DNA of 64,000 nt from assembly GCA_031275405.1 (NCBI GenBank), contig JAISOV010000046.1, forward strand, positions 1-64,000. Reading direction: 5' to 3'. Source of the DNA: Clostridium sp. GTDB lineage: Bacteria > Bacillota > Clostridia > Lachnospirales > Lachnospiraceae. The position numbers and the translations under genes were made by a program. The notes beneath the pieces are model-generated. The model saw nothing but the letters and a program-made list of their open reading frames with translations. It was not told the DNA's origin and did no database searches. Positions 1 to 64,000 of this stretch are shown here, one piece after another (position 1 is the first letter of the stretch; each line of letters opens with the position of its first letter).

Positions 1-140
1 GCCGTGACATCCGTATCACAAAGAACGGCTGCCTGACGTTTCTGCTGCGGACTAGCCACGTTTGCGTTGAGTCAGTCAGCCGTCCCTCGTTGGCGGCATT
101 CATTTGGCGCAGAGGTAAGGCAGCCAACCTGATTTGTTGA

Positions 141-1196
141 TCAGCCCATGCTGAATATGATAAATCCATTGCTTGGTGAATATGCACTCAATTTGTCAGT
201 GAATGTACTATGCGTGTGAGCCGATACGATAAAATCATTGTTTGCAGCATCATATCCCACAATCAGCAAAGTATGATAGGCGGAACCATTTGGCAGCAGC
301 AACGAGATGGCATCTCCTTGATACCCATAAGTATAGGACGCCTGACCGACAGACGTAAACGTGCTATACGAAACTTTACTCTGCCAGTACGACTTAAACG
401 CGTTGGCGCCTCTGTGCGTGGAGGATACATTCGTGGTGTTGCAGGTATTCCCATATGAATACCAGTTAGCCCAGTCCGCTGCTTTGGCTGCGGAAACGCT
501 GGACGCGCTTACATTGTACGCTTTGCCGCCGGCATGGATACACTGCGATACAAAATTTGCGCAGTCGCCGCCAGATGCGCTCCAGTCGGGGTAGTCAGGA
601 TTATAGCTACCGTCTGCATAGTATTGTTCCGCATAACTGACGGCAGCCGTTCTGCTATAGTTGGCGCGAACAGCTGGTTTCACGGAGAAAGCCGGGAAAT
701 CCTGGCTGATCAACGCATACGTTGTTTCTTCTATATACCAGTCTACCAGACCCAAGTCCACATCTTCCAGTTCGGCAATTTCTTGGTAATGGTCTTGCAG
801 AAAAGCCAGGTTATATTCCATGTTTTCTTCGTCGGTGGTTTCTCCTAGCTCATTGATCAAGTCAATGATGTAAGCTATTCTCTCCAAGTATCTTTCATAG
901 ACGTCGGAGGCTGCCGAACTTGAGACAGACGAAGAAGAAAGGGAATTGCTGAATGACGACGGCGCAAAATATTTTTCACATGTGTCGATAATAAGCTGAT
1001 CCCGCTCTTCTTCCGACAAAGACCTGCTGCCGAACAGTTCGTCGACTTTATCCTCGGCGAAAGAAATTTCTTCTTGACTTAGTGCGGAACTATCAAATGT
1101 AGATAGATCATTCCTAGCAAAAGCGTTGTGTGGCATCACAGGCAATAAAAATACAGCCAATAGCACATAAATAATTCGTTTTTTCATACGGTTCAT
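141..1196 (-). CDS. Secreted amidase-domain protein (Amidase_6-like cysteine peptidase fold)
   Basis: N-terminal signal peptide (MKKRIIYVLLAVFLLPVMPHNAFA); C-terminal AVSYAEQYYADGSYNPDYPDWSASGGDCANFVSQCIHAGG...SAHTHS typical of the Amidase_6 family. Confidence 0.8.
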   Translation of the reverse strand: MNRMKKRIIYVLLAVFLLPVMPHNAFARNDLSTFDSSALSQEEISFAEDKVDELFGSRSLSEEERDQLIIDTCEKYFAPSSFSNSLSSSSVSSSAASDVYERYLERIAYIIDLINELGETTDEENMEYNLAFLQDHYQEIAELEDVDLGLVDWYIEETTYALISQDFPAFSVKPAVRANYSRTAAVSYAEQYYADGSYNPDYPDWSASGGDCANFVSQCIHAGGKAYNVSASSVSAAKAADWANWYSYGNTCNTTNVSSTHRGANAFKSYWQSKVSYSTFTSVGQASYTYGYQGDAISLLLPNGSAYHTLLIVGYDAANNDFIVSAHTHSTFTDKLSAYSPSNGFIIFSMG

Positions 1197-1319
1197 GCTC
1201 TTTTCACGGTGCTGTTACATCATTTAGCATATAATTTATTAATGCGTTTTTATGGTAACATCTCTCGACTGGCTTGTCAACCATTTTTTTCAAAATCTTC
1301 TATTTTTTTAGGAAAAATT

Positions 1320-2798
1320 TCATGTGTCCATACCGGGCATGGAAGGCACCTGTCCCAGCTGTTCTTTGAGGGATCTGCTGATCCTTTTGCGGGTCAGCTC
1401 CACCAAGCCGAGGGGCGTCATGTCCACGACAACCGTCTTGGTATGGTCTTTCTGTACCAGGAGTTTCAGCCGCTGTAAAAGCGTTTCTTCCTGCTCCTTC
1501 GTCTGCATGTTGATGAAGTCAATGAGGATGATACCGGATAAATTACGCAGACGAAGCTGTAAGGCGACTTCCTGCGCCGCTTCCAGGTTCATGCGCAGGA
1601 AAATTTCTCCGGCACCCTTTTTCGCGCCGCCCGTATATTTTCCGGTGTTCACGTCAATGACCGTCAAGGCTTCGGTCGATTCGATCACCAGATAGCCCCC
1701 GGATTTGAGCCAGACCCTTGGCGTCAAGGCTTCTTTCAGTTTCGTTTCTACGCTGTAGAGCTTGCCCAAGGAATAATCCGGATCCTGGTAGAGCCGGATC
1801 CTTTTATTTTTATCAGAAAGAAAGGGGCTGTTCTGAAAAAAAACGGATAATTCTTGGTAGAGTTCGGGCAGATCGGTCACGATTTCCGAATATTCCGCCT
1901 CGTCTGTCTGGTTCAGCACCGCCTGATATGGCTTAGGCGCTTCCCACAGGCAGGTGAAACAGGGACGGTATTGTGCCGTCTGGTACAGCCGCCGCAGTGT
2001 CCGGCGTAGTTCCCGGTATTCCGCCAGAAATTCCCCGTTGCCCTCCGGCACCTGATCTCCCGCTTGGGTTCGGACGATCAGGCCGAAGCTGGGCATTTCC
2101 ATTTCTGGCCGCCCCTGCGATGTCCTGGCGGGAAACGACTGTTCCGGCGGTTCGGTCTGGGAATCCGGGAAGAGCCAGTCCTGCCGGACGTTGCCTGCTT
2201 GGTCTGTGATTCCGGCTTCCAGCAGCATCTGGCGCAGCTGCTTTTTCCGGTGTCTGGGAATCTTGGAGGAAATATTTGCTTTGGTTTTTCCCGCCGCCAG
2301 GACGACCAGGCGTCCGCTCAAAGAGATTTCGGTGGTGAGCGAGGCCTGTTTGGTCTTCACGGCTTCTCCCGCGATCTGCACGATCAGTTCATCGCCCTCC
2401 AGAATCCGCCCGTCATAGCTGCGGTTGAGCAGGAAAGGAGGGGTACGATGCGTATGGGCAAAACCATCCAAGGAGAGAAAGCCAAGTTCCTCTCCCGCGA
2501 TCTCCACAAAACAGGAGCTGATATTTTTTACCACCTTCTTTACCTTACCGATATAGACGGAGCCGATCCTGCCCGAGGGAGCCGACGTTTCAAAAGCGGA
2601 AGCCGCTATGAGACGCTGGTTATGCAGGAGGAGGGAAAGCAATTTCCCTTGGTACCGCGTGAACAGCAGTTTCCCGTCGGAATATTTCTGGAAAGGATGT
2701 TCCCGGCAAGAATAAGCGCCGGGATTTTCAGCCGCCGAAGCGGAGTCCACATGAATCCGGGCGTCCGGCGGAATGGAATGGTTGACGTTACGGCTCAT
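1320..2798 (-). CDS. rng: Ribonuclease E/G family protein
   Basis: SVYIGKVKKVVKNISSCFVEI (S1-like), LVIESTEALTVIDVNTGKYTG, IILIDFINMQ, TPLGLVELTRKR motifs; start moved to MSRNVNHS. Confidence 0.88.
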   Translation of the reverse strand: MSRNVNHSIPPDARIHVDSASAAENPGAYSCREHPFQKYSDGKLLFTRYQGKLLSLLLHNQRLIAASAFETSAPSGRIGSVYIGKVKKVVKNISSCFVEIAGEELGFLSLDGFAHTHRTPPFLLNRSYDGRILEGDELIVQIAGEAVKTKQASLTTEISLSGRLVVLAAGKTKANISSKIPRHRKKQLRQMLLEAGITDQAGNVRQDWLFPDSQTEPPEQSFPARTSQGRPEMEMPSFGLIVRTQAGDQVPEGNGEFLAEYRELRRTLRRLYQTAQYRPCFTCLWEAPKPYQAVLNQTDEAEYSEIVTDLPELYQELSVFFQNSPFLSDKNKRIRLYQDPDYSLGKLYSVETKLKEALTPRVWLKSGGYLVIESTEALTVIDVNTGKYTGGAKKGAGEIFLRMNLEAAQEVALQLRLRNLSGIILIDFINMQTKEQEETLLQRLKLLVQKDHTKTVVVDMTPLGLVELTRKRISRSLKEQLGQVPSMPGMDT

Positions 2799-3657
2799 AT
2801 GGTTTTTCTCCCACGATCTCTGTTCCGATGCTGTCCAAAGGGATGAACGCCCGTGTGCTGTGTGCTGCCTGTGCCTCCTGGGGGATCGGTGTCTCACGGA
2901 TGGCTTGCGCTTGGCGAATGCTCTGAGTTCCATGGACAGTCCCTAGTCCATGGACAGTCCTTACTCCATGGACAGTCCTTACTCCGGCACAGGTCTGCAT
3001 TTCTTCCAGACAGTCGGTGTAAAGTTCTTCGCGGGTCATCTGTAACGCGTTTTCTTGCAAGGATTCCCCATAGTGTGACACAAAGGCTTCCATCAGCAGA
3101 GACGGCTTGATGTGTCCGGCACTGGAAGCGTCTAAAAATAGGGAAATTTCCCCGTTCTCCAGAACCGTCCATTCGAAGATGCCCGGCTTCCCATCGACTT
3201 CCCGGCTTCCTTTTTTGGTTTCTTTCAGGATCCAGATCTGTTCCTGACGACAGAACTCGTCCAGTTTCTCCGGATAAGGAAACATCGGTTCCCTGCCCTC
3301 CCGGAAAGAAACCGTATATGCGGCGGCCGCCACGCTTGCCATGGCATTCCTGGCGCCGGGGGGCAGTTTTTTCACGGAGGTCACTTCTATGCCTGGAACA
3401 CTGGCCTCGTTCAGGCGCGCCGCCATATCCCGGCTGTCCGTCACGCTGTGTACCTCTATGTCCAGATATTCCCCGTTGCTCTCCGTCCCTACGCCCAGCG
3501 CGGAAGCGAAGGACATGACCGGATGGGGGCTGAAACCGGAAGTAGAAGCAATGTCGATCCCGGCCCGCCGGACTGCTTTCTGGAAAAAACGCATGACGTC
3601 CAGATGGCCGAGGAAACGAACCGCCCCGAATTTGCGGAATTTTATGCGTAGTTTCAT
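2788..3657 (-). CDS. TIGR03936/DUF2344 family radical SAM-associated protein
   Basis: RIKFRKFGAVRFLGHLDVMRFFQKAVRRAGIDIASTSGFSPHPVMSFASALGVGTES; sits directly downstream of its usual TIGR03960 partner. Confidence 0.88.
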   Translation of the reverse strand: MKLRIKFRKFGAVRFLGHLDVMRFFQKAVRRAGIDIASTSGFSPHPVMSFASALGVGTESNGEYLDIEVHSVTDSRDMAARLNEASVPGIEVTSVKKLPPGARNAMASVAAAAYTVSFREGREPMFPYPEKLDEFCRQEQIWILKETKKGSREVDGKPGIFEWTVLENGEISLFLDASSAGHIKPSLLMEAFVSHYGESLQENALQMTREELYTDCLEEMQTCAGVRTVHGVRTVHGLGTVHGTQSIRQAQAIRETPIPQEAQAAHSTRAFIPLDSIGTEIVGEKPYEP

Positions 3658-5549
3658 GGCTTCCTACCGTTCCTTTCCAAGAAATCCTTATCGGAAGCTG
3701 CCAGGCAGCCAAACCGGCTTGCTCCGCAGCCGCTGCATTTTTCACGGCAGTTTTCGGTGGTTTCCTCCCGTTTGGATTTCAGCCATTCCCGCCGCAGGAA
3801 TTCCTTGGTTACGCCGCAGTCGATAAAATCCCAGGGGAACTTCTCGTCCATGCCCCGTTCCCGCGCCGTGTAGAAATCCGCCGACAAGCCGCAGTCCGCG
3901 AACGCTTCCAGCCACTTTTCATTCCGAAAATACTCGCTCCAGGAATCATAGAAACAGCCTTTTTCATATGCCTTTAAGAGGACTTTCGACAGCCGTCTGT
4001 CGCCCCTTGCCAGCGCGCCCTCCAGGACGCTTGCGTCGGCTTCGTGCCAGCTGTATTTGATGCACTTCTGATTCCGCTGAGCGGCAACGGCTTTCTTGGT
4101 CTGGTAGGACTTGTCCAGAAACTCTTCTTTCGTACACTGCCTTGCCCACTGGAACGGGGTAAAGGGCTTCGGCACAAAGAAGGAGGTGCTGGTCACGATC
4201 TGCACTCTCTTGCCGATACGTTCTTCCCGGGGAACCTCGTCGTAAAAAACAGCCGCGATCTCATTGGAAAGTTCCGCTATGCCGCGAATATCTTCTTCCG
4301 TTTCCGTGGGCAGCCCCAGCATGAAATAAAGCTTGATCCGGTTCCAGCCGCCCCGGAAAGCCAGCGCCGCCCCCTGCAAAATGGCGTCTTCGGTCAGCCC
4401 TTTGTTCAGGACATTGCGCAGCCTCTGGCTCCCGGCTTCCGGGGCAAACGTCAGGCTGGACTTGCGCACGTCCTGCACCTTGCTCATCACGTCCAGCGAA
4501 AAGGCGTCGATCCGCAGAGACGGCAGAGAGATATTGATCTTCTTTTGCGTACATTCTTCTATCAGGAAATCCAGCAGTTCCGGCAGCTGGCTGTAATCGC
4601 TGGAACTCAAGGAGCTTAAGGAAATTTCCTCATGTCCGGTATTTTTGAGTATTTCTAACGCATACTGTTTCAGCGTATCGGCGTCACGTTCCCGGAACGG
4701 ACGGTATACCTGTCCCGCCTGGCAGAACCGGCACCCCCGGATACAGCCCCGTTGGATTTCCAGAACCACCCGATCCTGAGTGACTTTCAGGAAAGGGACC
4801 ACCGGCTTCTTCGGATAAGGCGCGCCGGACAGCTCCGTCACGATTTCCTTGACGACCATGGGAGGAATCTGTTCTTCGGTGGGCAAAAAAGAAGCCAGCG
4901 TTCCGTCTTCCCGGTACTCGGCCTGATAAAAACGGGGAACATACAGGCCGGGAAGCTGTGCCGCCCGGCGCAGGAACTCCGTCCGTCCGCAGTTCTGCGC
5001 CCGACATTCCCGGTAAAGCGTTATGAGGCTCCGGTACTGCGTCTCCCCCTCGCCGATGTAGAAGAGATCAAAAAAGTCGGCAAGAGGCTCCGGATTATAG
5101 GTGCAGGGTCCTCCGCCGATGACAATCGGACACTCCTCACCGCGTTCGCGGGCCAGCAGGGGGAGCCGGGCCAGATCCAATATCTGTAAAATATTGGTAT
5201 AACACATTTCATACTGGATGGTGATACCCAGGAAATCAAAGTCTTTGATGGGATCCTGGGATTCCAGCGCAAAAAGAGGGATGCCTTCCCGGCGCAGGAT
5301 GGCGTCTAAGTCCACCCACGGGGAATACACCCTCTCGCACCAGACGGCTTCCATGGAATTGAAGCTGTCATAGAGAATCTGGATCCCCAGATGCGACATC
5401 CCGATCTCATAAACATCCGGAAAACATAGGGCAAAGCGGACGTCCACTTTCGTTTTCTCCTTGACGACGGCGTTTACTTCGTTGCCGATGTAGCGGGCTG
5501 GTTTTTCAATTTTCATTAAAATATCGTCTGATAACGCAAGGCGTGCCAT
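3654..5549 (-). CDS. TIGR03960 family B12-binding radical SAM protein
   Basis: CIRGCRFCQAGQVYRP radical SAM CxxxCxxC motif, YIGNEVNAVVK, FALCFPDVYEIGMSHLGIQILY; 4-nt overlap with DUF2344 gene. Confidence 0.9.
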   Translation of the reverse strand: MARLALSDDILMKIEKPARYIGNEVNAVVKEKTKVDVRFALCFPDVYEIGMSHLGIQILYDSFNSMEAVWCERVYSPWVDLDAILRREGIPLFALESQDPIKDFDFLGITIQYEMCYTNILQILDLARLPLLARERGEECPIVIGGGPCTYNPEPLADFFDLFYIGEGETQYRSLITLYRECRAQNCGRTEFLRRAAQLPGLYVPRFYQAEYREDGTLASFLPTEEQIPPMVVKEIVTELSGAPYPKKPVVPFLKVTQDRVVLEIQRGCIRGCRFCQAGQVYRPFRERDADTLKQYALEILKNTGHEEISLSSLSSSDYSQLPELLDFLIEECTQKKINISLPSLRIDAFSLDVMSKVQDVRKSSLTFAPEAGSQRLRNVLNKGLTEDAILQGAALAFRGGWNRIKLYFMLGLPTETEEDIRGIAELSNEIAAVFYDEVPREERIGKRVQIVTSTSFFVPKPFTPFQWARQCTKEEFLDKSYQTKKAVAAQRNQKCIKYSWHEADASVLEGALARGDRRLSKVLLKAYEKGCFYDSWSEYFRNEKWLEAFADCGLSADFYTARERGMDEKFPWDFIDCGVTKEFLRREWLKSKREETTENCREKCSGCGASRFGCLAASDKDFLERNGRKP

Positions 5550-5612
5550 TCCGTTTTCCGAAATCCTTTCTGCGGGAACCATATCCCTTATAGGATCATG
5601 TAGGTGTACCCC

Positions 5613-5981
5613 TTAAGGAACCGTTTCCTCCATAAACTCTAAAGTGCTGACATCCACGTCTTTTTCTAAATAGGTAAAAATGTCGGCGGCGTTCAGCCCC
5701 CAAAATTCCTGATCTGTCATATCCAGAATCAGGATTCCGAACAGAAGCGCCAAGGCAACCATCAGGCGGAACCGCAGCGAAGAGAACTGCCCTGTCCGGG
5801 AGGCTGTCTCATGTTCCGCCCAGGCGCCGGAGTAAGCCATGCCTGGCTCCTGTTGATAGGAGGCGGCAGTCTGTCCGTACAGGATCCGCTCCCTGTTGAC
5901 CAGATCATATTGATTCCTATGGTATTGAGAACGAACCTGCTGTATCAGCTGGAGCTTTTTGTCAACCGTAATATCGCTCAT
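5613..5981 (-). CDS. Hypothetical single-pass membrane protein
   Basis: ORF of 122 aa with one hydrophobic segment (LMVALALLFGILILDM), ATG start, no recognised domain. Confidence 0.55.
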   Translation of the reverse strand: MSDITVDKKLQLIQQVRSQYHRNQYDLVNRERILYGQTAASYQQEPGMAYSGAWAEHETASRTGQFSSLRFRLMVALALLFGILILDMTDQEFWGLNAADIFTYLEKDVDVSTLEFMEETVP

Positions 5982-6062
5982 CCGTCTTTCCTGGAACTAG
6001 AATGCTGTTCCGCAGCCATTTTTCTCTTTACCATAAAATATGCGGTGGACAAAAAGATAGAA

Positions 6063-7367
6063 CTAACGGTGGGCCAGTTCCGCAGTAATCTCATCCCAAG
6101 TGATTTCCTTCTCCGCCATCAGCACCATCAGATGGTACAGGAAATCGCCGATTTCATATTTGATCTCGTTCGGGTTAGCGTTCTTGGCCGCGATGACGAT
6201 TTCCGTGGCTTCTTCCCCGAGCTTCTTTAAGATTTTATCCAAGCCCTTGTCAAACAGATAATTGGTGTAGGAACCTTCTTTCGGGTGCCGCTTCCGGTCC
6301 TGGATCACAGCGGATACCTTTTCAAAGATCATCAAGGGATCTGCGCTTCCCGGGGTTTCTTTTTTTACGATTTCATGGAAAAAACAGCTTCTGGAGCCGG
6401 TATGGCAGGCGGCCCCCACCTGTGAAACCCTGGCTAAGATGGTGTCCATGTCACAGTCGGCGGTGAGCGACCTCACATACTGAAAATGACCGCTGGTGGC
6501 TCCCTTGAGCCACAGTTCCTGGCGGCTCCTGCTGTAATAAGTCATCGTTCCGGTCGCAAGGGTCTGCTTATAGGCTTCCTCGTTCATGTACGCTACCATC
6601 AGAACCTCGGAAGTCCTGTCGTCCTGCACGACCACCGGAACCAGCATTTCCGCATTCTTCTGAAAGTCCGTCCACCGATAGGCGGCGCTCAGCGGATCCG
6701 TCAGGATCCCGTTTTCCCGGCAGAGTTTTTTCAACGCTATGATTTCTGCGGCATTGTCATTGATGGTATTGCCCGTGACGCCGCACACCTGACTGTAAGC
6801 AAAAATCTGCATGAGTTTATTCAAGGCGATCTGGTTCACCTGTACCAGAAAAGGCAGGGCAGTCAGCCGCTGCGTCTCCCGGATCTGATGGGGGTTCATC
6901 AGAAGCAGGGAGGAAAGGTGTTTTTCAATGGTTCCCCGGTGTTCCTCCAAGACCTTGGGAGCCTGATAAGAGGCCATCAGCTTCTCCTTGCCGAACCGCA
7001 GGCTTGCCTCTTCGGTCAAAAGGATGTTGGACTCTTTCTCATAGTCCAGCACGGCTTTCTTACATCCGGCATAAAGGATCTTCTTAACGTCTTCCAGCCG
7101 CCGGACAGATCCCGCGCCCATGACGTCGATCTCCACCGCCGCGCAGATTGCGCGGAGAAGGTCGAGCGCTTCCTCGTGAGCGGCGTCCTTCCGGTCCGCT
7201 TCCTCCGTTTCCGACAGATCGAAGACGAGAAGTTCGTCCGCCTGATGCCGACTGTAATATTTTGCCAGTTCAACCGGATCGGTCGCGGTCACGGAAGTAT
7301 CTTCCAGACTCCTGACCGCCTTGGTACGGTATAAATAAATGCAAGGGATGAATTTTTTGCTTCCCAT
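6063..7367 (-). CDS. hisIE: HisIE (phosphoribosyl-AMP cyclohydrolase / phosphoribosyl-ATP pyrophosphatase) with N-terminal HisA/HisF-like domain
   Basis: His[22 protein letters not shown]...[38 protein letters not shown]; His[33 protein letters not shown]-terminus [14 protein letters not shown]...[10 protein letters not shown]...[17 protein letters not shown] resembles HisF. Confidence 0.9.
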
Positions 7368-7380
7368 AACTCTCCCATCT

Positions 7381-8682
7381 TTATGTCGGTCTTTCAAATC
7401 TTACCCGAATGCTGTTGGCGTGCGCTGCCAGGCCTTCTTTTTCGGCAAAGCTCTCAATATCCTCGTGGACTTTGGAGAGGGCGTCCTTGGAGTAGCAGAT
7501 GATACTGCTCTTCTTGAGGAAGTCGTCCACGTTGAGCGGGGAAAAAAATTTCGCCGTGCCGTTGGTGGGCAGGATGTGGTTAGGCCCGGCGTAGTAATCC
7601 CCCAAAGGTTCGGAAGAATATTCCCCTAGGAAAATCGCTCCCGCGTTGCGGATACGGGTCATGGTATCGAACGGATGACGGGTGAAGATCTCCAGATGTT
7701 CCGAAGCGATTTCGTTTGCGGCGGCGATGGCTTCGTCCATATCCGGCGCCACCAGAAGATACCCGTAATTGTCCAGAGCTTTCCGGATCATCTGCGTTCG
7801 CCCTAAGCCAGGGAGGAAAGCTTCCACTTCGTCCGATACTTTTTCCGCTAATTCCCTGGACGTGGTGATCAGAACGGCGCTCGCCAGCTCGTCATGCTCC
7901 GCCTGGGAAAGGAGATCCGCCGCGATGTAACGGGGATTTGCCGATTCGTCCGCAAGCACCAGTATCTCGCTCGGCCCGGCAAGGGAATCAATGCCGACAT
8001 TGCCGTATACCGCTTTTTTTGCCAGAGTCACATAGATGTTTCCGGGTCCGACCACTTTCTGTACGCGTGGAACGGACGCCGTGCCGAAAGCCATGGCGGC
8101 GACCGCCTGCGCTCCCCCCGCCTTATAGATGGCGTCCACCCCGGCCATATCCGCGACCGCCAAGGTTTCAGGGGGGATCAGGCCGTCTTTTCCCGGAGGA
8201 GTCAGCATGATGATTTCTTTCACGCCCGCGACTTTCGCCGGAAGGACGTTCATCAGGACACTGGAGGAATACGCCGCTTTTCCGCCGGGAACATAGACCC
8301 CCACCCTTTCAATCGGGCTGACTTTCATCCCCAGAACGATGCCGTCCTCTTTCGTGTCGAACCAGCTGCTGCGAAGCTGCTTGGCATGGAAAGCGCGGAT
8401 GTTTTGCGCCGCCCTGCGGACGATTTCCAGAAAACCGCTTTCTTCCAGAGCGGCATAAGCCTGCGCGATTTCTTCCCGGCTTACGCGGACGTTTTCGGCG
8501 GATAAGCGGAAATGGTCAAACTGCCAAGTATATTCAAAGAGCGCTTCGTCGCCTCTTTCCCTGACCTGCCGGACGATGCGGCTGACAGCTTCTTCATATT
8601 CCGGATACTGGGCGGGGCTGCGTTTCAACAGGTTTTCCAAGATTTCCCGAGTCGTTTCTCGGGTCAGTTCTACGATTCTCAT
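7381..8682 (-). CDS. hisD: Histidinol dehydrogenase
   Basis: [61 protein letters not shown] with AGAGG RBS. Confidence 0.97.
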
Positions 8683-8825
8683 GTTCACCTCTTTGAGCGG
8701 GAGAGCCGGCAGTCTGCTGCCGGCTTCGGCCGGTGTGGGTATCTGTCCGGAAGTCCTTCCCCGGCTTCGGCGCCTGTCGCCGGAGATGGATCCCGTGTCC
8801 GCGTGTCCACAGGCTTCCTCCGAGT

Positions 8826-9494
8826 TCAGCCGGGCTGGCAGCCGCGTATGTCGGCGATGAGTTTCCGGATTCGTTCCGTTTCCATCTGGATGCTGACCGG
8901 GTTGACGATCATCCGGGCAGAAAGCGGGCAGATCTGTTCCAGCACTTCCAGTCCGTTTTCCTTTAGCGTCGAACCGGTTTCCACGATGTCCACGATGACA
9001 TCGGCAAGCTCCACCAGCGGCCCGAGTTCCACGGAACCGTTCAGCTTGATAATATCAACGGTCTGGTGCTTTTTATTATAAAAATAGTCCTTGGCGATAT
9101 TGGGATACTTGCTTGCCACTCGGATCCGTTCGTGACTCCGCAGCTGCTCCCTTGCGGAAGCCGGGCCGCAGACGCACATATGGCATTTGCCGAAGCCAAG
9201 ATCCAGTACCTCATAGACATTGCGGTTTTCTTCCAAAATGGTATCTTTCCCCACCACTCCGATGTCCGCTGCCCCATACTCCACATAGGTCGGCACGTCC
9301 GGCCCCTTGGAAAGGAAGAAACGCAGTCGTTTCTCCTCGTTGAGGAAAACCAGTTTCCGGGAATGCCTGTCTTTCATTTCCTCACAGGTGATTCCGATCC
9401 GGGACAACAGATCCATTGTTTCCTGGGCGAGCCGCCCTTTTCCCAATGCCAAAGTCAGGTAATTGTCTTCGCCCGTTCCTGCTTCCGGTTTCAT
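8826..9494 (-). CDS. hisG: ATP phosphoribosyltransferase, short form
   Basis: LTLALGKGRLAQETMDLL, VPTYVEYGAADIGVVGKD, VVDIVETGSTLKENGLEV; adjacent to hisZ with 4-nt overlap. Confidence 0.96.
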   Translation of the reverse strand: MKPEAGTGEDNYLTLALGKGRLAQETMDLLSRIGITCEEMKDRHSRKLVFLNEEKRLRFFLSKGPDVPTYVEYGAADIGVVGKDTILEENRNVYEVLDLGFGKCHMCVCGPASAREQLRSHERIRVASKYPNIAKDYFYNKKHQTVDIIKLNGSVELGPLVELADVIVDIVETGSTLKENGLEVLEQICPLSARMIVNPVSIQMETERIRKLIADIRGCQPG

Positions 9495-10633
9495 ATGCCC
9501 CCCGTTTCCGGGCGGGAACCATCCCTTGCGGGCGTCAGTTCCGCCGCTGTCCTGCTTGCGCGAAGCGCCTGTGCCTGTGCCAGCTTCTCCGGATAATCCT
9601 CGGAGGTATAATAGAGCCTGCGGACAGGCGGCGGCAGGGGGATTTCCACTTTCTGCCCGGACAGAGCCGCCAGCAGTTCGTCCAACATGACCATGCAGCC
9701 GATGGCCGGGGCATTTTTGCCGAACTGTTCCAGGAGGTGGTCATATCTGCCGCCCGTCACGACGGGACTTCCCACGCCATAGGCATAGCCTTTGAAAATG
9801 ATGCCCGTATAATAGCGGTATTTGCTGAGCAGCCCTAAATCAAAGGAAACAAAGGAAGCTGTCCGGTAGTATTTCAGCACTTCATAAATATTCTCAAGGC
9901 GTTCGATGGCGCGGACGGAGCGTGGATTCCGAACTAAGGCTTTTGCTTCCGCCAAGGAGGTCATATTGCCGAACATGTCCGCCACTTTCAGCAGAATGCC
10001 CCGGTACGGCTCCGCTACTGCCCTCTCCCGCAGGAGTTCTTCCGCCGCGAAATAATTTTTGCCGGAAATATATTCCCGGAGTTCATATTCTGTTTCTTCT
10101 TCCAGTCCGGCTTCCTGGCATAGACCCTTAAAATACTCTACCTGCCCGACCGTCAGCTGGAAGCGTTTCAGTCCGGTGGCGCGCAGGGCCTCTACCACCA
10201 GGCTGATGATTTCCGCGTCCGCTTCCACGGAATGGTCGTTCATCAGTTCCGCGCCGACCTGAGTCACTTCTTTCCATTTTCCTTGGAGGTTCGAGGTGTT
10301 CAGGAAAGCGCTTCCCGTGTAGCAGAAACGCAAGGGATCCGTTTCCTCCATAAAGTATTTGGAAGCGCACCTGGCGATAGACGGCGTAAAATCCGGGCGC
10401 AGGACTAACGTGTTGCCCTCCTTATCAAAGAATTTATATAAATCCTTGCTGGGCGTAGTGCCGATCTCCCTGGAAAATACATCAAAAAATTCAAAGGTCG
10501 GCGTCTGGATCTCCTGATAGCCGAAACTCTGTATCGTTTCCTGAAGCTTCTGCTGAACGATTCGCTTCCGGACGTATTCGGTTCCGTAAATGTCTCTGAC
10601 CCCCTCCGGGGTGTGCAGCAGTCTTTTTCTCAT
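9491..10633 (-). CDS. hisZ: ATP phosphoribosyltransferase regulatory subunit
   Basis: HisRS-like TPEGVRDIYGTEYVRKRIVQQKLQETIQSFGYQEIQTPTFEFFDVF; precedes hisG. Confidence 0.94.
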   Translation of the reverse strand: MRKRLLHTPEGVRDIYGTEYVRKRIVQQKLQETIQSFGYQEIQTPTFEFFDVFSREIGTTPSKDLYKFFDKEGNTLVLRPDFTPSIARCASKYFMEETDPLRFCYTGSAFLNTSNLQGKWKEVTQVGAELMNDHSVEADAEIISLVVEALRATGLKRFQLTVGQVEYFKGLCQEAGLEEETEYELREYISGKNYFAAEELLRERAVAEPYRGILLKVADMFGNMTSLAEAKALVRNPRSVRAIERLENIYEVLKYYRTASFVSFDLGLLSKYRYYTGIIFKGYAYGVGSPVVTGGRYDHLLEQFGKNAPAIGCMVMLDELLAALSGQKVEIPLPPPVRRLYYTSEDYPEKLAQAQALRASRTAAELTPARDGSRPETGGI

Positions 10634-10992
10634 CCGACCCTCCATGGCTCCCGGATTTGCGTTCCGTGAGTTTGACGAAACCACAATCCGCTCCGCAGAC
10701 CGCAGCTCACGGGCGTTTGCCCAACGGTCGCGCTAGGTACCGTTTCGGCTGCCAGATCACTGTTTTATGGCCAACTTGTTCGCCGCCTATGCGTATGATA
10801 CCCTAATCGGCGGCAGATGTCAAGAATTTCAAGCATTCTTCACGTACTCAAAAAGTTTTTCAGCTGCAACTCTTATGATACCTACTACTTGACAAACACC
10901 TGTCACTGGATCTAGAATTAATTACGTTAGCAAAAAAGATGATACTTTTGAGGCTGTACGCGATACTTTAGAAAATGAAAGAAGGCGTTTTA

Positions 10993-11424
10993 ATGAGTCC
11001 GAGATGCTTAAAGAAAACCGCAGTAAAGAGATGCTGTCTCTTCGCGTTCCTTCAAGCGATAGTGTTTGTTACAATATATTGGCTGTCGAAGGCCGTTTTT
11101 TTCGATATTTATTTGTTGAAATGGACGGCGGATAGGAACTATTTGTATATTTGGATACCGGTGCTGGTGTTTACCGCATTTGGAAAAGAGAGAGTTGGAT
11201 TTGCTCTGACCATCGGAAATATCATTGGAATTGTTGTTGGACAAATATTAGGAGACATGCTGAGAAACGCTAATGTGAAAACGATAGTAATTACGATGGA
11301 CGAAGAACAAAAGTATCTATTGAGTTACCATTATGGCGCTTTTATATGGTTTTTTGTTATATTCATCATTTTTGTTGCGAGTATACTTTGTGAGACGATC
11401 AGGAAACGTAGCATGGTACCATAA
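10993..11424 (+). CDS. Hypothetical multi-pass membrane protein
   Basis: Four hydrophobic segments; visibly AT-richer than its surroundings; ATG 10993 or 10975. Confidence 0.55.
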   Translation: MSPRCLKKTAVKRCCLFAFLQAIVFVTIYWLSKAVFFDIYLLKWTADRNYLYIWIPVLVFTAFGKERVGFALTIGNIIGIVVGQILGDMLRNANVKTIVITMDEEQKYLLSYHYGAFIWFFVIFIIFVASILCETIRKRSMVP

Positions 11425-11475
11425 AAGGGTAATCTTTCCACAAAGTGATAAGACGGAAAACTAAGGAAGTAAGGC

Positions 11476-12012
11476 TCAGGACTCCCGCTCGTCCAGATCC
11501 TTTTTCAGCATTTCCAGATAAGGAACCAGCACACCGTGGCTCTTTGGCAGGATGTACTCCGGATTCAGTTCCTGCCATTGGAAGCTTTTGCGCCCTCCCT
11601 CCTTTGCCCGTTTCCAGAAATCTTTCAGTATTTCATAGGGCAGATAGTAAAAAAGGTTCTTATGGGTATAAAAAATCAGGAAAAAAGCGATCCCTCCCTG
11701 CTCTTCAAACTTCCCCATGAAAGCTACCTGATGTTCATGGATGTTCCTAAGGGAAAACGTATCCGCCGCGCATTCCTTAGCGTCAAAGCATACGGGAATT
11801 CCCTGTACCGCACCGATGTAGTCAACGGTACTCTTCTGGTCAAAATACGCTAAGGTAATCTGGTTCTGTATCTTGTCGATCTGGATCGGGGTAATCGGCG
11901 TCGGGATCTTCTGGATTAAGGCAAGGCCGCTTTCCGCGTATTTTTCATTGGTTCGGTTTATCATATCCTCTAAGGTGGAACCTCTCAGTCCTCTGGAACC
12001 CCAAGTGGCCAT
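11476..12012 (-). CDS. recU: Holliday junction resolvase RecU
   Basis: WGSRGLRGSTLEDMINRTNEKY, VDYIGAVQGIPVCFDAKE, HEHQVAFMGKFEEQGGIAFFLI. Confidence 0.93.
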   Translation of the reverse strand: MATWGSRGLRGSTLEDMINRTNEKYAESGLALIQKIPTPITPIQIDKIQNQITLAYFDQKSTVDYIGAVQGIPVCFDAKECAADTFSLRNIHEHQVAFMGKFEEQGGIAFFLIFYTHKNLFYYLPYEILKDFWKRAKEGGRKSFQWQELNPEYILPKSHGVLVPYLEMLKKDLDERES

Positions 12013-12075
12013 CGTGTCTTCTCTTTCCTTTCCTATTTCCGGATAGGTACCCAAACAATATCAACGGTACCTAGC

Positions 12076-12224
12076 GTGAACGCTCATTCACGCTGTGAAC
12101 GCCAGCTTATGCCATGAACGTTATCTGATACACTGTGAATGTTGGCGTATGATGGCTGGCTTACTCTGTGAATACCGGCTTGCGCCATAGACGCTAGCGT
12201 ACACTGTACACGTAGGCTTACGCT
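12076..12224. repeat. Degenerate tandem array, about 20-bp period, about 7 units (GTGAACGCTAGCTTACGCT-like)
   Basis: Units read gtgaacgctcattcacgct / gtgaacgccagcttatgcca / tgaacgttatctgatacact / gtgaatgttggcg... / gtgaataccggcttgcgcca / tagacgctagcgtacact / gtacacgtaggcttacgct. Confidence 0.75.
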
Positions 12225-12240
12225 TGACCCCTTCCATCGG

Positions 12241-13449
12241 CTAGCTTACGCTTAATTCCGCCGCCAGTTTTCGCAACGCCGCAGGCAGGGGGGCAAGAAC
12301 CGTCTTTTTGCTCAGGCCGGACAAAGCTCCGGACAGCTCCGGAAATTCCATCCGGTATGCGTGGAGAAGCTGCGAGGTCACGTGACGGCGGGTACGGTAA
12401 AGCTCGTTCTGTTCGGAATCTCCGTATTTGTAATCTCCGATCACCGGATGGCCGATTGCCGCCAGGTGGGCGCGGATCTGATGCGGCTTTCCGGTAAATA
12501 ATTCCACTTCCAGATAAGTCAGCCCTTTTCCCATGCGGAGCGGTTGATATGCCGTATGGATGTAAGCCGATCCGTCCTGTCCGGATGGCTCCGGACTCTG
12601 CAGCGCATTCCGAAACTGTATCGGGCGAGTCTGTGCCGGACGAACCTGCGCTGAATGAGTCTGCGCTGGATCGTCCGGCTCCGTGCGGGTCTGATCCGGA
12701 TCCGTCTGTACCGTAAATGTCTGCTCTGGGCAAGTCTGTGCCTGATGTATCTGTACTTTATTCTTCCATTGGTCTTTGACAAGATAAGCTTCCATGTCGC
12801 AAGGCGTATCCAGGTATCCCGCCACCATGGCACGGTAGAACTTTCTCACCGCCCTCTCGCGCAGGAGACGGCTAAGCTCCTGGTTTCCGGTCAAGGTCTT
12901 TCCGCACAGCACCAAGCCGCCTGTGTTCCGATCCAGCCGATTGCAGACCGAAGGGCGAAACGTCCGCAGCTCGGCAGGGTCGAGCATAGGCCTGCCTGCC
13001 GGATCCCTGGCTTCCAGCAAATAATCAAGCAGCCAGTCATTTAAGCTGTAATCGGCCCTTACGGCTTTCTGGGTCAGAAGACCGGAAGGCTTGTTGACAA
13101 TCAGGACGTGTTCGTCCTCATAAACGATACGGGCGGACAGATCCTGCCTTATAGCAGAGATTCGCGCCTCAGCGGATGTTTGCGCTTTGCGGGACATCTT
13201 AGCATGGGCCAGCGGAAGTCCCGGGGAACAGGGACCGAACGTTTGCAGCGTTTCCTCGGAAAGATACAGGCAGACTTCATCCCCCTGTACTAGAATTTCC
13301 TTTCCCTGTGCCTTCTTCCCATTCAAGGTGATGTTTTTTTTCCGCAGCATTTTGTAAAGAAAGCCGTTCGGGGCCTCTGACAGATATTTATGCAGAAATC
13401 TATCAAAGCGCTGTCCGGCCTGATTGGCTCCGATGGTCAGTGACTGCAT
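12241..13449 (-). CDS. RluA-family pseudouridine synthase with S4 domain and repetitive insertion
   Basis: S4-like RFDRFLHKYLSEAPNGFLYKMLRKKNITLNGKKA; NRLDRNTGGLVLCGKT catalytic motif; LEVELFTGKPHQIRAHLAAIGHPVIGD. Confidence 0.9.
   Translation of the reverse strand: MQSLTIGANQAGQRFDRFLHKYLSEAPNGFLYKMLRKKNITLNGKKAQGKEILVQGDEVCLYLSEETLQTFGPCSPGLPLAHAKMSRKAQTSAEARISAIRQDLSARIVYEDEHVLIVNKPSGLLTQKAVRADYSLNDWLLDYLLEARDPAGRPMLDPAELRTFRPSVCNRLDRNTGGLVLCGKTLTGNQELSRLLRERAVRKFYRAMVAGYLDTPCDMEAYLVKDQWKNKVQIHQAQTCPEQTFTVQTDPDQTRTEPDDPAQTHSAQVRPAQTRPIQFRNALQSPEPSGQDGSAYIHTAYQPLRMGKGLTYLEVELFTGKPHQIRAHLAAIGHPVIGDYKYGDSEQNELYRTRRHVTSQLLHAYRMEFPELSGALSGLSKKTVLAPLPAALRKLAAELSVS
12627..12760 (-). repeat. In-frame 15-bp tandem repeat inside the RluA-family gene (5-aa unit xQTxP)
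   Basis: gagtctgtgccggac/gaacctgcgctgaat/gagtctgcgctggat/.../gggtctgatccggat/ccgtctgtaccgtaa/atgtctgctctgggc/aagtctgtgcctgat. Confidence 0.85.
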
Positions 13450-13502
13450 GGAGACCCTCCCTATCCGCCGCTCGGACGCGGCTCTCGTACACATGGCATT
13501 CT

Positions 13503-14087
13503 CTACAGGGACACATTTTTCAGCAGCGCGAGGATGCCCGCGGCATTCGTCTCTTCCGCCCGGAGTTCTGGAAGCTGCTCCAGCCGGATCAGGTATCTCT
13601 CCAGCTCCGTGAAGATCTTCACGGAGATCCCCGGAAAGCGGTTCGCTTTCAGGATCCCGTCCAGGTGCCTGCGGAAATCCTGCTCCGGAAACTGCCTGTC
13701 CTCGGCGTATCCGTAAATAGCATTTCCCTGTATGACCAGATGGGCGATCCGGTAATTTCGGGAATAGGAGGTAAAGATAAAGTCGTAACCGCCCGTCAGC
13801 CCTCCTTGCCGGGAGGAAATCGCTTCCCCGGCTGCTTCCGGACAGCCCGCGCTTCGGAGGAACATGACCATATCCACCGCGCTCCTGCCTGCCGGAAGAC
13901 AGCCTAGTACCGCCACGATGGTCAGCAGATTGGTTTTGGTACCCAGCACAAGCCATCCGGCAAAGAACAGACTTAAGGACAGGGCAAAATACAGGAACGT
14001 GCGGAGGACTTCATACTTTTTCTGGGAAGACAGATAATGCCTGGTTCCTTTGTACTTTTCTCTGGAAAACATTCTCATCAGCTGCAT
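13503..14087 (-). CDS. Hypothetical protein with two N-terminal TM segments
   Basis: Hydrophobic TFLYFALSLSLFFAGWLVLG and NLLTIVAVLGCLPAGRSAVDMVMFL; 195 aa. Confidence 0.6.
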   Translation of the reverse strand: MQLMRMFSREKYKGTRHYLSSQKKYEVLRTFLYFALSLSLFFAGWLVLGTKTNLLTIVAVLGCLPAGRSAVDMVMFLRSAGCPEAAGEAISSRQGGLTGGYDFIFTSYSRNYRIAHLVIQGNAIYGYAEDRQFPEQDFRRHLDGILKANRFPGISVKIFTELERYLIRLEQLPELRAEETNAAGILALLKNVSL

Positions 14088-14159
14088 GGCATAGGCTCCT
14101 TTTGGCGTCCGCGGGTCTTCTTGCACTCTCAAGCAGTCATCCTTATGATCCTTCCCTTA

Positions 14160-14290
14160 CGCTTGCGAACATTACTTACTTATGAGCAGTACTCACTTAG
14201 AAACATTGCCCGCGCTGAGGAACATTGCTCATTTAGGAACATTCGTTCCCGCTTACCAGCATTCGCTCACGCTTGCGAACCTTAGCTTGC
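14160..14290. repeat. Degenerate tandem array, about 19-20 bp period (CTTAGGAACATTGCTCACG-like)
   Basis: gcttgcgaacattactta.../cttagaaacattgcccgcg/ctgaggaacattgctcatt/taggaacattcgttcccg/cttaccagcattcgctcacg/cttgcgaacc. Confidence 0.7.
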
Positions 14291-15067
14291 ATCGGTCATG
14301 GCCTGCAACAGCCATTGGTGCGGCAGATATTTTGCCAAAATCTGAAAGATCTGCATGGGCAGGCCGACCACCGATACCGGTCGCTTGAGGTAGGAATCTC
14401 TTAAGGCTTTCGTTACGACTACTTCCGCAGTGACCAAAGAGAGTTTTTTCATATAGGCGATCTTTCGCAAGGCTGTGTCCGTTCCGATTTTTCCGGCGAT
14501 GTCAAAAAACGGGGTATCCACCGGCCCGGGGCAGACGCCCGTTACATAAATCCCGCGTCCCCGCAGTTCCTCCCCCAAGGCTCTGGAGAAACTCAGCACA
14601 TACGATTTGGTCGCCCCGTAAACGGCAAAGCCTGGCTGCGGGAGGAACGCGGCGGCAGAAGCCAGCTGGATCATACGGCTGTTGCGGCACATATAAGGCA
14701 GACAGCGATAGGTAAGGTGCGTCAGTGCTTCGCAGTTCAGACGAACCATGCCAAGCTGCCCCTCCAGCGGCAGTTCCGAGAACTTCCCAGTCAGTCCGTA
14801 TCCGGCGCAATGAACCAGCAGCCTGATTTTTGCCCGTTTTTCCTCCAGCATATCTTCCAGACGATCTAACTGCGCCTCTTTGGTCAGATCCATCGCAAGC
14901 ACTCTCATCTTGTGCCGCCCTGCGGCGGCAAGCTCCTGCAATCTGGATCGGCTGCGGGCGATCAGCCATATTTCGTCCACGTTGGAAAAATGCGTATCGA
15001 TCCGGCGCACGAATTCCAGCCCGATCCCCGAAGATGCCCCCGTAATTACCACCACATTTGTCGTCAA
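14282..15067 (-). CDS. SDR family NAD(P)-dependent oxidoreductase
   Basis: VVVITGASSGIGLEFVRRI, LVHCAGYG, YGATKSYVLSFSRAL, VCPGPVDTPFF; start codon at 15067 appears to be TTG. Confidence 0.92.
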   Translation of the reverse strand: MTTNVVVITGASSGIGLEFVRRIDTHFSNVDEIWLIARSRSRLQELAAAGRHKMRVLAMDLTKEAQLDRLEDMLEEKRAKIRLLVHCAGYGLTGKFSELPLEGQLGMVRLNCEALTHLTYRCLPYMCRNSRMIQLASAAAFLPQPGFAVYGATKSYVLSFSRALGEELRGRGIYVTGVCPGPVDTPFFDIAGKIGTDTALRKIAYMKKLSLVTAEVVVTKALRDSYLKRPVSVVGLPMQIFQILAKYLPHQWLLQAMTDAS

Positions 15068-15118
15068 ATTTCATCCCTGCCTTTCTTTTCTCTCTATGCG
15101 TCACCAATCATATAAGCT

Positions 15119-15205
15119 ATCGGAAGCTGCGAAGCGGCTTCTGATAAAAGGCGCCGCCCTTGCGCCGTTATTCGATTACAAGAAGCGGTTCCTGCTTCTT
15201 GTAAT
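15119..15205. repeat. Three-hairpin intergenic repeat (copy A, inverted relative to the 48.5 kb copies)
   Basis: atcggaagctgcgaagcggcttctgat-aaaaggcgccgcccttgcgccgtt-attcgattacaagaagcggttcctgcttcttgtaat; reverse complement aligns to 48499-48673. Confidence 0.8.
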
Positions 15206-15364
15206 ATATACAAAATCAAGCTGTTCTATTTCCTTTTCCCGCAGATCTTTTTGAGAAACCGCTGCGAGGCCATCCTGCGCCAAGCTGCTATTCCGCAGCT
15301 CTTGCCGCATTTCTTTTCACCATGGTTCATAAGCTTTAGAAACCCTTCCATAGGACGCTCCCTT

Positions 15365-16447
15365 ATGCTAAGACAAACCAGGCTGTCCGTTTCCACATTC
15401 CTATACAGCGTTCTTTTCCTGATTCTGACTGTCCTTCTCCTGACACATTCTTCCATAGGTCTTTCTTACGCATGGACTGGTCTGGAGCTGTGGCTCACCA
15501 AGATGATCCCCGCCCTGTTCCCTTTCATGGTACTCTCTGGCATCATGATACGCCTGCGCCTGACCGAAAGCTTTTCTGCCCTCTTATATCCGTTTCTGCA
15601 CTGCCTGCTCCGGATACGGAAGAACGTCTGCTACGCGCTCATCATGGGCTTCCTGTGCGGTTTCCCTATGGGGGCGAGAGTGACTGCGGATCTTTTGGAG
15701 AGGAAGCTGATTACGGAACAGGAGGCCCGCTTCCTGCTTGCTTTCTGCAACAACATCGGCCCGGTCTATTTCTGCGGCTTTGTGCTGCCGCTTCTGGAGC
15801 GGAAGCTGGTCTGGCCTTATTTCTTCGGGATGTATGGCCTGCCGTTCCTGTACGGAGCCTGGCTGCGCTATGGCCGGTTTCGGCGGGAGGTTTCGTCCGG
15901 CGGGCGAGTCTCACCGTGGAAGCTTGCTTCGACCGGCGAACTGATCTCGACCGGTAAGCCTGCTTCGTCCGCTGAAACAAGTTCGGCATGGGATGCGGTT
16001 CCCCGCCCTGCCGTTTTGCCCCGCCACTCCTCCGCCCGCAGCAGAAAGCCCGGTGTTTCCCTTCTTAGCGAACTGGATGCCGCCGTTTCGTCCGCCGTCC
16101 AGAATATGCTGCTGTTAGGCGGCTACATGGTTTTTTTCAATCTGCTCAATATCATTCCTCATGTCCTGCTGCGCTCCGTGCCGTCCGCAGAGGGGCTGGC
16201 CTTGCTGATTTCCCCCGTTTTAGAGATCACCGGAGGGCTGAACCGACTGGGAACGGTCTTCCCGCTCTTCTCCCTGCTGCTGCTGCCGTTCGGCGGTCTT
16301 TCCTGCGCCGCCCAGACCTACAGCATGATCAAGCATACTTCCCTTTCCATGAGGACTTACCTGTTCCACAAGCTCTTCCTGACCCTGCTGACCGCCGCTT
16401 ATTACTTAGGGTGGTTCTTCCTGTCCCCCTCCACGTTCCTGCTCTGA
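15365..16447 (+). CDS. YlbJ-like sporulation integral membrane protein (nucleoside-recognition/Gate domain)
   Basis: WTGLELWLTKMIPALFPFMVLSGIMIRL, YALIMGFLCGFPMGARVTADLLERKLITEQEARFLLAFCNNIGPVYFCGFVLP. Confidence 0.85.
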   Translation: MLRQTRLSVSTFLYSVLFLILTVLLLTHSSIGLSYAWTGLELWLTKMIPALFPFMVLSGIMIRLRLTESFSALLYPFLHCLLRIRKNVCYALIMGFLCGFPMGARVTADLLERKLITEQEARFLLAFCNNIGPVYFCGFVLPLLERKLVWPYFFGMYGLPFLYGAWLRYGRFRREVSSGGRVSPWKLASTGELISTGKPASSAETSSAWDAVPRPAVLPRHSSARSRKPGVSLLSELDAAVSSAVQNMLLLGGYMVFFNLLNIIPHVLLRSVPSAEGLALLISPVLEITGGLNRLGTVFPLFSLLLLPFGGLSCAAQTYSMIKHTSLSMRTYLFHKLFLTLLTAAYYLGWFFLSPSTFLL

Positions 16448-17769
16448 CGGCGCCTCTTGCGGCGCGAACGGTAGACCCCCCACTGAACGGCAAAGACAGC
16501 CAGGAACAGCAGCAGGAAACAGAGCAGGCAGATCTGCAAGAACAGGCCGAAACCGACATTCGTCGTCTCGCCCTCCTGCCCGCCTGGAACCGGCTTCCAG
16601 GAAATCAGGGCGTCCGGCGCCGCCGCTTCCTCCAAAAGTCCCAGACTCTCCTGTCCAAGGTCGGAGCCGTCCGGGCTGCCCTGATCCGAGCCGGAATCAC
16701 CAGGCCCATCCTGCCCGGCTCCCTCCTGCCCAAGACCGGAACGGCCAAGCTCATCCTGCCCGGGAAAGGCGTCCGCCCAAGTTTCTTCCACAAACAGTTC
16801 GTTGCTCTGCGTAAACCCGTCGAACAGATTATAGGCCCTTACGAGGATCCGGGAAGCTGTTCCCACCGGAAGACTGATCGGTAACGAAAACGTATCCTGA
16901 TATCCGCCGGTCAGGGCATCGCTCTGCGGCCAGGGCTGCAAGGGCGAAAACCGCTCTCCGCCGTCTATGCTGTAATCATAATATAACAGCATGGAGTCAT
17001 AGTCCGCCGCGCTGATACTGATTTCAATGACCTGCTCTGCCGGCTTCCTTTCTGCGAACGTAATCATGCAGAGATCGGGAGGCGTCTCGTCTTTCAGGGC
17101 GAAGTCAGAGGACAGGCGGACGTTTTCGGCCAAAGACTGCGGGAAGTCGCTGTAGTCCACCCCCAGGCTCCGGCTGGTCAGCCCGAAATACTTTGCCGCC
17201 GCCGTGGCATCCGCCCTTCCAAAAGCCTCCAATTCCTCTTCCGTATCGCAGAAAGGAACATCCCGTTCCTCGTCCACATGGCAGTGTTCCAAAAGGGCGG
17301 ATGGAATCCCCAGCGCCGCAGCTTCCCGGAGGATCCCGTAATAATCCTCGTTCCGGTCGTTTAACCTAGTCTTGACCCCCCGCAGGAACAGCCCTGTCTC
17401 TTGCATAGCCGCCAGCTGTACCTGTCCGAACCGGAAGCCGCTGTCCAGAAACGGTTTCTGGGCGGACACCCAGACTTCCGAACCGAACAGGTCATGATCC
17501 ACGGACGCGTTATAATGGATGCTGAACAGGAAATCGGCGCCCATTTCCTTGGCGTACTGCGCCCTTTCCAGCAAAGAAAGATCCCTGTCGTCGGTTCTGG
17601 TCAGATAGACGGTCACTTGGTCATACAGGGATAATTCTTCATACATGGCCTTGGCGGTGATCAGCGTCATGGATTTCTCCTGAAATCCGTTCTCGATGGT
17701 TCCCTCATTTTCTCCCCCGTGTCCGGGGTCGATCACGATGATGACCGAAGGACGATTAGCGTCTGGCAT
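16402..17769 (-). CDS. N-acetylmuramoyl-L-alanine amidase (Amidase_3), C-terminal membrane anchor
   Basis: VIIVIDPGHGGENEGTIENGFQEKSMTL, LTRTDDRDLSLLERAQYAKEMGADFLFSIHYNAS; C-terminal TM plus basic tail. Confidence 0.9.
   Translation of the reverse strand: MPDANRPSVIIVIDPGHGGENEGTIENGFQEKSMTLITAKAMYEELSLYDQVTVYLTRTDDRDLSLLERAQYAKEMGADFLFSIHYNASVDHDLFGSEVWVSAQKPFLDSGFRFGQVQLAAMQETGLFLRGVKTRLNDRNEDYYGILREAAALGIPSALLEHCHVDEERDVPFCDTEEELEAFGRADATAAAKYFGLTSRSLGVDYSDFPQSLAENVRLSSDFALKDETPPDLCMITFAERKPAEQVIEISISAADYDSMLLYYDYSIDGGERFSPLQPWPQSDALTGGYQDTFSLPISLPVGTASRILVRAYNLFDGFTQSNELFVEETWADAFPGQDELGRSGLGQEGAGQDGPGDSGSDQGSPDGSDLGQESLGLLEEAAAPDALISWKPVPGGQEGETTNVGFGLFLQICLLCFLLLFLAVFAVQWGVYRSRRKRRRQSRNVEGDRKNHPK
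16651..16770 (-). repeat. In-frame 15-bp tandem repeat in amidase linker (GQEGA/GQDGP-like 5-aa units)
   Basis: ctgatccgagccgga/atcaccaggcccatc/ctgcccggctccctc/ctgcccaagaccgga/acggccaagctcatc/ctgcccgggaaaggc. Confidence 0.8.
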
Positions 17770-17865
17770 GAAAGCAAAACCTCCCGAACGATGTACTAGG
17801 AACTTCCGGACAGGGAAGACCGGTTTCCTCACGAAAACCGGCCTTCCGTACCTTTTTCATGGATC

Positions 17866-18471
17866 TCATCTGGAAATGACGTCAATTCCGGTTTTTTCCG
17901 CCGGGCTTCCCAAAGAATCCTCTTCGATCTCCTCCGCCGGGTGCAGTTCCCTGCGGTTAGACAAAATAATATCCCGGTACTGGTTCATGGAGCTGACCAG
18001 ATTCTCATAATGATTCGCGGCGGCATTGGTGGAAGAAACAATGAGTTTCTCCAGATGTACCAGCATATCATCGGTATACTGCATGGCGGCATAGCGCATA
18101 TTGTTTGCTTCGGTCGTCGCGTGATCCAGAATCCCCTGCGCCTGTTTCGTCGCCATGGTAACGATCTCGTTCGCTTGGTCATAAGCCTGCCGCATGATCT
18201 CATGTTCATTGACCAGTTCGGTGGTGTGTACGGTGGCTCTCTTGATCAGATCCTCAGCCTTGGCTTTGGCATCATTCAAGATCTCTTCCTTGTTGCTGAT
18301 GATCCTCTGGTAATGCTTGATTTCATCCGGCATTTTCATGCGCAGTTCCCGCAAAAGCTCGTCAATCTCTTCCTTGTTCACGACGATTTTGGTGTTGGAG
18401 AGAGGCTGGAACCTGCAGTTGCCGATATATTCCTCAATCTCGCCTATTAACTGCTCTATCCTGCTGCTCAT
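17866..18471 (-). CDS. Coiled-coil (DivIVA/V-ATPase subunit H-like) protein
   Basis: Long charged helical sequence NKEEILNDAKAKAEDLIKRATVHTTELVNEHEIMRQAYDQANEIV; adjacent to coaD. Confidence 0.6.
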   Translation of the reverse strand: MSSRIEQLIGEIEEYIGNCRFQPLSNTKIVVNKEEIDELLRELRMKMPDEIKHYQRIISNKEEILNDAKAKAEDLIKRATVHTTELVNEHEIMRQAYDQANEIVTMATKQAQGILDHATTEANNMRYAAMQYTDDMLVHLEKLIVSSTNAAANHYENLVSSMNQYRDIILSNRRELHPAEEIEEDSLGSPAEKTGIDVISR

Positions 18472-18489
18472 AGGATCTTCCTTTCTCGT

Positions 18490-18984
18490 TTATTTCATAT
18501 GATGAAATCCATATTTTCCATAAATCAAGCCTGCAACAAAATCCGGAACAAATTGGGAAATGTCCCCTTGGAAGCTGGCGATTTCCTTCACGCTGGACGA
18601 ACTTAAATAAGAGTATTCCAGGCTCGTCACTAAGAAAATGGTATCCAGAGTACCCTCTGACAGTTTACGGTTGGTCTGCGCGATCTGAAGCTCATACTCA
18701 AAATCAGTGATGGCGCGAAGCCCCCTGACTACGACATGCAGACGGTTCTTTCTGGCATAGTCGATCAGTAACCCGCTGAAACTGTCCACCTTCACATTGG
18801 GGATGTCCTTGGTGGCTTCTTTTAATATAGTAACACGTTCTTCCACAGAAAACAACGGTGTCTTTTCTTTATTATTCAAGACGCCGATAATCAGGGTATC
18901 AAAAATCTGAGCCGCCCGCTTGATGACGTCCATATGCCCTAGCGTCACAGGGTCGAAACTGCCGGGATAAACTGCTCTTTTCAA
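18490..18984 (-). CDS. coaD: Phosphopantetheine adenylyltransferase
   Basis: [65 protein letters not shown] start overlapping rsmD stop. Confidence 0.98.
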
Positions 18985-19535
18985 CCGTACTCCTTCTGAA
19001 TAAAGACATGCTTATTCGTCTTATAGATTTTTTCCGTAACCACTGTAAACCCTAGGGCGCGCAAATAAGAAAAATCGGTCAAAAGCGCGGTTTCCGCAAT
19101 CATAAGAGTATCCTTCCGTACATAGGGAAGCCGGGCGAGAGTTTCTAGGGTACGCCGTTCCAGATCTTTGCCGTAAGGCGGATCCAAGAAGATGATGTCC
19201 GCTTTTTCCTCGCGGATCCCGCATAGACCGCCGCAGACCTCCTGCCTTACTACTATAGCACGGTCTGAGAGTTTCGTAAATGCCAGGTTTTCCAGGATAC
19301 AGGCAGCCGCCGCAGACGACCGCTCCAAAAAATAGGCCTTTTTCGCCCCCCGGCTCAGAGCCTCTATCCCGATCCCGCCGCTTCCGCTGAACGCGTCAAC
19401 GAAGATGCTGTCCGCTACATCGTTTTGCAAAATATTGAAAAGGGTCTCCTTGATACGATCCGTGGTAGGTCTGGTATCGGAGCCTTTTGGAGCCTTTAAC
19501 GGCAGTCTCCTTGCCGTTCCCGCGATGACTCTCAA
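18981..19535 (-). CDS. rsmD: 16S rRNA (guanine(966)-N(2))-methyltransferase
   Basis: [61 protein letters not shown]. Confidence 0.97.
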
Positions 19536-21820
19536 GAAATACCTCCTGTCATTTTTACCCCTTTTCCGTCCCGCTTCCCTTTTTTGATCCGGTTCAGGGA
19601 AAGGAGCCTGTCCTGATATTCGATCTGGTTTTCCCCGTTCGCCGAAAGATAATAAACCGCCTCCAGTCTGTCTTGCTCCCCTAGCTTCATTCCCCTTACG
19701 CCGATGGAGTTCTTCTTCTTTTCCGGGATCTCCTCCAAGGAAAAACGCAGGAAATACCCTGACTTAGACCGCAGGACTAGCTCCTTTACCATAGAATAGG
19801 GATCTTCGGAAACGGCGGAGAACAGGAATCCCTCATGCACCGCCTTGACGCTGAGAACCTGGTCGCCCTCTTCTAGTTTCGTGGCGGCCACAGAACGCTT
19901 GGACACGTCAAATTCCCCGCCGCCGACGACTTTCATCATGGACTTCTCCGTCACGAACACGAAACGGTTCAGGTTCAGCTGCGACTGGTTCGTCAGAAAG
20001 ACCACTTTTTCTTTCTCCGAACTGAACCGGCTCACATTGTCCACCGGGATCCCTTTGTCGCGGAATTTTCCAAACGGCAGATCCGCGACCTTGATGGTAT
20101 GCAGCTGTCCGGCGTCAGTGAAGATACAGATTTTTCCGGTGTTCTTGCAGGGGAACGCATAGCGGTATTCCGTGTCCGCCGCCTCCTTGTTGCGCTCATA
20201 GGCGGCGCAGTCGATGGTCTTCGCGTAGCCGAAGCGATCCATCAGGAAGACCACCTCGGTCTCCTCCGGCTCTTTCTCCCGGAACACAGCTTCCTGCGCG
20301 TTTTCGATCCGCGTCCTTCTTTTTCTGCCGTAGGCTTTCTTGACAGCATCCAGCTCCTGAAGGATCACCTGCGCCATCGTTTCCCGGCAGGATAAGATGT
20401 CCTCGTAGCGGTAGATGTTCGCCAGCGTCTCTTCGTGTTCCCGGATCAAGGCTTCCAGCTCCAGTCCGATCAGCTTATAAAGACGCATTTCTAAGATGGC
20501 GCTGGCCTGTTTCTCACTGAACAGCAGCTGCGCCGCCATGATCCGGGATTCTCTGGACTTGAATTTGATACCCTCTGTCTTCCCCTCCACCAGACAGGCC
20601 CTTGCCATGGCGCGGTCTTGGGAGCCGCGCAGGATCTCGATGACCAGATCGATCACGTTGCAGGCTTTGATCAGCCCCTCCTGGATCTCCTTGCGCTCGG
20701 TTTCCCGTGCCAGCAGACTGGTATATTTACGGGTGGCGACTTCGTACTGAAAGTCCACGCTTGCCTTGAGGATCTGTTTCAGGCCCATGGTTTCAGGTCT
20801 TCCCCCCGCTATGGCAAGCATATTTACCCCGAAAGTGTCTTCCAGCCTGGTCTTTTTATAAAGAAGATTCGTAAGACTTTCCACATCCGTTTCCTTCCGA
20901 AGCTCTAAGACGATACGGATCCCGTCTTTGGAAGACTGGTTGGAAATATCCAGAATGTCCTGTGTCTTTTTGCTCTCGGACAGCGCCGCCGTGTCCTGAA
21001 GGAACTTGGCGATGTTCGCGCCGATCATAGGATAGGGGATTTCCGTGATCACAAGGTTGATCCTGCCGCCCTTGCCCTTTTCGGTCGCGACTTTCCCCCG
21101 GACTTTGATTTTTCCGATTCCGGTTTCATAAATAGAAAGCAGTTCATCCTTGTTGATCACGATCCCTCCGGTGGGGAAATCCGGGCCTTTCACATACTTC
21201 ATCAGTTCCTTGGTGGTGATGTCCTCGTTCGCCATATAAGCTTTTACCGCGTCCGCTACTTCGCCCAGATTGTGGGGAGGGATACTGGTCGCCATCCCTA
21301 CGGCGATCCCCTCGGAGCCGTTGACGAGCAGATTGGGGATCTTGACCGGCAGTACGGAGGGTTCTTTTTCGGTCTCATCGAAATTGGGGATAAAATCCAC
21401 CACGTCTTTGTCCAGATCGCCAAGAAACGCTTCCTGCGTCACCCGCTGGAGCCTCGCTTCCGTGTAGCGCATGGCGGCGGCGCCGTCTCCCTCAATGTTG
21501 CCGAAATTCCCGTGTCCGTCCACCAGAGGAAGGCCTTTTTTGAAGTCCTGTGTCATGACTACTAAGGCGTCATAGATGGAACTGTCGCCGTGGGGATGGT
21601 ATTTGCCCATGGTGTCCCCGACGATACGGGCGCTCTTGCGGTAAGGGCGGTCGTATCGGATCCCCAGTTCGTACATGTCATACAGAGTACGCCGCTGCAC
21701 GGGTTTGAGTCCGTCGCGGACGTCCGGCAGGGCGCGGGCGACGATCACGCTCATAGCATAGTCGATATACGACTGCCGCATGACTTCCGAATATTCTGTT
21801 TTCAGGATCCTGTCTTCCAT
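19532..21820 (-). CDS. Type IIA DNA topoisomerase subunit A (GyrA/ParC family, ParC-like)
   Basis: [63 protein letters not shown]; no QRRGGKG GyrA box seen in CTD. Confidence 0.93.
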
Positions 21821-21919
21821 ATGCTCCCTCCTGTGCGGGGTCATGCTTTTTTCGTCCGGCTCCCATCGGCTCGTCCTTTTTTTGTCCGCCTTTTTCCGCC
21901 CCGCTCCCGCCGGCCTGGG

Positions 21920-23875
21920 TCATACATCCAGTGCCGCTTCGGCGGCGTGTTCATAGAGGAACGCCTTGCGGGGCGGCACATCCGTTCCCATGAGCATTTC
22001 CGTGACTTCGGAAGCCATGCGCGCATTCTCGATCTCCACGGATTTCAGGAGCCGGGTGTCCGGGTTCAGCGTAGTTTCCCAAAGCTGATCCGCGTCCATC
22101 TCCCCCAGTCCTTTGTAACGCTGTAAGGTGAACGGGCCTTTGTGTGTCCTGCGGTATCGTTCCAGGGCCTTGTCGTCGTATAGGTACTCTTCTTTCCCCT
22201 TCGCGGGCATGGCCTTATACAGGGGCGGCATGGCGAGATAGACATGTCCCTCGTAAATCAGCTCCGGCAGGAAGCGGTAAAACAGGGTAAGCAGCAGCGT
22301 GGAGATATGGGCGCCGTCCACGTCGGCATCCGCCATGATGATGATCTTGTGGTAGCGCAGCTTCTTAATGTCAAAATCATTGCCATAGCCCTCCGAGAAC
22401 CCGCAGCCGAACGCGTTGATCATGGTCTTGATCTCCGTGTTCGCCAGTACCTTATCAATGCTGGCTTTCTCCACGTTCAGGATCTTCCCCCGGATAGGGA
22501 GGATAGCCTGGAAATTCCGGTTTCTGGCCGTTTTGGCGCTGCCCCCCGCCGAATCCCCCTCTACGATGAAAATCTCGCATTGCAAGGGATCCTTGGACTC
22601 GCAGTTGGCAAGCTTCCCGTTGGCGTCAAAGGAAAATTTCTGCTTGGTCAGCAGGTTGCTGCGCGCCTTTTCCTCCGTCTTCCGGATTTTGGCGGCTTTC
22701 TCCGCACAGCTGAGGATGGTTTTCAAGGTCTCCAGATTGCGGTCAAAGAAACGCACCAGTTCCTCACCCGCGACTTTGCCGACGGCTCTTGCCGCATCCT
22801 GGTTGTCCAGTTTGGTCTTAGTCTGCCCCTCGAAACGGGGATCCGGGTGCTTGATGGAAATGACCGCCGTAATGCCGCTGCGCACATCGGCTCCGGTGAA
22901 ATTAGCGTCTTTCTCTTTTAAGATGTTCAGTGTCCGGGCATAGGTGTTCATGATGTTCGTGAACGTGGTCTTGAAGCCGGTCAGATGTGTGCCGCCCTCG
23001 GAGTTGTAGATATTGTTGCAGAAGCCCAGCACATTCTCATGAAACTCGTTTACATACTGGAACGCCGCTTCCACGGTGATCCCCTCGCTTTCCCCGGAGA
23101 AGTAGACCACCTCGTGAAGGCTTTCCGATTTGTTCATATCCTTGATGAAGCCGACCAGCCCTTCCGGCTCATGGTAAGTGACGACTTCCGGCGCCGCTTT
23201 CCCCGTTCCGGGAGAGTCGGCGTCCTGCGTCCGTTTATCGGTGAAGACAATCGTAAGCTGTGGGTTCAGGTAAGCCGTCTCATGCAGGCGGCTTTTGATG
23301 TCGTCTTCCTTGAAGCGGATCTTCTCAAAAATCGTGTCGTCCGGGAGAAAATGAACCGTGGTTCCGGTTTCTTTCGTCTTCCCCACCACCGGAAGCAGCC
23401 CGTCTTTGAGTTCAATGACGGGCTTTCCCTGTTCATAACGGTCTTCATAAAGGAAGCCGCCGCTTTTGACCTGAACGGTCAACCGGCTGGAAAGGGCGTT
23501 CACTACCGAAGAGCCTACTCCGTGAAGTCCTCCGCTGGTCTGATAGGCGGAGCTGTCGAATTTGCCTCCGGCGTGGAGAGTGGTGAACACCAGCCGCTCC
23601 GCGCTGACGCCTTTTTCATGCATTCCCACCGGGATCCCCCTGCCGTCATCGCTGACGGTAGCGGAGCCGTCCGCTTCCAGAGTCACCTTGATCAGGTTGC
23701 AGAAACCCGCCAGATGTTCGTCCACCGCGTTATCCACGATTTCATAGATCAGATGGTTCAGGCCTCTGGTGGAAACGCTTCCGATATACATACCGGGCCG
23801 CTTGCGGACCGCTTCCAGTCCCTCCAGTACAGTGATGCTGGAAGCGTCATAAGTCGTCGTCTTTTTCTCTTCCAT
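21920..23875 (-). CDS. Type IIA DNA topoisomerase subunit B (GyrB/ParE family)
   Basis: [71 protein letters not shown]. Confidence 0.95.
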
Positions 23876-23941
23876 CTTGCCCCCGTCTGCCGCGGCAAAG
23901 ATCCCTTCCGGCAGCAGAATTCCTGTTGTACCCGCCGCGCC

Positions 23942-24868
23942 TTAGGTTCTGTCGTAATCCATCCTTTTGCAGCAGGCCACCGCCAAAGAGCCTGGCCCGA
24001 TATGACAGGCAATGCTCAAAGGGAGATGAGCCGTGTCAACCTCACAGCCTGGAAAAGTATCTTCCAGTTCCTTTTTCAGCACCAAAGAAGCTTCTTCATT
24101 CTGCGTGTGCGCAATATACAGACAAAGGTTTTTCGACGTGTCGGCCAGTCCGCCGAAACGGTTCCGGATGTCGTTTTGCAGGGCCTTTAGCATGATGGAC
24201 TTGCCCTGGTAAGTGGTTCTGGCTTTGGCAAAGGCGTCCAGTCTGTCTCCTTGGATCTGCAGCACGGGTTTGATTTTCAGCAAGGTTCCGAGGGCGGCCG
24301 CCGCCGGGGTGATCCGTCCGCCTTTTTTCAGGTAATATAAAGTATCCAGCATGATGTAGATACTGCTGTTATAGCAATCCTCCTCCAGAAGCTCTTTGAT
24401 CTGGGCAGCGCTCTTCCCTCTTTGTGCCAGCTGTACCGCGTCTAAGGCGGACTGGCGCTGCGACACGGAAATGCGCCGGTTGTCCGCCACCTGTACCCTG
24501 CCGCCGTACTCTCTGGAAAGCAGGACGGCACTCTCACAGGAGCCGCTCAATCCGCTGCTCATGGGGATATGGACGACCTCGTCATGAGTCTTCAGCAGCC
24601 TGTTCCACAAATTCCTGACCGCTTCCGGCGAGGGCTGGCTGGTGATGACGTTCGCGCCCTCCGCCAGCCTATTGTAAAATTCGGGAACCGTCAGATTGAC
24701 GTCTTCATAAAAAGTCTCTTCGTTAATAGAAAACGGCATAGGGATAACAGAAATCCCCAGATTTTCCCCCTCTGCCTGTGAAATCCCGCTGTTGCTGTCC
24801 GTCACGATCGCAATCTTACCCGCTGAGTCTCCGCTGTTGCCGTCCGTCACTGTCGCAGTCTTTCCCAT
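23942..24868 (-). CDS. DegV family fatty-acid-binding protein with duplicated N-terminal segment
   Basis: IAIVTDSNSGISQAEGENLGISVIPMPFSINEETFYED, ITSQPSPEAVRNLW, PMSSGLSGSCESAVLLS. Confidence 0.93.
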   Translation of the reverse strand: MGKTATVTDGNSGDSAGKIAIVTDSNSGISQAEGENLGISVIPMPFSINEETFYEDVNLTVPEFYNRLAEGANVITSQPSPEAVRNLWNRLLKTHDEVVHIPMSSGLSGSCESAVLLSREYGGRVQVADNRRISVSQRQSALDAVQLAQRGKSAAQIKELLEEDCYNSSIYIMLDTLYYLKKGGRITPAAAALGTLLKIKPVLQIQGDRLDAFAKARTTYQGKSIMLKALQNDIRNRFGGLADTSKNLCLYIAHTQNEEASLVLKKELEDTFPGCEVDTAHLPLSIACHIGPGSLAVACCKRMDYDRT

Positions 24869-24943
24869 TCATGTTCTCCCGTTTTGTGTGGAACCTTATG
24901 TTATTTTTTCATTGCTTTCCACATAATCATCCTTATTGTACTT

Positions 24944-27025
24944 TCATATGCTCCGAAAGTCAACCATATTCCCATCGTCAGGCGACAAATCAGCGCCGGT
25001 TGATCTGTCGCCTGACGACTGCGCCAGAATGTGCCTGCGCAGGGGCGGGTACTCTTGTGCCTCGAACACGCTGTCCACGGCCTCCGAAGCCTGTCTCAAA
25101 ATGTCCATATCCTGGTAGATGTCGCCCATACGGAAAGCAAAATCCCCGCTCTGGCGGATTCCGAAAAGATCTCCCGGCCCCCGCAGTTTCAGGTCTTCGG
25201 AAGCAATCCAAAAACCGTCTCCGGATTTCGTCAGGATATTCAGCCGAGCCATCGTTTCTTTCGTTTCCTTCGTGCTGACGAAGATGCAGTAGCTCTGATG
25301 GAGGCCCCGTCCGACGCGTCCCCGCAGCTGGTGAAGCTGCGCCAGGCCGAACCGCTCCGCATTCTCAACTAACATGACGGAAGCGTTCGGCACGTCGATT
25401 CCCACCTCGACGACCGTAGTGGATACCAGAAGGTCGATCTGGCCGGCGGAAAACGCTTCCATAATACGGTTCTTCTCCGCCGGCTTCATCTTCCCATGGA
25501 GGGAGGCGAGCCTGATTTCCTCCGGCAGCGTCGCCTTCAGCTTCCGGGTATACTGCATCACATTCTCCAGATGGACGGCTTCGCCCTCGTCCACCATCGG
25601 GCAGATCACATAAGCCTGCCTCCCCGCCTTGATTTCCCGGGCAAGGAACTCATAGGCCTTATGGCGATAGGAAGTATTTACCACACAGGATTTGATGGGA
25701 AGCCGGTTCTGCGGCAATTCATGGATGACGGAAAGGTGCAGATCGCCGTACAGGATGATGGCGAGCGTCCGAGGAATAGGCGTCGCGCTCATGACCAGTA
25801 TATGGGGAACATTTCCTTTTCCGGCCAGCTGTTCCCTCTGGCGCACCCCAAAACGATGCTGTTCGTCCGTGATGGCAAGAGCCAGGCAGCGAAAAAGAAT
25901 CTTCTCCTGGATCAAGGCATGGGTGCCGATCACCAGGTTCACTTCCCCGCTCTCGATCCCAAGCCGGGCCTCCCTCTTTTGCTTTGCCGTCATAGAACCC
26001 GTCAGCAGGACGGGACGAAAAGGAAGTCCATAACGGTCGGTATACGTCCGAAACGACTGGTAATGCTGCATGGCCAGAACCTCGGTGGGAGCCATGAAAG
26101 CCCCCTGGTATCCGCTCTGTACGCACAGAAGCAGAGCCAGCAGAGCTACGATGGTCTTCCCGGAGCCTACGTCTCCTTGGATCAGGCGGTTCATACAGCC
26201 CGTGCCGGACAGATCTTCCTGGATTTCCTCCCACACTTTTTCCTGCGCGCCCGTCAGGCGAAAAGGAAGCTGCCGCAGAAACCGTGCGCAGCCGCCTGTT
26301 TCCTCCATCGGGTAGCCGTTTGGGAGGGAAAAAGCAAGGTCTCTATTCTGACGCAGGAAAAACAGGAAGTCGAAAAATTCGTCAAATACCAGGCGCCGCC
26401 TTGCCTGCTTCCATTTCTCATCGTCTTCCGGAAAATGGACGCCGCAGACGGCTTCCCGGCGGGAAACCAGTCCATACCTTTGTACAAGCGGCGCCGGATA
26501 ATATTCTTCCTCCCACTCATAGAAAGACAGCGCCTGTTTCACCGCTTTCTGGACGGACTGGTTCGTCAGTCCCTTGGTCAGGGCATAACAAGGCTGAATG
26601 GTTTCCATCCGGCTCTCATACTGCAAGGGGGAAAAAATCTTTGGCTGTTCCATGAGCCTTGCCGTACCCCTTGACTGCACCAGTCCCCGGAAGACGTAGG
26701 AAACGCCGCTCTTGAACGAGTTTTTCAGATAGACCATGTTGAAGAAGATCAGCAGCATACTTGCGGAGGCGTCTTTGACCACCACATGGAGCATGGTGAG
26801 GTTCCTGCCCTCACGGACGACCGGAACCTGCGCCACCTCGGCACAGACGGCACAGATTTCGCCGGGAGCGGCCTGGCTGATCGGAACGGGGGCGCAAAAA
26901 CGCTCGTAATCCCTAGGGTAGTGCCTCAGCAGCCCGCCCACCGTGGCAACCCCGAGCTTCTGGAACAGCCCGGAAGTCTTTTCACCGATGCCTTTCAGCC
27001 GGATGATCGGTGTCTGATCGTTCAT
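24944..27025 (-). CDS. recG: ATP-dependent DNA helicase RecG
   Basis: RLIQGDVGSGKTIVALLALL, MAPTEVLAMQHY, ITDEQHRFGVRQRE, VMSATPIPRTLA, TTVVEVGIDVPNASVM, QLHQLRGRVGRG. Confidence 0.97.
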   Translation of the reverse strand: MNDQTPIIRLKGIGEKTSGLFQKLGVATVGGLLRHYPRDYERFCAPVPISQAAPGEICAVCAEVAQVPVVREGRNLTMLHVVVKDASASMLLIFFNMVYLKNSFKSGVSYVFRGLVQSRGTARLMEQPKIFSPLQYESRMETIQPCYALTKGLTNQSVQKAVKQALSFYEWEEEYYPAPLVQRYGLVSRREAVCGVHFPEDDEKWKQARRRLVFDEFFDFLFFLRQNRDLAFSLPNGYPMEETGGCARFLRQLPFRLTGAQEKVWEEIQEDLSGTGCMNRLIQGDVGSGKTIVALLALLLCVQSGYQGAFMAPTEVLAMQHYQSFRTYTDRYGLPFRPVLLTGSMTAKQKREARLGIESGEVNLVIGTHALIQEKILFRCLALAITDEQHRFGVRQREQLAGKGNVPHILVMSATPIPRTLAIILYGDLHLSVIHELPQNRLPIKSCVVNTSYRHKAYEFLAREIKAGRQAYVICPMVDEGEAVHLENVMQYTRKLKATLPEEIRLASLHGKMKPAEKNRIMEAFSAGQIDLLVSTTVVEVGIDVPNASVMLVENAERFGLAQLHQLRGRVGRGLHQSYCIFVSTKETKETMARLNILTKSGDGFWIASEDLKLRGPGDLFGIRQSGDFAFRMGDIYQDMDILRQASEAVDSVFEAQEYPPLRRHILAQSSGDRSTGADLSPDDGNMVDFRSI
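24976..25017. repeat. Inverted repeat (12-bp perfect outer arms) inside the 3' end of recG
   Basis: CGTCAGGCGACA-AATCAGCGCCGGTTGATC-TGTCGCCTGACG. Confidence 0.9.
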
Positions 27026-27063
27026 ACGAACCCTCTTTTTCAAGGAACCATCGCACTGGCCCA

Positions 27064-28773
27064 TTATTCTACGGAAATCAGGTAATAGTAAATGGGCTGC
27101 CCGCCGTACTGGAGTTCCACGTCACAGCCCGGATAAGCTTTGCGGAGTTCCTCCTGAAGGCTCATCGCCTGTGCTTCCTCCGCTTCGCTTCCATAATAAA
27201 TGCTGATCAGTTCGGAGGCAGCGTCCGTCATTGCCGCCGCCAGTTCCTGCGCAATCCGGAGCATATCCGTACCGACGGACAGAATCCCGGAATCCCCGAT
27301 CCCCATATAATCCCCCTGCTTGATCTCTTTCTCGCCGATGGTAGTATCCCGTACTGCGTAAGTGATCTGCCCGGTCTTCACATGATCGATCTCCCGCAGC
27401 AAGGTTGCCTCGTTCTCATCTACGGAAAGTTCCGGCACATAGTTGATGACCGCGGTGATCCCCTGCGGGATCGTCTTGGTCGGGATGACCAGCAGATTCT
27501 TCTCCGTGGTCAGTTCCGCCGCCTGATTCGCCGCCAAGATGATGTTTTTGTTGTTAGGCAGGAGGAAGATCGTCTGGGCGTTCACTTTCTCCACGGCGTC
27601 CAGAATATCCGCCGTACTGGGGTTCATGGTCTGGCCGCCCTCGATGAGGTAATCCACCCCTAGGCTCAGAAAGATCTTATTCAGTCCGTCGCCCGCCGAT
27701 ACGGCGATAAAGCCCACCGGCTTCTGGGGAAGGGGAACGACGGGCGGCGCTTCTTTTGCCGACTCCTGTTTTTGGGCTTTCTGAAACAGCTTCTCCTGAT
27801 GCTCCAGGCGCATGTTGTCGATCTTGATACTGGACAGCTCCCCGTATTTCAAGGCTCTCTGGATGGCAAGACCCGGATCGTTGGTATGTACATGTACTTT
27901 TACCATGCCCTCGTCCGCCACGCATACCAGAGAATCCCCGATGGATTCCAGATAATTTTTGAAGTCGATCTCATTTTTAGCATTGAATACCCGGGAAGGG
28001 GAGGAAGCGCCGTCTTCCGGTTTCAGTAAGATGATGAATTCCGTGCAGTAGCCGAAGGTGATCTCGGCTTCCTCCTGTGCGCTCAAAAAGGAAGCGGAAC
28101 CGCCTCTGCCGGCAAAAGCCGTCTGCGCGTCAAAATCCAGATCGACTTCTTTGCCTAGGAACGCGTCATACGCGCCGCTCAGCACCTCGATCAGTCCCTG
28201 GCCGCCGGAATCCACCACGCCCGCCTGTTTCAGCACCGGGAGCAGTTCCGGCGTCTGGGTCAGTACGTATCTGCCATGTTTCAGGATCTGCGCAAAGAAC
28301 TGTTCCAGGTCTTTTATCCCGTCGTCCGCTAGTTCGCGGGCTTTTTCTCCGCAGCCTCTCGCCACCGTCAGGATCGTTCCCTCTTTGGGCTTCATCACCG
28401 CTTTGTAAGCTGTATCCACCGCCTTTTCGATCGCGTCGGCAATCAGCGGCGCGTCAATGACCCGGTGTCCTCGGATCGTCCTGGTGAATCCCCGAAACAG
28501 CTGAGATAAAATGACGCCGGAATTTCCTCTGGCTCCCCGCAAGGATCCCCCGGAAATCGCCTTGCAGAGGGATTCCATGTCCGTCTGTTCCCCCAGCGCG
28601 GATACTTCCCTTGCCGCAGTCATAACGGTCATCGTCATGTTCGTGCCGGTATCCCCGTCCGGAACCGGGAACACGTTCAGTTCGTTGATCCAGTCTTTCT
28701 TAGCGTCCAGATTCTTCGCTCCGGCTAAGAACATTTTTGAAAGCAGCCTAGCGTCTATCGTCGTCTTGCTCAC
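27064..28773 (-). CDS. DAK2 domain-containing protein (YloV/FakA-like)
   Basis: NVFPVPDGDTGTNMTMTVMTA, GARGNSGVILSQLFRGF, DSGGQGLIEVL; next to Asp23 and recG, a conserved Firmicutes order; GTG start. Confidence 0.92.
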   Translation of the reverse strand: MSKTTIDARLLSKMFLAGAKNLDAKKDWINELNVFPVPDGDTGTNMTMTVMTAAREVSALGEQTDMESLCKAISGGSLRGARGNSGVILSQLFRGFTRTIRGHRVIDAPLIADAIEKAVDTAYKAVMKPKEGTILTVARGCGEKARELADDGIKDLEQFFAQILKHGRYVLTQTPELLPVLKQAGVVDSGGQGLIEVLSGAYDAFLGKEVDLDFDAQTAFAGRGGSASFLSAQEEAEITFGYCTEFIILLKPEDGASSPSRVFNAKNEIDFKNYLESIGDSLVCVADEGMVKVHVHTNDPGLAIQRALKYGELSSIKIDNMRLEHQEKLFQKAQKQESAKEAPPVVPLPQKPVGFIAVSAGDGLNKIFLSLGVDYLIEGGQTMNPSTADILDAVEKVNAQTIFLLPNNKNIILAANQAAELTTEKNLLVIPTKTIPQGITAVINYVPELSVDENEATLLREIDHVKTGQITYAVRDTTIGEKEIKQGDYMGIGDSGILSVGTDMLRIAQELAAAMTDAASELISIYYGSEAEEAQAMSLQEELRKAYPGCDVELQYGGQPIYYYLISVE

Positions 28774-28787
28774 GTGACCAGCCCTCC

Positions 28788-29147
28788 TTAATCAATCACT
28801 CTCACACCTTCCACAAAGATGTTGATTTTTTCGATTTCGATACCGGTAAACTCTTCTACCTTATATTTTACGTTGCTGATCAGGTTGTCGGCTACCGCTA
28901 TAATGCTCACTCCGTAAGCCACAATGACATGAAAGTCCAAGGTCAGCCTGTTCCCGGAAAGAGAGACCGAAATCCCCCTCGTCAGACTGTCCATTTTCAG
29001 CAGACGCACCAGACCGTCCTTCACGTTGACGCCCGCCATGCCCACGATACCGAAACATTCCACCGCCACGCTGCCCGCGTACTGGGCGATTACCTCATTG
29101 TCAATAAAAATGCTTCCCATACGGGTATCTACCAATGAACCTTTCAT
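28788..29147 (-). CDS. Asp23/Gls24 family envelope stress response protein (YloU-like)
   Basis: GSIFIDNEVIAQYAGSVAVECFGIVGM, FHVIVAYGVSIIAVADNLISNVKYKVEEFTGIEIEKINIFVEGVRVID; RBS AGGAGG. Confidence 0.93.
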   Translation of the reverse strand: MKGSLVDTRMGSIFIDNEVIAQYAGSVAVECFGIVGMAGVNVKDGLVRLLKMDSLTRGISVSLSGNRLTLDFHVIVAYGVSIIAVADNLISNVKYKVEEFTGIEIEKINIFVEGVRVID

Positions 29148-29209
29148 ACGGAAACCTCCTTTATCATTTTGCTCCCATCCGTCCGTCTCAGCGGACATCA
29201 GATCCCTGA

Positions 29210-29250
29210 TTGGAAAGCGGCCTTCTTTCGTTGGAAAGCGGCCTTCTTTC
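29210..29250. repeat. 20-bp tandem direct repeat (TTGGAAAGCGGCCTTCTTTC x2)
   Basis: Two identical 20-mers separated by one base upstream of the Asp23 gene. Confidence 0.9.
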
Positions 29251-29330
29251 AAATTTGATACCGTATGTATTTTATCAGCTTTCCCTGAAAAAGGAAACCA
29301 TAAAATACAAAATATTTTTCTTGCATTTTT

Positions 29331-29349
29331 TTTCTTTTTCTGGTATCCT
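29331..29349 (+). promoter_or_regulatory. Putative sigma-A promoter for rpmB (partial: -35 TTGCAT at 29331, -10 near 29344)
   Basis: TTGCAT-17 nt-TATCCT upstream of the rpmB leader. Confidence 0.55.
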
Positions 29350-29365
29350 ACGTGTAGGCAGTGAG

Positions 29366-29473
29366 CCAAGCGGCTGCAAAGCAGCCATTTGGCGAACGCG
29401 CACGAACCATGATTTGCGAAGCAAATTCATGGTATCAGGACTTTATTGTGAATTTATAGCTCTGCTATAAATT
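29366..29473 (+). promoter_or_regulatory. Three consecutive hairpins in the rpmB leader
   Basis: CCAAGCGGCTGC-AAA-GCAGCCATTTGG; ACCATGATTTGC-GAA-GCAAATTCATGGT; AATTTATAGC-TCT-GCTATAAATT. Confidence 0.7.
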
Positions 29474-29546
29474 TTGCACCTAGTAAACTTCTGTAAAAAC
29501 GAGAACCTAGGCGCGGACGGCGCAGGTGCTATAAGGAGGTGTCAGT

Positions 29547-29732
29547 ATGGCAAAGTGTGATATTTGCGGCAAGGGCGTTCTATTCGGACATAACGTAAGC
29601 CATTCTAATAGAAAGACGAATGCAATCTGGAAGCCAAATGTCAAAAGAATCAGATGCAAGGTGAACGGCGCGGCAAAACGGCTGCATGTGTGTACCAGAT
29701 GTATGCGCTCCGGCAAAGTAGAGAGAGCGTGA
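29547..29732 (+). CDS. rpmB: 50S ribosomal protein L28
   Basis: [46 protein letters not shown]. Confidence 0.98.
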
Positions 29733-29852
29733 CCGGTACGAATGGCGAACTTGCGTACCACAATCTGAAAACCGAAAAGAAACCCCAAAAAGAAAAGTTG
29801 CCGCTGCGCAGTTTGATCTATTCAGGTGCGTGGGCGGTTTCTTTCTGTGTCC

Positions 29853-30386
29853 TCAACGATTCCTTTCCTGATTCTTTTGCCGATGGGAAAATTCCCTGTT
29901 GATCAGCTGCACCAGTTCCTCATCCCCACAGGGGTTGTCCGGGTGAAAAATCTTCACCAGGTCATGGTAGCGCTTTTTAAGCGCTCCGGGGTTTGTCACG
30001 CTGCGAAACAGCACCTGTGCCGTGCCGCCGCCATAGCGTCCTCCACGGTCTTCCAGAAGGCCGCGCTCCTGTTCCCATCTGGTTCTCTCCTGTTCCAGTT
30101 TCTTGCGATCCTCATCCAGCATACGGAACCCGTCTTGCAGGATAGCCATCTTTTTATCAAAAAACAGGTTTTCATCCTTTAAGCGCTTCTGCTCCAAGGC
30201 TGTCCTGCGGCTGATCGTCTTCAGCTCCTCCTGAAATTCCTTCCGTTCTTTTACGAATTGACGCTGAAGACCGTCCAGCTCTTTTTTTTCTTTTTCAAGC
30301 CGCATGTTCTCCCGGAAAAGCCAGAGCTTGACTTCCCGTAGGTCTTCCACGCTTTCCGTTCTGATGAAATCTTCCCAGTCAATCAT
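29853..30386 (-). CDS. Coiled-coil protein with C-terminal J-like (HPD) domain
   Basis: Charged coiled coil followed by ALKKRYHDLVKIFHPDNPCGDEELVQLINREF. Confidence 0.75.
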   Translation of the reverse strand: MIDWEDFIRTESVEDLREVKLWLFRENMRLEKEKKELDGLQRQFVKERKEFQEELKTISRRTALEQKRLKDENLFFDKKMAILQDGFRMLDEDRKKLEQERTRWEQERGLLEDRGGRYGGGTAQVLFRSVTNPGALKKRYHDLVKIFHPDNPCGDEELVQLINREFSHRQKNQERNR

Positions 30387-30400
30387 CCTGCCCCCCATCT

Positions 30401-30547
30401 TTAGCCGTCGCAGAAACAATAATATCCTAAGAACAATAAAAGAGCGATGATGACCAGGCCTATGATCCGGTTATGGACGAACAGCATGAACAGCATCCCG
30501 ATGGCAATAAAAAAGATAACCAGACCTATGATCCTGCGAAAGTTCAT
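30401..30547 (-). CDS. Small membrane protein (48 aa), not in the supplied ORF track
   Basis: MNFRRIIGLVIFFIAIGMLFMLFVHNRIIGLVIIALLLFLGYYCFCDG*; two TM-like halves each beginning RIIGLVI. Confidence 0.65.
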   Translation of the reverse strand: MNFRRIIGLVIFFIAIGMLFMLFVHNRIIGLVIIALLLFLGYYCFCDG

Positions 30548-30616
30548 CCCGATCCCTGCTTACTTCCTCTTCTTTCTATCCTATGCATGGCAGCGAAAAA
30601 GATGAACCTGACTGCC

Positions 30617-31030
30617 CTATTTCTGTTCTTCCTCCGGGAACGCGATGTCCACCACGTCCGCGTCTTTCGGCATTTCTTCCTTCTTGGCAGTGAAGCGGTC
30701 GATAAGATCCGGAATCATGTCCAGAATCTTTGTCACCATGTCCTGATTCTTGATGTTCACCAGTCTGGTCACGCCGTTCTTGACGACCAGCACGGCGCTG
30801 GGCGTCATCTTCCCGCCAAGTCCGCCCGCTCCGGAATTTTTCTCGCCGCTTCGCCCGGCGCCGGCGCCCACGCCAAAGGAAACATCTACCAAAGGCAGGA
30901 TGATCGTGTCGCCGATCTGAGTGGCTTCTCCTACCACCGTCTTGGTGGACAGCACGGTATCCATCCCTTTCAGCAGGGCTTCTACCACTCCTTGGAACTG
31001 GTTCTCCTTTTGAGTTTCTTTTTCTGCCAT
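30617..31030 (-). CDS. ytfJ: GerW/YtfJ family sporulation protein
   Basis: KGMDTVLSTKTVVGEATQIGDTIILPLVDVSFGVGAGAG...GGLGGKMTPSAVLVVKNG. Confidence 0.93.
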   Translation of the reverse strand: MAEKETQKENQFQGVVEALLKGMDTVLSTKTVVGEATQIGDTIILPLVDVSFGVGAGAGRSGEKNSGAGGLGGKMTPSAVLVVKNGVTRLVNIKNQDMVTKILDMIPDLIDRFTAKKEEMPKDADVVDIAFPEEEQK

Positions 31031-31281
31031 CTTCGTTATCCTTGTTTACCCTTTCCTGAACGGGGAACTTTGGACAAGGCCCGTTCACGTAAAGCGGACA
31101 TTCGCATTCCGCTGCGCTACCTGTTCATGAACGCAAGCAGCCGCTATACTCACCGCTTTGCCCTTCGCGTGCCTGAAGCGGGGGAACGCGGCTCCGCGTT
31201 CCCATCAGGAAGGTCGAAGGTTTCCGTGGGAAGCTCTTTTTCCGCTTTCACCCTTCGCTTTTCTGATTTCCGGATTCTTCT

Positions 31282-32283
31282 TTACCGGGTTTTCCTGTTA
31301 TCCAGAAAGGACCGTAGTTGCTTGTCCAGGATCAGCTTGAGCGCATTCAGCAGCAGAATCCAGCCAAGGGCATGTCCGGCGGCGGAAATGCTTCCGGTCA
31401 GCACCGTTTCCTCGAAATCCGGGGTGATGGCAATATGTTTCCCCAAAAGGGGCGAAACCATACCATAGATTCCTAGCACGTATCCGGTAGTGTCCGGCGA
31501 ACCTGTACCGAACCGGATCTGGGCGCGAACCTTCCTCGGCCGGATATGTTTCAGGACTTTGAACAGCCTGTGTCCGATCCGCCGAAACAGAAGCCGTGTT
31601 TCCTTGTCTCGGAACAGCTCCCGATCATATCGGAGCAGAGCCGCTTTTTCTTCTACGGAAGCTTTTGTCTCTTTCAGGAACACTGGAATATGTTTTATTT
31701 TAGCATACATTGCCCGAATTGGGAACCCCTTTTTCGCAAGGAAGATTTTTCTGCTTGGGCCGTTCCTGCGGAAGATCTTTCTTTGGGAAGCTCTTTCCAA
31801 AAACGCTCTGGCATAGATCCGGAAACGTTTTGCAGGATTTCCGGAAAACTGACGGACTTTGAACCGCGTTTTGTATAAAAAGAGCGAAGTTCCTGCATTT
31901 TCCCGGAAATTTCGGAGAGTTTCCGGGCCGGGCGGCGTGTTCGGGACGGGAGGAGCAGCGTCGGGCATGGCAGTTTCCGGCGCCGCGGTCTGCGGCTTCT
32001 TCTTCCGCAGGATCTTTTCTTTCCCGGAATCATACAGCGGAAAAAACAGGATCTTCGCGGTCAGCTTCCCCGGCTTAGGATACCGGTAATCCATGCGGAA
32101 GAAGCCGAAAAGCCACCGTATCTGAAACCAGCCCGCCGCGTCGCCGCTTTCGCTCCGGGAGCCACCGGCCCGGTAGACCACGGGCAGAAACAGCGCGGAC
32201 AGCACAAGAAACAGCGCCAGCCCAAGCAACGCCAGCAGCAGGGTTCCCATGATCCGCAGTATGCCTACCATCATCCACATCAT
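31282..32283 (-). CDS. DUF2953 domain-containing protein (YtfI-like)
   Basis: N-terminal TM; IRPRKVRAQIRFGTGSPDTTGYVLGIYGMVSPLLGKHIAITPDFEETVLTGSISAAG; adjacent to ytfJ. Confidence 0.82.
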   Translation of the reverse strand: MMWMMVGILRIMGTLLLALLGLALFLVLSALFLPVVYRAGGSRSESGDAAGWFQIRWLFGFFRMDYRYPKPGKLTAKILFFPLYDSGKEKILRKKKPQTAAPETAMPDAAPPVPNTPPGPETLRNFRENAGTSLFLYKTRFKVRQFSGNPAKRFRIYARAFLERASQRKIFRRNGPSRKIFLAKKGFPIRAMYAKIKHIPVFLKETKASVEEKAALLRYDRELFRDKETRLLFRRIGHRLFKVLKHIRPRKVRAQIRFGTGSPDTTGYVLGIYGMVSPLLGKHIAITPDFEETVLTGSISAAGHALGWILLLNALKLILDKQLRSFLDNRKTR

Positions 32284-32597
32284 AAATACTCCCTAACGGC
32301 ACAGTCCCCACGGGCTTTCAGGCAGTCCCCGACAATCCGCTCCACCAGTCCTATCGCTTCCTCACGAGTCTTGGCAATGCCGACGATATAGGGCGGACTG
32401 CTCCGGCAGCAGTCCTGTTCCAGAAGCCGGGAACTGTAGATTTCCAACTGGTCGGAGCCGCTTCGCGCCGTGGCGAGCAGGTAGACCCGCGCACGGAAAG
32501 GACGGCTTGCCAGCTCCCTTTTTATCTTGCCCAGTTTTTTCCTGTTGATACTCTCGCTTAAATAAAGAGAAGGGCGATACTGTGGTTTCAGGCGCAT
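32280..32597 (-). CDS. Hypothetical protein
   Basis: 105-aa ORF with ATG start and 4-nt overlap with downstream DUF2953 gene. Confidence 0.6.
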   Translation of the reverse strand: MRLKPQYRPSLYLSESINRKKLGKIKRELASRPFRARVYLLATARSGSDQLEIYSSRLLEQDCCRSSPPYIVGIAKTREEAIGLVERIVGDCLKARGDCAVREYL

Positions 32598-32624
32598 TGG
32601 CAGACTCCTTCCTATTGTGGCAAA

Positions 32625-32726
32625 AGTGACTGCCCGGCTGTTCGTGCCGAGCAGTCACTGGCGAACTCCTATGTCCGTTCGCCAAGTGTCCGTATGGTCT
32701 CTGGCAGGCTGGCCAGACAGCCTGCC
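32625..32726. repeat. Three consecutive perfect or near-perfect hairpins (intergenic)
   Basis: AGTGACTGC...GCAGTCACT; GGCGAAC...GTTCGCC; GGCAGGCTG-gccaga-CAGCCTGCC. Confidence 0.85.
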
Positions 32727-32728
32727 GC

Positions 32729-33181
32729 TCAGCAGGGGTTCCGGCTCCCCCAGAGATTTCCTTTTTTAAGTTCCAGGTACTCGCCGTAAGCTTTCTCCAG
32801 AATCTGTTTTTCGTTGGCGAATTTCAGCAGATGGTAAGCCTCATGGTATTTGTAATAGCCGGAATCCGCAAAATATTCCTCGATCTGTGGTTTGCTGTAA
32901 TAGCTGTCCGCCATCATCAGATACCAATGGACGTCTTTTTCCACCGTGTCTTCCGGCAGGGAAAAAGAATACTCGCTTTTTCCGATATATTTCATAATGG
33001 CGGCTCTTACCCCGGATTCTTCCCATACCTCGCGGACGGCGGTGTCCTTATATTCTTCCCCCTGTTCCACCGTGCCTTTGGGGAGAACCCAGCCTTCGTA
33101 TTTGGTTCTGTAATTCTTGTACAAGAGTAAGATTTTCCCACGAAAAACTACCACACCACCACAGCTTGTTGCCTCAATCAT
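32729..33181 (-). CDS. NUDIX hydrolase
   Basis: Nudix box: LPKGTVEQGEEYKDTAVREVWEESGV. Confidence 0.93.
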   Translation of the reverse strand: MIEATSCGGVVVFRGKILLLYKNYRTKYEGWVLPKGTVEQGEEYKDTAVREVWEESGVRAAIMKYIGKSEYSFSLPEDTVEKDVHWYLMMADSYYSKPQIEEYFADSGYYKYHEAYHLLKFANEKQILEKAYGEYLELKKGNLWGSRNPC

Positions 33182-33284
33182 TGCAATTCCTCCTGATTCG
33201 GTGTGCCGCTTAGGACTTATGATTTAGTATAGTCTATTTTTTCCGTTCTAGCAACTTGTTTTTACCGACTGGTTTTCTTGTGCT

Positions 33285-34820
33285 TTACCGGCTGCTCTCC
33301 CGCTTCTGAAAATACGCGTCTAAAACACGTCTGGCGACCGGAACGGCATAATCCCCTCCGGATCCGGCTCCTTCCAGGATGACCGTAATACAGACCTGCG
33401 GGTTCTGTACCGGGGCAAAGCCCGTAAACCAGCTATGGCTCTCTCCTTTCACCTCGCCGAATTCCGCCGACCCGGTTTTCCCCGCCGCCGTATAGCCTCG
33501 TCCGGAAAGTTTTTTGCCCGTTCCGCCTTCCACTACTTTTTCCATCAGCATGGCCAGGATGTCCGCTTCCGTTTCGCTCATCAGAGCGCCGTAGCTTTTC
33601 GGCTGATAGGCTTTTGTTACTTTTCCCACGTCATTTTCCACACGGTCGATGACATAGGGCTTCTGCAGGATACCCCCGTTCGCGATGGCGGAGGTGATCA
33701 TGTGCAGATGGATAGGCGTGATCTGGTCTTTTCCCTGTCCGATCGACAGCTGTATCATCTGCGCCGCAGTGGTATCCTCGGACACCAGCACGGAACTTTC
33801 GGCAGCGTCCAGCTCTATCGGCAGCTTGCGGTTGAACAGCAGGCTCTCCAAGGTGGAAGCCAGCCGCTTCCTGTCCAGATTCAGCCCGATGTTCGCAAAC
33901 GAGGAATTACAGGATTCGGCAAAGGACTGAACCAAATCGACCGTGCCATGCTTGATTCCATGATAACAGCTGATTTTAATATCCCCACTTTTGTAAGAAC
34001 CATTGCATTCATAACGATAATTCCCAAAAGTTTCCGGTCTTTCCCGGATATATTCCAGCGCGGTGACGATCTTGAAAGTAGAGCCGGGAGGATACAGCCC
34101 TCTGACGGCGCGGTTCAGAAGGATGCTGCTGTCTTTTCTTTCCAACAGATCTTCCCACATGTCCGCGATTTGATTGGGGTCAAAATCCGGCTGGGAAACC
34201 ATGGAAAGAATTTTCCCAGTCGCGACCTCCGTCACGATGACGGCGCCTTTATAGATTCCCATTTCATCGGAAGCCGTCTGCTGTAGCTCGACATCTAAGG
34301 TCGTATATACGCTGTCGCCCGGATTTTTGCGCCCTGCCGCGTCATTGGCCGCCTTGTCGGCAAGCGGGATATTCGTCTGGATCAAAAAATGGTTCGCCGC
34401 CGCTTCCACTCCCGTCCTGCCTTTCGTGGAATAACCTACCACATGGGCGAACAGATTCTTGTACGGATAGATCCGCACGTCTTGCCCTTGGGCAGTCTGC
34501 ACCGTCTGCGCCAGCACCAGGCCGTCATGGGAATAAATGGTTCCCCGGAAATTGCGAGAGGAAAGAATTTCCTGCCTGGAATTGTAGCTGTTGTTCAGCA
34601 TTTCCTGCTGATCCGATAAAACCAGATAGCTAAGATGCCCGATCATTCCTAGAAAAAGCAGGAGGAACAGATAAGTCGTCAGCAGGATCCCGTTATGTTT
34701 CTTGGGAAGCGTCCGGTTCTTTGAAACTGCCTGCTTCTCCGGAAGCGGCCGAGGGCTGCGGCTGGGCGGTAAGCTGCCGTTTGCCGCCTGAGGATGTTTT
34801 TTGTTTTCGTTTTCGGACAA
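33285..34820 (-). CDS. Penicillin-binding protein 2 (class B transpeptidase)
   Basis: GSTFKIVTALEYI (SxxK), SCNSSFANIG (SxN), AAGKTGSAEFG (KTG); likely TTG start at 34820 behind GGAAGGAG. Confidence 0.9.
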   Translation of the reverse strand: MSENENKKHPQAANGSLPPSRSPRPLPEKQAVSKNRTLPKKHNGILLTTYLFLLLFLGMIGHLSYLVLSDQQEMLNNSYNSRQEILSSRNFRGTIYSHDGLVLAQTVQTAQGQDVRIYPYKNLFAHVVGYSTKGRTGVEAAANHFLIQTNIPLADKAANDAAGRKNPGDSVYTTLDVELQQTASDEMGIYKGAVIVTEVATGKILSMVSQPDFDPNQIADMWEDLLERKDSSILLNRAVRGLYPPGSTFKIVTALEYIRERPETFGNYRYECNGSYKSGDIKISCYHGIKHGTVDLVQSFAESCNSSFANIGLNLDRKRLASTLESLLFNRKLPIELDAAESSVLVSEDTTAAQMIQLSIGQGKDQITPIHLHMITSAIANGGILQKPYVIDRVENDVGKVTKAYQPKSYGALMSETEADILAMLMEKVVEGGTGKKLSGRGYTAAGKTGSAEFGEVKGESHSWFTGFAPVQNPQVCITVILEGAGSGGDYAVPVARRVLDAYFQKRESSR

Positions 34821-36147
34821 GTTCTGCTCCTTCCTGTTGCATTTTTCGGTAACTTCCCTGCACAATGAAAAACAAGACCATGGTGGACATGACCGAGCTT
34901 CCCCCATAGCTGACGAAAGGCAGGGTCACGCCGGTCAAAGGGATGAACTTGATCCCTCCGCCGATGGTAAGAAAAATCTGGAAAATATAAAGGACTCCCA
35001 AGCCGTATACCGTCAGTTGGAAGAAACGGTCTTCCAGACGGGCGGAAATGCTCATCATCATCACAAAACAGCTGACGCAGACGAAAATCAGCGAAATGCC
35101 GAAGAACAGTCCCAGTTCCTCACAGACAGCGGAAAAGATGAAGTCTGCGTCCACATAAGGGATGGCCTTGGGGTCGCCTTGGTACAGCCCCGCGCCGAAA
35201 AACCCGCCGCTGCTGATGGCAAACAGAGACTGGGTGATTTGGTAGCCTTGGTTGTCAATGTACTCCCAAGGATTTTTCCATGCCAGGATCCTGACCCTCA
35301 CATGGGCGAACAGGGAGTAAGCTCCCCAGGCGGACAGGCTTCCGCCCACGGCGCCCGCCAGGAGATACCAGCAGTTTTTGGTGGCAATGAAGACCACCAG
35401 TACGAAACTGACGAAAAAAATCAGGGCGCTCCCCAAGTCCTTGGAAACCACCAGCAGCAGGACGTGAACGCCCGCCAGGGCGGCGGTGAGCGCGACACGC
35501 GGCAGGGAAATCTTTTCCCGCAGGGCGGCTGCCAGGAAAAAAATGAAAATCAGCTTGACAAATTCCGCAGGCTGAAAAGAAATTCCCCCCAGCCGAACGG
35601 AAATCTTGGAGCCGTTGGTCATCTGTCCCAGGATCAGCACGCCGCCTAACAGAAAAATCCCCGCCGCGGCGTACAGCCAGGTGATTTTTTTCCAGAACCG
35701 GAGCCGCTCCAGAAGATACGGCACAAACGCGGCGACCACCAGCGACACCAGAGCGATGACATACTGCCGAACCGCTCTTTCCAAGGAAATCCTGGAAATC
35801 ACACAGAAGCCGATTCCCAGCAGGAAGCTCAGGTTGTTCAGCAGCAGCCGGTTCATTCTTTCATAGATCATCCTGACCATGGAGATGGCGGAAAACAAGA
35901 AGATCTGCACGAACAGATAGAAGAAAAAGTATTCCCGTTTTTTGCTTGCCAGCAGCAGATCCAGAAAACAGAACAGCTGGATCAGGAAGCTACAGAGGTT
36001 CTGACGCAGATAAACGCCCTTCCGCGCCGTTTCGTTCGGCAGACGAAACACCGCGAAGCATTCATAAGTATAAAAAGCCATGCATAGGGTGATGGCGTAC
36101 CTGGAAAATTCCATAAAGTATTCAAAATATTGAAGATATGTTTCCAT
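34693..36147 (-). CDS. FtsW/RodA/SpoVE family SEDS protein
   Basis: Multi-TM; FQPAEFVKLIFIFFLAA, KDLGSALIFF, GDPKAIPYVDADFIFSAVCEELG, IPLTGVTLPFVSYGGSSV. Confidence 0.93.
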   Translation of the reverse strand: METYLQYFEYFMEFSRYAITLCMAFYTYECFAVFRLPNETARKGVYLRQNLCSFLIQLFCFLDLLLASKKREYFFFYLFVQIFLFSAISMVRMIYERMNRLLLNNLSFLLGIGFCVISRISLERAVRQYVIALVSLVVAAFVPYLLERLRFWKKITWLYAAAGIFLLGGVLILGQMTNGSKISVRLGGISFQPAEFVKLIFIFFLAAALREKISLPRVALTAALAGVHVLLLVVSKDLGSALIFFVSFVLVVFIATKNCWYLLAGAVGGSLSAWGAYSLFAHVRVRILAWKNPWEYIDNQGYQITQSLFAISSGGFFGAGLYQGDPKAIPYVDADFIFSAVCEELGLFFGISLIFVCVSCFVMMMSISARLEDRFFQLTVYGLGVLYIFQIFLTIGGGIKFIPLTGVTLPFVSYGGSSVMSTMVLFFIVQGSYRKMQQEGAELVRKRKQKTSSGGKRQLTAQPQPSAASGEAGSFKEPDASQET

Positions 36148-36218
36148 AAGCTTCCTTCCAAAGACTTTGTTCGCGTACTTTGCCATGCTGCCTTCGCAGC
36201 CGGCGGCGTCTCCCGCCT

Positions 36219-38753
36219 TTACTCTACGCCGCGCCTTTCCTGTCCGGTGGTGTACTCTTTCTGCGGGAAAGGGAGGGAAACCCCGTTTCCTGTCTGTAGC
36301 TGTTTCCATAAGGTAAAGTAGAACCGGAGCATTTCCATGGTCTCCGCCTTGCCTTCTATGGTAAAGTTCAGACGAAGTCCCACCTTATCCTTCCACTTTG
36401 CCAGTTCCTTATGCAAGGACAAGGGAACGCAGTTGTAAATGATATTCCTGCAAGGAAGACAATGGCACGCCACCGGAAACTTCTTCCCCAGCCGGTCCGT
36501 CAGAAAGACAAGTCTGTTCTGGGAACGCGCGGATCGGAGCGTGCCTGGATCCGAGAGGAAGCGGCTGCCCGGCTCCCGGGCGGGACAGCCTGCGGCAGTC
36601 CGCGCCACGCAGTTCGCCGTAACCATCATCGGGATTCGCCCATATACCATTTTTTCAAAAGGCAGGGCTGCCGGCTCAGGCTCTCCCGGCAATAGCTCCA
36701 GCTGTTCCTGAGCCGTCAGCTCCAAGGGCAGACAGGCACCGTCAAGCCTGTCCTGCCAGAACCGTATGGTGTCCCGGTTCCATTGGTAGATCCCGGCATC
36801 CGCGACCACAGGACGTCGGTATCCACGTTCCTTTAGGTAAGCGTAGCCCTCGAGAGAGCGCGCCACGCAGCCGGAGACTCCGGGCAGGGATAAAAGTTTC
36901 CAAGTTTCCGCCAGACCGGCGGCATCCTCTTTTCGGAGGATGTAAGGCAACGAAAGATAGAGCGGAATCTCCGTCTTCCCGGCGGCAGGCGCCTGAAGCC
37001 GTTTTACCCTGTCCGCGCCGCATAACTCCCCGTCCGCGTAAAGTCCGTAGCAGGGTACTTCCCGCAGCAGGCACTGTTCGGAAACGCAGAACTCATCCCA
37101 TGCCTCCCACTGCTCCGGAGTCGTGACGGAAACAGAGAAACCGAATCTTCTCCGTTTCGCAAGGCTGGCCTGGGCGGCTCCGGCGGGCAAGCCCGCGCCG
37201 TCGGCAGATCCGTTTCCCGGCCTGTTCCGCGCAGCCTGGGCGGTTCTGGCAGGAAAGCCGGAGCCGTCCCCGCCGCCCTCTTTCCGCTCTTTGGCAGAAA
37301 GGGTTTTCTGGATTCCGGCAATTTCCTCCTCCAGTGTCTTTGCGGCTTCCCGGCGAAGTCTGTTCAGCTCTTTTAACGGATAAAAGACATTGGCGTCCAG
37401 CGACAGGAAAAGATGTCCCGCCTCAAAAGGGGTTCCGCCCAGTTTTTTCAGCTGTCCCTCTAGCTGCAAAGCCGTTATTGCCTGATTCCCGGCTTCCTGT
37501 ACGCTGTCTCCGGCAACCGTCGCCGCCGCCCCTTCCCATACGAAGGTCAGCTGGGCGCGTTCTCCCAAGGAAAAATTCCCGTAGATGTCGATCTTCTTTT
37601 TCGCTTCCGGAAGCTTCTTCTTCCGGAAGGGGAAGCGTTCCCGGATTTCGGCAAGAAAAGCCTCGCCGCTCTTGGTATACCCCGGGCTGTCCAATGTCAC
37701 CATAGAACGGCCGTTTCTTTGAAAATAGTACCCGCTCCCGCTCCCGCTGCGGATGTAGTGCGCCGACAGTTTTGCCAGGTCTTCTTCGTCCACGGAAAAG
37801 AAAGGCGCCGGCTGGCCGGTTTCGGCTCGCGGATGTTTGGACGCATAGTACCGGTCGATATATTTCCGGTAAATGGCGGTCACGCCGGCGGCGTATTCCG
37901 GCTTCTTCATCCGCCCCTCGATTTTGAAGGAGTCAATCCCCGCTTCGATCAGCTGCGGAAGGTATTCGAGGGTGCAGAGGTCTTTCAGGCTCAAGAGATA
38001 GCACCGGGCGGAAACGGGTAAAACAGACGCTGCCCCGGCAGGCACAGTCCGGCAGGATACCGGCCGCTCCGACGTCACTCGTCCCGACACGTCTTCCGCG
38101 GACAGGCTGACGCCATAGGGCAGGCGGCAGGGCTGCGCGCAGCGCCCCCGGTTTCCGCTGCGCCCGCCCAACGTACTGCTGAACAGGCACTGCCCGGAAT
38201 ACCCGTAGCACAGGGCGCCGTGGATGAATGTCTCGATTTCCAGTTTTTCCAGTCCGGAAGTATGCCTGATCTCCCGGATCTCCCCCAGTGACAGCTCCCG
38301 GGAGGGAACGATCCTGGCGGCGCCCATTTCCAAAAGCATTTTCGCGCCATATTTCCCCGTCAGCGTCATCTGAGTGCTGGCGTGAAGCCTTATGTCCGGA
38401 AACCACCGCCGGATGGCGCAAAATACGCCGACGTCCTGGACAATGATCCCGTCCAGCCCGGCTTCGCAATAAGGCAGAAGGTATCCGTAAAGTTCGCCGA
38501 ATTCCCTTTCCTTGACCAGAGTATTCACTGTCAGGTATACTTTCCGGCCCAGCGCATGGGCATATTGGATACCATCCAAAATTTCCCGTTCCGTGAAATT
38601 CCGGGCATAAGCCCTGGCGCCGAACTTCGCTCCCCCTAGGTATACCGCGTCCGCCCCCGCGTGGACGGCGCCATAAAACCCCTCCGGGGAACCGGCGGGG
38701 GCAAGAAGCTCCGCTTTCTGAAATGTGGCCTCGTTTCTTCTCATATTCGGCAT
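36219..38753 (-). CDS. Peptidase U32 family protein (with DUF3656-like region)
   Basis: ELLAPAGSPEGFYGAVHAGADAVYLGGAKFGARAYARNF, FIHGALCYGYSGQCLFSSTLGGRSGNRGRCAQPCRLPY. Confidence 0.92.
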   Translation of the reverse strand: MPNMRRNEATFQKAELLAPAGSPEGFYGAVHAGADAVYLGGAKFGARAYARNFTEREILDGIQYAHALGRKVYLTVNTLVKEREFGELYGYLLPYCEAGLDGIIVQDVGVFCAIRRWFPDIRLHASTQMTLTGKYGAKMLLEMGAARIVPSRELSLGEIREIRHTSGLEKLEIETFIHGALCYGYSGQCLFSSTLGGRSGNRGRCAQPCRLPYGVSLSAEDVSGRVTSERPVSCRTVPAGAASVLPVSARCYLLSLKDLCTLEYLPQLIEAGIDSFKIEGRMKKPEYAAGVTAIYRKYIDRYYASKHPRAETGQPAPFFSVDEEDLAKLSAHYIRSGSGSGYYFQRNGRSMVTLDSPGYTKSGEAFLAEIRERFPFRKKKLPEAKKKIDIYGNFSLGERAQLTFVWEGAAATVAGDSVQEAGNQAITALQLEGQLKKLGGTPFEAGHLFLSLDANVFYPLKELNRLRREAAKTLEEEIAGIQKTLSAKERKEGGGDGSGFPARTAQAARNRPGNGSADGAGLPAGAAQASLAKRRRFGFSVSVTTPEQWEAWDEFCVSEQCLLREVPCYGLYADGELCGADRVKRLQAPAAGKTEIPLYLSLPYILRKEDAAGLAETWKLLSLPGVSGCVARSLEGYAYLKERGYRRPVVADAGIYQWNRDTIRFWQDRLDGACLPLELTAQEQLELLPGEPEPAALPFEKMVYGRIPMMVTANCVARTAAGCPAREPGSRFLSDPGTLRSARSQNRLVFLTDRLGKKFPVACHCLPCRNIIYNCVPLSLHKELAKWKDKVGLRLNFTIEGKAETMEMLRFYFTLWKQLQTGNGVSLPFPQKEYTTGQERRGVE

Positions 38754-38763
38754 ACCCTGTCAT

Positions 38764-38794
38764 ACAGAAAAGCTGTCCGATTCCGGACAGCCTT
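38764..38794 (-). terminator. Rho-independent terminator downstream of zapA
   Basis: Minus strand GGCTGTCCG-GAAT-CGGACAGC-TTTTCT. Confidence 0.75.
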
Positions 38795-39290
38795 ATGTTT
38801 CTTGATCGGTTTGCAAAACGGTAAAATCGGTTTTTTTGCCTTCCCTGGTGTCTTTTGTCTTCCTGACGCTTTTTCCCTTTTCCGCTCCCGGCGGCTCGTT
38901 CAGCCTGGTTTCCAGACGGACGATCTTTTTGGCGCTTTCGTTCATTTCCGCCTGTAGTCCCTGGTACTGCTTCTCCACATGCTCCAGTTTGATCTGGGAA
39001 GAAATCAGCTCATGCTTCAAGTCGTACAGATCCTTCTCCCGGGATTGGAGATCCTCTTCCAGCAAAGCGATCTGGCGCTTCGCCTTGAAATAATCATCGG
39101 CGATGTTCAGCTGCAGCAGTACGCTCTGGGTATCCAGCGGCTGTCTGCGGAAGCTGTCTACCTTGCCGTATTCGTTCATCTTATGATTGACATAAGAAGC
39201 TATTTTTTGCAGATATTCCTCGCTCTCGTAGCCGCTTAACGTGAAGACCTTGCCTCCGATAATGACTTTGGTATCTGTTTTGGAAGACAT
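38793..39290 (-). CDS. zapA: Cell division protein ZapA
   Basis: TKVIIGGKVFTLSGYESEEYLQKIASYVNHKMNEY...NIADDYFKAKRQ plus coiled coil. Confidence 0.85.
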   Translation of the reverse strand: MSSKTDTKVIIGGKVFTLSGYESEEYLQKIASYVNHKMNEYGKVDSFRRQPLDTQSVLLQLNIADDYFKAKRQIALLEEDLQSREKDLYDLKHELISSQIKLEHVEKQYQGLQAEMNESAKKIVRLETRLNEPPGAEKGKSVRKTKDTREGKKTDFTVLQTDQET

Positions 39291-39717
39291 GGCAACCTCC
39301 CTCTCTATCCGAAGCGTAAAAACACACCGGATCTATCCGGCTTTTACACAGAAAATATTATATAACAGAATCAGCGGACAGGCAAGCTCTTTTGAAAAAA
39401 TTTCAAAACTTTTGTTCCTTTGGGCGACTGCTCGGCAGTCCTTACTGAGCAGGAACTCCTATGGAGCCGTCTGTCCGGGACGGATCCTCTCCTTTTACAG
39501 AATGTTTACAGATTGTTTATGACGATCTTTCCTTTCACGATCGACAAAGGAATGGAATATCTGAAATAGCAATGGGGCAATGGGTTCATAGGTTTTTCCG
39601 ATGCTGCCTATGGCGGTTCGGGCTGACTGCCGCTGCGATCAGGGAATGGCACAGGGCAGAAGCCTCTCAAGCCTTCTGCCCACAAGTATTCGTACCGCCC
39701 GGGGCGGCGTCTTCCGT

Positions 39718-40344
39718 TTATTTGCAGGTCTTGCAGTCGCTGTCGGCAGCTTTGTCGAAGCTGGGATTGAACGCGTAGAAGTTCTTGCTGTTCAGCTTCT
39801 CCTGCGTGAGCCGCAGGGCTTCCCCGAAACGCTGGAAATGTACCAGTTCCCGTTGCCGGAGGAATCGGATCGGAGCGGCCACGTCCGGGTCTTTGGCCAG
39901 CCGCAGGATGTTGTCATAAGTGGAGCGGGCTTTCTGCTCCGCCGCCATGTCTTCATAAAGATCCGTGATGATGTCGCCTTTTACCTGAAACTCACAGGCA
40001 TTGAACGGAATGCCCCCGGCGGCCTGCGGCCAGACGCCGATGGTGTGATCCACATAATATCTGTCGAAGCCGCTCTTTTCGATCTCTTCCATGGAGAGAT
40101 TCCGGGTCAGCTGGAAAACGATGGCTCCGATCATCTCTAAATGCGCCAGTTCCTCGGTACCGATGTCGGTCAGCAGACAGGCCACCTCTTTGTAGGGCAT
40201 GGAGTAACGCTGCGACAGATAGCGCATACTGGCGGCAAGCTCGCCGTCCGGCCCGCCGAACTGGGAGATGATGTCCTGCGCCAGCTTGGCGTTTGGCTCT
40301 TTGATGGAAACCGGGAACTGCAGCCTTCTTTCATAATTCCACAT
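39718..40344 (-). CDS. cotJC: Manganese catalase family / spore coat protein CotJC
   Basis: MWNYERRLQFPVSIKEPNAKLAQDIISQFGGPDGELAASMRYLSQRYSMP; in cotJABC order. Confidence 0.93.
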   Translation of the reverse strand: MWNYERRLQFPVSIKEPNAKLAQDIISQFGGPDGELAASMRYLSQRYSMPYKEVACLLTDIGTEELAHLEMIGAIVFQLTRNLSMEEIEKSGFDRYYVDHTIGVWPQAAGGIPFNACEFQVKGDIITDLYEDMAAEQKARSTYDNILRLAKDPDVAAPIRFLRQRELVHFQRFGEALRLTQEKLNSKNFYAFNPSFDKAADSDCKTCK

Positions 40345-40598
40345 TATCCGCACGCTCCTTCCCATGGAAGTGGAGCCAGACCCCATCTCCATTCTTTGTT
40401 GCTTTCCGCCAGTTCCTTGATCAGGGGATAGTATTTCTGGGAAAACTCTCTCATCATCTGGTTCTTGAGCCGGGCATAGTGGTTGAAATACTCCATCGCT
40501 TCCCGATCCCTCGGGTGGGTGTCCAGATATTCCGTCAGTTCCACCAGTACGAAATCAACGATTCCGATATCTTGGAGCAGCTGTTCCTTGTGACCCAT
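40344..40598 (-). CDS. cotJB: Spore coat protein CotJB
   Basis: LQDIGIVDFVLVELTEYLDTHPRDREAMEYFNHYARLKNQMMREF; 1-nt stop/start overlap with cotJC. Confidence 0.92.
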   Translation of the reverse strand: MGHKEQLLQDIGIVDFVLVELTEYLDTHPRDREAMEYFNHYARLKNQMMREFSQKYYPLIKELAESNKEWRWGLAPLPWEGACG

Positions 40599-40774
40599 CA
40601 GACACATCTCCTTCCTGTGAAAGGTTTGTTCAGTTCCGGGAAGATCGTGCCGCACCGGTAGGCTTCTTCCAGATTGTCGTAGATCTTCTCAAAATGCTGC
40701 CAGGGCACATATGCCATTGCGAGCGGATATTGGTCAATTTTATCATTGTGTTCATCGCAACGATAATCCTGCAT
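40598..40774 (-). CDS. cotJA: Spore coat-associated protein CotJA
   Basis: LAMAYVPWQHFEKIYDNLEEAYRCGTIFPELNKPFTGRR. Confidence 0.92.
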   Translation of the reverse strand: MQDYRCDEHNDKIDQYPLAMAYVPWQHFEKIYDNLEEAYRCGTIFPELNKPFTGRRCV

Positions 40775-40991
40775 GGTTTTCCCTTTCTTTCCTGTCATTT
40801 GCTGTTCCTTTTATCATATGAAAAAGCTTCTGAAATGTGAATCCCGACTGCCCGTCAAGGAGAAATCCCGCCGTGGGCATATTCGTTTTTCGGACGGCAT
40901 AATCTGAAAGGTGTGAAGGAACTGATACTGAAAAAAAGTATGGCTACCCGGCAAATGCAGGCGGAAAAGACTGTCACAGGGAAATGGATGA

Positions 40992-42434
40992 ATGGAAAGA
41001 ATCGGAAAATGGCTGCGGCTTGTGAATGATGTGGTATGGGGCCCCTATATGCTTGCTTTTTTGCTGGGAACAGGCGTCTATCTTATGATCCGGATGAGGT
41101 TCCTGCCGCTGCGCAACCTGGGCTATGCCCTGAAATGCGTGGTGGGGCTGGACGGCGGGCAGCCGGGAAAACGCTCCGGCACACGGGGAGCCGCCGGGAA
41201 AAAGACCGGACGGGGAAAGGCGCCGCGAGGGGATGTCTCTCCGTTTTCCTCGCTGATGACGGAACTGGCGGCGACCATCGGAACGGGCAACATCGTGGGC
41301 GTGGCCACCGCCATGGTGCTGGGCGGGCCGGGGGCTTTGGTATGGATGGTGCTGTCCGCCCTGCTCGGCCTGTCCACCAAATTTGCGGAAAGCATGTTGT
41401 CCGTGACATACCGGACGTACAATGAACAGGGAAAAGTGTCCGGCGGGCCGATGTATACCTTGGCGCGGGCCTTGCCGGACAGGCGGCTCGGGAAACGGCT
41501 GGGCGCGCTGTTCGCCGTGTTTGCCGTACTGGCTTCTTTCGGTATGGGGAACATGACGCAGGCCAACTCGATTTCCGCTTCTCTGGAAGCCGCTTTTGGA
41601 ATTCCTCCGGCCTGCACAGGGCTGGCGGTGAGCAGCCTGACCATCCTGGCGGTTCTGGGGGGAATCTCGACCATCGGGAAAGTGACGCAGGTCTTGGTTC
41701 CGGCGATGGCGGTCTTCTATGTACTCGGCGCCGGCCTGGTGATCTGGAAGAATCTGGGTAATCTGCCGGAAGGGGCGGCGATGATCTGGAAGATGGCGTT
41801 CTCGCGGGAAGCGGTCGCCGGAGGAATCGGGGGGAACCTGGTGGCGTCCATGAGCCAGGCCATGCGGTGGGGGGTCTCCCGAGGGGTCTTTTCCAATGAA
41901 GCCGGGCTGGGCGCCGCTGGGATCAGCGCGGCGGCGGCGGACACCGACGACCCGGTCAGGCAGGGCTATATCAGCATGACCGGAGTCTTTCTGGACACGG
42001 CGGTCATCTGCACCGTCACGGGGCTGATGCTGGCGGCTTCCGGGGTACTGGGGGCAAAGGACGCTTCCGGGGAACTGCTCACCGGAACGGCGCTGACGAT
42101 CGCCGCCTTTTCCACGGCGTTCGGAGCCTACGGCGCGGGTATCGTCAGCATAGGGATCTCTCTGTTCGCCTTTGCCACCATCATCGGCTGGGCATACCAA
42201 GGCGAAAAGGCGTTTGAATATCTGGCAAAAAAACCTGGCTGCTGCCTGGCCTACCGATTCTTATACGGATTCTTCTGTTTTATCGGAGCCGTCTGCACCT
42301 TGGAGATCGTCTGGGATTTCTCCGACATCATGAACGCTCTGATGGCGGTGCCGAACCTGCTCGGCGTTCTCCTGCTGTCGAAGACCGCCTGCGACGGGAT
42401 CCGGAAGTATGAAACGCTCCGAAAAGGACTCTGA
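40992..42434 (+). CDS. Sodium:alanine symporter family protein (AGCS)
   Basis: GTGVYLMIRMRFLPLRNLGYAL, ELAATIGTGNIVGVATAMVLGGPGALVWM, SNEAGLGAAGISAAAA, GWAYQGEKAFEYL. Confidence 0.95.
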   Translation: MERIGKWLRLVNDVVWGPYMLAFLLGTGVYLMIRMRFLPLRNLGYALKCVVGLDGGQPGKRSGTRGAAGKKTGRGKAPRGDVSPFSSLMTELAATIGTGNIVGVATAMVLGGPGALVWMVLSALLGLSTKFAESMLSVTYRTYNEQGKVSGGPMYTLARALPDRRLGKRLGALFAVFAVLASFGMGNMTQANSISASLEAAFGIPPACTGLAVSSLTILAVLGGISTIGKVTQVLVPAMAVFYVLGAGLVIWKNLGNLPEGAAMIWKMAFSREAVAGGIGGNLVASMSQAMRWGVSRGVFSNEAGLGAAGISAAAADTDDPVRQGYISMTGVFLDTAVICTVTGLMLAASGVLGAKDASGELLTGTALTIAAFSTAFGAYGAGIVSIGISLFAFATIIGWAYQGEKAFEYLAKKPGCCLAYRFLYGFFCFIGAVCTLEIVWDFSDIMNALMAVPNLLGVLLLSKTACDGIRKYETLRKGL

Positions 42435-42466
42435 TCCGGCTGTTTGCTCCGTCCGCGTAACCTGCT

Positions 42467-43864
42467 TTACTCCAGCAGCTGCGCGCTCTTCTCAGCCGGC
42501 AGTTCTTCCACTCCTTTCAGCTTCCGCTCGATGGCCCGTGTCCTGACGCCCACCTGGTCGATCTCATTCACCGCTGTGTTCAGCCTGTTCTTTATTTTAT
42601 CGATCACATCGCCGAACTTCCCAAATTCTGTCTTAACCGCCCCGAGAAGCCCCCAGACCTCGCTGGAACGCCTTTCAATCGCAAGGGTCCGGAAGCCCAT
42701 CTGGAGGCTGTTGAGGAACGCCGCCAGATTTGTCGGGCCGACCACCGTGACCTTGAACTCCCGTTGCAGCTGCTCGAACAGCGCCGTCCTGCGCACGATC
42801 TCCGCATACAGCCCCTCCGTCGGCACGAACAGAATGGCAAAATCCGTCGTCACCGGAGGATTGATGTATTTCGCGCTGATGGACTTCGCGTTCAGCCTGA
42901 CGGCATTCTCGAAAAGCCTTGCGGCGGCGTCCGCGTTCTCGTTGCGCTCATAAGCGTCCGTCAGCCGCCGGTAATCCTCAAGCGGGAACTTGGAGTCGAT
43001 CGGCAGCAGAAGCTCCCGGCTGTCCGTATTCTTGTCCGGCAGCTTGATCACATAGTCCACGCGCTCGGCGCCGTTCTTGCCGACAGAGACCTGCGCTTCG
43101 TACTGTTCCGGGGCGAGGATCTGTTCCAGAATCGAGCCAAGCTGGATCTCGCCGAGACTGCCGCGCGTCTTGACGTTGGACATGATCTTTTTGAGGTCGC
43201 CGACGCCGTTCGCCAGCTGCTGCATTTCGCCCAGTCCTTTATGTACCTGCTCCAGCCGGTCGCTGATCAGCCGGAAAGAATCATTGAACCGCTTCTCGAC
43301 CGCTTCCTTGAGGTTCTCATCGACCGTCCGCTTCATCTCGTCCAGCTTCTTGGCGTTTTCCACGCGGATTTCCTGAAAACGCAGGTTTACGCTTTCTTCA
43401 AAGGATTTCAGAGACCTGCTCTGTTCCTCACGGCCCTCTTTCGCGGTCTGCGAAAGCGTTTTCCGCAGCTGCTCGGAATGGCCCGCAAAAGTCTCCGTCA
43501 GATCTTTCAGCTGTACCGAAAACGCTTCAAACTGCTTCTTCTGCGTGTCGGAAAGGCTGGCCATGTTCGCCGCAAGGCTGCGGTTGAGCACGCCGAACGA
43601 GTTCATCAGCTCTTCCCGGCTCTCCCGCGAGGCACGGCTGTTTTCTTCGCGGCTGTCCTTAGCCGCCCTGTCGCTGGCTTCGTGTCCCCGCTCAAACTCG
43701 TCGCGCAGGATTTTTTCCATCGACTGCTCCAGCTGAAAAAAGCGTCTGTCGTCGGAAGCCTTCGACGGTTTCCGGACTGCGGCCAGGACGGTATACACGA
43801 CGAGGGCGGCGACGATCATGCCAAGCAGAATCATCCCCAACAGGATCATCTGGATTGTGTCCAT
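42467..43864 (-). CDS. rmuC: DNA recombination protein RmuC
   Basis: N-terminal TM, long coiled coil, TRGSLGEIQLGSILEQILAPEQYE, LLPIDSKFPLEDYRRL, FAILFVPTEGLYAE. Confidence 0.95.
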   Translation of the reverse strand: MDTIQMILLGMILLGMIVAALVVYTVLAAVRKPSKASDDRRFFQLEQSMEKILRDEFERGHEASDRAAKDSREENSRASRESREELMNSFGVLNRSLAANMASLSDTQKKQFEAFSVQLKDLTETFAGHSEQLRKTLSQTAKEGREEQSRSLKSFEESVNLRFQEIRVENAKKLDEMKRTVDENLKEAVEKRFNDSFRLISDRLEQVHKGLGEMQQLANGVGDLKKIMSNVKTRGSLGEIQLGSILEQILAPEQYEAQVSVGKNGAERVDYVIKLPDKNTDSRELLLPIDSKFPLEDYRRLTDAYERNENADAAARLFENAVRLNAKSISAKYINPPVTTDFAILFVPTEGLYAEIVRRTALFEQLQREFKVTVVGPTNLAAFLNSLQMGFRTLAIERRSSEVWGLLGAVKTEFGKFGDVIDKIKNRLNTAVNEIDQVGVRTRAIERKLKGVEELPAEKSAQLLE

Positions 43865-43941
43865 GTGGTACCTCCCGATGGTGCCTCCCGATCCGAAGCA
43901 CCTTGTTTCATGTTTCCGCGCCTTCCCCGAACAAGAAATAC

Positions 43942-44097
43942 CTAGGAAGTTTCAGACGCCGTCAGATCCTGCTTCTCCTGCTCCCGGTTTTTCTTTTTCC
44001 TCATGGAGATCCCTGCCGCTACGGCCACGCTGATGAGCGCCGCAATCATGAGCAGCAGAACTGCGTAAGACAGAAAAGCATTGATAAACTGAATCAT
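43942..44097 (-). CDS. Small membrane protein (51 aa), not in the supplied ORF track; OadG/YoaK-like topology
   Basis: MIQFINAFLSYAVLLLMIAALISVAVAAGISMRKKKNREQEKQDLTASETS*; RBS AGGGAGGT before ATG. Confidence 0.65.
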   Translation of the reverse strand: MIQFINAFLSYAVLLLMIAALISVAVAAGISMRKKKNREQEKQDLTASETS

Positions 44098-44305
44098 AGT
44101 CTACCTCCCTTGCCGTATCTTTGTGCTTTCGTATCCTATTATAACAAAACCGCAGGAAAAAGCAAGCTGCAATTGGAATCCGCCCTCGGCTCCGCTCCCT
44201 CCTGCTTCCGGCTGTTCTGACCGTCCGACGGCTCCGGAAAATCTCTGCCTGCCCGACGAATTTCCGGCGGCGTCCCAGGGTTTCCGGCAGCAAGGCGCGT
44301 TAGGG

Positions 44306-44356
44306 CCAAACGGGAAGATCCCGCGAAACTCATTGCTTCACGGGATCTTCCCTCCA
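44306..44356 (-). terminator. Terminator-like hairpin downstream of NCS2 permease
   Basis: GGGAAGATCCCG...CGGGATCTTCCC 12-bp perfect arms, weak U tract. Confidence 0.6.
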
Positions 44357-44388
44357 GACAGGCGCCTTAAGCCTGCACGGCACAGCCC

Positions 44389-45798
44389 TTAGAACGCGAT
44401 GAAGAACTTCCCGATAAACAGAACCGACAGGACGATCGTCAGGACGGAGACCTCTTTTCCTTTCCCGGTAAAGATCTTGATAATGCTGTAAGAGATCAGC
44501 CCGATGCCGATACCGTTTCCGATGCCGCTGGTGATCATCATGAAGACCAGCATCAGAACCACCGGAACCGAAGAGGCAAGATCCGAATAATCCACTTCTT
44601 TCAGGGAACTGATCATCAGCACGCCCACGAAGACCAGCGCCGCGCTGGTCGCGGGAGCGGGGATCAGCGCCGCGATCGGAGCCACGAAGATGCAGGCCAG
44701 GAAGCACAGCCCCGTCACCAAGGAAGCCAGCCCTGTCCTCGCGCCCTCTCCTACTCCCGCCGCCGACTCGATGAACGTGGTCACGGTAGAAGTTCCGGTG
44801 CAGGCGCCCACGCAGGTCGCCAGCGCGTCCGCCAGCATGGCGTTGTTCATTTCCGGAAGCCTGCCCTTGCTGTCAAGCATGTTCGCCTTTTTCGCCGTAC
44901 CGAGCAACGTTCCGATGGTGTCGAACATATCGACCATACAGAAAGAAATGATCGTCAGGATCGCCGTCAGCCAGCCAAGCTGGAACAGGGCGCCGAAGTC
45001 AAAGCGCAGGAACGTCATGGAGAACAGATCCCCGAAAGGAGGCAGGAAGCTGGCGTTCCCCAGAGAAGAAAACGGGTTCGATCCTAGGAGGAAGGAACCG
45101 ATCCAGTAAATGACAGCCGCGATGCCCATGCCGTACAGGATCGAACCTTTCACTTTTTTGTGGTTCAGGATCACGATGGCGAACAGACCCACAAAGAACG
45201 TGAGCAGATACAGGATCATGGTGCCGTAGGCATCGCCCATCGCGGCTTTGGACGTACCCGCCCCATCGGAAAAGAACCCGAGCATCGTCTGGGAACCGTC
45301 GGCGTAATACACTGCCGCGTTGCTGGTCAGTCCGATATGTACCAGCATCAGCCCGATCCCTGCCGAAATACCGAGACGCACGGATTTCGGGATCGCTTCC
45401 ACGATTTTTTCACGGATTTTCAGCAGGGTCAACACGGTGAACAGCAGACCGGAAATCAGTATGATCGCCAGCCCTCCCTGAAAAGCGTCCTCATAGGATA
45501 GCCCCGCCGCTGCCGCGATCCCCGCCACCACCGCCGCGAAGTAACTGTTCAGGCCCATGCCCGGCGCCAGCGCGAAGGGCCTGTTTGCCAGAAACGCCAT
45601 CAGGATCGTCCCGGCAAACGCCGAGAGAACCGTCGCAAGGAAAACCGCGTTCCACAAAGGCGTACCCACCGCAAAGTTGGTCAGCAGGTTCGGATTCAGC
45701 TGGATAATGTAGGCCATGGTCATAAAGGTCGCAAGCCCTCCGATGACCTCCGTCCGGACATCCGTTCTGTTTTCCTTGAGTTTGAAAAATTTCTCCAA
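44389..45798 (-). CDS. NCS2 family nucleobase permease (AzgA/PbuG-like)
   Basis: TEVIGGLATFMTMAYIIQLNP, ANRPFALAPGMGLNSYFAA, GTSTVTTFIESAAGVGEGARTGLASL; TTG start. Confidence 0.94.
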   Translation of the reverse strand: MEKFFKLKENRTDVRTEVIGGLATFMTMAYIIQLNPNLLTNFAVGTPLWNAVFLATVLSAFAGTILMAFLANRPFALAPGMGLNSYFAAVVAGIAAAAGLSYEDAFQGGLAIILISGLLFTVLTLLKIREKIVEAIPKSVRLGISAGIGLMLVHIGLTSNAAVYYADGSQTMLGFFSDGAGTSKAAMGDAYGTMILYLLTFFVGLFAIVILNHKKVKGSILYGMGIAAVIYWIGSFLLGSNPFSSLGNASFLPPFGDLFSMTFLRFDFGALFQLGWLTAILTIISFCMVDMFDTIGTLLGTAKKANMLDSKGRLPEMNNAMLADALATCVGACTGTSTVTTFIESAAGVGEGARTGLASLVTGLCFLACIFVAPIAALIPAPATSAALVFVGVLMISSLKEVDYSDLASSVPVVLMLVFMMITSGIGNGIGIGLISYSIIKIFTGKGKEVSVLTIVLSVLFIGKFFIAF

Positions 45799-45865
45799 TT
45801 TCTTTTCCTCCGTTTCCGCCGCTTCCTACGGCGCTTTTTTATTGTAAAAGCATGTCCGCCCTGCC

Positions 45866-47194
45866 TCAGGCGGAAAACACGCGTTTCACAATCGCTTCAC
45901 ACTGCCGGTAGATCGCTTCCGGGCTTTCTCCCACAAAATATTCGCCGTTACGGTACAGGATCCGTCCGTTGACCATGGTCATGCACACGTTGGACTTGCT
46001 GCCGCTGTAGACCAGATTTTTCGGAATATTATGGAACGGCCGCATATTCGGCTGATTCAGGTCTATCATGATGATGTCCGCCAGTTTCCCTCTTGCCAGC
46101 ACATCCGAGCGGTTCAGCCGCATAGCCTTGGCTCCGTTGACCGTCGCCATCTGCAGCACCCGCAGGGCGTCCAGCCCGGCGGCGTCCTGTTCTTTCAGCT
46201 TGCTTAATCCCGTCACCAGAAACATTTCCCGGAACATATCCAGACAGTTGTTGCTGGCGGCCCCGTCCGTGCCGATAGCGACCGGGATTTTTTTCCTCTC
46301 ATACTCCATGATCGGCGCGATGCCGCTCGCCAGCTTCATATTAGAAGCAGGGTTCGTGACCACGAACAGCCGCCGTTTCCGGAAGACCTCCATATCCTGC
46401 GCCGTCATATGCACACAGTGAAAGCCGCCTCCGCCATATTCAAACAGCCCCAGGGAATCCAGAAACACCGCCGGGGTCATTCCGTGGCGTTTTTTACATT
46501 CCTCCGTCTCCTGCCTTGTTTCCGCCATATGGGTATAGACCGGGGCGCGGTACTTATGCGCCAGCTCCGCCATCTGACGGAGCAGTTCCCTGGAACAGGT
46601 ATATTCCGCGTGGAAACCTAACTGGTAGGTAATCAGGGAAAGATTCTTCCGGTTCCATTTCCGGTACTCTTCCTCTACCTGTTCGATGCCGGAAACAAAG
46701 CGGTTCAGCCCGCTGGTCAGCACACAGCGCATCCCCATGTCCAGACAGGCCTGAGCCACCGTGTCCGGCGTCAGGTACATGTCGAAAACAGCCGTGATCC
46801 CGGAAGTCAGGTACTCCAGAACCGCCAGTTTCACGAAGTGGTAAATATCCTCTCCCGTCAGTCTGGCTTCCATCGGGAACACCCTTTCCTCCAGCCACTG
46901 CCGCAGCGGCAGGTCGTCCGCGTGGGAACGCAGGAACGTCATGCCGGAATGCGTATGCGCGTCCTTGAAGCCCGGCAGCAGCAGATTGCCCCGGCAGTCC
47001 AGTTCCAGATCCCACGAAACAGGAACTTCCCCCTGCCGCCCGAAAAGACCTTCCGGCTGCTTCCGGAACTCTTCCAGCTCTTCTTCCCGAGCCACAAGGA
47101 CGATCTTTTCGTTCCGGATCCAGATTTCTCCCCAGAAGACCGGCCTGTCCTTTTCCATCGTCAGGATTCTGGCATGATATAGCCGAATATTCAT
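45866..47194 (-). CDS. Amidohydrolase family protein (SAH/guanine deaminase-like)
   Basis: LLLPGFKDAHTHSGMTFLRSHADDLPLRQWLEERVFPMEARL, HMAETRQETEECKKRHG, GTDGAASNNCLDMFREMFL. Confidence 0.9.
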   Translation of the reverse strand: MNIRLYHARILTMEKDRPVFWGEIWIRNEKIVLVAREEELEEFRKQPEGLFGRQGEVPVSWDLELDCRGNLLLPGFKDAHTHSGMTFLRSHADDLPLRQWLEERVFPMEARLTGEDIYHFVKLAVLEYLTSGITAVFDMYLTPDTVAQACLDMGMRCVLTSGLNRFVSGIEQVEEEYRKWNRKNLSLITYQLGFHAEYTCSRELLRQMAELAHKYRAPVYTHMAETRQETEECKKRHGMTPAVFLDSLGLFEYGGGGFHCVHMTAQDMEVFRKRRLFVVTNPASNMKLASGIAPIMEYERKKIPVAIGTDGAASNNCLDMFREMFLVTGLSKLKEQDAAGLDALRVLQMATVNGAKAMRLNRSDVLARGKLADIIMIDLNQPNMRPFHNIPKNLVYSGSKSNVCMTMVNGRILYRNGEYFVGESPEAIYRQCEAIVKRVFSA

Positions 47195-47619
47195 CCGCAC
47201 TCCCGCCCGCTTTCGCTTCTTCCCAGTCCAAAGGCCGCCGGCAGCAGCTCCGCGAGAGAATGCTCCCGGAACTCGTCCGCGCTTCTGGCGGTCAGAACCC
47301 GGAAATCCCCTGCCGCAAATTCCCGCAGGACCTGCCGGCATATGCCGCAGGGATAGGCATACGCCGGAGGGTCTTCCCCGTCCGCGCCGCCCACGACGGC
47401 AATCGCCCGGAACGAGGTCTGTCCCTCGCTGACCGCCTTGAACAGAGCCGTCCGCTCCGCGCAGCAGGTCGCCCCGTAGGAAGCGTTTTCCACGTTGCAG
47501 CCCGTATAGACGCAGCCGTTTCCCGCCAGAAGCGCCGCGCCTACCAGATAACGGGAGTAAGGGGCATATGCCTTTTTCCTGGCGTCTATCGCGGCCTGAA
47601 TCAGTTCCCTGTCCGTCAT
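47191..47619 (-). CDS. cdd: Cytidine deaminase
   Basis: AYAPYSRYLVGAALLAGNGCVYTGCNVENASYGATCCAERTALFKAVSEG, PCGICRQVLREF. Confidence 0.96.
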   Translation of the reverse strand: MTDRELIQAAIDARKKAYAPYSRYLVGAALLAGNGCVYTGCNVENASYGATCCAERTALFKAVSEGQTSFRAIAVVGGADGEDPPAYAYPCGICRQVLREFAAGDFRVLTARSADEFREHSLAELLPAAFGLGRSESGRECG

Positions 47620-48455
47620 AATCCCCTTTCCGCCCCGAACTTTTCCAGGCTCGCCGTCACGAGTCTGGCGAACCTTGGCACCGCTTCGTCGGCGGCTTCC
47701 TGAACTTCTTTATGGTTCAAAGGATGTTCCGTCATTCCCGCCGCCAGGTTGCTGATACAGGAAAGTCCGCAGACCCTCATGCCCATGTGGTGTCCGGCGA
47801 CCGCTTCCACCGCCGTACTCATCCCTACCGCGTCCGCGCCGAGGGCGCGCAGCATACGGATTTCCGCAGGCGTTTCATAGGAGGGGCCGCTTAACTGCGC
47901 ATAAACGCCCTCCTGTAGGGGGACTTCGTTTTCCTTCGCCGCTTCCCGGATCAGGCTCTGTAATTCCAGATCATAGACATGGCTCATGTCCGGAAAGCGC
48001 GCGCCGAGCGCTTCGTCTTCCGGCCCGACCAAAGGATTGGGGACAAAGCAGGAAATATGATCCGTCAGCAGCATCAGGTCTCCCGGGCGAAAAGCCGCCC
48101 CCAGCCCGCCCGCCGCGTTGGTCAGAAACAGAACCTTCGCGCCAAGCAGCCCCATCAGCCGGATGGGAAGCACCACGTCCGAAACGCGGTACCCCTCATA
48201 AAAATGGACTCTCCCTTTCATGCATACGATAGGAAGCCTGTCCAGATAGCCGAACAAAAACTTCCCGGCATGTCCGGCAACGGTGGAAACCGGGAAGCCT
48301 TCGATTTCTTGATAGGAAACCACCCGCTCCGCCTTGAGCCGCTCCGCGTAGCCTCCCAGGCCGGAACCCAGCACAAGGGCGACCTGCGGACAGAAATCCG
48401 TCTTCCCGCGTATCTGCGCCAAACAGCCTGTCAGCTTTTCCATGACCGGATTCAT
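47616..48455 (-). CDS. Purine-nucleoside phosphorylase
   Basis: LVLGSGLGGYAERL, GHAGKFLFGYL, MKGRVHFYEGY, LTNAAGGL, YAQLSGPSYETPAEIRMLRALGADAVGMSTAVEAVAGHHMGMRV. Confidence 0.95.
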   Translation of the reverse strand: MNPVMEKLTGCLAQIRGKTDFCPQVALVLGSGLGGYAERLKAERVVSYQEIEGFPVSTVAGHAGKFLFGYLDRLPIVCMKGRVHFYEGYRVSDVVLPIRLMGLLGAKVLFLTNAAGGLGAAFRPGDLMLLTDHISCFVPNPLVGPEDEALGARFPDMSHVYDLELQSLIREAAKENEVPLQEGVYAQLSGPSYETPAEIRMLRALGADAVGMSTAVEAVAGHHMGMRVCGLSCISNLAAGMTEHPLNHKEVQEAADEAVPRFARLVTASLEKFGAERGL

Positions 48456-48498
48456 CCGCATTTCCCCCGTTTTCCCGTGGCTTCCGATAATTTCTATG

Positions 48499-48579
48499 AC
48501 AAGAAGCAAGGACGGCTTCTTGTCATCCAATTACGGCGCAAGAACAGCGCCTTTTATCGGAAGCTGCTTCGCAGCTTCC
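48499..48579. repeat. Three-hairpin repeat, copy B1
   Basis: acaagaagcaaggacggcttcttgtcatccaattacggcgcaagaacagcgccttttatcggaagctgcttcgcagcttcc. Confidence 0.9.
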
Positions 48580-48592
48580 AATAAGTTATATT

Positions 48593-48673
48593 ACAAGAAG
48601 CAAGGACGGCTTCTTGTCATCCAATTACGGCGCAAGAACAGCGCCTTTTATCGGAAGCCGCTCCGCAGCTTCC
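48593..48673. repeat. Three-hairpin repeat, copy B2 (94 bp after B1; 2 differences over 81 bp)
   Basis: acaagaagcaaggacggcttcttgtcatccaattacggcgcaagaacagcgccttttatcggaagccgctccgcagcttcc. Confidence 0.9.
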
Positions 48674-48863
48674 GATAATTTCTATTATATGCAATACCTT
48701 ATGAAAATGCAATTTTTTTTCATATTTTTTTGGATTTTATGGGTTGGAGGATGGTATCAGACATCTTGTTCTTATGGTCGCGCAAGGCTGTAATCGGAAC
48801 TACCGCTGCGGCCAAACAAATCCTTAGCATAGGCTTTCCTTTTTGTATCCATACAATCTTTTC

Positions 48864-49091
48864 CTATACGCGGGCGACGTACAGCAGCAGACGCAGCGGC
48901 AGATTCTCGTTCAACGACGATTGGTGTTCCATCAGTACGATGAGCAGATCACCCACAAGGAACGCGAGGTCGTTCACCCTGTCCATAAACAGAACATCGT
49001 CAAGCGTCTTCATTGTCACGGGCGTGTCGGGCGGGATCACAAAGTTCTTTCCGCATTTTACATAGATCGATTGCAATGTCAAATGTAGCAA
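48864..49091 (-). pseudogene. Fragment of Rpn/PD-(D/E)XK nuclease-family recombination-promoting protein
   Basis: TLDDVLFMDRVNDLAFLVGDLLIVLMEHQSSLNENLPLRLLLYVARV then TAG, followed in frame by EKIV; N- and C-terminal parts missing. Confidence 0.75.
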
Positions 49092-49180
49092 AATTTACGA
49101 ACAAGATTCATCCCTGCCGTCAGAAGCGGGGATTTTTCAGTATCCATAAAAATGGCGGCAGATATGAGCCTTTGAGGGAA

Positions 49181-49206
49181 CTGTCAAAAGGTGTACCTTT
49201 TGACAG
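49181..49206. repeat. Perfect palindrome CTGTCAAAAGGTGTACCTTTTGACAG
   Basis: 12-bp arms with a 2-nt centre; related copy at 49368-49393. Confidence 0.85.
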
Positions 49207-49367
49207 CCGCCTTCTGACAGCTGGCAGCCACCGGATCCTGTGCTTTCTTTGTAATCTTATCAGGATTCCGCACACATTTCAAGTAGTTTCCAGAGAAAAT
49301 GATGAGAAAAAATTTCATTTAATTCATAAATATGGTATTTTCTGAGACGGGACACAAAAATGCCGCA

Positions 49368-49393
49368 CTGTCAAAAGGTACACCTTCTGGCAG
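49368..49393. repeat. Degenerate copy of the 49181 palindrome (CTGTCAAAAGGTACACCTTCTGGCAG)
   Basis: Same left arm CTGTCAAAAGGT, right arm partly decayed. Confidence 0.8.
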
Positions 49394-49460
49394 CCCCCCA
49401 AGGCCCAGACCTTCCGGCAGCCTCCGGGATACCCCATCTTATCTTAAAGGAGGATCATGC

Positions 49461-51515
49461 ATGTCTAAGAAACTTACCAGAAAGACCCTGCTTCGCGCCG
49501 TCTCGCTGGCGCTGGCCGTCGGCCTCGCGGCCGGGGCCGGGCTCACGGCGGCAGCGGCGACAGACCCTTCCGGGCTGTTCGACGCCAGGTATTACGCCCG
49601 CACCTACGCGGACGTCAAGGAGGCCCTCGGGGAGGGCGAGGAAGACCTTTACGGGCATTACCTGCGCCACGGCGGCGAGGAAGGGCGCTCCGCCAGCATC
49701 TTCTTCAACGCCAGAGCCTACCGGGAGGCCTATCCGGATCTGTATGAGGCGTTCGGGACGGACCTGGAGTCCTATGCGGCGCACTTCGCCGCTTTCGGCC
49801 TGAAAGAGCGCCGGGACGCGGGAGGGGAATTCCCCATCGCCAGGTACATCGACCTGTATCCGGAAGTCCTGGAGCTGGTCGGCGAAGACCCGGCCGCCAT
49901 CGCCGAATATTATGTGACGGTCGGAGAGACGGCGGGACAGAAGGTCGAGCTGCGGCGGCCTGACGGGTCGGCGATCCTTTCCCCGGCCCCCTCTCCAGGC
50001 CCTTCCCACACGCCGCCCAAAGCGGATGAGCCGTCTGTTTCCGCGCCCTCTCGGCAGACGGACATCACCTACGGGGAGAGTTCCGTTTCCGCCACCTTTC
50101 TCTATGACCGCCCTGTCGAGTTCGTCTCGGCGGCACTGACGGGTACAGGCAACCAGCCGGTGGGCGGCATCACACCGGAGATAGCGGCCGAACCCCGCAA
50201 AATCACCGTCACGGTTCCGAAGAGCCACGGCACAGGCTCGCCCCTGACGCCGGGAGCGGGCTACCAGATCCAGGTCAAGACCCGCGCGGCGGGCGGCGGC
50301 CCGGAGGTCTCCAGCAAGACGCCGTTCACCGCCATAACGGGCCTGTTCCGGCGGCCGGAGAGCGGCAGCGTCATTTACACGGTTCAGTCCTTTGACACCG
50401 TAACGGGCGTCGCCCAGCTGATTTCCGATGACAGCTCCAGATGGTATGCCGTGCCTAAGACAGAGGCCGCCTACGGGATCTTCGACGCGGTCTACACGCC
50501 GAACCGGGACGTAACGGGCGCGGCGGCCCTGTTCCACGTCACAGTCGGCACGGAGTCCAAAAACGACTCGATCGCACTCCAAGGAACCAACGTACCGACC
50601 GCGCAAAACGGGTCGAAAGTCTACATCCAGGTCGGCAAGCCCGGCGTGGACAATGCCGCGGGCAATGCCCGTCTGCCCGGTTTCACGATCCCGGCGGGAG
50701 GGCTGGGAAGCGATGGTGGTGACTATAAAGGCACATGGATCGTCGTCAACAGCGGGGCGTACCTGGACATCGTCAGCGACCAGACCTGGGATAACGCATT
50801 CGGCCAGACTTTCTCGGCAGGCACGGCAGGCAAGTTCAAGAACGGGACCGTGATGGCAGCGCCCGGCGGCAGCATCCGCGACAGCGCGTACAAGGCATGG
50901 CCGCTCGGCGAAGGCAGCATCATCACCGTCTCGGCGGGCGGGAAGCTCGCGGTCGGCCCCGGCACCCGCGAAGGGACATGGGCGGACAGCCGTTTAACAA
51001 ATGGCGCAGCAGAGACTGCTTCCAGTTATTACAGCGGCTGGCTGATCGGAGGAAAGATCACTTTCGACGGGTCGGAAGCGACGGCGGGACACTACATCGA
51101 CGTGGCGGCCGCCGGGGTGCTCCTGAACGGCGCGGCGACGGTGAACAGCAGTGTCAGCCTCATGTACGACGTCTACCTGACAGCCGGTTCGTCCGTGACG
51201 ATTGCCCAAGGCGCGACCCTGGCTTTCCTGAGCGGCACCAACGACAACCAAGGTTCGTTTGAGGGGCGATTCTACGGGCAGCCGGGCCTGACAGGCGGCA
51301 AGGGGCAGGGCGGAGACACGCAAAAACCCGCCTCAGCGGTCACTGTAAACGGAAACATTGTCCCGAAAAACAACCAGCACCCCTTCGGCTGCAACCAAGA
51401 TTCCTGTACGATTGCTGGTACCTGGACAGCTAATCATACTACGAAAAAAGAAAGCCCCGCCTTCTCAGACCGGGGGGATTTCTACAGCTCATGGACTGCC
51501 GACACATCAGAATAA
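49461..51515 (+). CDS. Large secreted/cell-surface protein with N-terminal repeats and Gly/Thr/Val-rich beta-type C-terminus
   Basis: Signal peptide (LLRAVSLALAVGLAAGAGLTAAAA); three FDARYYARTYADV.../FNARAYREAYPDL.../FPIARYIDLYPEV... repeats; Pro-rich linker; RBS AGGAGG; terminator follows. Confidence 0.8.
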   Translation: MSKKLTRKTLLRAVSLALAVGLAAGAGLTAAAATDPSGLFDARYYARTYADVKEALGEGEEDLYGHYLRHGGEEGRSASIFFNARAYREAYPDLYEAFGTDLESYAAHFAAFGLKERRDAGGEFPIARYIDLYPEVLELVGEDPAAIAEYYVTVGETAGQKVELRRPDGSAILSPAPSPGPSHTPPKADEPSVSAPSRQTDITYGESSVSATFLYDRPVEFVSAALTGTGNQPVGGITPEIAAEPRKITVTVPKSHGTGSPLTPGAGYQIQVKTRAAGGGPEVSSKTPFTAITGLFRRPESGSVIYTVQSFDTVTGVAQLISDDSSRWYAVPKTEAAYGIFDAVYTPNRDVTGAAALFHVTVGTESKNDSIALQGTNVPTAQNGSKVYIQVGKPGVDNAAGNARLPGFTIPAGGLGSDGGDYKGTWIVVNSGAYLDIVSDQTWDNAFGQTFSAGTAGKFKNGTVMAAPGGSIRDSAYKAWPLGEGSIITVSAGGKLAVGPGTREGTWADSRLTNGAAETASSYYSGWLIGGKITFDGSEATAGHYIDVAAAGVLLNGAATVNSSVSLMYDVYLTAGSSVTIAQGATLAFLSGTNDNQGSFEGRFYGQPGLTGGKGQGGDTQKPASAVTVNGNIVPKNNQHPFGCNQDSCTIAGTWTANHTTKKESPAFSDRGDFYSSWTADTSE

Positions 51516-51528
51516 AACAGCACGTCCT

Positions 51529-51566
51529 AAGCCGCGCCTTCCCAGAGGAGGGCGCGGCTTTTTTTC
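51529..51566 (+). terminator. Rho-independent terminator of the surface-protein gene
   Basis: AAGCCGCGCC-TTCCCAGAGGA-GGGCGCGGCTTTTTTT. Confidence 0.9.
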
Positions 51567-51823
51567 ACTGCGCGGCTGCCCGTTTTCCGGCGGCCTCCGC
51601 AGCCGATACGGGCTGGGGCGATCGGCGTCCCGGTTCCCTCTTGGGCAGACGGAAAGCCCGGGGTTCCCGGCGCCACCCAGGAAACGGAATCCATCGCCTG
51701 TCTGCGCGAGCCTGCCCCGCAGCACAGAAGCTCCAGATTCTCCGAAATATTTTTCAGAAACTGCCGGCATCATCATCATCATCAGGAGATCTATTCTGTT
51801 GCGCAGTCCTGCACCTCTCCCAC

Positions 51824-51868
51824 CAAAAAGGAGGGCGAAAAAGGGAACCCGTTTTTCACCCTCCTTTC
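51824..51868 (-). terminator. Terminator hairpin downstream of spoIVA
   Basis: Minus strand AAAGGAGGGTGAAAAACGGGTTCCCTTTTTCGCCCTCCTTTTT. Confidence 0.8.
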
Positions 51869-51897
51869 TGCTGCTGCCCTCTCCCGCCGGAAACCGC

Positions 51898-53385
51898 TTA
51901 AATAATAATGCATACCATTCCGCCGTTGCTGTCATTGACGATTTTTTGCATGGTATCTTGCAGCTTGATCTGGCTTTCGTCTCCGATGGCGGCAATTTTG
52001 CTTGTGATGCCGTCATTTACCAGCTGTTCCACCGTCTTCCCGAAAATATTGGTCTCCCAGATCCCCTCTTCCGAGGTGTCGGCGTTGTTGACATAACGGA
52101 TCAGGTCTTCCGCCTGATCCTGCGTTCCTACGATCGGCGCGATCTCTGTTTCGATGTTGGCGCGGATCATGTGGATGGAAGGGCTGAACGCCTTGATCTT
52201 CACGCCGTATTTATTTCCGTGGCGGATGATTTCCGGAGCGTCCAGCCGGATTTCGCTCTTTTCCGGGGTGACTACGCCGTATCCTTTCATGCGTACCAGG
52301 CTCACCGCGCCTAAAACCTTGGAATACTCCCTCTTCATCGCCGCAAACTCCTTGAGCCTTCCCAGAAGCTGATACTCATCCCGGATCTCTTCCCCGATCA
52401 TCTCCGTCAGCATTTCATAATAATAAGCCTCATCCACGTCCAGCACGACTTTGATCGAGCCGTCCGACATGCTCACGGCGTCGGTCTTGGTACGCTTCAC
52501 ATATTCGCTGTCGATCTCAAGGGGCATGTTGACGGCATCCCTCACAGTGTTGTAATCCTTCATCAGATCCCGCACCTTCACAATGAGATCCTGCTTCATG
52601 CGGTTATCCGAAGGCAGCATTTCCACCCATTTGGGCATATAAAATTCCATGACGGAGATCGGGAACTCATATAAAATGTTTTCCAGGATCAGATGGATGT
52701 CATCCTTTTTCAGCTGTTCGCAGTTCACCGGCAGTGCCGCGACTTCATATTTATTGCTGATTTCCTCCGCCAGCCGCCTGCTTTCCTCTGAGTAAGGCTT
52801 CTGGCTGTTCAGCAGGACCAGAAAGGGCTTATGTAGTCTTTTCAGGGCCGTAATGGTCTTCTCTTCCGCGCCTAGGTAGCTGTTCCTAGGCAGTTCCCCG
52901 AAGCTTCCGTCCGTGGTGACTACCAGTCCGATGGTAGAATGGTCGTTCATGACCTTATCCGTCCCGATCTCCGCCGCCTGGGTAAAAGGGATCTCGTAGT
53001 CGAACCAAGGCGTCCGCACCATCCGCTCCTCGTTTTCCTCCATATGCCCGGCGGCGCCCTCTACCATATAGCCCACGCAGTCGATCAGGCGCACGGACAC
53101 CGGCACATCGCCGTTCAGCGTCAGCCTGGCGGCCTCTTTGGGGATGAATTTCGGTTCGGTGGTCGTAATAGTCCTGCCCCCCGCGCTCTGCGGCAGTTCA
53201 TCCTGCGCCCTCGTCCGCTCGTGTTCGTTCTCCATGTAGGGCAGCACCATGACGTCCATGAACCGCTTGATGAAGGTGGACTTCCCCGTCCTGACCGGCC
53301 CGAGTACTCCGATGTAGATTTCCCCCCCGGTTCTGGCTTGTATATCGTGATAAAGATCATAGGTATTCGCGGCGTAATTTTCCAT
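51898..53385 (-). CDS. spoIVA: Stage IV sporulation protein A
   Basis: IYIGVLGPVRTGKSTFIKRFMDVMVLPYM (Walker A), RAQDELPQSAGGRTITTTEPKFIPKEA, EIAPIVGTQDQAEDLI. Confidence 0.98.
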   Translation of the reverse strand: MENYAANTYDLYHDIQARTGGEIYIGVLGPVRTGKSTFIKRFMDVMVLPYMENEHERTRAQDELPQSAGGRTITTTEPKFIPKEAARLTLNGDVPVSVRLIDCVGYMVEGAAGHMEENEERMVRTPWFDYEIPFTQAAEIGTDKVMNDHSTIGLVVTTDGSFGELPRNSYLGAEEKTITALKRLHKPFLVLLNSQKPYSEESRRLAEEISNKYEVAALPVNCEQLKKDDIHLILENILYEFPISVMEFYMPKWVEMLPSDNRMKQDLIVKVRDLMKDYNTVRDAVNMPLEIDSEYVKRTKTDAVSMSDGSIKVVLDVDEAYYYEMLTEMIGEEIRDEYQLLGRLKEFAAMKREYSKVLGAVSLVRMKGYGVVTPEKSEIRLDAPEIIRHGNKYGVKIKAFSPSIHMIRANIETEIAPIVGTQDQAEDLIRYVNNADTSEEGIWETNIFGKTVEQLVNDGITSKIAAIGDESQIKLQDTMQKIVNDSNGGMVCIII

Positions 53386-53410
53386 AACAAAACCTCCTGC
53401 CTATCCTGTA

Positions 53411-54925
53411 CTATGTATATGCAGGGGGAACGCCATCCATTCCGGCCATCCACTTCTGAGGGCGGAGTCCGCTTTCCGGCAAGGAAAGATCCGGCTGTTC
53501 CCTGCCGTGTCCGCTCTTTCCTATTTCCACCGTCTTGGTCGCGACATTCTCACCGAATGCGATGTCATGCTCTATGAAGATCATGGTCGGCTCACAGCTC
53601 AGGACGGCGGCTTCGATTTGTTTCCGGGAAAAGATGTCGATAAAGTTCAAGGGTTCGTCCCAGAGATACAGGTGCGCGGATTCGCAGAGACTGCGCGCAA
53701 GCAGCACCTTTTTCTTCTGCCCGGCCGAAAAATCCCCCAGATCCTTCTCAAACAGGTTCCGCCCGAAATCAAGCTTGCGGAGCATGGCAAGGAACAGGCT
53801 TCTGTTAAGGGCGTGTCCGCTGGCGAACGCGTCTAAGTCTCCGCACAGAAAAGAGGTGTCTTGCGGGATATAGCTGATGGTCAGCTGGGGATTGTCCGCC
53901 ATGATTTTCCGAACCAAAGTCGTTTTCCCGCAGCCGTTTTGGCCGCGTACCCAGATTCGCTCGCCGCTGTGTACCTCGAAACCAGCACAGGCGAGCAAGG
54001 TGTTTTTGTGATACGCAAGGGGGCGCAGCAGCAGGCTGTCCGCTGTCTCTATGTTTTTGAGAAGCTGGGATTTGCTTTCTATCGCCGCGCCCTGACGGTT
54101 TTCCAGGTTCTTGGCCCGTTTCATCATCTTCGCGGATTTATGCCCGACGTAGCCACGGTCCACGGCGTTCCCGCTATTGCGCTCACGGCTCCGGTACTTG
54201 TCCGCTTCCACCTTGTCCGCCCAGTTTGCCGTGCGGGCGGCGGCTTGGTTCAGACGCCTGATTTCCTTTCGCAGTTTTTCGTTTTCGGCCAGTTCAAAGC
54301 TGTCCTGCCGTTCTTTGTTTGCCCACCATTGTGAGAAATTTCCTGCCTGCACATCAATGCCTGTTTTGTTGATGGCGAGGATGTGGGTAACACAAGAATC
54401 CAGAAAATCCCGGTCGTGGCTCACTAGGATAAACCCGCTCTGTCTCGTAAGATACTGACGAACCTGCTCCCGCGCCTTCTGATCCAGGTGGTTCGTCGGT
54501 TCGTCAATCAGCAGGAAATTCGCAGGCTTCAAAAACAGCGCCGCAAGCAGTATTTTTGTCTGCTCTCCGTTTGAGAGCGTATCGAAAGGACGGGATAGAA
54601 CTTCGCTGTCTACCTGTAAGAAGTTCAGCTCTTTTTCCAATTCCCAGAACACAACGCCAGGATGGATCTGATACAGGACTTCCAGCGTGTCGCGGGTCTT
54701 GTCCTCTACTTCCATAGGAAAGCAGTCAAAGTGGACGTCGGTGTCGATGCGGCCCTGGTATGCATATCTGCCAAGCAGCAGGTTCAGCAAAGTCGTCTTG
54801 CCGCGTCCGTTGCGCCCGACCAAGCCGAGTTTCCAAGAAGTGTCGATGTCAAACGACACTTCCTCGAAAAGATTCTCCCCGCCGTCATAAGCAAAAGTCA
54901 GCTTGCTGACATGGATGGCTGACAT
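53411..54925 (-). CDS. ABC-F family protein, Lsa/Vga-like (antibiotic resistance type)
   Basis: Two ABC domains: GLVGRNGRGKTTLL...LSNGEQTKILLAALFLKPANFLLIDEPTNHLD and VRGQNGCGKTTLV...FSAGQKKKVLLARSLCESAHLYLWDEPLNFID; basic inter-domain linker; no TM. Confidence 0.88.
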   Translation of the reverse strand: MSAIHVSKLTFAYDGGENLFEEVSFDIDTSWKLGLVGRNGRGKTTLLNLLLGRYAYQGRIDTDVHFDCFPMEVEDKTRDTLEVLYQIHPGVVFWELEKELNFLQVDSEVLSRPFDTLSNGEQTKILLAALFLKPANFLLIDEPTNHLDQKAREQVRQYLTRQSGFILVSHDRDFLDSCVTHILAINKTGIDVQAGNFSQWWANKERQDSFELAENEKLRKEIRRLNQAAARTANWADKVEADKYRSRERNSGNAVDRGYVGHKSAKMMKRAKNLENRQGAAIESKSQLLKNIETADSLLLRPLAYHKNTLLACAGFEVHSGERIWVRGQNGCGKTTLVRKIMADNPQLTISYIPQDTSFLCGDLDAFASGHALNRSLFLAMLRKLDFGRNLFEKDLGDFSAGQKKKVLLARSLCESAHLYLWDEPLNFIDIFSRKQIEAAVLSCEPTMIFIEHDIAFGENVATKTVEIGKSGHGREQPDLSLPESGLRPQKWMAGMDGVPPAYT

Positions 54926-55189
54926 CAATTCTTCTCCTTCTTTCCGGAAAACGACCGCTCTGTCTCTATTCCGATATATTTTAATTTAGGAAGCTTAAGG
55001 TGTTTATCGCCCCAGTCATTAAGATAGCATAAATTCACCGCATTCTCAATAAAAATTTATTTTCTCCGGGAGTTAGGCAAATCGGTGCAAAGAGCGCAGA
55101 TTTGGGATTGTCAGAGACGTTATAAAGTGTTATCATGATTTCCAGGTGATCCGTTGGAAATGATTTTATGGGAAAGGATGGGCAGAGGG

Positions 55190-56515
55190 ATGCACTGGTA
55201 CCAGGAAGCTGTTTTTTATCATATTTACACGTTCGGGCTGTGCAAGGCTCCTTTTGAGAACGATTACGCGAAGTCTGCAAAAAAGCTCGGGGAGATCGGG
55301 AAATGGATCCCGCACATCAAGAACCTAGGCTGCAGCAGCGTGCTTTTCAGCCCCGTCATGCTGTCCAGAACCCACGGCTACGACGTCACGGATTATTATA
55401 AAATAGACAACCGGCTCGGCACGAACGATGATTTTCGCGCCTTAGTGGACAAACTCCATGAAAACGGGCTGAGGGTCGTCTTGGACAGCGTGTTCAACCA
55501 CTGCGGACGCGACTTCTTCGCTTTCCGGGAACTGCGTGAGGGGAACCGCTCTTACGCTTCCTGGTTTTCGGGGGTGGATTTCGGCAGGAACAGCTCCCTT
55601 GGCGACTGTTTTACCTATGACACCTGGAGCGGCTATGATGAACTGGTCAAATTCAATCTGCGCAATCCGGAAACAAAAGCCTATCTTCTGGACGCCGCCC
55701 TGTTTGCCATCCGGGAATTCGGCATCGACGGAATGCGTCTGGATTCCGCCAATGTACTGGACTTTGATTTCATGAGAGAGCTGCGGAAAGTCACGACGGG
55801 CGCGAAAGAAGATTTCTGGCTGATGGGCGAGGTCGTGTCGGGGGATTACAGCCGCTGGGTCAACGACGGACTTCTGCATTCCGTGACGAATTACCAGCTT
55901 TTTAAGGCGCTGTTTTCCAGCCACAACGACAGCAACCTATATGAGCTTGCGCATACGCTGGGGCGCGGCTTCGGCGACGGCGGTATCTGGAATCATCTTC
56001 CTCTTTACAACTTCGTGGACAACCACGACCAGCCCCGCCTTGCCAGCGTGGTGAAACGGCCCGAATATCTGCGGACGATTTATCTTATGCTGTATACCCT
56101 TCCCGGGCTGCCGTCCATCTACTATGGCAGTGAATGGGGAACGAAAGGGGTGAAGGCAAAGGATTCGGATCAGCCGCTGCGTCCGTATTTTGACATCGAC
56201 CAGCTCACGAAAGAAATACCGCGGCTGGAAGGCTTCCTCCGGAAGCTGGCGGATCTCCGGGCGGAAAGCCCCGCCCTGAAATGGGGCGCCTATCGGGAGG
56301 TCTCGATCGGGTATATGGCTCCGTTTGTGTTCGAGCGCAGGTACGGCGGCGAAACCGTGACGGTCGCGATCCATCCTTTCGAGACTTCCGCGAGCGTGGA
56401 TCTGTCGCGCTGCGGCTCGTGTTTCCGGGATGTGCTGAACGAAGAGGAGCTTTCGGGCGGCGTGGTTGCGTTTGCGCCTTATAGCGGGCGGATCCTGAAA
56501 CAACGGAAAGGCTGA
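55190..56515 (+). CDS. Alpha-amylase family (GH13) glycosidase
   Basis: WYQEAVFYHIYTFGL, GYDVTDYYKIDNRLGTNDDFRALVDKLHENGLRVVLDSVFNHCG, GIDGMRLDSAN, FWLMGEVVSGDY, FVDNHDQPRLAS. Confidence 0.93.
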   Translation: MHWYQEAVFYHIYTFGLCKAPFENDYAKSAKKLGEIGKWIPHIKNLGCSSVLFSPVMLSRTHGYDVTDYYKIDNRLGTNDDFRALVDKLHENGLRVVLDSVFNHCGRDFFAFRELREGNRSYASWFSGVDFGRNSSLGDCFTYDTWSGYDELVKFNLRNPETKAYLLDAALFAIREFGIDGMRLDSANVLDFDFMRELRKVTTGAKEDFWLMGEVVSGDYSRWVNDGLLHSVTNYQLFKALFSSHNDSNLYELAHTLGRGFGDGGIWNHLPLYNFVDNHDQPRLASVVKRPEYLRTIYLMLYTLPGLPSIYYGSEWGTKGVKAKDSDQPLRPYFDIDQLTKEIPRLEGFLRKLADLRAESPALKWGAYREVSIGYMAPFVFERRYGGETVTVAIHPFETSASVDLSRCGSCFRDVLNEEELSGGVVAFAPYSGRILKQRKG

Positions 56516-56637
56516 CCTTTTCATCCCAAAATGATCCGAGCTGACATAACGATCCTGATCATATTGCCGTCCAAAGACCGCAGCCGTAACGACCAGCGCG
56601 AGAATCACGATGCCGGTCATACGAAGGGTTCCTTTTT

Positions 56638-57399
56638 TTAGTTGATTTGCGATGGACTCTCCTTGCTTTTTTCTTTCAGTTCATAGCCAAACTCGACTCG
56701 CCTGTCGTATTTCTGAGAAAAAATCGTCGTTCCCCCCTCCAGCTTGATCTCCAGGAAAATCGCGGGAAGCTCCGGAAAAGCCTCCTGATCCGTCCTGAAC
56801 TGAGATCGGTAAACAGGGTCGAGAAATTCCGCCGCTTCTTCTGCTAACGTCTTCGCGTTGGCGCTGTAAACATAAGTATACACCAGCCCGGTTTCCTCCG
56901 CGTCGCAGGAAATGGTAAGGGAAGGCGTATTTCTCGCGCTGAGCTGGCGCGTTCTTTCCCCGGCGTATTCGTCCAGCGTCGAGGCGGAGGAAGGCTCGAA
57001 ATTTTCTTTGATCTTTTCTAATGCCTTCGCGGGAACTTCGGATACATCCAGCGCTTCCTTGCCAATCGTCCAAAGTTTACTGACACTCACCTTGAGATAC
57101 GTTCCAGGCGGGTACACATCATGAAAGTCCAAATACGCGTCAAATTCCAGCTCTCTTGCCTCACCTTCCGCATTGTAGCACATCAGTCTGTACTCCGCCT
57201 TGAGTCCCTGCGCCTGGCCGTTGCTGTCCAGCGCGTATACGGGCGTGTTATCGTAAGCCAGCGGAACAACGGTATAGTAAGCAGCCTCCAGCGCGTAACG
57301 GTCGCCGTAATATCCCTTCAGCCAAAGGGCAGCCGCCGCAGTCAGTACCAGAGCCGCAACGCCAAAAGCTCCCAGAATCATTTTTTTCCCTGTCTTCAT
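56638..57399 (-). CDS. YxeA (DUF1093)-like protein with C-terminal extension, N-terminal membrane anchor
   Basis: ALWLKGYYGDRYALEAAYYTVVPLAYD...LKAEYRLMCYNAEGEARELEFDAYLDFHDVYPPGTYLKVSVSK; TGAGGATG overlap with upstream permease. Confidence 0.65.
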   Translation of the reverse strand: MKTGKKMILGAFGVAALVLTAAAALWLKGYYGDRYALEAAYYTVVPLAYDNTPVYALDSNGQAQGLKAEYRLMCYNAEGEARELEFDAYLDFHDVYPPGTYLKVSVSKLWTIGKEALDVSEVPAKALEKIKENFEPSSASTLDEYAGERTRQLSARNTPSLTISCDAEETGLVYTYVYSANAKTLAEEAAEFLDPVYRSQFRTDQEAFPELPAIFLEIKLEGGTTIFSQKYDRRVEFGYELKEKSKESPSQIN

Positions 57400-57401
57400 C
57401 C

Positions 57402-58145
57402 TCAAAACTCCAATTCTTTTTTATGGAACGCCAAAGACGACAGAACCACCGTCACAGCCACATAAACCACATATTCAGACGCCGGCAGCAGGACGGATTC
57501 CCCCGTGAGAATCCCCACAAGCGTTCTGAGTAAAATGCCTGCCATCAGATGTCTGGACAGTCCGGGCAACAGGCCGCTGACCATATCCCAGTTCAGAAGC
57601 GCCTCCAGCAGCTGGCTGACAATACCGAGCGCCAGCAGCAGATAAGTCACCATGCCAAAGGTCGCCCGCTGCAAGCCGTAAACCACAGCGGCCGACAGGG
57701 AAGCAAACGCGAGGATTTCCATCAGGGCTTTCAGCCCCCATACAGATACTTCTCCGAGAATCGCGAAGGAAGCCGGAGTACCCAACACCGCGTAGGCCGC
57801 GTACATAAAAAGCGGAACCAGCCCGACCATCACCGTGCCAAACAGCGCCATGAGCAGGAGCTTGGAAAGGATGATTTGAGCCTTGTTCATGCCGAAGCCG
57901 ATGAGGGTCGCGAGATTCCTGGCGTTCAGGTCGTCGGTATAAATGGCCGCAAACAGATAACCGCCGATCACTGGCGGCAGGAAGCCAAAGAGCGTTTCCG
58001 CGTCCGTCAGCATCTGCTCCGCGCCGCTGCTTCCCATGCGGATAAACATCAGCAGAAGATAGGCGAGCGCAAACGCGCCAAAATAGAGATACAGGCTCTT
58101 TTTACAGAGCAGGCGATAGATTTCACCGCGCAGATAAGGAAACAT
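57402..58145 (-). CDS. ABC transporter permease (BcrB-like, 6 TM)
   Basis: Multiple hydrophobic segments; coupled to the ATPase gene; GGAGGTG RBS before MFPYLRGEIYRLLCKKSLYLY. Confidence 0.85.
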   Translation of the reverse strand: MFPYLRGEIYRLLCKKSLYLYFGAFALAYLLLMFIRMGSSGAEQMLTDAETLFGFLPPVIGGYLFAAIYTDDLNARNLATLIGFGMNKAQIILSKLLLMALFGTVMVGLVPLFMYAAYAVLGTPASFAILGEVSVWGLKALMEILAFASLSAAVVYGLQRATFGMVTYLLLALGIVSQLLEALLNWDMVSGLLPGLSRHLMAGILLRTLVGILTGESVLLPASEYVVYVAVTVVLSSLAFHKKELEF

Positions 58146-59046
58146 TCCGAACACCTCCAATCAAATGCATAAAATATTCTTCCAGCGTGGTTTCCTTAGG
58201 GGAAAGCCGATAAAGCGCCACACCCTCGGACACCAGCACACGCGCGACCGCGTCTGGCCGATCCAGGTGCGATTCCAGGATCAGCCGGCCGCCCTTTGCC
58301 CTGACGTCTGTAATGCCCAGCCTGGACCGCAGAAGCGCAGCCGCCTTGTCGCCGCTGTCCACATCGATGACCAGCGACCTTTTGGTGCGTTCATGCAAGT
58401 CGGCATGGGTGATTTCCTGTACCAGATTTCCCTGCTCGATGAAACCGAAGCGGGTCGCCACCAAATCCAGCTCGCTTAAAATGTGGGAAGACACAAGAAA
58501 GGTCGTGCCGCGTTCCTGATTCTCCCTCTGAATGACCGCTCTGATATCGGCAATGCCCTGCGGGTCAAGCCCGTTTACCGGCTCATCCAGCACAACGACA
58601 GGCGGCCTGCCCAGCATGGCTCCGGCCAGCCCCAGCCGCTGCTTCATGCCCAGCGAAAAGGCTTTGAAAGGCTTTTTCACGCCTGCAAGCCCCACAAGCT
58701 CCAGCAGGCGCAGGGTTTCTCCTTTCTCCCGTATCCCCTTGATCCGGCAGAGGTATTCCAGATTCTGCCTTGGATCCAGGTAGGGAAAGAAGGACGGGCT
58801 GATCATAAACCCGATATGCCGCCGCGCCGCGTTCGGCCCGTTTTGTCCGTCTCCGATTTCGATTTCCCCCGCCGTGGGTTTTGCCAAGCCCATGACGCAC
58901 TTGAAAAAAGTGGTTTTCCCCGCGCCGTTGCGTCCGACAAGACCATAAATATCGCCCTTTCGTAAGGCCAGCGATACTTGATGAAGCGCTGTAAATTCGC
59001 CGTATTGTTTGGTCAGGCCACGGGTCTGTAAAAGCGTCTGTACCAT
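58123..59046 (-). CDS. ABC transporter ATP-binding protein (BcrA-like)
   Basis: LVGRNGAGKTTFFKCVMGLAKP Walker A, FSLGMKQRLGLAGAMLGRPPVVVLDEPVNGLDPQGI, LVSSHILSELD. Confidence 0.95.
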   Translation of the reverse strand: MVQTLLQTRGLTKQYGEFTALHQVSLALRKGDIYGLVGRNGAGKTTFFKCVMGLAKPTAGEIEIGDGQNGPNAARRHIGFMISPSFFPYLDPRQNLEYLCRIKGIREKGETLRLLELVGLAGVKKPFKAFSLGMKQRLGLAGAMLGRPPVVVLDEPVNGLDPQGIADIRAVIQRENQERGTTFLVSSHILSELDLVATRFGFIEQGNLVQEITHADLHERTKRSLVIDVDSGDKAAALLRSRLGITDVRAKGGRLILESHLDRPDAVARVLVSEGVALYRLSPKETTLEEYFMHLIGGVRNVSLSAR

Positions 59047-59107
59047 CCGTGTTTCTCCTTTGGTTTGATTGGATTACCGTTCTATTTTATCAAGCCCGGC
59101 AGCTGCG

Positions 59108-59154
59108 TACCATTGATTTGCCTTACAGCTTCCTTACAAAAACGTCACATAAGG
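59108..59154 (-). promoter_or_regulatory. Bce-type operator/promoter segment, copy 1, upstream of BcrA-like gene
   Basis: Minus strand CCTTATGTGACGTTTTTGTAAGGAAGCTGTAAGGCAAATCAATGGTA; TGACG-N4-TGTAA; 42 of 47 positions match copy 2. Confidence 0.75.
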
Positions 59155-59173
59155 GTCTTTCCCAGCCATGCTT

Positions 59174-60265
59174 TCAACCTTTTCGCTTCACCGTGCTGAC
59201 ATTTTCTGTCCGGCTCAGGCGTTCATACCAGAGCCGGCGGCGGTTTCGCAGACTGTAAAAAAAATCGGCCAGTGAAAAAGCAAGCAGGGCAAGGAGCAGC
59301 GCCAGCCAAAGCGCCTGCCGCTCTTCGGACGTATCAACCATCTCCCGGAAAAATGACCCTCCGAACAGCACGGCGTCGCGCAGCAGATAGCGTAAAGCAA
59401 CCGCCGGTACAAAAGGCAGCCCCGGAGCGGTCTGCGACACCTTGACCCGTACCAATGCCTTGCCCGGCGTTCGGCCTTTGGTCAGCAGAGCAAAGCCCAG
59501 CGTATAAACGCACAGCGTAAGACCGAACACGGGAACAGGATCCAACCCCAGAAAGGCCGCCAGCGGGATCTGCAAAAAGGAAATCAGCAGATGATCCAGA
59601 AACAAGGCGGCCGCCCGCCTGGAAAAACTGACCGATCTGCCGCGTTCCCTGCTTTTTTGGTCTATCCGCTCCCGTTTCGGCAAAAAGCGCAGCAGTTTGA
59701 TAAAAATAAAATATCCGACCAGCCCGCCGAGGGAATTCAGCAGCAGATCGTCTGCGGAAAACAGGCGATAGGGCTTTGGATAGAGCCAAAACAGCCCCGT
59801 CAGCTGTGTCACCTCAAAAAACAGAGAGAGCAGGAAGGAAAGAAGCAGCACCTTTTTCCAGTTTTTCCTGAAATAATAGGCTAAATAGACGCCAAAGGGC
59901 AGCAGCAGGAAAAAGTTGAAAGAAGGCTCCAGAAACGAAGAGCTTTTCAGCGCCGGTATCCAGGTACGCGGCTGAAACAGCTGAAACGGGGATTTTGTCA
60001 GAAAGTTCTGCACGAAACGGAACGGCAGCAGATCATAAAAAGGTCCGGTTCGCACCGCAGCCGCTGCCGGATCCGGCAGCGGCAGGATGATCAGATAATA
60101 AGCGCATTGCAGATAGAACACAAAGGAAAACAGAACCAATGTACGCCAGAGCGAAACCGCGCCATATCTGCGATAGCTATGGATGGCATAAGGCAGGGAA
60201 AACAAACCGGCAACCAGCGGAAACATCAACGCCGCTGTAAAGATTGGGAAATAATAGGGACTCAT
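59174..60265 (-). CDS. VanZ-like domain fused to RDD family domain
   Basis: VanZ: YLIILPLPDP...FNFFLLLPFGVYLAYYF...SLFFEVTQLTGLF...DDLLLNSLGGLVGY; RDD: RRAAALFLDHLLISFLQIPLAA...TKGRTPGKALVRVKV; ATGA overlap with upstream permease. Confidence 0.85.
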   Translation of the reverse strand: MSPYYFPIFTAALMFPLVAGLFSLPYAIHSYRRYGAVSLWRTLVLFSFVFYLQCAYYLIILPLPDPAAAAVRTGPFYDLLPFRFVQNFLTKSPFQLFQPRTWIPALKSSSFLEPSFNFFLLLPFGVYLAYYFRKNWKKVLLLSFLLSLFFEVTQLTGLFWLYPKPYRLFSADDLLLNSLGGLVGYFIFIKLLRFLPKRERIDQKSRERGRSVSFSRRAAALFLDHLLISFLQIPLAAFLGLDPVPVFGLTLCVYTLGFALLTKGRTPGKALVRVKVSQTAPGLPFVPAVALRYLLRDAVLFGGSFFREMVDTSEERQALWLALLLALLAFSLADFFYSLRNRRRLWYERLSRTENVSTVKRKG

Positions 60266-61674
60266 CGGTGGCACCTCCTACCATCTAATCTGTTTTGTAA
60301 AGCGTTCAAAATTATTTTCTTCGCGTTCTGATAAGTCATCATCAAATAGCCGCCGTAAAGAAGCAGAATGACCGCGCCGGCTGTCAGGCTCCTAGAGAAC
60401 AGATGGAAATCTCCAAGCACCTCCACCAGTCCGCTTACCAGTTTCATCGCCACAAGCCAATGGACGACGGCAAGCGCCAGCGGCGCGGAAAAAGTAATCA
60501 GCACCTGCCGCAGCACGCTTCCCGCGATCATTCTTTCGTTTGCCCCCAGTTTGGAAAGCAGCCGGTAACGCTCCTGATGGTCGCTGGCTTCGGACAGCTG
60601 CCCGATCGCCAGTATGCTGGCGCAGGTGAGCAGGAAGGTCATCCCCAGATAAACCGTCATATAAGACACGCCGGCGGCAACAGGAACCTCATCGGAACGG
60701 TATTCGCGGATGGCAGCCGAAAGAGAGCTTCCCGCCGAGATCGCAGAAAGTGCCAGAAACAGCAGCAGGCAAAGAAAACTCATGGAAATCCACGCGGCAT
60801 GGATGTTACGGTTCAGCTGTTTTACCGTAAGCAGGTTGAGATCCTTGAAATACACGCCCTTCATCCCGGAAACCAATTTCAGGAAGAAACCGGACAGAGA
60901 AAAGAAAAACAGGAACGTTCCCGCCGTCCCCATGAGCATAGAAACGGTCTGTATTTTCGTTCTGCCTTCACTGGACGCGCCGACAATGCCGACGTTCAGA
61001 ATCATGCCATAGGAAACCAGGAGCATTGCCGCGCTGACGCAAAACAGCAGAACCGAAGTCCACAGGGGCATTGCCGCCAAACAGACTTTTCGTTCGCCGG
61101 CGTACAGTAAATGCAGCAGTTTTTGACGGCTGACATGAACCGTATGAAAGAGGATCACGATGAAAAATGCCGTGCCGAAATAACAGGTACTCTTTGTCAG
61201 CGCTGTTCCGGAAAATACAAAGGCATAGTGGCTGACCGAAACACCCAGCATTTTTGCCGTAACCAATGCCATGCCTTGAGAAAGAAACACGCCAAGCGCC
61301 AGGCCCGCAGCGAGGGAAAGCAGTCCGATCAAAAAGGTTTCGCAGATGAGGACTGCTGAAATTCTGCCTTTTTTCATGCCAAGCAGGATACAAAGCCCCA
61401 GTTCTTGTTTGCGGCGGCGAATCAGAAAAGCGTTGGCGTACAGGATCAAAAATCCCAAGACAGCCGCGACAAAGACGGAAAGCCCGTCCATGAGCCGTTC
61501 AATGCCCACGGTCGCGATGGCTTCGTCCTGCGCCCCGGCAAACATCACGCGTTGGCTGCCGATCGAATTGAAAATGTAAAACATGGATACGCCAAGGATG
61601 ATCGTAAGGAAGTAAACGCTGTAATCCTTGCAGTTCCTGCGGACATTGCGAACCGCCAGCACAAAGACATTCAT
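60262..61674 (-). CDS. FtsX-like ABC transporter permease (BceB-like)
   Basis: NVFVLAVRNVRRNCKDYSVYFLTIILGVSMFYIFNSIGSQ, FLIRRRKQELGLCILLGMKKGRIS; paired with BceA-like ATPase. Confidence 0.93.
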   Translation of the reverse strand: MNVFVLAVRNVRRNCKDYSVYFLTIILGVSMFYIFNSIGSQRVMFAGAQDEAIATVGIERLMDGLSVFVAAVLGFLILYANAFLIRRRKQELGLCILLGMKKGRISAVLICETFLIGLLSLAAGLALGVFLSQGMALVTAKMLGVSVSHYAFVFSGTALTKSTCYFGTAFFIVILFHTVHVSRQKLLHLLYAGERKVCLAAMPLWTSVLLFCVSAAMLLVSYGMILNVGIVGASSEGRTKIQTVSMLMGTAGTFLFFFSLSGFFLKLVSGMKGVYFKDLNLLTVKQLNRNIHAAWISMSFLCLLLFLALSAISAGSSLSAAIREYRSDEVPVAAGVSYMTVYLGMTFLLTCASILAIGQLSEASDHQERYRLLSKLGANERMIAGSVLRQVLITFSAPLALAVVHWLVAMKLVSGLVEVLGDFHLFSRSLTAGAVILLLYGGYLMMTYQNAKKIILNALQNRLDGRRCHR

Positions 61675-62432
61675 GCGATGTCACCTCCCAGCACCGCCAT
61701 GACCTCCATGATTTTATCAAAGAAGTCCCTGCGGCCGTCCCCGCCGCGCCGCAATTCCGTGAAAATCCTGCCGTCCCGGATAAACAAAATGCGGTCACAG
61801 TAGCTGGCCGAAAAAGGATCGTGCGTTACCATAAGAATAGTGCTTTGCAGCTCCTTCACCATTGCCTGGAAACTGGCAAGCAGGGCGCGGGCGGATTTAC
61901 TGTCCAACGCGCCCGTTGGTTCATCCGCCAGCACGAAAGCGGGATCTGTCACAATCGCCCGGGCCGAAGCTACCCGCTGCCGCTGGCCGCCTGACAGCTG
62001 CATGGGGTATTTATCCAGGACGTCCTCTATGCCAAACCGTTTTGCCACCATGCCCACCCGCTGTTCCACCGTTTTGGAACTCTGTCCCGCAATCGTCAGC
62101 GCAATCGCGATATTCTCAAAGGAAGTCAGGGCATCCAGCAGATTATAGTCCTGAAAAATAAAGCCCAGCTTGTGGCAGCGGAAATAAGCAAGCTGATTTT
62201 TTTTCAGCGCGGTAATGTCCACACCCTCAATATAAATCTTTCCGGCGGTCGCCGTGTCAATCGTGGAGATACAGTTGAGCAGCGTGGTCTTGCCGCTGCC
62301 GGACGCGCCCATAATGCCTACGTATTCCCCTTGACGCACCTCAAAGCTGACGCCATTCAACGCTCTGGTCACGCTGCCTTTCCCGCCGTATATCTTTTCT
62401 AAATCACGAACCTGTAAAACAACGGGCCGCAT
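61671..62432 (-). CDS. ABC transporter ATP-binding protein (BceA-like)
   Basis: GEYVGIMGASGSGKTTLLNCISTID, LSGGQRQRVASARAIVTDPAFVLADEPTGALDSKSA. Confidence 0.96.
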   Translation of the reverse strand: MRPVVLQVRDLEKIYGGKGSVTRALNGVSFEVRQGEYVGIMGASGSGKTTLLNCISTIDTATAGKIYIEGVDITALKKNQLAYFRCHKLGFIFQDYNLLDALTSFENIAIALTIAGQSSKTVEQRVGMVAKRFGIEDVLDKYPMQLSGGQRQRVASARAIVTDPAFVLADEPTGALDSKSARALLASFQAMVKELQSTILMVTHDPFSASYCDRILFIRDGRIFTELRRGGDGRRDFFDKIMEVMAVLGGDIA

Positions 62433-62487
62433 AGAAAAACTCCTTTTTTTCTTTTTCGTTTTCAGGATACGTCTCCGTGCCGACATG

Positions 62488-62534
62488 TACCATCGCTTTC
62501 CCTTACAGTTTCCTTACAAAAATGTCACATAAGG
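62488..62534 (-). promoter_or_regulatory. Bce-type operator/promoter segment, copy 2, upstream of bceA-like gene and overlapping the kinase stop codon
   Basis: Minus strand CCTTATGTGACATTTTTGTAAGGAAACTGTAAGGGAAAGCGATGGTA; TGACA-TTTT-TGTAA. Confidence 0.78.
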
Positions 62535-63488
62535 ATTCTGCGGGAAAACAATGGAAACAGCGGTTCCGTCTTCCGAACGCGCCGATATTTCCAGCCCCAT
62601 TTTCACGCATAGTTCCTTGCAGATGTACAGGCCCATGCCGGTCGATCTGGCCGCGCCGCGCCCGTTTTCCCCGGTGAATCCCCGCTCAAAGATGCGGGGC
62701 AGATCGCCGGACGGGATCCCGATGCCGTCGTCCCGCACCGTCAGCGTATGGTTCCCAAAGGTAAACCGCAGCGTTTTTGCGCCGTATTTTACGGAGTTGT
62801 CCAAAAGCTGCCGCAAGATGAAGCCGAGCCATTTGGGGTCGCCGGCAACCGTTCCCTCCGCCTGCGCCTCAACCTTGATTTTATGGGCAATCAGTATTTT
62901 CGCGTTGTCCCGCAGCAGCGTATGGAGCAATTCCTTAAGACTGATTTCCCTGAGAACATAATCCTTTTCCACCGCGCTGCTGCGGGCGTAAAACAGCGCC
63001 TGCTCCACATACCGCTCTACCTTGGCCAGCTCGGCGGACACTTCCGCATAGCCGTTGTTTTCACAGACCAGCTTTGCCCCGCTGATGGGTGTCTTGATCT
63101 CATGTACCCACAGCTCCACATATTCCCGGTATTCCCGGTTCCCCTTTCGATGAACCGCGATTTCATCATTCATGGATTTCACCGCGGCTTGCAGCACATC
63201 CGACAGAATTTCTCCTTCCGAAAAAGAGGGCGGCGGAAGAACGTCCGCTATATAGTGCTTTTGCTCCAACGCGTCCAAAGAAGCGTAAAGCGAGCGGTAA
63301 TAGGACTTTTTGATGATATATTCCCGAAGCAGGGCGGACAGACCGCCCGACAAATAAAGGAAGCTGGTGAGCGCGATAAAAACCGGCGGACAGTGAAGCG
63401 CCCATAAAACAAAACCGCCAAACCCGGCGGTCAGCAAGGCGGCAACGGCATAAAACAGCTTGTCCCGGCAAAAAGTGATGAAATTCAT
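62514..63488 (-). CDS. Sensor histidine kinase (BceS-like, intramembrane-sensing type)
   Basis: Two N-terminal TMs with short loop; YVELWVHEIKTPISGAKLV H-box; DDGIGIPSGDLPRIFERGFTGENGR. Confidence 0.94.
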   Translation of the reverse strand: MNFITFCRDKLFYAVAALLTAGFGGFVLWALHCPPVFIALTSFLYLSGGLSALLREYIIKKSYYRSLYASLDALEQKHYIADVLPPPSFSEGEILSDVLQAAVKSMNDEIAVHRKGNREYREYVELWVHEIKTPISGAKLVCENNGYAEVSAELAKVERYVEQALFYARSSAVEKDYVLREISLKELLHTLLRDNAKILIAHKIKVEAQAEGTVAGDPKWLGFILRQLLDNSVKYGAKTLRFTFGNHTLTVRDDGIGIPSGDLPRIFERGFTGENGRGAARSTGMGLYICKELCVKMGLEISARSEDGTAVSIVFPQNPYVTFL

Positions 63489-64000
63489 ATCAGGTACCCC
63501 TGTCCGCGTCTGGTTTTGATGAATTCCGTCAGCCCGACCTCTTCCAGTTTTTTGCGCAGACGGTTGATGTTGACGGTCAGTGTGTTATCGTCCACAAACT
63601 CGTCGGTCTGCCACAGTTCCTCCATGATTTGGTCACGGGAAAGAATGCTGCCCTGGTTCTTCATCAGCAGGCGCAGGATACGCAGCTCGTTTTTGGTCAG
63701 CTCCCGCGTTCCGCCGTTTGCGCTGACGGTGCCGTCGTGCAAGCGGAGCGTTACGTCACCGATCTGCAGCACGTTTTCCGGCCGGTCTCCATATGCCCGC
63801 CGCAGCACGCTTTCTATCCGGGCCAGCAGGATCTGCGTATTGTACGGCTTGGCGATAAAGTCATCCGCGCCCAGATTCATGGCTCTCAGTTCATCGATTT
63901 CGGTGTTCCGGCTGGTGACAACCACGATGGGAACGCTTGACCGCTTACGGATTTCACGGCAGATGTAATGGCCGTCACGCAAAGGCAGCCCTAAATCAAG
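63485..64000 (-). CDS. OmpR-family response regulator (BceR-like), 5' end beyond window
   Basis: DLGLPLRDGHYICREIRKRSSVPIVVVTSRNTEIDELRAMNLGADDFIAKPYN; winged-helix VDDNTLTVNINRLRKKLEEVG; reading frame open to window edge. Confidence 0.94.
   Translation of the reverse strand, partial: LDLGLPLRDGHYICREIRKRSSVPIVVVTSRNTEIDELRAMNLGADDFIAKPYNTQILLARIESVLRRAYGDRPENVLQIGDVTLRLHDGTVSANGGTRELTKNELRILRLLMKNQGSILSRDQIMEELWQTDEFVDDNTLTVNINRLRKKLEEVGLTEFIKTRRGQGYLI

Follow-up and report, generated by a model that had tools for sequence, protein, structure and literature searches.

A 94-bp three-hairpin repeat of Lachnospiraceae, probably a family of non-autonomous mobile elements inserted at TATA

A 94-bp repeat that folds into three hairpins occurs both in tandem and as a single inverted copy in the window analyzed here, a whole stretch of 64,000 nt from Clostridium sp. 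(contig JAISOV010000046.1). It probably represents a family of ~94-bp non-autonomous mobile elements that is specific to the Lachnospiraceae, inserts at TATA, and is moved in trans by an enzyme reading the folded strand, this last part being one that we infer. The Lachnospiraceae are common gut and soil bacteria; if the reading is true, they would harbor in abundance a transposable element family defined by a conserved fold rather than by its letters. The insertion sites of such an element can be dated between sister species, and it would offer a clean system for finding its mobilizing enzyme.

Repeat units in the window

The array at positions 48,479 to 48,688 consists of two head-to-tail 94-bp units and the remnant of a third. 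The remnant (~48479 to 48498, plus strand) precedes the array and comprises the right end of hairpin 3 and the tail; its sequence, GGCTTCCGATAATTTCTAT, is present at 48479 to 48497 and corresponds to the right end of a unit (genome-wide search match G000:C40:48480-48497). Unit 1 (48495 to 48588, plus strand; 94.4 bits with covariance model R2), also recovered as a 94-bp direct repeat, contains hairpin SL1, ATGACAAGAAGC-AAGGACG-GCTTCTTGTCAT (48496 to 48526, plus strand; placed by folding and by covariation of its pairs), hairpin SL2, GGCGC-AAGAACA-GCGCC followed by TTTT (48535 to 48555, plus strand; folding and covariation of its pairs between genera), and hairpin SL3, TTATCGGAAGCTGC-TTC-GCAGCTTCCAATAA (48554 to 48584, plus strand; folding, covariation, and loop class). 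The GCGAAGC mini-hairpin of SL3 lies on the minus strand, opposite to the strand that carries GCGCC-TTTT. Unit 2 (48589 to 48682, plus strand; 85.3 bits with R2) has its hairpins, all placed by folding on the plus strand, at 48590 to 48620 (SL1), 48629 to 48649 (SL2 with TTTT), and 48648 to 48678 (SL3). The single inverted unit occupies 15113 to 15206 on the minus strand (85.3 bits with R2; inverted repeat).

These coordinates bear out what an earlier, sequence-only reading had described, namely a tandem with a partial third unit before it and an inverted copy at 15.1 kb. A recount of the units at 48499 and 48593 again gave 2 differences in 81 positions; the full repeat is 94 bp with the TATA junction counted, and the 81 bp compared in that reading are thus slightly shorter. 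The inverted copy was recovered independently, as was the 94-bp direct repeat, and spans 15107 to 15208 with 85% complementarity. The three hairpins per unit, also part of that reading, are the minimum-energy fold of unit 1, folded as DNA, and of unit 2, folded both as DNA and as RNA, whichever strand is taken; the z scores relative to dinucleotide shuffles were -6.0 to -9.1. For the 15.1-kb copy the z scores were -3.8 to -6.5, and its middle hairpin differs in the DNA fold of the element's plus sense. In every case, for the tandem units and the 15.1-kb copy alike, none of 200 shuffles folded as well as the element.

The array adjoins a minus-strand phosphorylase-superfamily gene (47616 to 48530 in its longest reading), and the inverted unit is flanked by a minus-strand short-chain dehydrogenase gene and a plus-strand open reading frame at 15251.

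Copies in the genome and in other genera

A search of the contigs of the source assembly (2.98 Mb, 59 contigs, 84% complete) gave ~50 unit copies at ~40 loci among the matches listed. These copies are single or stand head to tail in twos and threes, and several are at contig ends. Units are roughly 90 to 98 bp long and have no coding capacity; the 38 distinct full-length units gave an alignment of 107 columns, and covariance model R1 was built from own-genome units. With the covariance model, 9 of the 299 family genomes searched proved to carry the element, each from a different genus, so that 8 genera besides that of the source are represented. The family had been predicted to be mobile and dispersed with its three stems kept, and to have further copies in the genome and its relatives; both predictions held, given the ~40 own loci, the other genera, and sister species that are empty at some sites.

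A DNA pattern of the right half, run against one genome per GTDB species, gave at least 119 matching stretches from assemblies of Lachnospiraceae/Clostridiales, both named and unnamed. Among the matches listed, the named ones are Lachnospiraceae or relatives in the Clostridia and include Anaerocolumna sedimenticola, Anaerocolumna sp. MB42-C2, Lachnoclostridium phytofermentans KNHs2131, Clostridium sp. KNHs205, Acetatifactor muris, and a Hungatella metagenome-assembled genome (MAG), while some matched records are titled just Clostridiales, Clostridiaceae, or "bacterium." Carrier genomes have 17 to 131 model matches each among at most 150 candidates per genome, some of which are antisense cross-matches. 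The element is unevenly distributed in the genus of KNHs2131, with 28 to 35 matches in two genomes, one weak match in one, and none in two. In a class-wide search with strict filters, in which the best 10 candidates of each genome were scored, the source genome was the sole match among 391 genomes. Viral contigs yielded no match to the pattern, plasmids no blastn match to an array of A. sedimenticola, and phages no blastn match to the array of the window; the neighboring 727-amino-acid protein, used as a query, had no relative in the first genome scan.

Insertion at TATA

The unit layout can be written TATA-[TTAYnnGAA.. SL1 - linker - SL2 TTTT - SL3 ..GATAAGY]-TATA, and the flank logo reads TATA-TTAY on the left and AAGY-TATA-TTAT on the right. 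The right flank prefers TATATTAT (T.81, T.95, A.83, T.70), and the left flank just TA or TATA. Comparison of the flanks of KNHs2131 copies with sister genomes, and also in the reverse direction, provided three element-free alleles (L079, L080, and L320) that resolve the junction cleanly. At L079, the occupied allele CAATT-TATA-[ATTATCAGAAC...GATAAGT]-TATA-TTGAAG corresponds to the free allele CAATT-TATA-TTGTTG. At L080, GTAT-TATA-[TTATAGAAAC...GATAAGTT]-TATA-TAATATAAA corresponds to GTAT-TATA-TAATATAAG, a free allele with another insertion further on, and at L320, from the reverse direction, AGT-TATA-[TTATAGGAG...TTATT]-TATA-CTATAATTAC corresponds to GTAT-TATA-CTATAATAAC. Insertion at TATA therefore leaves TATA on both sides, where the element-free site has a single TATA, which is the picture of a target-site duplication. 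In head-to-tail arrays one TATA is shared per unit junction. The TATA junctions could arise by duplication of 4 bp at a favored target or, equally, by conservative recombination on a TATATTA core, two routes that sequence alone cannot separate.

Arrays and hairpin modules

Across carriers, arrays contain 1 to 6 units. In the source genome, mean identity is 94.6% within one array versus 79.3% between different arrays, which indicates that arrays grow or homogenize locally. Array length also differs between relatives: at locus L072 two units in one sister stand against one in the other, and the gap between genes read as cdsA and dxr (L160 and L162) differs between KNHs205 and the Anaerocolumna MAG. 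In that gap KNHs205 has three units and the MAG two, with the first unit 5'-truncated in both, and the two arrays together make a natural series in which array growth can be followed.

Modular exchange of hairpins also occurs: two versions of hairpin 1 (TAGGAAAC/GTTTCCTA and TGAAAAGC/GCTTTTCA), different in both arms, occur within a single array of otherwise nearly identical units in strain D16-51 (L167 and L187). Hairpin 1 is repeated at least 3 times without hairpins 2 and 3 at L011:1600-1705 (own genome, contig C23) and at L317:600-695 (G313:C547), in the latter case in 38-bp steps; at these two loci hairpin 1 is a sub-unit that amplifies by itself.

Conservation of the fold and the strand concerned

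In the own-genome alignment, two-sided changes were found at 12 of 31 pairs, with SL1 and SL3 covarying and SL2 nearly invariant. Between genera the stem letters are rewritten and the three-hairpin plan is kept. When 54 units were aligned with plain MAFFT, without fitting to the structure, 90.9% of cells paired and 24 of the 31 pairs had two-sided changes, so the paired changes looked for in the stems do appear when the alignment is made from sequence only. Cells changed on both sides numbered 200 in this alignment, versus 56 in shuffles and 16 to 40 in slid controls, and a structure-fitted alignment agrees with it on covariation.

The earlier suggestion that the structure is under selection fared less simply: the stems are indeed kept with two-sided changes, but some of these changes replace hairpin 1 as a whole within arrays that are otherwise nearly identical. 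Paired changes can likewise arise without selection, through template-switch correction of palindromes. Because hairpin 1 swaps and palindrome correction can mimic compensation, we regard a fold under selection as no more than plausible. A caution of wider bearing is that a functional RNA should not be assumed from strong covariation in the intergenic regions of bacteria.

Wobble pairs are more frequent as A.C, that is, as G.T on the minus strand, than as G.T on the plus strand (54 versus 29, p ~0.008), a modest asymmetry among events that were collapsed by genome and position and are not fully independent. Without the loop-proximal pairs the counts are 39 on the minus strand and 22 on the plus strand. 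The minus-strand fold is also the more stable one, and 28 of the 38 own copies have a hairpin 3 loop of GCTNCGC, which reads GCGNAGC on the minus strand; GCGNAGC sequences form a class of unusually stable DNA mini-hairpins. Together these features give a hint that the minus strand may be the strand recognized. Since wobbles, fold stability, and the hairpin 3 loop all favor the minus strand, they count against a reading in which the T-tract of the plus strand is the essential feature.

Gene context

Nearly all copies lie between called genes, with 11 inside an open frame. Neighboring genes are arranged in the same orientation as the element in 52 cases and opposite in 42, and are divergent in 36 and convergent in 26; there is no orientation preference. 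Because the four gene configurations occur at roughly similar frequency, a terminator or cis-regulator is a poor fit. Targeting to promoters was considered and rejected: individual copies at -10 boxes are striking, but a -35 box at 15- to 19-nt spacing is mildly and not significantly over-represented.

Search for a mobilizing enzyme

The Y1 transposase domain (Y1_Tnp, PF01797) had no match in the source genome, A. sedimenticola, MB42-C2, or the four carriers G310, G204, G160, and G313, while controls matched. The Y1-free A. sedimenticola and MB42-C2 genomes are complete, and of these two one has 78 and the other 32 model matches among those listed. The absence of Y1 transposases excludes a resident RAYT in these carriers. 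As recurrently linked genes we found just paralogues of generic kinds (ABC, kinase, transporter), together with an open frame running through the array itself. No autonomous parent with split ends was present in loci of at least 4 kb, and exact end patterns gave no distant left-right pair in the two complete Anaerocolumna genomes. Thus, the Y1, linked-gene, and parent-element searches produced no mobilizing enzyme.

Mode of movement and alternative explanations

Under the reading that we favor, an enzyme encoded elsewhere would recognize one strand in its folded, single-stranded form, probably the minus strand, on which the wobble pairs and stable GNA loops fall, and would either insert the element at TATA with a 4-bp stagger or recombine the TATATTA core with a TATATTA-like target. 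Arrays would afterwards grow and shrink through recombination between neighboring units, and tandem growth and duplication could raise copy number without transposition. A bolder version, which we put forward as speculative and rather doubtful, is that the transposition signal is the three-hairpin single-stranded fold and not the sequence, that the trans-acting recombinase is of a type new to repeats, and that small circular or single-stranded intermediates recombine at TATATTA; such intermediates would also account for the head-to-tail arrays.

An alternative that is possible, if unlikely, is a miniature inverted-repeat transposable element (MITE) of an ordinary DDE transposase, with degenerate inverted ends, TATA as a 4-bp target duplication, and hairpins that are palindromic end-binding sites. 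It would be in keeping with the TATA that flanks the insert on either side in three cases and with the weak similarity of the left and right ends (TTAYAGGAA versus, as reverse complement, RCTTATCRGAA); however, no larger element with both ends was recovered from the loci examined or, by exact end patterns, from the two complete Anaerocolumna genomes, no transposase recurs near the copies, and internal covarying hairpins would be superfluous for the ends of an ordinary MITE. The MITE-like character proposed earlier survives in the TATA target duplication and the small, non-coding unit; the ends are weakly inverted and are not the long terminal repeats of a classical MITE. The REP/BIME assignment proposed alongside it, with a TnpA-REP-type transposase to be sought, did not survive. 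An element of REP/BIME/REPIN type moved by RAYT (TnpA-REP, a Y1 HUH transposase) would explain intergenic hairpin repeats that form arrays and keep their structure, but Y1_Tnp is absent from all seven carriers, including the source genome and the complete genomes of A. sedimenticola and MB42-C2, and the copies have a conserved TATA(TTAT) flank and no GTAG or GTGG tag 5' of the hairpin, so this explanation was rejected as largely refuted and keeps hardly any probability.

Very improbable, too, is a structured RNA (5'-untranslated-region regulator, small RNA, or terminator) duplicated around the genome. Strong covariation, TTTT directly after SL2, and the position of some copies between promoter and start codon speak for it; yet the copies show no marked preference for either orientation or for any gene configuration, the wobble asymmetry favors the strand without the T-tract, -35 boxes at the right spacing are not significantly enriched, and Rfam has no matching family. 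We give as little credence to RNA-templated insertion by target-primed reverse transcription, which would explain why the 3' end is fixed, why first units are 5'-truncated, and why arrays form: truncations are indeed 5' in 37 cases versus 3' in 14 (n = 186 arrays), but the excess is not significant in the subset not picked by the 3'-end pattern (13 versus 5), and no linked reverse transcriptase was seen.

Relation to known systems

The element resembles REP, BIME, and REPIN sequences in being short, intergenic, and hairpin forming, with dozens of copies and composite arrays. It differs from them in having three different hairpins per 94-bp unit, repeated head to tail rather than alternating, in having TATA junctions where REPs have a GTAG tag, and in occurring in complete carrier genomes without Y1. 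With bacterial MITEs (ERIC, RUP, NEMIS, and MITEAba12) it shares a length of ~100 bp, a non-autonomous nature, an AT-rich duplicated target, and intergenic location, but it has no clear long terminal inverted repeats, forms tandem arrays, has no parent insertion sequence that we could find, and has stems that are rewritten between genera with the plan kept. The BOX elements of streptococci are built from modular units with internal tandem copies and stable folds. The element is similarly modular, tandem, and stably folded; its sequence is unrelated, its module order is different, and it is usually tandem as a whole unit rather than in one module.

IS200/IS605 ends and integron attC sites are likewise recombination sites read as folded single strands, in which structure is conserved more than sequence. 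In contrast to IS200/IS605, the complete carriers have no Y1 gene, and the TTAT preference of the right flank is unexpected under IS608-type targeting; attC R/L core boxes (RYYYAAC/GTTRRRY) were not visible by eye in the conserved ends. In Rfam 15, no family matched above its gathering score over the element in the window or at element loci from further genomes. A literature search, which most subscription papers lay outside, found no description of the element, and within the searchable papers the family is previously undescribed. A survey of noncoding RNAs in 50 genomes describes "Mobile/repeat sequence candidates" such as MRSC-65-2 (PMC11109978). As described there, MRSC-65-2 is also multi-copy, inconsistent in orientation, and supported by covariation in its structure, but it is a single long stem found in diverse phyla, whereas the element has three hairpins and is found in one bacterial family; this comparison covered MRSC-65-2, beside which the survey has 249 other candidates (PMC11109978).

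Other repeated sequences

Identical copies of the element are present at three contig ends of the source assembly (L032, L033, and L037, at ends of contigs C29, C19, and C50), and the outer side is identical where it is reached; here the element belongs to, or borders, a longer sequence that is itself multi-copy. The window also contains a near-perfect palindrome that is unrelated to the element and occurs twice, at 49176 to 49206 and 49368 to 49398 (ACTGTCAAAAGG.ACACCTTTTGACAG type), with 161 nt between the copies, which match in both direct and inverted orientation. Finally, a 48-bp direct repeat with 90% identity (GTACCATTGATTTGCCTTACAGCTTCC...) is located between called open reading frames at 59107 to 59154 and 62487 to 62534, with ~3.4 kb between its copies.
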